Positions 1 to 42,788 of a stretch of 42,788 bases of DNA are shown piece by piece. The stretch is from an uncultured Muribaculaceae bacterium (GTDB lineage Bacteria; Bacteroidota; Bacteroidia; Bacteroidales; Muribaculaceae). The position numbers were made by a program, and so were the translations under genes. Position 1 is the first letter of the stretch. Each line of letters starts with the position of its first letter. The stretch is taken from positions 1-42,788 of the forward strand of contig CAJOFH010000022.1 of the NCBI GenBank assembly GCA_905233845.1, given 5' to 3'. The notes under the pieces are model-generated. The model had not been told where the DNA came from and searched no databases. It was given only the letters and a program-made list of their open reading frames with translations.

Positions 1-1470
1 GCCATAATGCTCTCTTGTAAAGAGAATGGAGAAATTGTTTTCACAAGAGAAGATTTCTCAAAACAAGATGACTACGTTCCCCTCGTGCGTGAAGGAGTGA
101 AGTGGGTTGAGTATTATAATAATTCAATAGAGAATACTCAATGGGTCAAATCATACCAATTTTTGGGGAATACTGAAATTGGTGGAAATGTTTATAGAAT
201 TCTTTATGCTACAGATGGTATCTCTAGTAATTTATCGCAAAATGACAGTCCTGTTGCTTATGTAAGAGAACAAAACAAACAAGTGTTCATAATCCCTATT
301 ATTTTTGAGATAGATGGATGTGTGATGTCAAATGAAGAATTAGGCGAATATATGATATATGATTTTAACGATATAACTGCGCCTTACACTATAGATGAGG
401 GTTTCATGCAACCTGTAACAACAGAGCAGATGCCATATGGAAGCAATACGGTCAATTTATACACTCTTGGCAATGGCATTTCTAAAAAAATAGCTGAAGG
501 AATTGGTTGCCTTGACTATGTGTTTTATAACCCATGGCCTATGATCATGCCTGATGGTTCACACTATTCATTGGCTTGGTTTGAAGATAATGGTGAGTTT
601 ATCTATAAAGGTGAAGACTATGATGCTGCTATAGATTTTTTGTCAGAACAGACCTACGTTCCCCTCGTGCGTGAAGGAGTCGTTTGGGAGTATGTGGGTT
701 ATTACCATGCCTGGCCAGAGCCTGGCTATGAGAAGGTGCAACTTTACACTCTTGAATTCAATGGCACGACTGTTATTGACGGAAAAACATATTATAACAT
801 CTATCGCACCTACTATGACAAGCAAGGCAATGCTAAAGAACCCTACCTTGCAGCCTATGTAAGAGAGGAAGGGAAAGTGGTAACAGCAATTCCTAATGAT
901 AGTCAAAGTTATGATATTAACGAAATCTATTGGTGGAATATTCCCGAAACATTATACGACTTCAACAAGCCAATGTTCTTGCCTGATGATTGTGATTATC
1001 CTTATGACCTTTTTGGCTATGATTGCTCATCATTGATTGAAGTTGAAATCGCAGGAAAAATCAGGAAGGGATATGAAATATATCGCAGTGACAATGAATA
1101 TTATGGCACTACTAATAGATTTAAGACCATAGAAGGCATTGGTGTTGACTGTGATTTTGGCGACTTGCTCGTCCCATATAGAACCTATTTTACATCTATT
1201 AACCCTATGTCAAGTCTCTCGGCAGTATATGAAAATGGTGAACTTGTATATCAGGGGTGCGGATATGATGAAGCACAAAAGTTGAAAAATCCCGTCGTGG
1301 GCGATGTGGATGGTGACGGAGTTGTTACAAGTGCCGACATCACAGTTCTATATAACTATCTGCTCAACAGCGACTACCAATATCATGAAAGCAGCGATGT
1401 GGATGGCGACGGCTTTGTCACAAGTGCCGATATTACTGCCGTTTACAACATTCTACTGGGCAACCAATAA
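1..1470 (+). CDS. Secreted repeat protein with C-terminal dockerin, 5' end outside window
   Basis: The reading frame is open from the first base. The ATG at 7 lies inside a motif (SCKENGEIVF) that recurs twice later (WFEDNGEFIY and VYENGELVYQG), so the true start is upstream and the gene is partial. The visible part has two copies of a roughly 190-residue unit, each opening with YVPLVREGV (about residues 24 and 216 counted from base 7). The C-terminus (about residues 433-487) is a dockerin: two calcium-loop repeats of the DVDGDGxVTSADI type, each followed by a helix ending in LL. I do not recognise the N-terminal repeat family. Related multi-repeat proteins with dockerin ends are found in gut Bacteroidales. 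The protein is probably exported, but its signal peptide would lie outside the window. A strong terminator hairpin follows the stop. Confidence 0.8.
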   Translation, partial: AIMLSCKENGEIVFTREDFSKQDDYVPLVREGVKWVEYYNNSIENTQWVKSYQFLGNTEIGGNVYRILYATDGISSNLSQNDSPVAYVREQNKQVFIIPIIFEIDGCVMSNEELGEYMIYDFNDITAPYTIDEGFMQPVTTEQMPYGSNTVNLYTLGNGISKKIAEGIGCLDYVFYNPWPMIMPDGSHYSLAWFEDNGEFIYKGEDYDAAIDFLSEQTYVPLVREGVVWEYVGYYHAWPEPGYEKVQLYTLEFNGTTVIDGKTYYNIYRTYYDKQGNAKEPYLAAYVREEGKVVTAIPNDSQSYDINEIYWWNIPETLYDFNKPMFLPDDCDYPYDLFGYDCSSLIEVEIAGKIRKGYEIYRSDNEYYGTTNRFKTIEGIGVDCDFGDLLVPYRTYFTSINPMSSLSAVYENGELVYQGCGYDEAQKLKNPVVGDVDGDGVVTSADITVLYNYLLNSDYQYHESSDVDGDGFVTSADITAVYNILLGNQ

Positions 1471-1479
1471 ACTCATTAT

Positions 1480-1518
1480 AAATTGTCCTCAAGAGCACGA
1501 TTCTCTTGAGGACAATTT
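1480..1518 (+). terminator. Hairpin terminator after the first dockerin gene
   Basis: A perfect 16-base inverted repeat (1480-1495 with 1503-1518) surrounds a 7-base loop, starting ten bases after the stop codon. There is no long T run, but the stem includes AAATTG/CAATTT ends, so it could work in either direction. Confidence 0.65.
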
Positions 1519-1535
1519 GACTTTGTTCAAAAAGC

Positions 1536-1551
1536 TGCGAACTGAGTTCGT
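1536..1551. repeat. Palindromic repeat, copy 1 (second copy at 42621)
   Basis: The 16-mer TGCGAACTGAGTTCGT contains the palindrome CGAACT-G-AGTTCG. The identical 16-mer is at 42621-42636. Both copies lie just downstream of a dockerin-encoding gene and both are preceded by a CAAAAA run. Confidence 0.6.
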
Positions 1552-1693
1552 ATTAGTTAAACGACAATGACTGACAAAAACACTTTACTTTTGTTTTATT
1601 ATTGACAATTGTCGTTCCCACATTAAAAAAAGTCAATCTTGGTGTTTATTTCTTTTATCGATACTCGTAAAATAGATTAAACAACAGTAACAA

Positions 1694-1725
1694 CTTGCAT
1701 AATTGAACAGCAATTACTAACTTTG
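1694..1725 (+). promoter_or_regulatory. Bacteroidota-type promoter for the BspA-like gene
   Basis: The -7 box TAACTTTG (1718-1725) matches TAnnTTTG fully. CTTG (1694-1697) stands in for the -33 TTTG with a 20-base spacer. Transcription would start near 1732, so the gene cannot start at the upstream ATG at 1725. This supports translation from 1767. Confidence 0.65.
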
Positions 1726-1766
1726 TGGCGTTGGAAACGATTAGCCACAACAAAAATGATAAAGAT

Positions 1767-3314
1767 ATGAAAAAGTTCACTTTTTTATTGCTGGGACTGA
1801 TAATGATGACCAATGCCAGCGCCTACGACTTTATGGTTGATGGACTGGCTTACTCAATAAATAGTGGTGATTCAACTGTGACGGTGACGTATACAGCATA
1901 TTATTCAACCACTAATTATAGTGGTTTGACAACTGCAGACATCCCAAATAGTGTAATATACAATGGCACTGCTTACTCGGTTACTACGATTGGCGACTAT
2001 GCTTTCTGTGGTAGCACTGACTTGACCTCGGTGACTATCCCCAACTCGGTGACTTCGATTGGGCAATCGGCCTTCGAGGCTTGCTCTGGCCTTACCTCAA
2101 TGATTGTGGATAGCGAAAATAAAATGTATGATTCTAGATATAATTGTAACGCAATAATAGAAACTGCGACCAATACTCTTATATTTGGATGCAAGAATAC
2201 CGTTATCCCCAACTCAGTGACTTCGATTGGCAACGGTGCATTCGCTTTTTGCCGCTTCACCTCGGTGGATATCCCTAACTCGGTGACTTCGATTGGAGAC
2301 AATGCCTTCTATAGCTGTACTGGCTTAACCTCGGTAATCATTCCCAACTCGGTGACGTCGATTGGAAAAGGTGTATTCTATTATTGCACTGGCTTGACCA
2401 CGGTGACCATACCCAATTCGGTGATAACGATTGGCGATTACGCCTTCATTTATTGCAGTGGCTTGACTTCGGTGACTATCCCCAACTCGGTGACATCAAT
2501 TGGGAAATCTGCCTTCGAGAGTTGCTCTGGCCTTACCTCAATGATTGTGGATAGCGAAAATGCAATGTATGATTCTAGGTATAATTGTAACGCAATAATA
2601 GAAACTGCGACCAATACTCTTTTATTTGGTTGTAAGAATACCGTAATCCCCAATTCAGTGACATCGATTGGCTCAAGAGCCTTTTATGAATGCAGGGATT
2701 TGACTTCGGTGACTATTCCCAACTCGGTGACATCGATTGGGAAATCGGCCTTTGAAGATTGCACTGGCTTGACCTCGATGACCATGGGCAACTCATTGAT
2801 TTCTATTGGAAAAACTGCCTTCTATCGTTGTAGTGGCTTGACCAAGTTAACCATACCCAATTCGGTGACAACGATTGGCGAATACGCCTTCTTTTATTGC
2901 ACTGGCTTGACCTCGATGACCATAGGCAACTCGGTGGCTTCGATTGGCGAATACGCCTTCTTTAAATGCGTTGGCTTAAAATCTATATATTCAAAAATAA
3001 AAGATATTAATATCAGCTATGGCAATTATATCTTTGATGGCGTGCTCACATCCACATGTGTGCTTTATGTTCTCAAAGGTTGCTTGAGCGACTATCAGTC
3101 AACCCTACCATGGAGTGTATTCACCAATATCGTTGAGGAGAATGAAGGCGATGTGGACGGCGACGGAGTAGTGACCAGTTCCGACGTGACTTGCCTCTAC
3201 AACTACTTGCTCAACGGCGATTCTAATGATATCGTCAATGGAGACCAAGACGGTGACGGCTTTGTCACAAGTGCCGACATTACTGTTATTTACAACATTT
3301 TGCTTGGAGAATAG
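1767..3314 (+). CDS. BspA-type leucine-rich repeat protein with C-terminal dockerin
   Basis: This is a 515-residue exported protein. A signal peptide occupies about residues 1-20 (MKKFTFLLLGLIMMTNASA). About ten LRR_5 (BspA/Treponema pallidum type) units follow, with the recurring core SVTIPNSVTSIGxxAFxxCxGLT. Residues 462-515 form a dockerin with loops DVDGDGVVTSSDV and DQDGDGFVTSADI. BspA-family proteins act in surface adhesion and protein binding. The dockerin would serve for non-covalent attachment to a cohesin, which is inference here. The start at 1767 is chosen over 1725 because the signal peptide begins there and the promoter's -7 box overlaps 1725. A segment of about 150 bases is duplicated almost exactly within the gene (2081-2231 and 2522-2672). 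Confidence 0.88.
   Translation: MKKFTFLLLGLIMMTNASAYDFMVDGLAYSINSGDSTVTVTYTAYYSTTNYSGLTTADIPNSVIYNGTAYSVTTIGDYAFCGSTDLTSVTIPNSVTSIGQSAFEACSGLTSMIVDSENKMYDSRYNCNAIIETATNTLIFGCKNTVIPNSVTSIGNGAFAFCRFTSVDIPNSVTSIGDNAFYSCTGLTSVIIPNSVTSIGKGVFYYCTGLTTVTIPNSVITIGDYAFIYCSGLTSVTIPNSVTSIGKSAFESCSGLTSMIVDSENAMYDSRYNCNAIIETATNTLLFGCKNTVIPNSVTSIGSRAFYECRDLTSVTIPNSVTSIGKSAFEDCTGLTSMTMGNSLISIGKTAFYRCSGLTKLTIPNSVTTIGEYAFFYCTGLTSMTIGNSVASIGEYAFFKCVGLKSIYSKIKDINISYGNYIFDGVLTSTCVLYVLKGCLSDYQSTLPWSVFTNIVEENEGDVDGDGVVTSSDVTCLYNYLLNGDSNDIVNGDQDGDGFVTSADITVIYNILLGE
2081..2672 (+). repeat. Near-identical intragenic duplication in the LRR gene
   Basis: Bases 2081-2231 and 2522-2672 (offset 441 bases, 147 codons) encode almost the same segment, including MIVDSEN, MYDSRYNCNAIIETATNTL and GCKNTVIPNSVTSIG. 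Only scattered base differences separate the copies. This indicates recent in-frame amplification of three to four LRR units. Confidence 0.8.
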
Positions 3315-3393
3315 CCCAATCGTTTTAATGGCTTCATTATTGTGAGCGAGAAAGAACTCAAGTAATCAATATGTATTTTGTCTATGGAGTTTC

Positions 3394-3437
3394 AGGAGTT
3401 TTGGAGTTAAACAATTCTCCATAACTCCAAGACTCCT
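3394..3437. terminator. Inverted repeat, probable terminator after the LRR gene
   Basis: Bases 3394-3409 pair with 3422-3437 at 15 of 16 positions around a 12-base loop, about 80 bases after the LRR gene stop. The arms are built from GGAGTT units, like low-complexity spacer repeats seen in Bacteroidales intergenic DNA. There is no clear T run. Confidence 0.45.
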
Positions 3438-3521
3438 TAACTTTATAACATGAAACAGGTAATTGCAATGGAGTCAAGGCTTTTGTCGCCGTACCTTGCG
3501 TTTGATTGCCTATTGAAATAA

Positions 3522-3554
3522 AAGGGCAGAGGGTTGAGTTAACCCTCCGCCTTT
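3522..3554 (-). terminator. Terminator of the tRNA-Ser gene
   Basis: A hairpin with seven-base GAGGGTT/AACCCTC inner arms, extended by GGC/GCC, lies about 10 bases beyond the tRNA 3' end. Read on the minus strand it is followed by TTTTATTT, as expected for an intrinsic terminator. Confidence 0.7.
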
Positions 3555-3563
3555 ATTATTTTG

Positions 3564-3651
3564 CGGAGTGACCGAGATTCGAACTCGGGAACCGCTTGTG
3601 ACGGTTACACGCTTTCCAGGCGTGCCTCTTCAGCCACTCGAGCACCACTCC
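3564..3651 (-). tRNA. tRNA-Ser (anticodon GGA)
   Basis: The minus strand folds as an 88-base class II tRNA. The acceptor arms are GGAGTGG and TCACTCC. The D arm contains CTCGAGTGGCTGAAGAG. The anticodon arm is CACGC-CTGGAAA-GCGTG with anticodon GGA. There is a long variable arm, and the T arm is CCGAG-TTCGAATC-TCGG. The discriminator is G, and CCA is not encoded. The long variable arm and G discriminator are those of serine tRNA. It reads UCC/UCU codons. Confidence 0.95.
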
Positions 3652-3686
3652 AATTGCTAAAAGCGGTGCAAAGATAATGCTTTTTT

Positions 3687-3717
3687 CTTGATAAACGCGA
3701 AAAAGTTTGTAAATTTG
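3687..3717 (+). promoter_or_regulatory. Promoter for the RecD-like helicase gene
   Basis: The -7 box TAAATTTG (3710-3717) matches TAnnTTTG. CTTG at 3687-3690 is an approximate -33 box with a 19-base spacer. Start of transcription is expected near 3724, about 20 bases before the proposed TTG start codon. Confidence 0.55.
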
Positions 3718-3743
3718 TCATCGTTATATTAAAAAACGATCGA

Positions 3744-5174
3744 TTGGTGGATTCTCGATTTGATATTAACGATAGGCAGGTCAATGACTTTTACCGTGAT
3801 GTGCTTGAACTGCTTCCATACGAACCAAATGAGGGGCAAGTGGAGGCATTTGCTGCTTTTGCGCATTTCTTGCTTTATGGTGCCGAGCGTAGTGTGTTTT
3901 TGCTAAACGGCTATGCAGGAACTGGCAAGACATCACTGATGGGTGCTGTGGTGCAGGCATTGTCACATCGCAACGTAAAGGTGGTGCTGCTTGCGCCTAC
4001 AGGACGCGCTGCACAGGTGTTTAGCGAGTATGCTCATCGTGGAGCACTCACTATTCACCGCAAGATTTACCGTCAGGACAGCTATCTTTCTGAGGGGTTC
4101 AGCCTTGCTGAGAACAAGCATACTGGCACTGTTTTCATTGTTGATGAGGCTTCGATGATAGCTAATGCGTCGCCCGAAGGCTCAGTGTTTGGCACTGGTC
4201 GTTTACTTGATGACTTGGTTCATTATGTATATAATGGCAAGGGTTGCAAACTTATGCTTATGGGCGACGGTGCACAGCTACCGCCAGTGGGTCAGTATGA
4301 GAGTCCCGCGCTCAACAGTGAGGTGATGCGTGGTTATGGGCTAACGGTATATGATATAACGCTTAAACAAATAGCGCGTCAGACAGCCGACTCGGGAATC
4401 TTGCAGAATGCCACTATAGTACGACAGATTTTGACAAGCGACCAGCTTGTGGTCCCCAAATTGGAGTTGATTCAATATGACGACATAGAGGCTATTACAG
4501 GAGAGTTCTTGTTAGAGACGTTGAGTGACTGTTACGACCGTGACGGCATAGACGAGACCATCGTCATCACTCGCAGCAACAAACGAGCCACGATGTATAA
4601 CATGGGTGTGCGCAACACCATTCTTTATCGTGAAGAAGAACTAGCGACTGGTGATATGTTGCTTGTGTCGAAGAATAACTACTATTGGGCGAATGACTAC
4701 GAGAACATCGATTTTATTGCCAATGGTGATGTGATGCGAGTGAAACGGGTGTGGGGCGAGGTTGAACGAGCTTATGGCCTTCGTTTTGCCAATGTGACGG
4801 TTGAATTGCCCGACCATGGCAATGTGGAAATGGACGTGAAGATTGTGATTGACAGCTTGCTGAGTGACACTCCAGCACTCACATTGTCGCAGAGCGAGCG
4901 CTTATACAACGAAGTTCTGAACGAATGTACTGGAAACAAGCGAGAGCGTTATAAGCAGATGAAGGAGCATCCTTATTTCAATGCTTTGCAAGTGAAGCTT
5001 GCCTATGCTGTCACATGCCACAAGGCTCAAGGTGGTCAGTGGAAGAATGTGTTTGTCGACATGGGAAGCATAATGCCCGAAGCACTGAGCACTCTCGACT
5101 TCTTGCGATGGCTCTACACTGCTATTACCCGTGCCAGTTCAAAGGTATACTTGATTAATTGCCCTTTGAAGTGA
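3744..5174 (+). CDS. RecD-like superfamily 1B DNA helicase / ATP-dependent exonuclease
   Basis: This 476-residue cytoplasmic ATPase resembles RecD/UvrD-type helicases. The Walker A motif is GYAGTGKTS (about residues 57-65). The Walker B motif is FIVDEASM. MGDGAQLPPVG is motif III. The C-terminal UvrD_C_2 region has AYAVTCHKAQGGQW (motif V) and LYTAITRASSKVYL (motif VI), so all core helicase motifs are present. No in-frame ATG exists before the Walker A region, so translation must begin at TTG 3744 or GTG 3747. The promoter position agrees with this. It is probably monocistronic, and its role in DNA repair or recombination is inferred from the family. Confidence 0.88.
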   Translation: MVDSRFDINDRQVNDFYRDVLELLPYEPNEGQVEAFAAFAHFLLYGAERSVFLLNGYAGTGKTSLMGAVVQALSHRNVKVVLLAPTGRAAQVFSEYAHRGALTIHRKIYRQDSYLSEGFSLAENKHTGTVFIVDEASMIANASPEGSVFGTGRLLDDLVHYVYNGKGCKLMLMGDGAQLPPVGQYESPALNSEVMRGYGLTVYDITLKQIARQTADSGILQNATIVRQILTSDQLVVPKLELIQYDDIEAITGEFLLETLSDCYDRDGIDETIVITRSNKRATMYNMGVRNTILYREEELATGDMLLVSKNNYYWANDYENIDFIANGDVMRVKRVWGEVERAYGLRFANVTVELPDHGNVEMDVKIVIDSLLSDTPALTLSQSERLYNEVLNECTGNKRERYKQMKEHPYFNALQVKLAYAVTCHKAQGGQWKNVFVDMGSIMPEALSTLDFLRWLYTAITRASSKVYLINCPLK

Positions 5175-5258
5175 TGAAGGTGAGTGGTAGTTGACTCTAC
5201 AGTTGATTCTGCATTGCGTTTTCTTAAACTTTGCATTAAGCATATTTTTCGGTGAAAA

Positions 5259-5290
5259 TTTGGTGGTTTCGAGTTTTTTATTGAATTTTG
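5259..5290 (+). promoter_or_regulatory. Promoter for the BspA-like gene at 5320
   Basis: TTTG (5259-5262) is followed after exactly 20 bases by GAATTTTG (5283-5290), which matches TAnnTTTG at all but the first base. Transcription would begin near 5297, 23 bases before the ATG. Confidence 0.55.
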
Positions 5291-5319
5291 TAAGTTAAAA
5301 CCGAAATTAAGATGATATA

Positions 5320-6489
5320 ATGAGGATTTTAAGATATAAATTGATGCTTACATTAGCGTGTCTGTCACTCGCAGTTCACGCAGGAGATTTTGTGAGCAAT
5401 GGCATTGTCTATAGTTTTGGTGACCGCAATAACGAGGTAATTGTAGATGAGAATATTGTTGATGGCCAAAATGCTTATGAGGGAGTGTACATCATTCCTG
5501 AGACAGTGTTTTTTGATGGCTACAACTACACTGTCACTGCTATTGCAGAGGGAGCTTTTTCGGAATCGAAGGTTACTGATGTGGTAATCCCTAACACGGT
5601 AACGAAGCTTGGCGCTGAAGCTTTCTTAAATTGTGATGAGCTTGTGAATGTAACTTTGTCGCTCAACCTCACTGAGATTCCTCGTGAGTGTTTTTATGGC
5701 ACTGGACTAGTAAATATTGCGATTCCTGAAGGAGTTGAGAAAGTGGGTTATGGCGCTTTTCAAAATTGTTATCTGCTTCACACTGTGATGCTGCCTTCAT
5801 CCTTGAGCCGCATCGAGGCTTATGCTTTCACCGACTGTCACAATCTCTATGAGATTTATTGTGCAGCCATTACACCTCCAAAAGCGAATGGTTGGGGGAC
5901 GTTTGATGGCGTAGGGCAAGTGGACGTGGTAGTTGCCGACTATGAGACAATGGATGTTTATCTCGCCGACAAGGCTTGGGGCAGCGGTGAGCATTTCACG
6001 CTATTTCCTAATGAGGACATCTCACCGCTAATAACTGAAGATGCCGAGCCTTATTGTCAAGACTGGAAACGTGTTAAACTTGGCAGTAATCTCGCTTACA
6101 AAATTTATAACGAGAATGATGAGCTTGTCGCCTTCACCGCAGCCGACTACTGCTATCTTTCTGCTCTCGATCACGATGCTATCTACACAATAGTTCCTAC
6201 TACAATGATGGGTGAGGGTGACCCGTTCAGCTTTACGGTTGAGGCAACTACAGGCATAGACCAGTTGATAGACGAAGAGTTCCCTTCTGAACCCGACCCC
6301 ATTATAGTAGCACATTGGGGCACATTATACATCTATGGAGACAACTATGGCAAGCTTGTGAGCGTATGGGACATGAGCGGCCGTCTCTACTATGAGCGCA
6401 TGTCGAGTGACAGCCAAGTCATTGACCTGCCCCACAACCGTGTATATGTTGTGAAAGTGGGAAATTATGTCAAGAAAATTTTCTTGTAA
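5320..6489 (+). CDS. BspA-type LRR protein with type IX-like C-terminal sorting domain
   Basis: This is a 389-residue exported protein. A short signal peptide ends near AVHAG (residue 22). LRR_5 units of the form VVIPNTVTKLGAEAFLNC cover about residues 65-190. A beta-rich middle section follows (about 190-330). The C-terminal ~55 residues (YGKLVSVWDMSGRLYYE, then RVYVVKVGNYVKKIFL) have the pattern of type A sorting domains of the type IX secretion system. Its LRR relative at 1767 instead ends in a dockerin, so the two use different C-terminal modules. The stop codon lies next to the tadA start, which suggests cotranscription with the genes downstream. Confidence 0.82.
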   Translation: MRILRYKLMLTLACLSLAVHAGDFVSNGIVYSFGDRNNEVIVDENIVDGQNAYEGVYIIPETVFFDGYNYTVTAIAEGAFSESKVTDVVIPNTVTKLGAEAFLNCDELVNVTLSLNLTEIPRECFYGTGLVNIAIPEGVEKVGYGAFQNCYLLHTVMLPSSLSRIEAYAFTDCHNLYEIYCAAITPPKANGWGTFDGVGQVDVVVADYETMDVYLADKAWGSGEHFTLFPNEDISPLITEDAEPYCQDWKRVKLGSNLAYKIYNENDELVAFTAADYCYLSALDHDAIYTIVPTTMMGEGDPFSFTVEATTGIDQLIDEEFPSEPDPIIVAHWGTLYIYGDNYGKLVSVWDMSGRLYYERMSSDSQVIDLPHNRVYVVKVGNYVKKIFL

Positions 6490-6490
6490 G

Positions 6491-6931
6491 ATGCAAGATA
6501 ATAATGACAAGAAATTCATGCGCTTGGCACTTGCCGAGGCCCAGGAAGCCTTTAGACGTGACGAGGTTCCCATTGGAGCGGTTGTTGTGTGCCAAGGACG
6601 AGTAATTGCTCGTGGACACAATCTCACTGAGACATTGACCGATGTCACTGCACATGCCGAGATGCAGGCCATTACTTCGGCTGCAAATTTTCTTGGCGGG
6701 AAATACTTGACCGATTGCACTCTTTATGTCACAGTTGAGCCTTGCCTGATGTGTGCCGGAGCCCTTGGCTGGAGCCAGATTTCAAAAGTGGTCTATGGTG
6801 CTAGCGATGACAAACGTGGATATCATACTTTTTGTGCAAATCCTTTCCACAAAAAGACTGAGGTGTTGGGTGGAGTGCTTGCCGAGGAGTGCGCAAAACT
6901 TATGACCGATTTTTTTAAAAATAAACGATAA
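6491..6931 (+). CDS. tadA: tRNA-specific adenosine deaminase (TadA)
   Basis: TadA converts adenosine 34 of tRNA-Arg(ACG) to inosine. The 146-residue protein has the full zinc deaminase signature: HAE (His55, catalytic Glu57) and PCLMC (Cys85, Cys88), followed by VYGASDDKRG. The length is normal for the family. ATG 6491 is preferred, one base after the upstream stop codon. An in-frame ATG at 6467 would overlap the upstream gene by 23 bases and add eight residues unlike the family. It is the second gene of a tight run (5320, tadA, esterase, ansA, holin-like). Confidence 0.93.
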   Translation: MQDNNDKKFMRLALAEAQEAFRRDEVPIGAVVVCQGRVIARGHNLTETLTDVTAHAEMQAITSAANFLGGKYLTDCTLYVTVEPCLMCAGALGWSQISKVVYGASDDKRGYHTFCANPFHKKTEVLGGVLAEECAKLMTDFFKNKR

Positions 6932-6942
6932 AAAACTACTTC

Positions 6943-7842
6943 ATGAAAAAGACATTCAAATACTTGTTGGCGATTGCAGTAGTAGCGGTGCTTTCGTTTA
7001 GTGTTAGTGCGAAAGATATCACAACGGCAGTCCCTGCAATTTATGACCAGGCGATTGCCGAGGCACAGAAGCGTAACGCCATCGTAGATACTATTGATGT
7101 GATGAGCACTAAGATGGGACGAATCATCAAGAATACAGTGGTTTTGCCAGCCCAATACTCGCAGAAAAATAACCCCACACGTTATTTCCCTGTTGTTTAT
7201 CTGCTTCATGGGGCACAAGGCAGTTACCGTGACTGGCCCAAGAAAGCCGACTTGCGCTCACTTGCATCGCAGTATGGAGTAATAATAGTTTGTCCAGATG
7301 GCCAAGACAGTTGGTATTTCGATTCGCCAATTGATCCGAATTTCCAGTTCGAGACTTATGTAGTGTATGAGCTTCGCAACTATGTTGAGACACATTATCG
7401 CACCCTCAACTATCCTAAATATCGTGCTATCACTGGCCTGAGTATGGGTGGTCATGGCGCGTTGTGGCTTGCGTGGCGTCACCCTGACATCTATGGCTCA
7501 TGCGGTAGTATGGAAGGTGGAGTAGACATCTACAATTATCCTAACAGGTGGAAAGTGAATGATCGTCTGGGTGACTTTGAGAGCAACAAGGAGGTATGGC
7601 GTGAGCACTCGGTGATTAGCTTGGTTCCCACCTTATCACCAGGCCAAAACATCGTCATTGATGCTGGCAAGAATGATATATTTATAGAGGCAAACAACTC
7701 TCTTCACGAGGCTCTCGACAAGCAGGGCATTCCTCATGACTACACAGTGCGCCCAGGCAAACACAGCTGGTCGTTCTGGATTAATGCTCTTGATTATCAG
7801 ATGCTCTTCTTCTATAAAGCATTTAATGCAGGAGTGAAATAA
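6943..7842 (+). CDS. Secreted esterase D-family alpha/beta hydrolase
   Basis: This 299-residue protein has a signal peptide at residues 1-23 (ending SFSVSAK), so it acts in the periplasm or outside the cell. It belongs to the putative esterase family PF00756 (esterase D, feruloyl esterase, antigen 85). The nucleophile is Ser167 in GLSMGGHG, Asp245 sits in DAGKNDIF, and His274 is in PGKHSW. LLHG near residue 87-90 precedes the oxyanion region. The natural substrate cannot be told from sequence; acyl or feruloyl esters of polysaccharides are possible. It lies 11 bases after tadA and 38 before ansA. Confidence 0.87.
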   Translation: MKKTFKYLLAIAVVAVLSFSVSAKDITTAVPAIYDQAIAEAQKRNAIVDTIDVMSTKMGRIIKNTVVLPAQYSQKNNPTRYFPVVYLLHGAQGSYRDWPKKADLRSLASQYGVIIVCPDGQDSWYFDSPIDPNFQFETYVVYELRNYVETHYRTLNYPKYRAITGLSMGGHGALWLAWRHPDIYGSCGSMEGGVDIYNYPNRWKVNDRLGDFESNKEVWREHSVISLVPTLSPGQNIVIDAGKNDIFIEANNSLHEALDKQGIPHDYTVRPGKHSWSFWINALDYQMLFFYKAFNAGVK

Positions 7843-7880
7843 AAGCATTGAAAAAATAACCATTAACAACATCAACCATT

Positions 7881-8930
7881 ATGTCGAAAGAAAAGGTTAG
7901 GCCCCGAATATTGATTATATATACCGGAGGCACTATTGGCATGATAGAGAATCCCAAGACAAAGGGTCTACAGCCATTTGACTTCTCACATCTCATCGAC
8001 AATGTGCCTAAAATCAAAATGCTCAATTATGATATTGACAACATCCAGTTTGATCCGCCTATTGACAGTAGCAACATGAGCATCAAGCACTGGAGCCAGA
8101 TAGCACGAACCATTGAAGAGAATTATGACAACTACGATGGTTTTGTTATACTTCATGGCACTGACACTATGGCCTATACCGCCTCGGCATTGAGCTTTAT
8201 GCTTGAGAACCTGAACAAGCCTGTGATTATAACAGGTTCACAACTTCCCATAGGTGAGGTTCGTACCGATGGCGAAGAAAATCTTATTACCGCTCTTCAG
8301 GTCGCTGCCGAGCGTGATAGTAGGGGAGAGGCGATGGTCAAGGAAGTTGCCATTCTTTTTGAGAACCATCTTATTAGAGGAAACCGGAGTTCAAAAGTCA
8401 GTGCCGACAACTTTAATGCCTTTATGAGCACTAACTATCCCGACCTGGCAAGAGTTGGGCTTGACATTACTTACAATGATGACGCACTGCTGCATGACAC
8501 CAGCAATAGACCTCTTATGGTGCATGACACAATGGACCCAAGCGTGATGTTTATTGTGTTGCATCCAGGAATGTCGCGCTCCACTCTTGAATACTTGCTT
8601 CATACCCCTGGCATCAAGGGTGTGGTGCTCAAAACCTATGGCGCTGGTAACAGTCCAAGTGGACGATGGTTTACCGAGCCCATTAAAGATGCTGTTGAGC
8701 GTGGAATCGTAATTCTTAACGTTACACAGTGCGTGAATGGCGCTGTCAACAGCAATCTCTATGAGACGGGTAACGCCCTTGCTAAAGCTGGTGTGATAAG
8801 TGGCAATGATATCACAAGTGAGGCTGCGATTACTAAGATGATGTATCTCTTTGGCAAAGGGATGACAAGTAGCCAAGTTGCTAAATATCTCCAACGCGAC
8901 ATTTGCGGTGAGATGACCGAAAAGCGATAG
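7881..8930 (+). CDS. ansA: Type I (cytoplasmic) L-asparaginase
   Basis: The enzyme hydrolyses L-asparagine to aspartate and ammonia. The 349-residue protein has no signal peptide, as expected for type I. The first catalytic threonine is in YTGGTIGM (residues 14-21) and the second in LHGTDTMAYTAS (Thr94-Asp95). GSQLPIGEVRTDGEENL and KTYGAGNSPSG are further family motifs. It is the fourth gene of the 5320-9298 run and lies 32 bases before the small membrane protein gene. Confidence 0.94.
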   Translation: MSKEKVRPRILIIYTGGTIGMIENPKTKGLQPFDFSHLIDNVPKIKMLNYDIDNIQFDPPIDSSNMSIKHWSQIARTIEENYDNYDGFVILHGTDTMAYTASALSFMLENLNKPVIITGSQLPIGEVRTDGEENLITALQVAAERDSRGEAMVKEVAILFENHLIRGNRSSKVSADNFNAFMSTNYPDLARVGLDITYNDDALLHDTSNRPLMVHDTMDPSVMFIVLHPGMSRSTLEYLLHTPGIKGVVLKTYGAGNSPSGRWFTEPIKDAVERGIVILNVTQCVNGAVNSNLYETGNALAKAGVISGNDITSEAAITKMMYLFGKGMTSSQVAKYLQRDICGEMTEKR

Positions 8931-8962
8931 AAAATAATAAAATATTACAAATACTTATTTAA

Positions 8963-9298
8963 ATGTTAGCTCGACTTATATTATCATCGGTTGCAGTGGG
9001 CATTACAGCCTACTTTATGGACAGCGTCACCATAGAGCCTTGGTGGGTTGTTGTGATTGTGGCAGTTGTGTTGGGACTTATAAACTCAGTTGTCAGACCA
9101 ATAATTAAAATTTTATCATTGCCCATCACGATTTTGACTTTAGGTCTATTCTCATTAGTGATTAATGGCCTGATGGTATTACTTTGTGCTTATTTCATCG
9201 ATGGCTTTAAGGTTGATGGCTTGGGCGCAGCAATACTTTTCAGTATCATTCTAGCTGTGGTCAACTGGGTACTGAACATGATGTTCTCTCAGGAATGA
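8963..9298 (+). CDS. Small membrane protein, phage holin family 4 (PF04020)
   Basis: The 111-residue protein is almost entirely hydrophobic, with four likely transmembrane segments. The motif VVLGLINSVVRPIIKILSLPITILTLGLF, given here only as its key part LINSVVRPI followed by LPITILTLGLF, is typical of the PF04020 family. The name comes from a phage holin, but chromosomal members are common in Bacteroidales and their function is unknown. No phage genes are nearby. Confidence 0.85.
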   Translation: MLARLILSSVAVGITAYFMDSVTIEPWWVVVIVAVVLGLINSVVRPIIKILSLPITILTLGLFSLVINGLMVLLCAYFIDGFKVDGLGAAILFSIILAVVNWVLNMMFSQE

Positions 9299-9327
9299 AA
9301 TTGGGATGAACATTTTTATTTCTAACA

Positions 9328-9370
9328 CAAACCGCGACTTGATGGATAATAATCCTTAGATCGCGGTTTG
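9328..9370. terminator. Bidirectional terminator between convergent genes
   Basis: CAAACCGCGA (9328-9337) pairs perfectly with TCGCGGTTTG (9361-9370) across a 23-base loop. It lies between the ends of the holin-like gene (plus) and the thymidine kinase gene (minus). Confidence 0.65.
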
Positions 9371-9398
9371 CTAGTTGTTGGAGATAATTGTGTGGTTA

Positions 9399-10028
9399 TT
9401 ATTCACTTTTGAACTTCAATGAGTTGCGCTCGGCGCTTTCTATGCGTTTGTTACGCCAGCAGCTACGGCACAAGGCTACATACCGATCATCGCCACCAAT
9501 TTCTACTTGGTTTCCGTCGGTGACAATGTTTCCTTGTGCGTCAATGCGAGCATTAATACTTGTTTTGCGACCGCATGCACAGGTGGATTTAATCTCTTCA
9601 ATGGAGTCGGCAATCTCAAACAAACGTCTGGAACCTTCAAAGAGATGTGATTGGAAATCGGTACGCAACCCGTAGCACACTACATTTGTACCGTAGTCGT
9701 CAACAATGCGAGCCAGCTGGTCAATCTGCTCCTCGGTAAGGAATTGCGATTCGTCGATAAGAATCCAGTCTTTGACTACCAGGCTGCTTTCATAAAGCTC
9801 GGTGACATACTCATAGATGTTCATCTCCTGATAAATCCAGCTGCATTCTCGCTCAATTCCAATGCGTGAGCGAATCACGTTCTCTTTTTCGCGGTTGTCG
9901 ATGATAGGTTTCATACACAGGTACTTAAGCCCGCGTTCCTCGAAATTATAGGCCTGAGTGAGTAGCAATGCAGTCTTTGCCGAGCCCATTGTGCCGTATT
10001 TGAAGTATAGTTTTCCTCGTCTGTTCAT
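9399..10028 (-). CDS. tdk: Thymidine kinase
   Basis: This 209-residue type II thymidine kinase phosphorylates thymidine to dTMP in the salvage pathway. The P-loop is YGTMGSAKT (residues 11-19). LIDESQFL is the Walker B-like lasso region. A zinc ribbon is formed by CACGRKT and CRSC. The closest type is the one common in Gram-positive bacteria, with an LYFxYGxMxSxKT start. ATG 10028 is the natural start. The longer frame reaching to 10100 would read through the promoter's -7 box. That box (TAACTTTG, complement of 10037-10044) puts the transcription start only a few bases from the ATG, so the mRNA may be nearly leaderless. Confidence 0.9.
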   Translation of the reverse strand: MNRRGKLYFKYGTMGSAKTALLLTQAYNFEERGLKYLCMKPIIDNREKENVIRSRIGIERECSWIYQEMNIYEYVTELYESSLVVKDWILIDESQFLTEEQIDQLARIVDDYGTNVVCYGLRTDFQSHLFEGSRRLFEIADSIEEIKSTCACGRKTSINARIDAQGNIVTDGNQVEIGGDDRYVALCRSCWRNKRIESAERNSLKFKSE

Positions 10029-10036
10029 ATCAATCG

Positions 10037-10044
10037 CAAAGTTA
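10037..10044 (-). promoter_or_regulatory. -7 promoter box of tdk
   Basis: Read on the minus strand this is TAACTTTG, a full TAnnTTTG match. A TTTG (complement of 10068-10071) lies 23 bases upstream, which is longer than the usual 19-21 spacer. The predicted transcript start is near 10030, about two bases before the ATG. Confidence 0.5.
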
Positions 10045-10104
10045 GAAATAAAAACACTCAATTTCCACAAAAAATCGCATAAGTTATTAACAACTTCCAA
10101 ATAA

Positions 10105-10129
10105 TAAGGTCGCCTTTAGGACGACCTTA
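10105..10129 (-). terminator. Terminator of trpS
   Basis: TAAGGTCG and CGACCTTA form an eight-base-pair stem with a nine-base loop, 13 bases past the trpS stop. On the minus strand TTATT follows. It separates trpS from tdk, so the two are probably separate transcripts. Confidence 0.65.
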
Positions 10130-10142
10130 ATGTGATTGAGTG

Positions 10143-11231
10143 TTATTTTGTTTTGTAGAATTCCGATTGTTGTTGAATAAGTTCTTTGTCGGTGAAATAG
10201 TTTATCTTCATAGCGTTTCTAACTTCTTCCATCGTCTGTACTGCTGTCTCACGAGATTTTTCTGTTCCTTTTCGTAAGATATTGTATATCTCAGGAATGT
10301 CTAGCTGCAGTACGTGTCTACGTTGACGTATAGGTTCCAACATCTCATTGAGGATGCTGTTGAGTAACTTCTTGCATTTCATGTCACCAAGACCACCACG
10401 ACGATAGTGATCTTTCATCTCTTCGAGATTCTTGTAGTCGGGGAGATAATTGGCGAAATCCTCATCTTTGGCAAATGCGTCGAGATAGGTGAACACTGCG
10501 TTGCCCTCAACGGTTCCTGGATCGCTAACATTCAAGTGGTTGGGGTCGGTGAACATTGAGCGCACCTTCTGCCAAACGGTGTCGGCATCGTCGCTCAAGT
10601 AGATGCAGTTGCCCAAGCTCTTGCTCATTTTTTCCTTGCCGTCGGTGCCAGGGAGTCGGCGAGCTGTCTCGTTCTCAGGCAGCATGATGTCAGGTTCTAC
10701 GAGAACCTCACCATAAGTACTGTTGAAACGGCGCACCAATTCACGGGTGATTTCAAGCATAGGTTTTTGATCTTCGCCAGCAGGAACGATGTCGGCTTTG
10801 AAGAGGGTTATGTCGGCGGCTTGGCTCACTGGGTAACAGAAGAAACCGAGTGGTATGTTTGCCTCGAAATTGCGCATTTTGATTTCGGTTTTTACCGTCG
10901 GGTTACGCTCCACGCGGCTCACGGTGATGAGGTTCATCAGGTAGGTGGTGAGTTCAGCGAGTTCAGGGATATGGCTCTGAATGAAGATAATGCACTTTTC
11001 GGGATCAAGCCCAGCCGAGAGATAATCAAGGGCCACTTCGATAATGTTTTGGCGTATCTTCTCAGGGTTGTCGGCATTGTCGGTAAGAGCCTGAACATCG
11101 GCCATAAAGACAAACATTTTCTCATAATCACCTGCATTTTGCAGTTCCACGCGTCGACGCAACGAACCTACGTAGTGTCCCAGATGGAGCTTTCCAGTAG
11201 GACGGTCACCAGTCAATATTACTTTTTTCAT
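10143..11231 (-). CDS. trpS: Tryptophanyl-tRNA synthetase
   Basis: A class I aminoacyl-tRNA synthetase charging tRNA-Trp. The 362-residue protein starts with MKKVILTGDRPTGKLHLGHYVGSL, which contains the HIGH-type motif HLGH (residues 16-19). The KMSKS loop is present as KMSKSLGN. GEDQKP and the C-terminal helical anticodon region are intact. ATG 11231 is chosen over an in-frame ATG at 11255, because that ATG lies only about four bases from the predicted transcript start and the family sequence begins at 11231. Confidence 0.95.
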   Translation of the reverse strand: MKKVILTGDRPTGKLHLGHYVGSLRRRVELQNAGDYEKMFVFMADVQALTDNADNPEKIRQNIIEVALDYLSAGLDPEKCIIFIQSHIPELAELTTYLMNLITVSRVERNPTVKTEIKMRNFEANIPLGFFCYPVSQAADITLFKADIVPAGEDQKPMLEITRELVRRFNSTYGEVLVEPDIMLPENETARRLPGTDGKEKMSKSLGNCIYLSDDADTVWQKVRSMFTDPNHLNVSDPGTVEGNAVFTYLDAFAKDEDFANYLPDYKNLEEMKDHYRRGGLGDMKCKKLLNSILNEMLEPIRQRRHVLQLDIPEIYNILRKGTEKSRETAVQTMEEVRNAMKINYFTDKELIQQQSEFYKTK

Positions 11232-11265
11232 ATAAATTATTTTTTTGATTTTCAAAATGAAAGTG

Positions 11266-11296
11266 CAAAATTACATAAAATAGCCGACTTGACAAA
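11266..11296 (-). promoter_or_regulatory. Promoter for trpS
   Basis: On the minus strand, TTTG (complement of 11293-11296) is followed after 19 bases by TAATTTTG (complement of 11266-11273), a full match to the Bacteroidota promoter. The transcript would start near 11259. Confidence 0.7.
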
Positions 11297-11394
11297 AGAT
11301 TTTTATATAATGATAGAAAAAACCACTTACTATTGGTATATATTTGTTATAAAGATACATATTATAAAAATTTGAAGAAATATTTAGATTATTA

Positions 11395-11426
11395 TTTGTT
11401 TATTTTCATAACAATCGTTAACTTTG
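11395..11426 (+). promoter_or_regulatory. Promoter of the secreted cohesin/dockerin cluster
   Basis: TTTG (11395-11398), a 20-base spacer and TAACTTTG (11419-11426) match the Bacteroidota sigma factor consensus fully. The expected start site is near 11433, giving a leader of about 49 AT-rich bases before ATG 11482. Confidence 0.75.
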
Positions 11427-11481
11427 CTCGATTTTAACTATAACCTAAAACTAATTAATAATTAACAAAAAAAGTATTGAT

Positions 11482-12297
11482 ATGAAAAGATTAATTACTC
11501 TATCTGGATTAATGGCTCTTTTGCTTGTGGCAGGGGGCAAGTTTGCGGGATTCTCAGCAAGTGCTCAGCCCGAGTCGTTTAACTGCAACTTCACTCAGCA
11601 AGACTTTCGCAATAACGAAGTAGTTAGGACCAACACCCTCAATGTGGTGTGGGACAAGGACGCTGGTGTCTTGACTTTCAATAATTTCTATGCTAATGAT
11701 ATGGTGAATGATCAGGTTGTCAACTTGGTATTCCCTTCTTATGCCACCGACACCTCAAGCCCAACAACTTTGACTTGGGAGAGTGATACAAAGGCAAACT
11801 TTACCTGGCGTGCCTGCTCAATGGGACAAAGCGATTTGTTTGAGTCTCTACCTTTCTCTTATGCTTCTTTCAAGACCTATAAGAGTGCAGTGGTAAGCCG
11901 TTTCCAGCATGTGGGAAATCCTGTAAGGATTTATGACCCGGCATCAAACTCACTCCCTACAAATAGCTATTATGCTTATTACGGAGGTCAGGATTGCCAC
12001 GGCACTATCGATATCGCTGCGGGAACTATTGAAATTACCGATCCATGGGGATGCGTTATAGGCAATAACAGTTGGAACTCTATGAGTGCATCAGTCGTTA
12101 TTGAGTATTTTGAGAGGTCTGAGATGATTCGCATCAACACTTCAATCAATGATGTAAATACTAATGCTCAAGTGGTAAGCACTCGCTACTACAACACCCT
12201 CGGTGTTGAGTCTGCACAACCATTTAATGGAGTTAATATTATAGTTAAGGAGCTTGACAACGGACAGAAAACTGTTACAAAGCAACTTATGAGATAA
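11482..12297 (+). CDS. Secreted protein, paralogue of the 12398 product, with sorting-like C-terminus
   Basis: This is a 271-residue exported protein of unknown function. A signal peptide ends near SASAQ (residue 28). Residues ~29-210 form a beta-rich domain with landmarks TQQDFRNNEVVRTN, TLTWESDTKANFTW and DPWGCVIG. The same landmarks occur in the next gene (QKDYRDGQVVRTN, TLTWDSDTKAHFGW, DPWGCMIG), so the two are paralogues. The C-terminal ~45 residues (STRYYNTLGVESAQPFNGVN, ending TKQLMR) resemble type A sorting domains of the type IX pathway. It is the first gene after a strong promoter. A large hairpin separates it from the next gene. Confidence 0.75.
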   Translation: MKRLITLSGLMALLLVAGGKFAGFSASAQPESFNCNFTQQDFRNNEVVRTNTLNVVWDKDAGVLTFNNFYANDMVNDQVVNLVFPSYATDTSSPTTLTWESDTKANFTWRACSMGQSDLFESLPFSYASFKTYKSAVVSRFQHVGNPVRIYDPASNSLPTNSYYAYYGGQDCHGTIDIAAGTIEITDPWGCVIGNNSWNSMSASVVIEYFERSEMIRINTSINDVNTNAQVVSTRYYNTLGVESAQPFNGVNIIVKELDNGQKTVTKQLMR

Positions 12298-12308
12298 GAT
12301 AAGCATAA

Positions 12309-12366
12309 CAATAGGAGGGTGTCTCAAAATGCTCACAATTTTGCGTTTTGGTACACCCTCTTATTG
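12309..12366 (+). terminator. Large near-perfect hairpin between paralogues (terminator or attenuator)
   Basis: Fourteen consecutive base pairs join 12309-12322 with 12353-12366. After one mismatch, a second helix of nine pairs (12324-12332 with 12343-12351) closes on a ten-base loop. The downstream bases are CTGATAT, with no T run. It may stop or reduce transcription between the first paralogue and the rest of the cluster, or protect the mRNA 3' end. Confidence 0.55.
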
Positions 12367-12397
12367 CTGATATAAAGATAATAAATAAGATAATAAT

Positions 12398-14326
12398 ATG
12401 AGAAAATGTGTAATTTTATCACTGTTGTTTGCTGCGATGCTCGCAGTGAATAATAGTGCTGATGCTCAAAACCAACCAGAGTCGTTTACGCAAGTTTATC
12501 TGCAAAAAGACTACCGCGATGGTCAAGTCGTGAGAACCAATAATGTTACTGTGATTTGGGATGCTGAGTCTGGATTATTGACATTCAAGAATTTCTATTG
12601 GAACTTTTTGGTGGTTAATAACGTAGTAATTGACCTTATTTTTCCAAGAGGAGGAACTTCTACAACTAGTCCTACTACATTGACATGGGATAGTGATACA
12701 AAAGCACATTTTGGTTGGAAAGTCTCATATATGGGTTACACTAGTGTTTACTCGATTTATCACCAGGCATGTATTAGTCACATGAAGAGCGGTTCTTCTT
12801 TCACTTCCTACGATCCAGAAACTCACACAACAGGTCATTATAATTATGGATATGATGGAGGAAGAGAATGTAATGGTACCATTGATTTGGAGAAAGGAGA
12901 AATCACTCTTGATGATCCTTGGGGCTGTATGATAGGTTATGGCTCAAGTTGGACATCTATGAGTAGTTCTTGTACAATTGAATACTTTGAACGCTCAGTA
13001 ATGACAGCAACAAACTTGGTTGACATCGTTAATGATGGCAATCCTGGCAAGGACTATACAGTCAACGATGATCTTGTGGGCGTTGCCACAGTTGACCATG
13101 TACTAAGTGCACCAATGGGTGTGAGTCGAAATCAAAACACCTTTATGATTGAAAAGGGTCGCTACAAACTTGATTTTGACCTCAGCAACAACACCCTTAC
13201 GGTGTCGCAAAGTGCCGATGATGTGACTGGATATGTGAATAATGGGTCTTATCCTACTTACTATGTTTTTGGTCAAGCAAATACTAATGACTGGAATCCC
13301 ATGGTTGGTCAGCCTATGGAGACCACCGACGGTGTTCATTATAGTGCCGTAGTAAATTTTGATGGTCGTGACGATGGCAAGAATTATTTTAGTCTTACAA
13401 GCGGGTTGGCACAGAATAATGATGATGGTGGCTGGAACTATGTAAATAACAATTGCCGTTTGGGTCCCGCGAGCAATGATTATCCTGTAGTAATGGGCGA
13501 TGTGCTTTTTGCTAAAGATATGGGCAAGTATAAATATCCATCGGTTCTGCGTGAAGGTCAAGATGATTTTATGGGTCGTGTTGCAGCTGAATATGCTGGC
13601 GAAATGAGCTTCCATCCCGCTAGCAGTTATGACCAGAGCAACTGGGTGATGCTTACTGGAGTGACTAATGCCAACAACTATGTGGGCAAGATTATCAAGG
13701 GCAGAAGCATTACTGGCACACTTGTTGACAAGGTTAACCCTACTATTGCTGTTAACTCCAACCCCAAAGCGGGAGAGAGTTCACAATACGAGCCCAACCT
13801 CTACATAATGCCAAGCTTCAACGAGGCTTATTATGCCCCCGAGAGCAATTACTTCTTTGTTGCTCCAAAAGTTCAGGAGTATGCCTATATCACTTGGGCA
13901 TGCTACAATGCTGCCGACGGCAAGTTCTATGTGCCCAACGACGGCAACGACAACAACTTGAGTGGTGGCATTGCAGTGAACTGGGACTATCTACCCAATG
14001 CTTCACCTACCGACGGATATGTCTATGAGTTTGATGCCATCTTGCGTAAAGTGCCACAGTCTGCCAGCAACGCTCCAATGCTCAAGGACGGCGCTCACAG
14101 CACTCCTAACACCGATGCAGTCTCGGCCGACTACCTTGTTTATCCTTTGCGTCTCTACGATGTTCCAACCGCTATCAACAATGTTGAGTCAAAAGGCAAG
14201 GTTGTCGACGTGAAGTATTATAACATGATTGGCATTGAGAGCAATGTACCATTCAATGGTGTGAATATTGTAGTTTCCATCTACGATGACGGCAGCCGTA
14301 CTACTTCTAAAAAACTTTTTAAATAA
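12398..14326 (+). CDS. Large secreted protein with N-terminal domain shared with 11482 product
   Basis: A 642-residue exported protein of unknown function. The signal peptide ends near NSADAQ (residue 24). Residues ~27-205 are homologous to the upstream 11482 product. The middle (~210-590) is not in the paralogue and is rich in Tyr, Trp, Asn and Asp (for example YYVFGQANTNDWNPM), in the style of secreted carbohydrate-binding or SusE/SusF-like beta domains; this is only a resemblance. The C-terminus (DVKYYNMIGIESNVPFNGVN, ending TSKKLFK) resembles type IX sorting domains. Only 24 bases separate it from the next gene, so it likely heads an operon with 14351 and 16085. Confidence 0.75.
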   Translation: MRKCVILSLLFAAMLAVNNSADAQNQPESFTQVYLQKDYRDGQVVRTNNVTVIWDAESGLLTFKNFYWNFLVVNNVVIDLIFPRGGTSTTSPTTLTWDSDTKAHFGWKVSYMGYTSVYSIYHQACISHMKSGSSFTSYDPETHTTGHYNYGYDGGRECNGTIDLEKGEITLDDPWGCMIGYGSSWTSMSSSCTIEYFERSVMTATNLVDIVNDGNPGKDYTVNDDLVGVATVDHVLSAPMGVSRNQNTFMIEKGRYKLDFDLSNNTLTVSQSADDVTGYVNNGSYPTYYVFGQANTNDWNPMVGQPMETTDGVHYSAVVNFDGRDDGKNYFSLTSGLAQNNDDGGWNYVNNNCRLGPASNDYPVVMGDVLFAKDMGKYKYPSVLREGQDDFMGRVAAEYAGEMSFHPASSYDQSNWVMLTGVTNANNYVGKIIKGRSITGTLVDKVNPTIAVNSNPKAGESSQYEPNLYIMPSFNEAYYAPESNYFFVAPKVQEYAYITWACYNAADGKFYVPNDGNDNNLSGGIAVNWDYLPNASPTDGYVYEFDAILRKVPQSASNAPMLKDGAHSTPNTDAVSADYLVYPLRLYDVPTAINNVESKGKVVDVKYYNMIGIESNVPFNGVNIVVSIYDDGSRTTSKKLFK

Positions 14327-14350
14327 CCATTTTTTTTAATAATAAATCAA

Positions 14351-16069
14351 ATGAAAAAACATCTTTTTGCAGTATTACTACTTGCTTTTGCAACAACCAG
14401 TGTGTCGTGGGCTGCTTCGGCATTTACTGCCGAGAAGTTGGCAAGTATCAACATCGAGATGGATCGTGACATCCAAACGGGTACTACAATTGGTTGCAAC
14501 CGTGTGTCAATGGCATACACGGGAGGCACTAGCCGCGTGACGGTTTCTAACTATTTCGCTCAAGGTAGCGACTTGACTTTCAGCGTTAACTGGGGTGCCA
14601 ACACTATCCAGTTCATGCCACAATGTATTTATACTTATCAGTATCAAAGTTATACATGCTATCTCTATGTTGTTGCACAGTCGGTTGTGAACAATAGTGA
14701 TGTGAACTCAGTTCTTAATACAAGTCTTTCGGGCCGTGTGAATTCCAGTGGTTTCACTATCTCCACAACATGGAACTTGGCGCTGATTTATTATGATCCC
14801 GACAATGATGCTTATGTTAATGCCGGAGCCATGTACGATAACGGTATGTTCACTCAGTTCATCGCTAGCAATGCCACGATGACCTATGATGAGGTTGACT
14901 TCGACAGTGATGACCACGTTTACAACACAGGTAATGTGGTATCATTCCCGGTATATCTGTACTACTATAATAATAAGGTGACTATTTACAACTTCCTTGA
15001 TTATGGTTTTGTGCCTGAGTTCACTCCTGGTGAGGGTAAGAACATGTGGGAGAACCCAAATGAAGAGCTTGCCCAATATAAAGATAATCAGACTGGTATA
15101 ACTTATCATTTCTGTCTTTATAACTGGGGACCGAATGCTGATGGCTATGCCGATGTATATACCAATCAGTATGCTCAAGCTGAGGTTACTTCTGAGACAG
15201 TGTTTGACATGGGCAACATCACACTTGCCGACATGGTTCGCGACGGCATGGGATTCATTGGCGGTAACGCTAAGATTGTGCTTGAGAGTGGCACTCTGCC
15301 ATTTGAGGAACCCGTGATTCCTGGCGATGTGAACTCCGACAAGAAAGTCAATGTCACCGACGTGATGTGCGTTGCCAACTATATCGTGGGCATCACACCC
15401 GAAGTGTTTGTCGAGGAAGCGGCCGATGTGAATGCTAGTGGCTCAATCAATATCACCGACCTTATTGCTATCGCAAATATCGCAGTTGGCAACACTGCTG
15501 CTCCTGCTTTGAATGCTCCTAAGGCAGCGACCAACGATGTGTTAAGCCTCGGTGAATATGATGCAGCATCTGGCACAATCGCCATAAATCTAGAGAATGC
15601 TACTGAATATGCCGGCTTCCAGATGGATGTAACTCTGCCACAAGGTCTCTCACTTGAGAGTGCTGAGCTCACTGGCCGTGCTGCTTCTCACATGCTTATG
15701 ACTGGTGTTAACCCCGATGGCTCTATCCGCTTGCTCGGCTTCTCGCTCAACAACGACGAGATAGCTGTTGGCAACGATGCTATCATCACCCTGAAGATTA
15801 AGGCTAATGCATCACTCGGCGCTAACGATAACATCACCATTAGTGACATATTCTTCACTCAATATAATGAGGTGGAGAGCGTGCTGCCTAATGTGACCAC
15901 TAACGCGGTCGTTACAGCCATTGCCCAGATAGGCGTTGATGGCGAGGGTGTTAACGTTTATGACATGAAGGGCGTGCTCTTGCGTCAAGGCGTGAACCCG
16001 GGCGAGGCGACTAAGGGTCTGCCAACGGGTGTATATGTGATAAACGGCAAAAAAGTGCTTGTAAAATAA
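14351..16069 (+). CDS. Secreted protein with internal dockerin, one cohesin-like domain and sorting-like C-terminus
   Basis: This 572-residue exported protein has a signal peptide at residues 1-21 (ending SVSWAA). A beta-rich domain of unknown family covers ~25-315. A divergent dockerin lies at 325-381: the loops are DVNSDKKVNVTDV and DVNASGSINITDL, where the first loop has Lys in place of the usual Gly. A cohesin-like beta-sandwich follows at ~398-525 (AGFQMDVTLPQGLSLESAELTGR). A sorting-like C-terminal domain ends the protein (VNVYDMKGVLLRQ, GVYVINGKKVLVK). The order dockerin, cohesin-like, sorting domain is unusual. It is probably cotranscribed with 12398 and with 16085, which starts 15 bases downstream. 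Confidence 0.8.
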   Translation: MKKHLFAVLLLAFATTSVSWAASAFTAEKLASINIEMDRDIQTGTTIGCNRVSMAYTGGTSRVTVSNYFAQGSDLTFSVNWGANTIQFMPQCIYTYQYQSYTCYLYVVAQSVVNNSDVNSVLNTSLSGRVNSSGFTISTTWNLALIYYDPDNDAYVNAGAMYDNGMFTQFIASNATMTYDEVDFDSDDHVYNTGNVVSFPVYLYYYNNKVTIYNFLDYGFVPEFTPGEGKNMWENPNEELAQYKDNQTGITYHFCLYNWGPNADGYADVYTNQYAQAEVTSETVFDMGNITLADMVRDGMGFIGGNAKIVLESGTLPFEEPVIPGDVNSDKKVNVTDVMCVANYIVGITPEVFVEEAADVNASGSINITDLIAIANIAVGNTAAPALNAPKAATNDVLSLGEYDAASGTIAINLENATEYAGFQMDVTLPQGLSLESAELTGRAASHMLMTGVNPDGSIRLLGFSLNNDEIAVGNDAIITLKIKANASLGANDNITISDIFFTQYNEVESVLPNVTTNAVVTAIAQIGVDGEGVNVYDMKGVLLRQGVNPGEATKGLPTGVYVINGKKVLVK

Positions 16070-16084
16070 ATTCAATGCGCTTTT

Positions 16085-18835
16085 GTGATGAAAACAAGAT
16101 TTAGAAATCTTATATTGCTGATAACGATTGCTGTGACTAGCTTAAATGCTACTGCAGCAAGGCTCTATATCGAGGATTTCACTATCGAGCCAGGCACTAC
16201 GATGAGTGTGCCATTGCTGCTTGATAATCCTAATGAGCCGCTTGCAGCTTTCCAGTTAGACCTGTTCTTGCCACAAGGGCTTTCGGTGGCAAGCAATGGG
16301 GTACAACTAGGTGAACGTGCTTCAAGCTCGCATCAGCTGATGACGAATGTCAATGGCGACCATCTCACCGTGATGGCATTCAGCTTTCCGGCTACCAATT
16401 TCACTGGAACTTCGGGGGCTGTGGCCTATATCGATGTAACGGCAGCTGCTGACTTTGATGGGCAGGCTGTGATAAACGGTAAGAACATTGCCTTGACTAC
16501 AAGCGACGCGCATGAGGTGGCTGGAGACGACTTTAGCACCAATGTCACGGCACAAGGCTTCATAGTATTGGGTAATGAATTCTATATGAATGATTTCGAG
16601 ATTGCCCCTGGCAGCACTTTGCAGATGCCTGTGGTTCTTGACAATCATGCGAGTGGCATCGCTGGATTCCAGTTTGACATGTATCTGCCCGAAGGAATTA
16701 CCACTAACGCTAGCTCGTTCACTCTCAGCGACCGCAAGGGTGAGTTTCATCAAGTTGTTGTCAACAAAAATGGTGACCATTGGAGCGTTGTGGCTTTCGG
16801 CTTCCCTACTGCCGATTTCAGTGGCGACAGCGGTGATATCATGTACATCGACTTCACGGCGAGCAAGTCATTCACTGGCAGTGCTGTGATTTCGTTCCAC
16901 AATGTGATACTTTCCACGAGCGATGCTCACGAGAGCCCAATTGAGGACTTTGATGTTAACGTTACTGCCAATGGTGTGTATGTGCCTACCGATCGTCTCA
17001 CTATTGACGATTTCTCAATTAAGCCAGGCAAAACGGCTGTTATGCCTGTTATGCTCGAGAATGAGGTGACACAATTCAGCGGTATAAGTTTCGAGATGAC
17101 CGTGCCTCAGGGATTATCTGTTGCCGAGGATGCCTTCTCTCTTACCGACCGTGCTCCAGATCACAACCTTATTGTTACCGCTTTCGATGAGAATAGCTAT
17201 AAGGTGGAAGTCGAGGGTCGTTATGGAAGACTCTTTACTGGAACTGATGGCGCTGTACTCAACATAGTGGTGGCTGCCGATCGCACTTTTGAGGGACAGG
17301 CTGTCATTAATGTGAGCAATGTGCGGCTTCTTGAGCCTAATAGCGATGTCACTACTCTTGACAATTTTGACGTTACAGTGACTGCTGACGGGGTATATGA
17401 ACCTGAAAACTTGTTCTACATCAATGACTTTGAAATTACTCCTGGGCAAACTCTGCAAGTTCCTGTAATTATGGACAATGAGGCTACACCTGTAGCTGGT
17501 TTCCAGCTCAAGTTGGAGATGCCGGCAGGGCTCACTGCTAATGGTGCTACGCTTAGCGACCGAAAGAGCGAGACGCATCAAGTGGTGGCTAATTCAAACG
17601 GCAATATCATGTCGATCGCCGCATTTAGTTTCCCAGTGGCAAACTTCTCGGGTGACTCTGGCGTGGTGATGTATATTAGTGTCACTGCAAGCCGTGATTT
17701 CTCGGGAACCGACACGATTCATGTCAGTGATGTGGTGCTCACCAGTGCCGATGAGGTTGAGACAATTATCGATGACTTCGACGTTAACGTGACTGCCAAT
17801 GGAATTTATGTGCCTAGCGATAATCTCACTATTAATGACTTTGAGATTGCCCCAGGGCGTTCTAAACAAGTGCCTGTGGTGCTCACCAATGAGACTGTCG
17901 ACGTCTACAGCGTTGAATTTAACCTTAATATGCCCGAATTGTTGTCGGTTGCAGACCAAGCGAGATTGGGCGAACGCGCCAATGGTCACATAGTTAGTAT
18001 CACTCAACAGAATGGATTACTGCATGTTGTTGAGAACGCAGTTCCTGCGGCGGCTTTCACTGGTGACGATGGAAACATTATGTACTTGAAGGTGAATGCA
18101 CAACGGGAATTTGCCGGTTCTGCTGTTATAAATGTACAGAATATAGTGCTTCACACAAGCAACGGTGATATGAATATCGACGACTTCGGAGTTATTGTCA
18201 CAGCTAGTGGTCCATATACTCCCATTGATACTCTTTACATCGATGATTTTAGCATTGAGCCGGGTACTACTTTGGCGGTACCTGTAGTGATGGACAATGA
18301 GGTGACCAATATCTCTGCATTGCAGTTTGACATCACAATGCCAGCCGAGCTTTCTATTCCTCGTGCCGACAATGGGGATTATAGCATGGCACTCACCGAT
18401 CGTATGAGCGATAATCATTACATCATCGCTAATCCAAAGGCAAATGGCGATATTGGTGTTGTGGTAGTAAGCTTCCCGCCAGTGGATTTCAATTGTGATA
18501 ACGGTGCTGTGATGATTATCGACATGAAAGCGCTTGAGAGTTTCACCGGAACGACACAGTTTACAGTGAAGAATGTTGTTATGACTACAGCCGATGCTCA
18601 GACCGAAATCAGCGTCCCCGACTTTGTTGTTGTGGTTACAGCTGTCAAGGGAGGCTCTCATATTGTGGGCGATGTGAACTGTGATGGTTATGTCACTAGT
18701 GCTGACATTACTGCATTATATGAGTATCTTCTCAATGGTGATGAAACCTTTATTGCCACAAGCGATGTTGATGGTGATGGTTCTGTCACTTCAAGTGATA
18801 TCACTGCTGTATACAGCATTTTGTTAGGCAGTTAG
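16085..18835 (+). CDS. Scaffoldin-like protein: six cohesin-like repeats plus C-terminal dockerin
   Basis: This is a 916-residue exported protein. The signal peptide ends near residue 24 (SLNATA). Six tandem repeats of 136-140 residues start at about residues 25, 165, 304, 443, 580 and 716. Each opens with (F/L)xIxDFxIxPGxTxxVPVxLDN, then xxAGFQFDxxLPxGL, then DR near residue 55, and ends DFDVxVTAxGxYxP. This layout (a PG-T-xxVPV strand, a FQF strand, an LPxGL turn and a terminal V-VTA strand) is that of cohesin (PF00963) beta-sandwiches. A short linker leads to a dockerin at 862-916 with loops DVNCDGYVTSADI and DVDGDGSVTSSDI. There is no catalytic domain, LPXTG, S-layer module or sorting-like C-terminus. 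Binding of dockerins by the repeats is inference. It is the last gene of the cluster, before a clear terminator. Confidence 0.85.
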   Translation: MMKTRFRNLILLITIAVTSLNATAARLYIEDFTIEPGTTMSVPLLLDNPNEPLAAFQLDLFLPQGLSVASNGVQLGERASSSHQLMTNVNGDHLTVMAFSFPATNFTGTSGAVAYIDVTAAADFDGQAVINGKNIALTTSDAHEVAGDDFSTNVTAQGFIVLGNEFYMNDFEIAPGSTLQMPVVLDNHASGIAGFQFDMYLPEGITTNASSFTLSDRKGEFHQVVVNKNGDHWSVVAFGFPTADFSGDSGDIMYIDFTASKSFTGSAVISFHNVILSTSDAHESPIEDFDVNVTANGVYVPTDRLTIDDFSIKPGKTAVMPVMLENEVTQFSGISFEMTVPQGLSVAEDAFSLTDRAPDHNLIVTAFDENSYKVEVEGRYGRLFTGTDGAVLNIVVAADRTFEGQAVINVSNVRLLEPNSDVTTLDNFDVTVTADGVYEPENLFYINDFEITPGQTLQVPVIMDNEATPVAGFQLKLEMPAGLTANGATLSDRKSETHQVVANSNGNIMSIAAFSFPVANFSGDSGVVMYISVTASRDFSGTDTIHVSDVVLTSADEVETIIDDFDVNVTANGIYVPSDNLTINDFEIAPGRSKQVPVVLTNETVDVYSVEFNLNMPELLSVADQARLGERANGHIVSITQQNGLLHVVENAVPAAAFTGDDGNIMYLKVNAQREFAGSAVINVQNIVLHTSNGDMNIDDFGVIVTASGPYTPIDTLYIDDFSIEPGTTLAVPVVMDNEVTNISALQFDITMPAELSIPRADNGDYSMALTDRMSDNHYIIANPKANGDIGVVVVSFPPVDFNCDNGAVMIIDMKALESFTGTTQFTVKNVVMTTADAQTEISVPDFVVVVTAVKGGSHIVGDVNCDGYVTSADITALYEYLLNGDETFIATSDVDGDGSVTSSDITAVYSILLGS

Positions 18836-18866
18836 ATAATGCATAACACAGATTCACAATTATGAT

Positions 18867-18902
18867 AAAGGACCAGCGTCATTATCGGCGCTGGTCCTTT
18901 TA
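18867..18902. terminator. Intrinsic terminator of the scaffoldin-like cluster
   Basis: AAAGGACCAGCG (18867-18878) pairs perfectly with CGCTGGTCCTTT (18889-18900) around a ten-base loop and is followed by TT. It lies between convergent genes and can serve both strands. Confidence 0.85.
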
Positions 18903-18918
18903 ATATCAATAACTACTC

Positions 18919-19752
18919 TCATTTCTTTATAAGTGTCACTATGTCTCCTAAAATCACCTTTTGTTGCTTGTAGAGTAGTCCTAAAGCCTTCTTGAAGTCT
19001 TTTTTGCTACAATTGAAGGTGCGCAAGATATCATCTGGCGATGATTTGTCGTTGAGAGACATGCTTCCATTATTTTCTTTGAGATAATCCATAATAGTGT
19101 AGGCGACATCATCAATTCTCATCTTTTCTATTTTTGCAAGTGTCACATCGATTTTACCGTCGTCACGTATTTGCTTGATAAATCCCATGTGATGCTCACC
19201 AATGTTAACAGTATGATAAAATTCGTTGTTATAAATTATTCCCCAAAACTTTCCGTCAACTATAACGCGATATCCAATCTCAAGTTGTTGGACAATTAAT
19301 ACATCAACCTTTTGGCGGTGGTAATAATTTGGGCGGGTTTTACCCAAGAACTTGTCGAGCTTAGCACTCGCAACAATGCGATTGCTCGAAGTATCAAGAT
19401 AGACATAGACTATGTAACTGCGCCCTGCTTGCATGCGCACTCGTTGCTCACGGAACGGTACCAGCAAGTCTTTTGCAACTAATCCCCAGTCGAGGAAAGC
19501 ACCAATGGCATTGACTGCTTTCACTCTCAACAGGCAGAACTGTCCTACTGTTGCATGCGGGTGTTCGGTTGTTGCAACAGGTCGGTTTTCTGAGTCGTTA
19601 TAAACAAATACCTCAATATTGTCATCTAGTTCTTCGTCGCCTGTAAGATACCGTTTTGGCAGTAATACCTCGTCGCCGTTATCGTCAATGAGATATGCTC
19701 CAAAGTCGACAAATCGGTTTATTGTTAACTTATTATATTGACCTAATTTCAT
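18919..19752 (-). CDS. cvfB: CvfB/YitL-like S1 RNA-binding protein
   Basis: A 277-residue cytoplasmic protein of the CvfB (conserved virulence factor B, YitL) family, which has three S1-type RNA-binding domains and a C-terminal winged helix. The start MKLGQYNKLTINRFVDFGAYLID is family-typical. AIGAFLDWGLVAKDLLVPFREQ marks the second S1 domain. DDGKIDVTLAK marks the third, before the winged helix region (about 210-277). The family binds RNA; its targets here are unknown. It ends facing the scaffoldin-like gene across a shared terminator. Confidence 0.88.
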   Translation of the reverse strand: MKLGQYNKLTINRFVDFGAYLIDDNGDEVLLPKRYLTGDEELDDNIEVFVYNDSENRPVATTEHPHATVGQFCLLRVKAVNAIGAFLDWGLVAKDLLVPFREQRVRMQAGRSYIVYVYLDTSSNRIVASAKLDKFLGKTRPNYYHRQKVDVLIVQQLEIGYRVIVDGKFWGIIYNNEFYHTVNIGEHHMGFIKQIRDDGKIDVTLAKIEKMRIDDVAYTIMDYLKENNGSMSLNDKSSPDDILRTFNCSKKDFKKALGLLYKQQKVILGDIVTLIKK

Positions 19753-19941
19753 TGTGTTGTTATCTTTTTACTGCAAAGTAACGAAAAAATGTGTTTATTG
19801 ATTTGTTAAAAAAAAATAAAAACAATATACTAAATGCAGTATTTTAGGTGCTATGGTGTTTATGTGGTGTAAATATAAGGGTAGATTATGCCTTTTCATC
19901 ATTTTGTTTGGGTGTATGTCCTTCTTTTTCAAAAAAATGTG

Positions 19942-19949
19942 TATTTTTG
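19942..19949 (+). promoter_or_regulatory. -7 promoter box for the Gly-rich protein gene
   Basis: TATTTTTG matches TAnnTTTG. No TTTG sits at the proper distance upstream, so the -33 element is weak or absent. The predicted start near 19956 would give a leader of about 78 bases. The rest of the 280-base intergenic stretch 19753-20033 shows no gene. Confidence 0.4.
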
Positions 19950-20033
19950 CATTTAATAAGATATTAAACTTTACTTGAAATAATTAGTCTAAACATTGAT
20001 AGACAAAGAATATTAATTTAATCTTTTAAGTAT

Positions 20034-21266
20034 ATGAATTACAAATTATTGTCATTGATTGGTGCATTGTTGCTCGGCTGTGGCTGTGCAATGGCACAAG
20101 ATTATGAGGACGACATCTATTATGATGGCAGTTCTAAAGTTAACTCGACAAAAACTAGAGTTGTTACTAAGAGCTACTCAAATTTTGGAGACTTGTCGAC
20201 TCAGGTAACACCGTTAAGCGGTGTTGTGAATGGTCGTGACGTTGATGAATATAACCGTCGAAACGATGGTTATTACCTAGATGACGACACTGTTTATCTT
20301 GATAATGAATCATTTTCTAACACTCGCCGTATCGAGCGTTTCCACAACCCCGATGTTGTAATTCGTTCTAATGACCCAGAGCTTATCGAATATTATTTCG
20401 ACAATACTCCATCAGTTAACCTGATAGTTGGTACCGATTGGAGTTGGGGACCTTATTGGGGCTGGGGTTGGCGATCGACCTATTATGACCCATGGTATAG
20501 TTGGGGCTATGGATGGTACAATCCTTGGCGTTACAACTATTGGTATGACTGGGGATGGTATGGCGGATATCGTTATCACCCTTGGTCTTACTGGGGACGT
20601 CCTTGGGGCGGATACGGATGGCACAGTGGCTGGCACCGTCCAGGACACGGATGGTATGGTCATCGTGGTTATGGCAGACATTATGGTGGATTTAATGGAC
20701 GTCGTCCTGGTATGAACTATCATGGCAACCGTGGCAATCGTGGTTTTGCTGGAGCTCCAGGCCGATTTGGAAATCGCAATGGTTTTGCTGGACGTAATGG
20801 CATGAATGGCGGACGCGGTATGAACGGTGGTCGCGGTATGTATGGTGGCCGTGGTATGAATCCTGGTAACATAGGCACAGCTGGTGTTAACCGTGGTGGA
20901 TTCAGTGGACGTGGCAACATGCAACCTGGAGGACGCTCTCCACAAGGAACAATGGGCGGACGTCGCCCAGGAGGATTTAGCGGTGGCTATTCGAGTGCTC
21001 CATCATCAGGCGGACGCAGCTATTCTGGTGGCGGTCGTAGTGGCGGCTACTCAGGAGGTGGCCGCAGCGGCGGTGGCTTCTCAGGAGGCGGTAGCCGTGG
21101 CGGTGGCTTCTCGGGCGGCGGTAGCCATGGTGGCGGCTTCTCAGGAGGTGGTCGCAGCGGCGGTGGCTTCTCAGGAGGCGGTAGCCGTGGAGGCGGCGGT
21201 GGCTTCTCGGGCGGTCACGGTGGTGGCGGTAGCCACGGAGGCGGCGGTCATGGTGGTCGTCGATAA
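20034..21266 (+). CDS. Exported Gly/Trp/Tyr-rich low-complexity protein
   Basis: A 410-residue protein with a signal peptide ending at CAMAQ (residue 22), where Cys16 and Cys18 lie in the hydrophobic core. Residues ~23-130 are ordinary and acidic. Residues ~135-215 are packed with Trp, Tyr and Gly (WGPYWGWGWRSTYYDPWYSW). The remaining ~190 residues are Gly/Arg/Ser repeats of the FSGGGSRGGG type with RGG boxes, encoded by a short tandem DNA repeat. No enzyme domain is seen. The composition suggests a disordered, adhesive or matrix-like surface protein, which is inference. A barrel protein gene begins 61 bases downstream and is likely cotranscribed. Confidence 0.8.
   Translation: MNYKLLSLIGALLLGCGCAMAQDYEDDIYYDGSSKVNSTKTRVVTKSYSNFGDLSTQVTPLSGVVNGRDVDEYNRRNDGYYLDDDTVYLDNESFSNTRRIERFHNPDVVIRSNDPELIEYYFDNTPSVNLIVGTDWSWGPYWGWGWRSTYYDPWYSWGYGWYNPWRYNYWYDWGWYGGYRYHPWSYWGRPWGGYGWHSGWHRPGHGWYGHRGYGRHYGGFNGRRPGMNYHGNRGNRGFAGAPGRFGNRNGFAGRNGMNGGRGMNGGRGMYGGRGMNPGNIGTAGVNRGGFSGRGNMQPGGRSPQGTMGGRRPGGFSGGYSSAPSSGGRSYSGGGRSGGYSGGGRSGGGFSGGGSRGGGFSGGGSHGGGFSGGGRSGGGFSGGGSRGGGGGFSGGHGGGGSHGGGGHGGRR
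20990..21260 (+). repeat. Short in-frame tandem repeats coding Gly-rich tail
   Basis: Units of about 24-30 bases, such as GGTGGCTTCTCAGGAGGCGG, recur imperfectly and encode (R/H)SGGGFSGGGS. Repeats like this can expand or contract by slippage. Confidence 0.75.
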
Positions 21267-21327
21267 TCGCAAAGCATGAGAGAACTTTTTTCAAAATCAT
21301 CTGGATTTTTAATGTGATTTTTTTACA

Positions 21328-22941
21328 ATGAAAAAACTTTATATTTCTTTATTGCTCAGTTGCGCTGTCTTAATGGTTAGCGCTCAGAGAACATTTGATG
21401 TGTTGAAAATGTCAGAGACCGAGTTGAGCGGTACATCACGCTATATGTCGATGGGTGGTGCTTTTGGTGCACTTGGAGGTGATGCCTCTGCCATAAACAT
21501 AAACCCTGGTGGCATTGGCGTATACCGTAGCAGCGATATCTCGGCTACTATGAATCTTAATTTTCTTTCAACAAAGAGTGGCGATTTTCAAAATCTTACC
21601 GACACCAAGTTCTATTTCAATAATGTTTCATATGTTGGTTCGATGAAGATTAACAGCGACTTCTTTAAGTATTTTAATTGGGGATTCTCGTTCAACCGCA
21701 TCAAGTCCTTCAACCGTCGTTATCAAGGAGGTTATAACGTAGCTAACTCTCTAACTAACATAATTGCTGACAACTTAACAAGAGGGGGGTGGATTGAAAA
21801 TGATCTTAGGAGTAATAGTTGGGATGATAATGTCTACTATAGGAAAGATGAAACCGCCCCTTGGATTGGTATTCTTGCTTATCAGTCTTATCTGCTTAAC
21901 CCTGATAGTGATGGCTACTTACATGGGCTTTTCAAAGAAGGAACTACTGGTAATGCAAAGTTCTGTGTTGACGAGAAGGGACACACCGATGAGTATAACA
22001 TCACTCTGGGTGGTAACTTTAAGAACGTGTTATATTGGGGTGTGAATTTTGGCATTACCGACCTGCGTTACAACATCGATCAGTATTATGATGAGGATCT
22101 CTACAATGCCGAAATTACTGATTACTATGTTGATGAAGAAGGAAATTATATCGCAACAGGTAATACCACTCAAGGTTATGGTGGCTTTGGTTTGGAGTCT
22201 TATCAAGAAACTCGTGGTACTGGCTACAACTTCAAGATGGGTGTGATTTTGAAACCCATCAACCAATTGAGAATTGGTGCAGCATTCCACACTCCCACTT
22301 ATTATGACATGAAAGATTTATATAAAGTATATTCTGAAGTTAATTTGTTGCCTGATGGTTTACCTGAAAATCAGATGTTTTATGATTACCATGAGACAGG
22401 GGATGAAGGCTACGACTATGATGAGTATCGCTACACCATCAAGACTCCATGGCGTTTCATTGGTAGCCTTGCTGTAGTGCCAAGCAATATGGGTTTGATT
22501 AGCTTTGACTATGAATATGTTGGTGCCAACACCATGCGCTGTGGCGATGAAGACGGTTACAACTACTTTGACACTGAATACAAGATTAAGGAGCAGCTTC
22601 AACCATCACACATTTTCCGTATTGGTGGTGAGTTGCGTGCCACTCCAAACTTCAGCCTCCGTGCCGGTTACTCTTATCAAACATCGCCTGTTAAGGACGT
22701 TGTAAAGGAAGCCATCAATGATGATGTTGACGTTGAAAATGCCTACTATGCATATCAGTATGACAAGAGCAACCAGTACATAACTGCTGGTCTTGGGTAC
22801 AAGTATAGAAACTTCTATTTAGATGCTGCCTATGTACACCAGACTCGCACCAGCCAGTATCATGCTTATCCTGGCGAGCAAGGCGAGGAGGTTAAAGACA
22901 ACAATAACAAGGTCGCTCTCACAGTGGGATTCCGATTCTGA
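21328..22941 (+). CDS. Outer-membrane beta-barrel, FadL/OMPP1 (UPF0164)-like
   Basis: A 537-residue outer-membrane protein. The signal peptide ends near VSAQ (residue 20). The N-terminus SETELSGTSRYMSMGGAFGALGGDASAININPGGIG (key part RYMSMGGAFGALGGD, then NPGGIGVYR) is characteristic of the OMPP1/FadL/TodX-type proteins in Bacteroidales. The last residues, VALTVGFRF, end in Phe as barrel proteins do for BAM-mediated insertion. FadL proteins transport hydrophobic compounds; the substrate here is unknown. It follows the Gly-rich exported protein gene and ends at a terminator. Confidence 0.85.
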   Translation: MKKLYISLLLSCAVLMVSAQRTFDVLKMSETELSGTSRYMSMGGAFGALGGDASAININPGGIGVYRSSDISATMNLNFLSTKSGDFQNLTDTKFYFNNVSYVGSMKINSDFFKYFNWGFSFNRIKSFNRRYQGGYNVANSLTNIIADNLTRGGWIENDLRSNSWDDNVYYRKDETAPWIGILAYQSYLLNPDSDGYLHGLFKEGTTGNAKFCVDEKGHTDEYNITLGGNFKNVLYWGVNFGITDLRYNIDQYYDEDLYNAEITDYYVDEEGNYIATGNTTQGYGGFGLESYQETRGTGYNFKMGVILKPINQLRIGAAFHTPTYYDMKDLYKVYSEVNLLPDGLPENQMFYDYHETGDEGYDYDEYRYTIKTPWRFIGSLAVVPSNMGLISFDYEYVGANTMRCGDEDGYNYFDTEYKIKEQLQPSHIFRIGGELRATPNFSLRAGYSYQTSPVKDVVKEAINDDVDVENAYYAYQYDKSNQYITAGLGYKYRNFYLDAAYVHQTRTSQYHAYPGEQGEEVKDNNNKVALTVGFRF

Positions 22942-22977
22942 GTATCGCGCCATTGAGCGCAAAGAAATAGTGAACTT

Positions 22978-23013
22978 AGGAGGCATTGTTAATAAAATGC
23001 CTCCTTTTGTTTT
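22978..23013 (+). terminator. Intrinsic terminator of the barrel gene
   Basis: AGGAGGCATT (22978-22987) pairs with AATGCCTCCT (22996-23005), with an eight-base loop and a following TTTG/TTTT tract. The T-rich tail also carries the -33 box of the next promoter. Confidence 0.8.
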
Positions 23014-23042
23014 TGTTGTATTGTGCATTTTGACTACCTTTG
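23012..23042 (+). promoter_or_regulatory. Promoter for the Pif1-like helicase gene
   Basis: TTTG (23012-23015), a 19-base spacer and TACCTTTG (23035-23042) match the Bacteroidota consensus. The start of transcription is expected near 23049, 15 bases before ATG 23064. Confidence 0.7.
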
Positions 23043-23063
23043 ACCACAATTTAAAAACATGGA

Positions 23064-24872
23064 ATGAACACTGTTAATATTGAAAATATTGACCTTGGCA
23101 ATCTTGAGTTCCAAAATGCCTGGAACCTGATTCGCAACACTCATCGCTCGGTGTTTCTTACTGGCAAGGCTGGCACAGGAAAGAGCACTTTCCTTAAGTA
23201 TATATGTGCCAACACTACAAAGAAACACGTAGTGCTTGCTCCTACAGGTATTGCAGCTGTAAACGTGGGAGGGCAGACGTTGCACTCGTTTTTCAAGATA
23301 CCATTCAAGCCATTACTTCCCGATGACCCCGACTTCTCTCCTCGCCGCATCCGCAAGACGTTACGTTACTCGTCACAGAAGGTAAAACTCATACGCACAC
23401 TCGACCTTATCATCATAGATGAGATATCGATGGTGCGTTGTGATATGGTTGATTTCATTGACAAGGTTCTCAGGATTTATTCGGGTAATATGCGTGAGCC
23501 GTTTGGTGGAAAGCAGCTGCTTTTTGTGGGCGACATTTTCCAGTTGGAGCCCGTTATTACTCGCGACATGCGCGATATTTTGCGGCGTTATTATGAGCAG
23601 TTTTTCTTCTTCAATGCCAGAGTGTTTAACCGTTTGGGGCTTATTCCAATTGAGCTACGAAAGATTTATCGACAGACCGACAGCAACTTCATATCGATGC
23701 TTGACAGGGTGCGCGTGAGTCATGCTAGTAACAATGACCTTCTACTTCTTAATGGACGTTGTGAGCCTGACTATAAAGAAGTGGATGATAAGTTCGTTAT
23801 GACTCTCGCCACTCGTCGTGACACAGTAGATTCTATTAATGATGCTCACATGAGGGCGCTAGATACTCCCGAGTATGTGTTTGAAGGGGAAGTTACCGAT
23901 GTTTTCCCCGACAATGACCTCCCCACAAGCAAGGAGTTGACACTTAAAAGAGGCGCACAAGTAATTTTTATCCGTAACGATAGAGAAGGCCGTTGGGTTA
24001 ATGGCTCACTCGGTAAGGTGTCGAGACTTGACAGTAATAGTATTGAGGTGGAATTGGAGAATGGCGAGAGTTATTCTCTGGAGCAGGAAATTTGGGAGAA
24101 TGTCCAGTATTCCTACGATGAGAAGGAGAAAAAAGTCATTGAAAATGTGGTGGGCACATTCAAGCAATATCCCATTAAACCAGCATGGGCGCTGACTGTG
24201 CACAAGAGCCAAGGCTTTGCTCAGGCTATGGAAATCCACAGCGTGATTAATAATGATTCTGTGGCCAAACGCTTTATAAAGATTAAGTTCAACAAGTTCC
24301 ATCGCCTTAACACTAAAATAAAGAATCTGGAAGAAGTAATCGATTCCCAAAACAAGCAATTGCTAGAATTGGCATCAGAATTTACTGCCATGGGCGACCA
24401 AGCCTTGGGATTGGGCACGCTGGCTCAAGAGGATGAGGTGCCTTATGGCAATTCTAATACAAAACTTGATGAAATTGCCGTCAAGTCGGCGTTGGCAAAC
24501 TATAATAAAGCCCTGCGAATAAGCAAAGGCTACGTTCCTGCCATGCTCGGCAAGGCGCGGCTGATGGAGGCGATAGGGGAGAGCGACAAGGCGATTGTTC
24601 AGCTTGAGATGGTACTTGAAAAAAATAAGAATTGTTATGATGCACTTATGATGCTTGCATCAATTTATGAGAAAGACAAGGATATCTCGGCAGCCGTCAA
24701 GCTTTACAAGCGTGCCTCTCGTGCTTCTCGCATAGCTATAGAACCGATTCTTGCTCTTGCACGAGTCTACGATAAGATAGGCCTAGATGATGTTGCTGAT
24801 GAATACCGTGATGTCGTCAAACAAATGCATAAGCAACAACAAGCCAAAAAATCACGTCGTAAGAAGAAATAG
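23064..24872 (+). CDS. Pif1-like helicase lacking motif VI, joined to a TPR tail
   Basis: A 602-residue cytoplasmic protein. Residues 1-384 are a Pif1/RecD-type superfamily 1 helicase: Walker A GKAGTGKST (~35-43), IIIDEISMVR (Walker B), LFVGDIFQLEPV (motif III), ELRKIYRQ (motif IV region) and ALTVHKSQG (motif V start, His380). In normal relatives this last motif leads through about 50-60 residues to a QVYVALSR-type motif VI. Here it jumps directly to FAQAMEIHS, and no motif VI follows. Residues ~385-602 are helical with several TPR units (NYNKALRISKGYVPAMLGKA) and a Lys/Arg-rich end. An in-frame deletion is the simplest reading. If so, helicase activity is probably impaired. Assembly error cannot be excluded. 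Confidence 0.8.
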   Translation: MNTVNIENIDLGNLEFQNAWNLIRNTHRSVFLTGKAGTGKSTFLKYICANTTKKHVVLAPTGIAAVNVGGQTLHSFFKIPFKPLLPDDPDFSPRRIRKTLRYSSQKVKLIRTLDLIIIDEISMVRCDMVDFIDKVLRIYSGNMREPFGGKQLLFVGDIFQLEPVITRDMRDILRRYYEQFFFFNARVFNRLGLIPIELRKIYRQTDSNFISMLDRVRVSHASNNDLLLLNGRCEPDYKEVDDKFVMTLATRRDTVDSINDAHMRALDTPEYVFEGEVTDVFPDNDLPTSKELTLKRGAQVIFIRNDREGRWVNGSLGKVSRLDSNSIEVELENGESYSLEQEIWENVQYSYDEKEKKVIENVVGTFKQYPIKPAWALTVHKSQGFAQAMEIHSVINNDSVAKRFIKIKFNKFHRLNTKIKNLEEVIDSQNKQLLELASEFTAMGDQALGLGTLAQEDEVPYGNSNTKLDEIAVKSALANYNKALRISKGYVPAMLGKARLMEAIGESDKAIVQLEMVLEKNKNCYDALMMLASIYEKDKDISAAVKLYKRASRASRIAIEPILALARVYDKIGLDDVADEYRDVVKQMHKQQQAKKSRRKKK

Positions 24873-24904
24873 AAAGGTCGCAACATTATAATTGCGACCT
24901 TTCT
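24871..24904. terminator. Bidirectional terminator between the helicase gene and proS
   Basis: AGAAAGGTCGCAA (24871-24883) pairs perfectly with TTGCGACCTTTCT (24892-24904) around an eight-base loop. The stem starts inside the helicase stop codon. It serves both convergent genes. Confidence 0.85.
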
Positions 24905-24925
24905 AATATAATAATTTGAATCACA

Positions 24926-26407
24926 TCAGTAGTTGCGGGCGAAGACTACTCGGCATTTTGATGGCTTGCCAGTGAGCATATCTACGCCTTCTTCGGGCTC
25001 AGCATTTAATGGGATGCAGCGTATTGTCGCCTTGGTCTCCTCTTTGATGCGCTCTTCGGTCTCAGAGGTGCCGTCCCAGTGTGCAAGCACAAATCCACCT
25101 TTTTCAATCTGCTCTTTGAACTCCTCGTAAGTGTCGACCTTATAGGTCATGCTCTCGCGCAGATCATAGGCCTTCTTGAAGATGTTTGCCTGAATGTCAT
25201 CGAGAAGAGTCTTAACAGTCTCTTCAATGCCTTCGAGTTGGGCGCTTGATTTCTCAAGAGTGTCGCGGCGCATAACCTCGATTGTGCCGTTTGCCAGGTC
25301 GCGTGCACCAAGCACCAATCTCACAGGCACACCTTTTAACTCATAATCGGCAAATTTGAAGCCTGGGCGCTTGTTGTCGGCGTTATCATACTTAACCGAG
25401 ATGCCCATGTTGCGCAGATTTTCCACGATTGGGTTTACCTTGGCATTTATTTCATCGAGTTGCTCTTGATTCTTGTATATTGGAACAATAACTACTTGAA
25501 TGGGTGCCAACTTAGGAGGCAGTACCAGGCCATTGTCATCGCTATGAGTCATGATTAACGCTCCCATCAGTCGAGTAGAAACGCCCCATGATGTAGCCCA
25601 AACGAAGTCGAGCTGATTCTCTTTGTTGACAAACTTTACATCGAAAGCCTTGGCGAAGTTTTGTCCTAAGAAGTGTGAAGTGCCTGATTGCAAAGCCTTT
25701 CCATCTTGCATCATTGCCTCTATTGTGTAGGTCTCAAGTGCGCCCGCAAAACGTTCGTTTGCAGTCTTTACACCCTTGACTACAGGTACAGCCATAAATT
25801 TTTCGGCAAAATTGGAATAAACATTCAACATTCTGATGGCTTCTTCTTGAGCCTCTTCTTTAGTGGCGTGGGCTGTGTGACCCTCTTGCCACAGGAACTC
25901 GGCCGTGCGCAGGAACATACGAGTGCGCATCTCCCAACGGAACACGTTTGCCCATTGGTTGATAAGTAATGGCAAGTCGCGATAAGAGTTTATCCAGTTG
26001 CGATAGGTGTTCCATATGATTGTCTCGCTTGTGGGGCGTATGATAAGTTCCTCTTCAAGTCGTGCCTCCGGGTCTACGACCACTCCGTTGCCTTCAGGGT
26101 CGTTCTTGAGGCGGTAGTGGGTTACTACGGCACATTCCTTAGCAAAGCCTTCCACGTGGTCGGCCTCACGACTTAGGAATGATTTGGGAATGAGAAGAGG
26201 AAAATAGGCGTTCTGCACTCCAGTATCTTTAAACATCTTGTCGAGCTCGTGCTGCATCTTTTCCCAGATGGCATATCCGTATGGCTTGATAACCATGCAT
26301 CCACGTACGGCCGATTGCTCGGCGAGGTCGGCTTTAATAACAAGGTCGTTGTACCACTGTGAGTAGTTTACGCTTCTTTTTGTTAAGTCTTTAATTTCAA
26401 TTGCCAT
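24926..26407 (-). CDS. proS: Prolyl-tRNA synthetase (archaeal/eukaryotic type)
   Basis: A class II aminoacyl-tRNA synthetase of 493 residues charging tRNA-Pro. Class II motif 2 is [16 protein letters not shown] with [25 protein letters not shown]. The later [26 protein letters not shown] and the C-terminal anticodon-binding and extra domain (ending [10 protein letters not shown]) are those of the shorter archaeal/eukaryotic type used by Bacteroidota. No YbaK-like editing insertion is present. It is the last gene of the minus-strand group tsaB, DUF4290, rimM, proS, 57 bases after rimM. Confidence 0.95.
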
Positions 26408-26464
26408 TTTACAGTGTGTAATTATTTGTGTTTCAAAAAATGAGTTTCAAAATAAAGAATTTAC

Positions 26465-26986
26465 TTATAGTTCTAACAAATCTTGCGGAATTGTTAAATG
26501 AATAACGCGATTGTCATTGTCAAACTTCTTAATAAAATTGTCGACTGCAGGAATCAGCACCTCCGATCCATCATCGAGAACAATGACAAAGAGCACATTG
26601 GCTGTTGCGTCGTCAATGTCGACAAGCTTGCCGTGAATATTGTCGTTGATTATCGCTTCATAGTTGATGAAGAAATCGACAGGCACTTCATCCTCGTCAA
26701 CACATTCTTCATATTCACGTCTGAGAATGAAGATGTCCTTGTTCACAAGAGTTGCAGCTTGTTGGTCGCTCGAGATGCCATCGATGGAGAGCAGTGCTGC
26801 TTGAGCCGATTTGTTCCTCATGGCACTGATGAAGAACGGAACGTAAATGCCATCAATGTCGCACACTATACATGTGCATTGTTTCACCACCTCAAGGGGT
26901 GCTGAGAAAGTGGCTGTCAGTTCTCCGCTTATTCCATGCGTTTTTAGGAACTTGCCAATGATGGTTATTTCGTCGCGAGTAATCAA
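26465..26986 (-). CDS. rimM: Ribosome maturation factor RimM
   Basis: RimM assists 30S subunit assembly and 16S rRNA processing through protein S19. The start is a TTG at 26986, four bases after the stop of the upstream DUF4290 gene, giving ITRDEITIIGKFLKTHGISGEL, which fits the family N-terminus. The longer in-frame ATG at 27052 would overlap the upstream gene and add a Lys/Arg-rich segment from its Lys codon tract in another frame. The protein then has 173-174 residues, normal for the family. GKLVDIDD and the PRC-like C-terminal half (VLFVIVLDDGSEVLIPAVDNFI) are present. Confidence 0.9.
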   Translation of the reverse strand: MITRDEITIIGKFLKTHGISGELTATFSAPLEVVKQCTCIVCDIDGIYVPFFISAMRNKSAQAALLSIDGISSDQQAATLVNKDIFILRREYEECVDEDEVPVDFFINYEAIINDNIHGKLVDIDDATANVLFVIVLDDGSEVLIPAVDNFIKKFDNDNRVIHLTIPQDLLEL

Positions 26987-26990
26987 GATG

Positions 26991-27587
26991 TTATTTTTTC
27001 TTTTTCTTCTTTGAGGTAGAAGATTGTTGCACCGGTGCAACCTTGAACTCATGTAAAGTGTGAGTCGCAGGATCGAGTTTTATCTGTCCTTTAGAAAAGA
27101 ATTCCAAGTCTTTAAAGATTTTAGCATCTTCTACGTCCTCGTTGTTGATTTGGTAGATAAGCTTCTTCATGTGATTGGCGATAAGCATCACAAGGGCGTC
27201 TTTCTCTTCACCCTCGGGGTACTCGCAAGCACGTTGAATCATCAGGTCCACGATCTTTCCATAGTGCCGCATTTTGATGGGCTCCAACTTGTATTTGACA
27301 GGAGCTGGCTTGGTGTCGAGATTTTCAGGTTTAATCACCTCGTAAGGGTAATCAACATCAAGTTTGAAGTCACTCATGATGGCCAAATGGTCCCAGAGTT
27401 TGTGCTTATAGTCCGCTTCCTGTTTCAGTTGTGGGAAGAGGTTGCTCATGGTGTTGATGATAGAGTAGGCGCACTTGTTGCGTTCCTCTCGGTCCTCGAT
27501 GGTGCAGCAATAGTCCACCATTTGTTGTATGTTTCTTCCATACTCTGGCAGTGCCAGTTTTTTGAGTTGTGAGTTATAGGTTAGCAT
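26991..27587 (-). CDS. DUF4290 domain protein
   Basis: A 198-residue cytoplasmic protein of unknown function, specific to Bacteroidota. LPEYGRNIQQMVDYCCTIEDREERNKCA (key parts LPEYGRNIQQMV and EDREERN) is the family signature. The C-terminus is a Lys tract. ATG 27587 is used because the -7 box TAACTTTG (complement of 27609-27616) lies between it and the upstream in-frame ATG at 27641. The gene lies directly before rimM, which suggests a link to translation or growth. Confidence 0.85.
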   Translation of the reverse strand: MLTYNSQLKKLALPEYGRNIQQMVDYCCTIEDREERNKCAYSIINTMSNLFPQLKQEADYKHKLWDHLAIMSDFKLDVDYPYEVIKPENLDTKPAPVKYKLEPIKMRHYGKIVDLMIQRACEYPEGEEKDALVMLIANHMKKLIYQINNEDVEDAKIFKDLEFFSKGQIKLDPATHTLHEFKVAPVQQSSTSKKKKKK

Positions 27588-27608
27588 ATAATTTTTTAAA
27601 TCAATGTG

Positions 27609-27616
27609 CAAAGTTA
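27609..27616 (-). promoter_or_regulatory. -7 promoter box for the DUF4290-rimM-proS group
   Basis: On the minus strand this is TAACTTTG. No TTTG is seen at the right distance upstream. The predicted start near 27602 leaves a leader of about 15 bases. It may add to read-through from tsaB. Confidence 0.45.
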
Positions 27617-27640
27617 TTAAATAATGGTGAGAAAAAAGCA

Positions 27641-28423
27641 TTATAGCACTTTTTTCTTTGGCACGGTAGCTTGGAAGTCTTTCAAATAGAGTGGGGTGGA
27701 GTAGGCTACGTCAATGAAATGGTTTTCTCTGAATGCTTTTTCTGAGAGAGCAAGCATCTCAACCGCAACGGGCTTTATGCCAGGTAGAAAATGTGTATTA
27801 TGAATCGTGAAACGTGAACGTGAAACGGTCCTCTCGTTCTGCTGCGAGTTGAGAGTCGTCATTTCCTCATCATACCTTCCACCTTCCACCTTCCTCTCAA
27901 TGATATCGCGTGCTTTATCTGATCCGTTGCCCATGAAAACCAAGTAATTGCTCTCAAGCAAGTCGCCGAATGAGTTCTCGTCGAGAATCATGGGTTGTGG
28001 CTCCATAATTGCTTCGAGAGCATTGTTATAGACTGCAGTGTAGACCTCCATGCGACGGGCATCTATCATGGGGACAAAGAGCACGTCATCGTCGAAGAAC
28101 TCCTGAAACATTGCTGTGACAGTGAGCAGTTGCAGTGTGTTCACGCCAATCAATGGGATGTCCAAGCCAAAGGCGAGTCCTTTGGCTTGTGAGAGACCTA
28201 TGCGCAGTCCAGTATAAGAGCCGGGTCCAATGCTCACGGCTATGGCATCAAGCTTCATATCTTTACGCTTGGCTGTGTTGAGCATGTCGTCGATGAACTG
28301 GCTCAGCAGTGTGGCATGAGTTTGACCATCATAGTTCTCGTGATGGTCAACTATTTGACCGTCACTGCCTAATGCTACCGAACATACGCTGGTGGAGGTT
28401 TCTATATTCAATATGTTTGCCAT
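27641..28423 (-). CDS. tsaB: tRNA threonylcarbamoyladenosine protein TsaB, with inserted segment
   Basis: TsaB (YeaZ) is the partner of TsaD in making t6A37 of ANN-decoding tRNAs. MANILNIETSTSVCSVAL is the family start, and SIGPGSYTGLRIGLSQAKGLAF is the core motif. The C-terminus KDFQATVPKKKVL is typical for Bacteroidales. ATG 28423 is used; the longer ORF from 28480 crosses the promoter. Between GNGSDKARDIIE and HFLPGIKPVAVEM, about 30 extra residues occur (including VEGGRYDEEM and QQNERTVSRSRFT). They are encoded by low-complexity DNA resembling intergenic spacer repeats. The insertion is in frame, so the protein may still work. Confidence 0.9.
   Translation of the reverse strand: MANILNIETSTSVCSVALGSDGQIVDHHENYDGQTHATLLSQFIDDMLNTAKRKDMKLDAIAVSIGPGSYTGLRIGLSQAKGLAFGLDIPLIGVNTLQLLTVTAMFQEFFDDDVLFVPMIDARRMEVYTAVYNNALEAIMEPQPMILDENSFGDLLESNYLVFMGNGSDKARDIIERKVEGGRYDEEMTTLNSQQNERTVSRSRFTIHNTHFLPGIKPVAVEMLALSEKAFRENHFIDVAYSTPLYLKDFQATVPKKKVL
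27795..27897 (-). repeat. Low-complexity spacer-like repeats inside tsaB
   Basis: On the minus strand this stretch has GGAAGGTGGAAGGTGG and later TTTCACGTTCACGTTTCACG followed by ATTCATAAT, tandem motifs like those in the intergenic stretch at 29491. They lie in frame and are translated. Confidence 0.55.
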
Positions 28424-28441
28424 AGTTTCTAAATTGTGGGA

Positions 28442-28449
28442 CAAAATTA
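28442..28449 (-). promoter_or_regulatory. -7 promoter box for tsaB
   Basis: The minus strand reads TAATTTTG, a TAnnTTTG match, with an ATTG about 19 bases upstream. The transcript would start near 28435, about 12 bases before ATG 28423. Confidence 0.5.
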
Positions 28450-28584
28450 CAAAAAAAACATGTTCAGGCAATGAATGCACAAAATAAAATGTTATTAATG
28501 ACGCAAAAGTATGATTAAGAAAAAGAAAAAATGGTTGTTAATAAATAGTGTGATTGTGGTGTGGGGTAAATGGAAAAAAATGAT

Positions 28585-28592
28585 TATATTTG
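28585..28592 (+). promoter_or_regulatory. -7 promoter box for yicC
   Basis: TATATTTG matches TAnnTTTG. No TTTG is found 19-21 bases upstream. A transcript starting near 28599 excludes the ATG at 28570 and supports translation from 28615. Confidence 0.5.
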
Positions 28593-28614
28593 CAGTAAAA
28601 TAAGAAATGGAGTT

Positions 28615-29490
28615 ATGATACAATCAATGACAGGATTTGGCAAGGGAGTGCTTGTTGCCAATAACAAGAAGCTCACTGCCGAGATAAAATCGCTGAACAG
28701 CAAGCAGATGGACCTGCAAGTAAAAGTGCCACTCGTTTATCGCGAGCTGGAACTCGAACTGCGCAACATGGTGACTAAGGAACTGGGCCGTGGCAAGGTG
28801 GACGTGTATGTCAGTAGCGAGTCGATTGACTCAGCTGGCGCTTCCCAACTCAATGTTGAGATGCTTCGCAGCTACAAGACTCAGGTAGAGAATGTGTCGC
28901 GTGAGTTGGGACTTGCTGAGCCGTCGGATTGGTACTCGACGTTGCTTCGCATGCCCGACGTGTTCAAGCAGGACTTGAACGAGGCAGTAGCCCAAGAAGA
29001 GCTTGACGGCGTGCGCGAGGTAGTACGCCAGGCGCTACAAGCCACAGTGGAGTTCCGCAAACAAGAGGGCGAAAAGCTTTCTAACTTCTTCAAGGAAAAG
29101 ATTGCAGCCATCCAACAGTTGCTTAATGATATAGATCAATACGAGAGCACTCGCACCGAGAAGATTAAGGGCCGTCTCATCGAGCAACTTGAACAGCTCG
29201 AGAAAGTGGACTATGACAAGAATCGACTTGAGCAGGAGCTAATTTTCTACATCGAGAAGCTCGACATCACCGAGGAGAAGATTCGTCTGCAAAACCACCT
29301 CAACTACTTTATAGAAACTCTTGATTGCGCTGAACGTCAAGGAAAGAAGCTTGGTTTTATTTGTCAGGAGATGGGCCGTGAGATTAATACTACTGGTTCA
29401 AAGTCTAACCATGCCGAGATGCAGAAGATTGTAGTGGAGATGAAAGACCATTTAGAGCAGATAAAAGAGCAGGTGCTGAATGTGCTTTAA
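28615..29490 (+). CDS. yicC: YicC-family endoribonuclease
   Basis: A 291-residue protein. MIQSMTGFGKGVL is the standard YicC start, and SKSNHAEMQKIVVEMKDHLEQIKEQVLNVL (key part EMQKIVVEMKDHLEQIKEQ) is the standard end (DUF1732). Members of this family have been described as endoribonucleases acting in RNA turnover. NHLNYFIETLDCAERQGKKLGFICQEMGRE contains the likely active region. ATG 28615 is chosen over 28570, which lies upstream of the -7 box. The gene is followed by gmk, the order seen in many bacteria. Confidence 0.92.
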   Translation: MIQSMTGFGKGVLVANNKKLTAEIKSLNSKQMDLQVKVPLVYRELELELRNMVTKELGRGKVDVYVSSESIDSAGASQLNVEMLRSYKTQVENVSRELGLAEPSDWYSTLLRMPDVFKQDLNEAVAQEELDGVREVVRQALQATVEFRKQEGEKLSNFFKEKIAAIQQLLNDIDQYESTRTEKIKGRLIEQLEQLEKVDYDKNRLEQELIFYIEKLDITEEKIRLQNHLNYFIETLDCAERQGKKLGFICQEMGREINTTGSKSNHAEMQKIVVEMKDHLEQIKEQVLNVL

Positions 29491-29548
29491 CAATGCATAA
29501 TGCACAATGCACAATGCTCAATGTTCAATGCTCAATGTTCAATACACT
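29491..29548. repeat. Tandem spacer repeat between yicC and gmk
   Basis: Imperfect repeats of the 7-8 base unit (C)AATGCACAATGCTCAATGTT run from just after the yicC stop. Similar low-complexity spacers occur in Bacteroidales genomes. The rest of the 126-base gap contains ACTTCCTACTTCCT and no gene. Confidence 0.7.
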
Positions 29549-29616
29549 AAACAGTAAATACTTAATACTTAGGACAAGAGGACGCACTTCCTACTTCCTC
29601 CTTAATTAACAAGAAT

Positions 29617-30192
29617 ATGGGAAAAGGTAAATTGATAGTAATTTCGGCGCCGTCGGGGACGGGTAAGTCGACGATAATTGGCGAGCTGATGAAGGATGAG
29701 TCACTAAAGCTCGAGTTCTCCATCTCGGCAACCACGCGTCCGCCACGTGGCACAGAGCAGCATGGAGTGGAATACTACTTCTTGTCGCTCGACGATTTCA
29801 GACAACGAATTGAGCGTGACGAGTTTGCCGAGTATCACGAGGTGTACGAGGGTCGCTACTATGGAACTCTAAAGAGCGAAATCAAGCGAATCACCAGCAA
29901 GGGCAACAACGTTGTTCTTGACCTCGATGTCTTGGGTGGCATCGACGTGAAGAAGATATATGGCAAGAAAGCTCTGGCATTGTTTATATCCCCTCCTTCT
30001 ATCGAGACCTTGCGCCAGCGTTTGTTGTCTCGTGGCACCGATAGCATTGAGGACATCAACAACCGTGTTGACCGCGCCGCTTACGAGCTGTCGTTCGCCG
30101 ACCAATATGACTGCTGCGTGGTGAACGATGTTCTTGATGATGCAGTTGCTCAAACCAGAGAGATAATTACTAATTTCATCAAAGGGAAATGA
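29617..30192 (+). CDS. gmk: Guanylate kinase
   Basis: Converts GMP to GDP with ATP. The 191-residue protein has the P-loop SAPSGTGKST (residues 10-19), the GMP-binding region SATTRPPRGTEQHGVEYYF, and the later EVYEGRYYGT and LDLDVLGG. The length is normal. Its stop overlaps the nadD start (ATGA), so the two are translationally coupled. Confidence 0.96.
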   Translation: MGKGKLIVISAPSGTGKSTIIGELMKDESLKLEFSISATTRPPRGTEQHGVEYYFLSLDDFRQRIERDEFAEYHEVYEGRYYGTLKSEIKRITSKGNNVVLDLDVLGGIDVKKIYGKKALALFISPPSIETLRQRLLSRGTDSIEDINNRVDRAAYELSFADQYDCCVVNDVLDDAVAQTREIITNFIKGK

Positions 30193-30773
30193 AAAAAATA
30201 GGCATCTTTGGCGGTTCTTTCAACCCCATCCACGTGGGGCATGCACTCATTGCCAGCCATATAGTTGAGAACAGCGAGCTTGATACACTATGGCTGATGG
30301 TGTCGCCTCAGAACCCTTTGAAAGAGAATAGGGAACTTGCCAGCGACTATCACCGCTTGCGCATGACTGAACTGGTGTCGCGCCGCTTGGAGAACGTCAT
30401 CACTTCGGCATTTGAGTTTGACTTGCCTAAACCTTCCTATACTATCGACACCCTCAACGCTTTACAATCGAAGTTCCCTGACGACGAATTCTACTTGGTG
30501 ATAGGAGCCGATAACTGGTGCGTCTTTGACCGCTGGAAGGCTGGAGAAGAAATAATCTCTAAATATCACATCTTGATATATCCTCGTCACGGATACGAGA
30601 TATTGATTCCAGAGAAATATCAAGATAGGGTAGCTGTGGTAGCGGCTCCACTCATAGAGATATCCTCTACACAGATCAGAGAGCGCCTGGCGCAGATGAA
30701 GAGCGTGAGTTTCTACGTTCCCGAGGCCGTCGAGAAATATATTGTTGAGAACAAACTATACATGAAACTATAA
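30189..30773 (+). CDS. nadD: Nicotinate-nucleotide adenylyltransferase
   Basis: NadD adenylates nicotinate mononucleotide to deamido-NAD in NAD synthesis. The 194-residue protein has GGSFNPIHVGHA (HxGH, residues 8-19) and ISSTQIRERL near the C-terminus. The start overlaps the gmk stop by four bases, and the next gene follows after three bases. Confidence 0.95.
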   Translation: MKKIGIFGGSFNPIHVGHALIASHIVENSELDTLWLMVSPQNPLKENRELASDYHRLRMTELVSRRLENVITSAFEFDLPKPSYTIDTLNALQSKFPDDEFYLVIGADNWCVFDRWKAGEEIISKYHILIYPRHGYEILIPEKYQDRVAVVAAPLIEISSTQIRERLAQMKSVSFYVPEAVEKYIVENKLYMKL

Positions 30774-30776
30774 GAT

Positions 30777-31304
30777 ATGGAAAACGACAAACTATCCCCC
30801 ACAAGTTTGGCTTTCATTGCACTCGCTAATGAATACTGCCAGTTAGTTGAGAACAGCGCCGATCATGGACGTGAGAATATGGTTGTATCGTTGCTTAAAC
30901 TCTTGCCGCGCATCTATATCACTGTGGTTGACTTGGAGCCCAGCCTTGAGTATTTCGACTCATTCATCAGTCAGTCGCTCGACGAACCAGCCTATGATGT
31001 GGTTAGAAGCAACCTCAGTGCCTTGATGGGCGAGGATGATGTGTATCTTGAGGTTTTCGTTGAGGATATGAAATATAGTGAAACCCCAATAGCCACCTCA
31101 ATTTCAGAGAATCTTGCTGACCTGTATCAAGAGTTCTACAACTTGGTTGCGTCGCTTCGAGACCTCAACACCGAGGAGCAACGAGAAATTCTCGGGATGT
31201 GCAAAGAGAACTTTGTGGAGTACTGGGGTCAGACCCTTTGCAATGTCCTCCGCGCTCTACATTCATTGAGCGTAACCCATCGAGATTATTATGAAAACTT
31301 TTAA
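30777..31304 (+). CDS. DUF5063 domain protein
   Basis: A 175-residue acidic, helical cytoplasmic protein of unknown function found in Bacteroidota. I recognise the family from SPTSLAFIALANEYCQLVEN and ENLADLYQEFYNLVASLRD. There is no signal peptide or catalytic motif. It is tightly packed between nadD and the aminopeptidase gene, so it is probably part of the gmk operon. Confidence 0.78.
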   Translation: MENDKLSPTSLAFIALANEYCQLVENSADHGRENMVVSLLKLLPRIYITVVDLEPSLEYFDSFISQSLDEPAYDVVRSNLSALMGEDDVYLEVFVEDMKYSETPIATSISENLADLYQEFYNLVASLRDLNTEEQREILGMCKENFVEYWGQTLCNVLRALHSLSVTHRDYYENF

Positions 31305-31310
31305 CACTTT

Positions 31311-32609
31311 ATGATAATGAAAAGTAAATATATTGACTCGCTACTGAAATTCATGGACAATAGTCCGTGCAACTTCCTTGCCGTAGATACGATGAAGAAA
31401 ATTCTTGCTGACAACGGCTTCAAAGAGAAATCACTCAAAGAGAAGATGACAGCCAAGGCTGGTGAGAAATTCTTCTTTACAAAGAATGACTCGGCGATTT
31501 TTGCTGTGAAAGTAGGTAAAAAGCCCATTAAGGATACAGGCTATAAGATTGTTGCTGCTCACAGTGATTCCCCTTGCTTCCGCATCAAGCCTCATGCCGA
31601 GATGCGATGTGACGGCTGCATCGTAAAGCTTAACACCGAGGTTTATGGCGGTCCGATTCTCTATACATGGTTTGACCGTCCTCTGTCAATTGCAGGACGT
31701 GTGATTCTCAAAGGAGACAGTCCCCTAAATGTTGTGTCACGCAACATCAAGATTGACCGCCCATTGATGCAGATTTCGCACCTTGCTATTCACTTCAATC
31801 GTGCTGTGAACGAGGGTAATCCCTTGTCAAAGCAAAAAGACATGCTTCCAATTATCGCAATGGTGAACAATGATTTTGAGACAGGAAATATGCTGCTCAA
31901 CCTTGTGGCACAAGAACTTGGAGTGACTATTGACGAGATTCTTGACTTTGACTTGTTGCTCTACGACACCACTCCTGCATGCACCTTCGGCTTGAACAAC
32001 GAGTTTATATCGTCGGGACGACTCGATGACTTGAGTATGGCTCATGCGGCTATAACTGCTATTACCGAGGCAACCGATGAAGATAGCACTTGCATTGCAG
32101 CCATTTTTGATAACGAGGAGACTGGTAGTGGCACTAAGCAGGGCGCTGGCTCTCCTGTGCTTGCCAATGTTCTACAGCGAATGGCTGAGAGTCAGGGCTG
32201 TAACTTTGATGAATACTGCATTGCTTTGCAGAAGACCTTCCTTGTCAGCGCCGATAATGCTCATGCACATCATCCCAACTATAGCGAGAAATATGACCCT
32301 ACCAATCATCCCACTATGGGTGGTGGACCTTGCATCAAGATAAACGCAAACTGCAAGTATATGAGCGATGCCCACTCGGCAGCTATCTTCAAGAACTTGT
32401 GCGACGCTGCTGGCTCGCCATGCCAGTACTTCGTCAATCACAGCGATGTGGCTGGTGGTTCCACTCTGGGCAATATCTTGACTGGACAAATTGACATTGA
32501 GGGGGTTGATGTGGGCAATCCGTTGCTGGCTATGCACTCTGCTCGTGAGACTGCTTCATGCGATGACCATGTGAATATGATAAAGGTGTTTAAAGCCTTC
32601 TTCAGCTAA
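31311..32609 (+). CDS. M18-family aminopeptidase
   Basis: A 432-residue cytoplasmic metallopeptidase of the aspartyl aminopeptidase type. Metal ligands can be placed at AAHSDSPCFRIKP (His), SGRLDDLSM (Asp), FDNEETGS (the Glu pair), VSADNAHAHHPNY (Asp) and FVNHSDVAGGST (His). The family removes N-terminal, often acidic, residues. ATG 31311 or ATG 31317 could be the start. It lies six bases after the DUF5063 stop. A separate promoter then starts the next gene. Confidence 0.9.
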   Translation: MIMKSKYIDSLLKFMDNSPCNFLAVDTMKKILADNGFKEKSLKEKMTAKAGEKFFFTKNDSAIFAVKVGKKPIKDTGYKIVAAHSDSPCFRIKPHAEMRCDGCIVKLNTEVYGGPILYTWFDRPLSIAGRVILKGDSPLNVVSRNIKIDRPLMQISHLAIHFNRAVNEGNPLSKQKDMLPIIAMVNNDFETGNMLLNLVAQELGVTIDEILDFDLLLYDTTPACTFGLNNEFISSGRLDDLSMAHAAITAITEATDEDSTCIAAIFDNEETGSGTKQGAGSPVLANVLQRMAESQGCNFDEYCIALQKTFLVSADNAHAHHPNYSEKYDPTNHPTMGGGPCIKINANCKYMSDAHSAAIFKNLCDAAGSPCQYFVNHSDVAGGSTLGNILTGQIDIEGVDVGNPLLAMHSARETASCDDHVNMIKVFKAFFS

Positions 32610-32613
32610 TTGA

Positions 32614-32645
32614 TTTGCGTGGTTGTAAAAAATATGCTATCTTTG
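32614..32645 (+). promoter_or_regulatory. Promoter for the phosphohexomutase gene
   Basis: TTTG (32614-32617), a 20-base spacer and TATCTTTG (32638-32645) match the Bacteroidota consensus completely. The start is expected near 32652, about 30 bases before ATG 32682. Confidence 0.75.
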
Positions 32646-32681
32646 TGAGATAAAAAATAAACTTTTAAATACCAACATATT

Positions 32682-34430
32682 ATGAATGACGAGAAATTGA
32701 TACAAGAGTTGACGCTCAAAGCCCAGCAATGGCTTGGCGAAGGCTATGACGAAGAAACAAAAGCTCAAATCAAGGCCATGATAGAGGCCGAGGACAAGAC
32801 CGAACTCATTGAGTCGTTCTACAAGGACTTGGAGTTTGGTACAGGTGGCCTGCGTGGCATTATGGGACCTGGAAGCAACCGCATGAACATCTACACTGTG
32901 GGTGCAGCTACTCAAGGACTTGCCAACTACATCAATGAGGCTTTTAAAGACCTGCCTGAGCGTAAGGTTATAGTTGGTCACGACGTTCGCAATAACAGCC
33001 GTCTGTTTGCTGAGACTGTTGCCAACATCTTTAGTGCCAACGGCATCAAGGTTTACCTCTTTGAGGGACCACGTCCTACGCCTGAGGTTTCTTATGGCAT
33101 TCGTCTGCTTGGCTGCCAGAGTGGTGTGAATATTACTGCTTCGCACAATCCCAAGGAGTATAACGGTTACAAAGCTTACTGGGACGATGGTGCTCAGGTG
33201 GTTTCACCACATGATGTCAACATCATCAACTACGTGAACAAAATCAAAGACGTGAGCGAAATCAAGTTTGAAGACAATCCCGACTTGATTGAGATTATTG
33301 GTAAGGATATCGACGAGAAATATCTTGAGGATATCCACACTCTGTCGCTTAGTCCCGAGGTAGATGCACGTCACAGTGACCTGAAGATAGTCTATACACC
33401 AATCCACGGCGTTGGTCGTTACATCATCCCACAGTCTATTGAGCGCTGGGGTTTCAAGAACATCATCCATGTGCCTGAGCAAGATGTGATGAGCGGGGAT
33501 TTCCCAACCGTTGAGTCGCCCAACCCCGAGAATGCTCCTACCATGCAGATGGCGATTGACAAAGCCACCGAGACTCAAGCCGATATCGCTCTTGCAAGTG
33601 ACCCTGACGCCGACCGCATCAGCGTGGTGTTCAAGAACAACAAGGGCGTTTATGAGCTTGTGAACGGCAATCAAATCCAAATTATCTTCCATTACTACCT
33701 GCTCACTCGTAACCGTGAGCTTGGAAATCTCAAGGGCGACGAGTACATCGTTAAGACAATCGTTACAAGTGAGACAATCAAGCGCATGGCCGACAAGCTT
33801 GGCGTGAAGATGTTTGATTGCTATACCGGTTTCAAGTGGATTGCAACTGTGATGCGTGAGATGGAAGGCAAAGGACGTTATCTAGGCGGTGGCGAAGAGA
33901 GCTACGGATTCTTACCAGAGACATTCGCTCGCGACAAAGATGCCGTGTCGTCTATTCCTCTCATGTGTGAAATTGCTGCATGGGCAAAGGAAAAAGGCAT
34001 GACTATGAACGAGATGCTTATCGACCTGTATCTCAACTATGGTTACTCTAAGGAGCGTGGAATCTCGGTTGTACGTAAGGGCAAGAGTGGTGCCGAGGAG
34101 ATTGTGGCAATGATGAAGAACTTCCGCGAGAATCCTCAGAAGGAAATTGCTGGCTCACCAGTAGTTACTATCAAGGATTACCAAAGCCTTGAGGAACTCG
34201 ACGTGAAGACTGGCAAAATCACGAAACTTGATATGCCAGCAACAAGTAATGTGCTGCAGTACTACACCGAGGATGGCACCAAGGTTTCTATTCGTCCTTC
34301 GGGCACTGAGCCTAAAATTAAGTTCTACATCGAGGTTCACGACAAGCTTGAGAGTGCCGAGGACTACGATGCCAAGAACGAATGGGCCGATGCTAAAATC
34401 GACACCATCTGCCACGACCTGGGCATTTGA
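32682..34430 (+). CDS. Phospho-sugar mutase (phosphoglucomutase/phosphomannomutase)
   Basis: A 582-residue cytoplasmic alpha-D-phosphohexomutase interconverting hexose 1- and 6-phosphates. The active serine is in NITASHNPKEYNGYK, Mg binding is at ASDPDADRI, the sugar loop is GGEESYGF, and the phosphate loop is RPSGTEPKIKFY. GGLRGIMGPGSNRMN is the N-terminal motif. Length and motifs are those of the longer PGM2-type enzymes common in Bacteroidota. Substrate preference (glucose versus mannose or pentose) cannot be read from sequence. Confidence 0.93.
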   Translation: MNDEKLIQELTLKAQQWLGEGYDEETKAQIKAMIEAEDKTELIESFYKDLEFGTGGLRGIMGPGSNRMNIYTVGAATQGLANYINEAFKDLPERKVIVGHDVRNNSRLFAETVANIFSANGIKVYLFEGPRPTPEVSYGIRLLGCQSGVNITASHNPKEYNGYKAYWDDGAQVVSPHDVNIINYVNKIKDVSEIKFEDNPDLIEIIGKDIDEKYLEDIHTLSLSPEVDARHSDLKIVYTPIHGVGRYIIPQSIERWGFKNIIHVPEQDVMSGDFPTVESPNPENAPTMQMAIDKATETQADIALASDPDADRISVVFKNNKGVYELVNGNQIQIIFHYYLLTRNRELGNLKGDEYIVKTIVTSETIKRMADKLGVKMFDCYTGFKWIATVMREMEGKGRYLGGGEESYGFLPETFARDKDAVSSIPLMCEIAAWAKEKGMTMNEMLIDLYLNYGYSKERGISVVRKGKSGAEEIVAMMKNFRENPQKEIAGSPVVTIKDYQSLEELDVKTGKITKLDMPATSNVLQYYTEDGTKVSIRPSGTEPKIKFYIEVHDKLESAEDYDAKNEWADAKIDTICHDLGI

Positions 34431-34442
34431 TGCCGTTGCTTT

Positions 34443-34478
34443 AATTAGTGATTAGGGCGCTTTCCCTAATCACTAATT
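34443..34478 (+). terminator. Hairpin terminator after the phosphohexomutase gene
   Basis: Fifteen bases (34443-34457) pair perfectly with 34464-34478 around a six-base loop. No T run follows, but the stem begins 13 bases after the stop codon. Confidence 0.7.
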
Positions 34479-34517
34479 CTTATTCAAAAACACATTTAAC
34501 AATTATCATAAATAATC

Positions 34518-34850
34518 ATGGCAAATAAAAGACAATTGAAAAAAGCCATCCAATACGCATGTGGTGAGATGGCAGGTGAATGTTATTTCGCTCAAAACAC
34601 CTTTGAACACACCAATCCTGAAGAATGGGAGGACATCATCCTTGACATCGCAATGCTTCAGGTTCAGGGCATCAAGCGTGTCTCGGTAGACTTTGACAAA
34701 GTTCCTAAGGACTTTGAAAACCGCAAGGAGTACAACAAAGCTCGTCGAACCTATTTCAAAGCTGTGGAGAAAGCGCTTGGCAATTTCATGAAAGAAGAGA
34801 GCGAGAAGATTGTTGGCCAGATGAACGCACTCGCCAAAACAAAAGGTTGA
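34518..34850 (+). CDS. Conserved hypothetical protein, 110 residues
   Basis: A small cytoplasmic helical protein (MANKRQLKKAIQYACGEMA). It has no signal peptide, membrane segment or catalytic motif, and I do not recognise a named domain. Such proteins are common in Bacteroidales. It is flanked by the mutase terminator and the acyltransferase gene, 41 bases downstream. Confidence 0.7.
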   Translation: MANKRQLKKAIQYACGEMAGECYFAQNTFEHTNPEEWEDIILDIAMLQVQGIKRVSVDFDKVPKDFENRKEYNKARRTYFKAVEKALGNFMKEESEKIVGQMNALAKTKG

Positions 34851-34891
34851 TAAATAGTTCTGAAGAATAACTATATTCAAATAACTGAATT

Positions 34892-35494
34892 TTGAGAAAA
34901 CTGTTGAGTCGCATCATGAAGAATCATGGGTGGAAGTTCATCGTGAACATTCCACCCGTGAACAAGTGCGTCATTTGTGCTGCCCCTCACACTAGCAATT
35001 GGGACTTCATCATGGGCGAGTTGGCTAGTCGCTCAGTCGGAATGAAAGCTAAGTTCTTGATGAAAGACACCTGGTTTTTCTTTCCGCTGAAGTATGTCCT
35101 CCGTGCTCTGGGGGGCATACCAGTATCTCGTAATCATCGCACCAATGTCACTGGTGGAGTGATTGACAGTTTCAATCGTCGCGACAAACTTGCCGTTGCG
35201 GTGACGCCCGAGGGCACTCGCAGTCGCAATCCGCATTGGCACAAAGGCTTCCTATATATATCAAAAGAAGCTGGCGTGCCAATCGTACTTGGTTATTTTA
35301 ACTATGAGAAGAAGATAGTGTGCCTCGACCGCTTATTTGAACCAACTGATGACGTTGAAGCCGACATGCTCTCAATCAAACAATATTACGACAGCGTGGA
35401 CTGTAAAGCAAAATACCCTAAGAATTTTACTACTGGATTAGAAAAACAACAACTAGTGTCCGGTAAAGATGAGATAGCTGCTCCTCTAAGTTAG
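34892..35494 (+). CDS. PlsC-like lysophospholipid acyltransferase, C-terminus altered by an inserted element
   Basis: A 200-residue acyltransferase of the 1-acylglycerol-3-phosphate type. The HX4D motif is APHTSNWD and the second block is TPEGTRSR. It has no signal peptide and probably acts at the inner membrane. A TTG at 34892 gives MRKLLSRIMKNHGWKF, whose length before GWKF agrees with the family as I know it; ATG 34916 is the alternative. The final residues (LVSGKDEIAAPLS) are encoded by the left end of the 35454-35792 element, so the original stop was replaced. The catalytic core is intact. Confidence 0.83.
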   Translation: MRKLLSRIMKNHGWKFIVNIPPVNKCVICAAPHTSNWDFIMGELASRSVGMKAKFLMKDTWFFFPLKYVLRALGGIPVSRNHRTNVTGGVIDSFNRRDKLAVAVTPEGTRSRNPHWHKGFLYISKEAGVPIVLGYFNYEKKIVCLDRLFEPTDDVEADMLSIKQYYDSVDCKAKYPKNFTTGLEKQQLVSGKDEIAAPLS

Positions 35495-35792
35495 AGGAGC
35501 TGTCACGAACCACGAAGTGCTCGGGGAAATTGCAAAACATGTGTTGAGCATAGCTCAGCGTGTGGTGCCGAAGACATTGCAACTTTACCCAACATTGTGA
35601 CTGTGGAGTATGTCAAATATATTGATGAACAACAACTTGCTCTGTCATACTCCCCCCGTCCCCCTCTATTCTTAGAGGGGGAGCTATCCAAAACACCGAC
35701 ATCTAAAACCAAGCCCTTATAATAGTTAAATGTCATTCTAAGCTTATTGTCAATCTATTACATGGCTTTTTACAGATTTTTAGCGGACACTA
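35454..35792. mobile_element. Remnant or miniature element with terminal inverted repeats
   Basis: TAGTGTCCGGTAAAGAT (35454-35470) and the complement of 35776-35792 (TAGTGTCCGCTAAAAAT) match at 15 of 17 bases, as in terminal inverted repeats of insertion sequences. The 339-base interior has no intact transposase. It contains two palindromes, GCTCCTCTAA/TTAGAGGAGC (35480-35500) and CCCCCTCTA/TAGAGGGGG (about 35653-35674). No clear target-site duplication is visible. This accounts for the gene-free stretch 35495-35814. Confidence 0.5.
35480..35500. repeat. Perfect palindrome at the acyltransferase stop codon
   Basis: GCTCCTCTAA and TTAGAGGAGC are exact complements around one base. The acyltransferase stop TAG (35492-35494) is inside it. 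It may act as a terminator in the transcript. Confidence 0.55.
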
Positions 35793-35814
35793 TTAAAAAA
35801 ACAACAATAATATT

Positions 35815-36609
35815 ATGATATCAAGAAATCTGCGAGTAGCGCTTATTGAGGACAATGTCGCTTGGGGCGACAAGTATGCTAACATGGAACAGTTGGGGCG
35901 CAATATCAAGAATGTGAGTGAGGACACCGACTTGATAGTCTTACCCGAGCTTTTTACAACTGGCTTTGTGGTTGATGATAGTGCTCGAGAGCTTGCTGAG
36001 CGCAACACTGGCGAGACTATCAAGTACCTGAAAGACTTGTCTCATTATTACAATGTAGCGATTGCTGGCAGTTTTCTTGCAAGCACTGCCAGTCAACTCT
36101 ATAACCGTGCGTTTTTCCTTGAACCCAACGATGAAGAGGTCTTTTATGACAAGCGGCATCTATTCACCATGTCGGGAGAGCAAAATGTATACAATCAAGG
36201 AGTCACTAACGCACCAATAATCCGATACCGTGGCATGAACATCAAGCTCATTGTATGCTACGACCTCAGGTTCCCTGTTTTTTGCCGCAATGTCAACAAT
36301 AGTTATGATGTGCTGCTGGTCGTGGCAAATTGGCCCAAAGTGCGACTCAACGCTTGGAAGACATTGTTGCTGGCACGCGCCATTGAGAACGAGTGCTACG
36401 TGTGTGGAGTGAACCGATGCGGAACTGATCCCAATGGGTTGGAATATGCCTTTGGAGGGTCTTTGATTATTGACTACAAAGGGAAAATAATAGGCGAACG
36501 AGGAACTTCGCCAGTGATTGAGGCCGACCTGTCGCCTGGCGACCTCGCACGATTCCGAGAGAAATTCCCTGCTTGGCGCGACGCCGACAACTTTACATTA
36601 AGACTATAA
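35815..36609 (+). CDS. Nitrilase-superfamily amidase (omega-amidase/YafV type)
   Basis: A 264-residue cytoplasmic carbon-nitrogen hydrolase. The catalytic triad is Glu45 (LPELFTTGF), Lys113 (YDKRHLF) and Cys148 (VCYDLRFPVF). YDLRFPV after the cysteine, and the short length, point to the omega-amidase (YafV/Nit2) subgroup that hydrolyses alpha-ketoglutaramate-type compounds in glutamine and methionine salvage. The assignment to that substrate is by family only. The stop codon TAA overlaps the following ATG (TAATG), so the regulator gene downstream may be translationally coupled. Confidence 0.88.
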   Translation: MISRNLRVALIEDNVAWGDKYANMEQLGRNIKNVSEDTDLIVLPELFTTGFVVDDSARELAERNTGETIKYLKDLSHYYNVAIAGSFLASTASQLYNRAFFLEPNDEEVFYDKRHLFTMSGEQNVYNQGVTNAPIIRYRGMNIKLIVCYDLRFPVFCRNVNNSYDVLLVVANWPKVRLNAWKTLLLARAIENECYVCGVNRCGTDPNGLEYAFGGSLIIDYKGKIIGERGTSPVIEADLSPGDLARFREKFPAWRDADNFTLRL

Positions 36610-38255
36610 TGAGGCGGTTGTTCTACATATCATTCATCTTTCTGCTCATCTCAATCGTGATGAGCTGCGGCCGCAGTGTGGATAAGCGACTAGAACACGC
36701 TGACACGCTTATGTGGACTAATCCTGACAGTTCACTTGCAATCCTTGAAGCAATCAACCGTGATTCACTTCAAGACGATGAGAGCTTTGCTTATTACGCT
36801 TTGCTGCTCACACAAGCCCAGTTCCGTGTGGACTACGCCATACCCTCCGACTCATTAATTAATATAGCTATTAATCATTTCTGTGACAATAATAATCGTG
36901 AGCACTACACTCGCTCTTTATTATATAAAGGTGCTTATTATGAAGTACATAATAACCCTGTAGAGGCCATCAAGTGGTACAAAAAAGCTGAAGGTAACGC
37001 CGATGCTGCTGACTATCGAAATTTGGCGCAAATAAATTTACGTTTGGGCAATTTGTATTATAACAACTTTGCTAGCAACAACTTAGACCTTGAAAAAAAT
37101 AAAGAGGCATTACGCTACTATGAGAAGATTGACGACAAGAAAATGATTTTAGTATCTTTGCTAAATACTGCCAATAGCTTGAGAGCAACAGATAGCAAAA
37201 GCGCAAAAGATTTTTATAATCGTGCAGAATTATTGGCACAAGAATTAACTGATTCCAATCATTTATATTTGGTCTATATTAATCATTCTGTTTTATGCCA
37301 AAAAGACTCTCTTTTTAATGAGGCAAAAGATTATAGTATAAAAGCATGGGATATTGCAGGAAGATTTAAAGAGAATAGTGATTACTATATTTTAGGTGAT
37401 ATTTATGCGAGATTAGGATGCCTTGACTCAGCAGAGTATTACTTGAAGCTCCCTGTTGTAAATGAAAATACAGCTTATGATAATGTTGTACGTTATAAAT
37501 GTATGATGGATATTGAGCTGTCAAAGAATAATTTAGCAGAATATAATAGACTGAATAAACTATACGAGCATATTGTAGATTCTTTAGAGCATAATAAAAA
37601 TAAATATTTACTTTTGAAAGAAGAATCAAGGTTTGATAAATCAGATTCTTTAAATAAGAAAGCAAAAATCTCAATATTAAAGAATTGGGTTACATGGACA
37701 GCAGCAGCATTGTGTACTATCTTTATTATTTTTACAGTATTATATTTTGTTAAAAAACACAATACTAAGAAGTTGATTGAGGAATTAAGAAACGAGCACA
37801 TCTCAAAGTATAATTCTTTAAGAGAAGATATTGATAAACTTGATAATGGTTTCAGTAGTTTGATGCAATCTCAAATAGATGTTTTCGAAGAAATAATGGC
37901 ATCTGGATATAGTCCAAACAAGGATCCATCTGATTATAAGATTACACACAAAATAAAAGCTATTGATGATTCAAATATTGATTTCTGGAATGGACTTAGA
38001 AGCTACATAAATCATAGTTATGATGGATTAATAGATAAGATAAAAAATGATTATTCAATTCTGACTGAGTCAGACATTAATTTCATTGGACTTATATGTT
38101 GTGAATTCTCAGATGCAGCTATTGCCGTGTGTCTAGGACTTAGAAACTCAAGCTCTGTCAGAAGTCGTCGCAGAAAGATTAGAGATAAGATGAAAATAAA
38201 TGGATTACTAGACGTTTATTTGAAAAAAATGATGATAAAGAATCCAACGGATTGA
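36609..38255 (+). CDS. TPR lipoprotein-type regulator with membrane segment and C-terminal HTH
   Basis: A 548-residue protein. The N-terminus is a lipoprotein signal (FIFLLISIVMSCGRS, Cys21). TPR units cover about residues 30-330. A transmembrane helix lies at ~361-382 (WTAAALCTIFIIFTVLYFV), followed by a short coiled-coil. A C-terminal HTH-like segment is near ~485-530 (LTESDINFIGLICCEFSDAAIAVCLGL, then SSSVRSRRRKIRDKM). This layout, outside TPR sensor and inside DNA-binding domain, is used by membrane regulators of Bacteroidales. The likely targets are the exported genes downstream, which is inference. ATG 36609 is preferred over 36573 because the signal peptide begins there. Base composition turns markedly AT-rich after about 37040. 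Confidence 0.8.
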   Translation: MRRLFYISFIFLLISIVMSCGRSVDKRLEHADTLMWTNPDSSLAILEAINRDSLQDDESFAYYALLLTQAQFRVDYAIPSDSLINIAINHFCDNNNREHYTRSLLYKGAYYEVHNNPVEAIKWYKKAEGNADAADYRNLAQINLRLGNLYYNNFASNNLDLEKNKEALRYYEKIDDKKMILVSLLNTANSLRATDSKSAKDFYNRAELLAQELTDSNHLYLVYINHSVLCQKDSLFNEAKDYSIKAWDIAGRFKENSDYYILGDIYARLGCLDSAEYYLKLPVVNENTAYDNVVRYKCMMDIELSKNNLAEYNRLNKLYEHIVDSLEHNKNKYLLLKEESRFDKSDSLNKKAKISILKNWVTWTAAALCTIFIIFTVLYFVKKHNTKKLIEELRNEHISKYNSLREDIDKLDNGFSSLMQSQIDVFEEIMASGYSPNKDPSDYKITHKIKAIDDSNIDFWNGLRSYINHSYDGLIDKIKNDYSILTESDINFIGLICCEFSDAAIAVCLGLRNSSSVRSRRRKIRDKMKINGLLDVYLKKMMIKNPTD

Positions 38256-38337
38256 TTGAAATGATAGAAATCTTAGTCTCTTGTGAAGACGATTAATACA
38301 GATTGTTGTCTTTAGGATGCATGAAACAAAATTATGC

Positions 38338-38370
38338 GCGTTTTAGCTATTAGGGCTGAGACGCTTTTTT
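38338..38370 (+). terminator. Intrinsic terminator after the TPR regulator
   Basis: GCGTTTTAGC (38338-38347) pairs with GCTGAGACGC (38355-38364, two G-T pairs) around a seven-base loop and is followed by six T residues (38365-38370). Confidence 0.75.
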
Positions 38371-38626
38371 ATTGGTAATTACATATGATGTAATAGTTAT
38401 CGATGTGCTCTAATAACGGAAAAGGAGTGAAGGAACCCCGTTCGCTTATCAGCCCATTCGTTTCTTACATCATTTGGCTTCAGTTTTTCAGGTTTATATT
38501 TAGAAATAACTTATCAAAAAACATAGTTTTGGTGGTATAAATATGCAAAATACCATCGGGCACGCTGTGCCTTGAAATATGACCTAATTATCAGCGAATT
38601 ACAATGTACTAGGCACGGGCTGGATT
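38371..38626. other. Gene-free stretch between the regulator and the DUF3244 gene
   Basis: No credible gene is seen here. A small palindrome GGCACGCTGTGCC sits around 38557-38569, and the related sequence AGGCACGGGC occurs at about 38611. The stretch may carry operator sites for the regulator, but none can be identified. Confidence 0.4.
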
Positions 38627-38658
38627 TTTGGAGTATTCATTTTGCAGATGTAATTTTG
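38627..38658 (+). promoter_or_regulatory. Promoter for the DUF3244/beta-helix/CotH group
   Basis: TTTG (38627-38630), exactly 20 bases, then TAATTTTG (38651-38658) match the Bacteroidota consensus. The transcript would start near 38665, 28 bases before ATG 38693. Confidence 0.75.
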
Positions 38659-38692
38659 CAACGAAATTATTAACAAAAAAACATAAAGAATC

Positions 38693-39053
38693 ATGAAATT
38701 AAAAAATTATCTTTTGCTATTGCTTTTTATAGCATTCTCACAATTGTTGTATTCAAATGATATTGTTATTCACCACAGTGGTGGAACTGGCAATAATCAA
38801 ATCTACATTGAAAATCCTCAAGTGACCTACGATGAGGAACTGAATGAACTCTATGTCTATTTTGGTTCTTCTGGGACAATCGACTTGGAAGTGTGATGAC
38901 GGCACAGGCACACCTTATTATTATGTATATGGTGAGTACTATGTTGCATGCGAAACCGCCACTTACTCTAACCTCCCCTCCGGCTATTACACCATCACAA
39001 TCCACAGCATCTACGGTGTTACCTATTATGGAAACTTCACAGTATCCTATTGA
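38693..39053 (+). pseudogene. DUF3244-like secreted protein, frameshifted
   Basis: Frame 1 begins with a signal peptide (LLLLLFIAFSQLLYS) and mature sequence NDIVIHHSGGTGNNQ and reaches TIDLEV before stopping at TGA 38894-38896. The next frame then continues with DDGTGTPYYYVYGEYYVACE and YYTITIHSIYGVTYYGNFTVSY, the rest of a DUF3244-type beta domain. Removing one base in GTGTGATG (about 38891-38895) would join EV to DDG without loss. A single-base insertion is the likeliest cause, either real or a sequencing error. DUF3244 proteins are small exported Bacteroidales proteins of unknown function. Confidence 0.75.
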
Positions 39054-39105
39054 TATTGGAATACTAAATAATCAATTAATTTATTAAATTAAAAAAGTAT
39101 TTATT

Positions 39106-40776
39106 ATGAGTAAAATTTATGTCAACGGATCCCAAACAGGACAAACGTTTAGCCCAAACTTCAATCTAAACAGTCTTCTGTCTAACACTGTCGTTCAACG
39201 CTCCAACGATGATGTTGTGAAAGTACAGCTAACAGAACCAGGTGTATATTATATTACTAAAACTATATGTTTTTGTTGCAATCTAATAATTGAAGGATGT
39301 GAGGGAGCTATAATTGAAGTTAAATTTTCAACTGCAAATGATTATAGTGATGATTCTTTTTTGGAATTCATGAACATTTATCAAGGCGTACATCATCGTC
39401 GCAATATTGTGATTAAGAATATTGAGTTTAAGATAAATAACTCGCATTTTTGGAGTTCTTCATATCCAAGTTTCTACTTTTTGAAGTTTTATGCCTCAGG
39501 GTCAGTGCACATTGATAATGTGAAAATGAGACTCGATGGCCATCCAATTACCAATTTTGACTTCCGTGAATGCTGGAATGTTGTAATCGAGAATTACTTG
39601 CTCGAAAACTATCATGAAAATGTTCAAGAAACGAACTTGGGCGGAGTTATTTGGTTTAGTGGAAACGTAAAGAATGTAAAAATTGTCAACAACATTCTAA
39701 AAAAAGCGGGAAACGATGAGTTGTTGGCGTTTTTCGGTCATTATCTTGATGACACAAATGTTGTTGTCCCAGACGATGAGAAACCACCACTTTACCTTTG
39801 TAAAAAGGATAATATAATTGTGAAAAACAATATTATTGTTTACAAACGTCCTGTAACGACAGGCACCGATTACTCCAATGACTGTCTTGTTGTTTTATGC
39901 GACCGTGACACAATCAACCCAAGTTCCCAAGGAACAAAACAATACTTGTTTGAGAACATCATTTTCGAAAGCAACAATTTCATCATTAACGATCATTGCA
40001 GGAGTATCTTCAACACCAAATTTGAAGAACAAACCATATTGCGTAATGTTTGTTACCAAAACAACAATATTGAAGTCGGTGATTTTAATGTCAACGGTGG
40101 ATATGTTTCTGTGTTTAGTCTGAATAACAAATTCCCAGGGATTGACACAATCTATGAGATTTCGGGTAACACACTTTACAATAAAGCGGAAATTAAAAAT
40201 TTTGCTAATGTTGAAGATCAAAACAATCTGCCAGCTCTTTTCTTCTTAATTCAAAATGGTGGAAAAGTCTCTGTAAAGGGCAATATCACAAGGATTTCTG
40301 AAGATACTAAGTTTAAGAAAATACGTTTCTTATGGAACAACTACTTCACTAACAAGACAATAATAGAGAACAATGATTTGGAAGGTCTCTTTATTCTTGG
40401 TTCCTTGGATTGCGCTCCTAATTATAGTCTCACTTGTGATTTACTTATAAAGGATAATATTATAAAGGGAGACACGAGGATTTACTGTTACAACTTAACA
40501 GACATGGCACTCACATTTGATGGCAATCACATTGAAAGCTACCACGATGTGATAGCCCTACAAGATGGAGCTGGCAGCATCTTCAACTATATTAATAATC
40601 ACGTGGTTGTTCATGAGCCAATTTCTTCTTTCTATTATTCTTCAAATAGTCACAATATAGACTCTTGTTGTGTCGCTAACAATGTTTTTGAGAATCTGCC
40701 CAGCAATGCCATGAACATCTTTAACAATAATGTGACCAGTACAGTTCAAGTTGTACAAAACAACATCCAGCTATAA
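39106..40776 (+). CDS. Parallel beta-helix-like protein without a visible signal peptide
   Basis: A 556-residue protein rich in Asn, Ile and Val with repeating short strands such as NIVIKNIEFKINN, NVKIVNNILKKAGN and DNIIVKNNIIVY. This is the pattern of right-handed parallel beta-helices (pectate lyase, phage tailspike). No catalytic residues can be assigned. The N-terminus MSKIYVNGSQTGQTFS has no hydrophobic signal, which is odd since its neighbours are exported. CFCCN near residue 56 is an unusual cysteine cluster. It lies 52 bases after the DUF3244 pseudogene and 35 before the CotH gene, so the three likely form one transcript. Confidence 0.75.
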   Translation: MSKIYVNGSQTGQTFSPNFNLNSLLSNTVVQRSNDDVVKVQLTEPGVYYITKTICFCCNLIIEGCEGAIIEVKFSTANDYSDDSFLEFMNIYQGVHHRRNIVIKNIEFKINNSHFWSSSYPSFYFLKFYASGSVHIDNVKMRLDGHPITNFDFRECWNVVIENYLLENYHENVQETNLGGVIWFSGNVKNVKIVNNILKKAGNDELLAFFGHYLDDTNVVVPDDEKPPLYLCKKDNIIVKNNIIVYKRPVTTGTDYSNDCLVVLCDRDTINPSSQGTKQYLFENIIFESNNFIINDHCRSIFNTKFEEQTILRNVCYQNNNIEVGDFNVNGGYVSVFSLNNKFPGIDTIYEISGNTLYNKAEIKNFANVEDQNNLPALFFLIQNGGKVSVKGNITRISEDTKFKKIRFLWNNYFTNKTIIENNDLEGLFILGSLDCAPNYSLTCDLLIKDNIIKGDTRIYCYNLTDMALTFDGNHIESYHDVIALQDGAGSIFNYINNHVVVHEPISSFYYSSNSHNIDSCCVANNVFENLPSNAMNIFNNNVTSTVQVVQNNIQL

Positions 40777-40811
40777 CAAAGTGTAATTCTTGAATTTTTT
40801 GTCAACAGCAC

Positions 40812-42605
40812 ATGAAAAAATCGTTTGGCAACATAATTCTTGCATTGACTTGTTTCTGTGTAAAAGGATATGCATTTGAATTCGAGGCTGGACAATACTA
40901 TTTCGATAACAGCAAGATAGATTACAGCAATATTATGTTTGCTGCTTTCGACACTGTCAACACAACTGTCACACTTCATGAGATGAATCCCACTGGCGAT
41001 AATGCATGGTGGGAATTATCTCTTGATGAACCTATCGTCTGTGACCTTTATTCCTTTGTTGAGAGTTACGCATTTCCTACATCTTATAACGAAACTGTAA
41101 ACAAGTTTCTGGTTCGTCACACCACCCGACATACGCAGCTTGGGATGTGGATGGAGATGAACCCCTCAACACATCCGCATTATCCTGGTTACGTTTACTG
41201 CCCGATAATGAATGATGCAGTGAGTGATGGCTACTGGAGGACACAGGAGAGCTACGATGCCACGCCATCGGGCACTCTGCCCATTTTGCATGTCCGCACT
41301 AATGACTCACAGCCCATCGTCACAAAGGACTATTATATCAATGGAAATCTCTGGCTTGACAATTGTGGAATCCAGGAATTTGAGTCGATGGGAACTGAGA
41401 ATGCTCCTCTACCCATCGAGATAAAGGGACGAGGCAATTACACATGGAGGGCGTTCTATAAGAAACCCTATAAAATAAAGTTCCTTTCTAAGCAGTCGCC
41501 TTTGGGGCTTGATAAGAGCAAGCATTTCATCCTGATGCCTCACGCCGACGACTTGAGCGGTTATTTGAGGGATGAGACAGGATTTGAGATGAGCCGACAG
41601 TTGGGAATGGAATACACTCCTCGACAGTTGCCCGTGGAAGTAGTGCTTAACGGTGAATACATTGGCCTCTACTTCCTGTGTGAGAAAATCAGGGTTGAGA
41701 ACGGACGGGTCGACATAACAGAGCAGCAAGAGAATGACACCAACCCCAACAATGTCAGCGGAGGCTGGCTACTGGAACTTTCGGGTGACGGCACTTTTGT
41801 ACATGGCCAGTTCGAGGACAATGACCCGACAAGGATATGGTACTGGTTTGACTCACATTCCCCCGAGCAGGTGTCGCAAGTACAAGTCAATTACATCTCA
41901 CGACTTTTGAGTCAGACCGACAGCTGCATCTTTGTCAAGGACAAGTACGACCGTGGTTGGGAGGGGTTTATTGATGTCTACTCGCTGTCACGCTTTTATG
42001 TCATCAACGAGGTCATGTCAAATGTCGAGTCGTTTTGCCGAAGCATGTTTCTTTACAAAGACTGGGGAGAAGACGAGAGGCTGAAGTTCGGGCCAGTGTG
42101 GGATTTTGGAAATAGTTTCACCTTCACAGGAGCCGATGATTTCATCTATAACTACAACACACAGTTCTTTTTCCTGTGGATTGAAGAACTGCTGAAATTC
42201 CCTCGGTTCCAAGAGGCTGTAATTGACGTTTGGAGATATTTTAAAGAGGAAAATGTTTTGAACAAAGTTTTTGAGCATGACCTCTACATGATGAACAAAA
42301 TTAACCAAGCCAATAGCCATGACAAAGTTAGATGGCCCTATTATAGCGACCTTTGGACGGGGGCATCAACAAGCTACTTGAACCAGGTTGCACAGAAAGC
42401 AGAATGGCTCGACAGTCAGTGGGGATACGTCATGGGCGATGTGGACCGTGATGGGACGGTCACAGCCACCGACATTACAGCCATCTATAACTATCTCCTT
42501 AATGGCGACGAGAGTTTCTTAAACACGAGCGACGTCAACGGTGATGGTTACATCAATGCGGTAGATATAACTATCATTTATAACATATTACTGAATAACC
42601 ACTAA
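40812..42605 (+). CDS. Secreted CotH-family kinase with C-terminal dockerin
   Basis: A 597-residue exported protein. The signal peptide ends near GYAFE (residue 21). The CotH domain (PF08757, about residues 150-515) shows IEIKGRGNYTWRAFYKKPYKIKF, the GLYFLCEKIRV segment and GPVWDFGNSF (427-436). CotH domains are atypical kinases that phosphorylate proteins. The usual DFD-type metal site has Gly433 in its last place here, so activity is uncertain. Residues 542-597 are a dockerin with loops DVDRDGTVTATDI and DVNGDGYINAVDI. Dockerin-bearing CotH proteins are known from rumen cellulosome bacteria. Here it would be a candidate partner of the cohesin-like repeats at 16085. Confidence 0.87.
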   Translation: MKKSFGNIILALTCFCVKGYAFEFEAGQYYFDNSKIDYSNIMFAAFDTVNTTVTLHEMNPTGDNAWWELSLDEPIVCDLYSFVESYAFPTSYNETVNKFLVRHTTRHTQLGMWMEMNPSTHPHYPGYVYCPIMNDAVSDGYWRTQESYDATPSGTLPILHVRTNDSQPIVTKDYYINGNLWLDNCGIQEFESMGTENAPLPIEIKGRGNYTWRAFYKKPYKIKFLSKQSPLGLDKSKHFILMPHADDLSGYLRDETGFEMSRQLGMEYTPRQLPVEVVLNGEYIGLYFLCEKIRVENGRVDITEQQENDTNPNNVSGGWLLELSGDGTFVHGQFEDNDPTRIWYWFDSHSPEQVSQVQVNYISRLLSQTDSCIFVKDKYDRGWEGFIDVYSLSRFYVINEVMSNVESFCRSMFLYKDWGEDERLKFGPVWDFGNSFTFTGADDFIYNYNTQFFFLWIEELLKFPRFQEAVIDVWRYFKEENVLNKVFEHDLYMMNKINQANSHDKVRWPYYSDLWTGASTSYLNQVAQKAEWLDSQWGYVMGDVDRDGTVTATDITAIYNYLLNGDESFLNTSDVNGDGYINAVDITIIYNILLNNH

Positions 42606-42620
42606 TGATTCTCAAAAAAA

Positions 42621-42636
42621 TGCGAACTGAGTTCGT
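42621..42636. repeat. Palindromic repeat, copy 2 (first copy at 1536)
   Basis: TGCGAACTGAGTTCGT is identical to bases 1536-1551 and again lies just after a dockerin-encoding gene. Confidence 0.6.
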
Positions 42637-42670
42637 CGAAAAGCCTGCTCACGCAGGAAAAATAAACAAT

Positions 42671-42689
42671 CTGGCGTAGCCAGCTTTTT
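42671..42689 (+). terminator. Intrinsic terminator of the CotH gene
   Basis: CTGGC (42671-42675) pairs with GCCAG (42679-42683) around a three-base loop and is followed by CTTTTT. A second short hairpin, CCTGC/GCAGG, lies just upstream (42644-42657). Confidence 0.6.
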
Positions 42690-42722
42690 GACACCGTATT
42701 ATAGGACTCATGCAAGGATTTT

Positions 42723-42788
42723 ATGGTTAAAAAATGTGAAAGGTTGATATGTTATTTCTTTGCTTTGCTCGTCGGGGGCTTCTCGCCC
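42723..42788 (+). CDS. Possible start of a secreted protein gene, cut by window end
   Basis: An ATG at 42723 opens a frame that stays open to the last base. It reads MVKKCERLICYFFALLVGGF, a basic start followed by a hydrophobic stretch like a signal peptide. Only 22 codons are visible, so this is tentative. Confidence 0.35.
   Translation, partial: MVKKCERLICYFFALLVGGFSP

Follow-up and report, generated by a model that had tools for sequence, protein, structure and literature searches.

The scaffoldins of Ruminococcus flavefaciens are multi-cohesin scaffolds from the rumen that carry a dockerin of their own; the host is Gram-positive, the anchoring is of another kind, and the cargo consists of fibre enzymes. 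Classical clostridial scaffoldins have a separate type of anchoring dockerin, and a CBM is not present on every scaffoldin. Cohesins also occur outside cellulosomes. Those of Clostridium perfringens NagJ (2jh2), C. perfringens GH33 (2vo8), and Archaeoglobus fulgidus (2xdh) occur singly, in two cases on enzymes. To our knowledge, the rumen-dwelling group to which the window organism belongs is not known for cellulosomes. The scaffold described here differs from the noncellulosomal cohesins in having six cohesins in a row and no enzyme, and from the R. flavefaciens system in its candidate cargo, which consists mainly of LRR, protease, and FGE-like proteins. Its repeats share only 16 to 19% identity with the clostridial type I cohesins CaCohA2 of Clostridium acetobutylicum (6kgc/6kge) and ScaB cohesin 6 of Acetivibrio cellulolyticus (5nrk/5nrm).

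Among published genomes, those nearest in kind are metagenome assembled. Fifteen rumen MAGs contain multi-cohesin proteins, one of them a Prevotellaceae genome, RUG606, with two cohesins (PMC5830445). The Bacteroidetes camel genome Bin136 encodes 5 dockerins and 1 cohesin and is among the bins with two to four tandem cohesin domains per cohesin gene; Bin129 has two cohesins (PMC6071333). Like the scaffold here, RUG606 and Bin136 combine Bacteroidetes, the rumen, and a protein with at least two cohesins. In the accessible parts of these accounts, however, the six cohesins found here compare with two in RUG606 and with two to four in the Bin136 group, and a gene pair, dockerin class, anchor, or structure does not appear (PMC5830445, PMC6071333). 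Elsewhere, as far as the sources are accessible, the role of rumen Bacteroidetes dockerins is called undefined (PMC7480376); dockerins are reported from Bacteroides, Alistipes, and a Bacteroidales single-cell genome, with a cohesin only in a Christensenellales one (PMC10266427); and cohesins and dockerins are treated mainly for Ruminococcus or as absent (PMC6118326, PMC9763041, PMC8810776). The passages of PMC8865330 retrieved by Bacteroidetes terms hold nothing on cohesins, and the words Bacteroidetes and Bacteroidota are absent from the main text of a 2025 review (PMC12484212). In the accessible portions of the open-licence literature, we found no description of the scaffold-anchor gene pair or of the dockerin set.

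The scaffoldin-like gene occupies positions 16085..18835 (forward strand) of the window, i.e., the whole 42,788-nucleotide stretch of DNA analyzed here. Its frame is open across 916 codons. Because an ATG lies directly 3' of the GTG at 16085, the true start is probably 16088, from which 915 residues are counted. By eye, the N terminus is a Sec-type signal peptide without a lipobox. Residues 27-858 form six repeats of 136 to 142 residues, with pairwise identities of 33 to 58%. On the forward strand, these are repeat 1 (16163..16579, residues 27-165, from repeat boundaries and profile), repeat 2 (16580..16996, residues 166-304), repeat 3 (16997..17413, residues 305-443), repeat 4 (17414..17824, residues 444-580), repeat 5 (17825..18232, residues 581-716), and repeat 6 (residues 717-858, from repeat boundaries), whose structure was modelled. 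In a whole-genome profile search, each repeat scored at E values from 6e-51 to 3e-60, scores that include training sequences, as the profile was built from the six repeats plus the neighbor's domain. Repetition in the scaffold is far above chance. When ten orthologues were compared, one from the window and nine from named loci, mean identity was 72 to 83% for repeats at the same position and 33 to 52% between different positions; thus, the array predates the divergence of these species. Six repeats are present at eight of the named loci, and the ninth, L103, has four, equivalent to repeats 1-4.

The protein ends in a type I dockerin (18668..18829, forward strand, residues 862-915). Pfam places Dockerin_1 (PF00404) at residues 862-910 (E = 1.4e-11; 44.9 bits versus a cutoff of 22.9), and both halves of the duplicated F-hand motif were found. 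Pfam detected no catalytic domain in the scaffold, which, like a scaffoldin, thus combines several cohesins without one; nor was a CBM found at E ≤ 1. In sequence, a sorting-like tail is absent after the dockerin. The preliminary description had reported six tandem repeats of about 138 residues, a C-terminal dockerin without a catalytic domain, an old array in place of a recent slip, and the lack of a sorting-like C terminus, all of which hold.

That description had also noted a resemblance of all six repeats to PF00963. Run singly, repeat 2 alone matched that model (24.8 bits versus a cutoff of 24.1), while repeats 1, 3, 4, 5, and 6 did not, and the whole protein gave no match at E ≤ 1. Over a wider alignment, 29/84 domains matched PF00963 at E ≤ 1, not all above the cutoff. 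With the repeat 6 model, VIA-align returned cohesins at ranks 1-42 and in 47 of the best 50 matches, the remaining 3 being YcnI, and all of ranks 1-41 in Foldseek were cohesins; the match to an unrelated beta-sandwich that would have spoken against cohesins was not seen for this repeat. Sequence profiles also lead to cohesins, independently of the structure searches, with R. flavefaciens ScaB cohesin 5 (5n5p) as the best match (E = 1.2e-5). As judged from the model, repeat 6 has the cohesin beta-sandwich fold.

In known cohesins, the dockerin rests on the sheet made of strands 8-3-6-5, and by analogy we take the same strands of the modelled repeat as its dockerin-binding sheet. Conservation was scored over 84 sequences, with strands mapped from the model. 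Under a rule chosen post hoc, and with the sheet assigned by analogy, majority-polar positions scoring >0.5 numbered 6/33 in strands 8-3-6-5 versus 0/40 elsewhere (Fisher P = 0.0065). These are positions 33, 35, 64, 77, 82, and 116, with Gln at 33 in 76/84, Asp at 35 in 68/84, and His at 64 in 74/84 sequences. Gln and Asp are the conserved strand 3 residues here; the strand 3 residues described for C. thermocellum type I cohesins differ. Repeats 1, 2, and 6 keep the common Q33/D35. In repeat 3, S33 is found in 10/10 orthologues and E35 and K77 in 9/10; in repeat 4, K35 is found in 7/10; and in repeat 5, E33 and H77 are found in 9/9. The face residues particular to repeats 3, 4, and 5 suggest position-specific partners.

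Part of this polar conservation may be structural, and the repeats could be a cohesin fold used as a spacer or adhesin stalk, with the dockerin alone binding and fixing the stalk to another protein. The failure of PF00963 on five of the six single repeats, the presence of the noncellulosomal folds 2jh2, 2xdh, and 2vo8 among the best structural matches, and the divergence of repeats 3, 4, and 5 at face positions are all in keeping with a stalk. We nevertheless regard it as rather unlikely, since the conserved polar strand residues all lie on the putative dockerin-binding sheet and none on the other, and since orthologues retain the variants of repeats 3 and 5 almost without exception, which fits specificity more than a neutral stalk.

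A candidate anchor gene (14351..16069, forward strand) ends 15 bases upstream of the scaffold gene. Its product comprises an unassigned N-terminal part, a divergent dockerin (15323..15493, residues 325-381), one cohesin (15542..15919, residues 398-523), and a C-terminal tail (15920..16066) that weakly resembles a type A sorting domain of the T9SS, all on the same strand. An anchor-like gene adjoins the scaffold gene in 9/9 named relatives. In contig C9, two anchor-like genes adjoin each other without a scaffold gene, which counts against the organizer reading given below. The least similar dockerins of the genome are those of three cohesin-plus-tail proteins (C43:14770, C8:52033, and 14351), followed by C1:95269 and C9:86553. 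The tails of anchor-type proteins (L054, L059, L062, and L091) fall into two or more sequence types, GxYxxxGKKVxVK and VTTYTDGTxxTxKxI, which occupy the same position. Farther upstream, a gene of no assigned function (12398..14326, forward strand; no Pfam match at E ≤ 1) lies 24 bases from the anchor gene, is kept in 9/9 named relatives, and is probably in the same operon. Another gene of no assigned function (11482..12297, forward strand) has an orthologue in 8/9; in L099, whose DNA begins close by, there is only a 58-residue match, to another gene.

Taken together, the fold, the conserved face, and the dockerin set described below make it likely that the protein is a scaffoldin-like organizer, whose six cohesins take the dockerins of secreted proteins and whose own dockerin plugs into a cohesin elsewhere. 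The scaffold would be exported by its own signal peptide, and each cohesin would bind the dockerin of another protein secreted by the same cell, with repeats 3, 4, and 5 possibly taking other partners. The scaffold dockerin would most simply enter the cohesin of the anchor gene directly upstream, and the anchor tail, acting like a T9SS sorting signal, could fasten the complex to the outer surface. Anchoring is the weakest step, because the tail scores below the TIGR04183 cutoff (16.4 bits; E = 0.0067; cutoff, 23) and is not one of the genome's 7 Por_Secre_tail (PF18962) matches. Should the cohesins prove to bind, the scaffold of this Gram-negative gut lineage would serve surface proteins in general and not fibre enzymes alone, and an outer membrane step not needed in clostridial models would be involved. 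With likely partners in the same genome and the gene pair kept in nine named relatives, the question is directly testable with small domains.

The 3.2-Mb genome has 121 PF00404 matches. In the stretches around them, a profile built from five window dockerins found 120 dockerin ORFs with 121 hits, and Pfam Dockerin_1 was present at E ≤ 1e-5 in 116/120 (48/50, 33/35, and 35/35). Dockerins lie ≤25 residues from the C terminus in 82/121 cases, begin within the first 100 residues in 19, and are internal in 20. When 117 of the 121 were aligned (four below 46 residues were left out), Tyr occupied two equivalent positions in 111 and 113 sequences, with Thr three residues ahead in 112 and 111. Such a nearly uniform motif, occurring twice per dockerin, points to a single recognition class and perhaps to dual binding. 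The dockerin of the scaffold itself falls in the common class; scaffolds could therefore also plug into one another and branch, unlike classical clostridial scaffoldins.

A further possibility is that the scaffold dockerin binds the scaffold's own cohesins, with copies linking up as a fibre or coat at the surface and cargo being secondary. Its common motif, along with the common face of repeats 1, 2, and 6, leaves no visible distinction between self and cargo. We hold such a polymer to be decidedly improbable, as it would face competition from about 110 other dockerins that share the motif class and as the scaffold gene has an anchor-like neighbor in 9/9 named relatives.

Candidate cargo of the organizer would be a broad surface-type set of LRR, C10 and other protease, FGE-like, CotH, and amylase/CBM26 proteins, not cellulases. 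The commonest families on the 120 dockerin ORFs are LRR_5 (29), Peptidase_C10 (12), and FGE-sulfatase (12), followed by CotH (at least 6), CBM26 (6), DUF285 (6), alpha-amylase (at least 4), and subtilase (3), with single cases of GH53, GH18, a SusD-like protein, and a DNA/RNA endonuclease; counts come from the best 25 families of 34, 27, and 28 in three batches, so some families may be undercounted. No cellulase family is among those listed, and the sole GH9 match of the genome (C8:66373-67803) is >12 kb from the nearest dockerin match. Three window proteins, all on the forward strand, are candidate cargo: a dockerin-bearing protein cut by the contig edge (1..1470) and, by Pfam, a BspA-type LRR protein (1725..3314) and a CotH domain protein (40812..42605), both with C-terminal dockerins.

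A true cellulosome, collecting plant cell wall enzymes for fibre breakdown, would accord with the origin of several relatives (omasum, reticulum, or RUG [rumen] MAGs) and with the few carbohydrate enzymes on dockerin ORFs, some with CBM26. This seems most improbable given the families listed above, the GH9 match without a nearby dockerin, and the scaffold without a CBM. Among the families listed, cellulases and hemicellulases with dockerins are not the main cargo, and by cargo the system is not a cellulosome. The plan of a cellulosome scaffoldin, as first proposed, is supported by its cohesin fold and profiles, its lack of a catalytic domain, and the 120 dockerin ORFs; the word cellulosome was overstated, as the presumed cargo is mostly not plant cell wall enzymes.

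Two further points count against the organizer reading. Only 2/120 dockerin ORFs contain one of the 7 Por_Secre_tail matches, leaving most without a recognized outer membrane route, and the genome has 14 or 15 cohesin-like matches versus about 120 dockerin ORFs, a large shortage of sockets unless proteins compete for them. Cohesin-dockerin pairing might be the surface-sorting code of the genus. Cohesin proteins with T9SS-like tails would then be adaptors carrying or capturing >100 dockerin-tagged secreted proteins, the scaffold an amplifier, and repeats 3-5 address-specific sockets, with cargo brought to the outer surface, or kept there, through its attachment to a T9SS substrate. The frequent C-terminal dockerin, at the usual place of a sorting tail, and the rarity of Por_Secre_tail speak for this account, which we nevertheless judge to be unlikely.

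The organizer reading can also be set against the distribution of both domains. In a whole-protein search of 61 genomes, 38 matched (37/37 of the genus, the window's own included, and 1/24 others), although short hits may be a dockerin or cohesin. Near full length among the matches listed were the window's own, G010, and G029, the last two probably being the named loci L096 and L100. In a larger sample of the genus, G297, G303, G306, G321, G329, and G347 show several repeats in a frame of 916 to 927 codons; cohesin-like domains occur in 99/101 genomes and dockerins in 101/101.

Across 247 Bacteroidales genomes, the A3 profile matched 22 (E ≤ 1e-5), PF00404 matched 86, and PF00963 matched 68 (both E ≤ 1e-3). 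Cohesin domains are common in this order, and a cohesin scaffold is not simply the Clostridia trait it had been taken for. A cohesin (A3 or PF00963) was present in 25/25 genomes with at least three dockerin hits versus 54/222 of the rest; for PF00963 alone, with the window's genome excluded, the figures were 19/24 versus 49/222 (P = 4e-8), both comparisons ignoring kinship and using no control family. Per-genome hit counts are lower bounds (dockerins up to 25), and a single protein may contribute to both domain counts. The 24 several-dockerin genomes other than the window's spread over 18 families, and this co-occurrence of cohesins with several dockerins in 18 other families also counts against a mere stalk. 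Counterexamples exist: cohesin hits are missing from 23/86 dockerin genomes, of which only one has more than a single dockerin hit, and dockerin hits are missing from 16/79 cohesin genomes.

G039, a genome of the same order but another family, has at least 25 dockerins and encodes multi-cohesin proteins of a second kind for the Bacteroidales. Its giant proteins (L087 1477-8877 and 9022-12741; L088 1619-12934) have 1,239 to 3,771 residues and 5 to 8 spaced cohesin-like domains, with a T9SS-like end by eye; a dockerin was not found on them.

Several dockerin ORFs of genome G000 (e.g., L002, L006, L008, L028, and L030) place the dockerin right after the signal peptide, together with an FGE-sulfatase (SUMF1-like) domain. 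The SusD family protein at C18:35039-37780 (L145) has its dockerin near the N terminus and ties the dockerin set to glycan uptake systems. The dockerin ORFs at window positions 1-1470 and at G000 C42:51560-53188, both at the ends of different contigs, share their first residues (AIMLSCKENGEI), so the left edge of the window probably marks where the assembly broke within a repeated gene. Elsewhere in the window, a 556-residue ORF (39106-40776; no Pfam match at E ≤ 1) has a sequence that by eye suggests a right-handed beta-helix, and positions 23064-24872 encode a PIF1-like helicase fused to a C-terminal TPR part.
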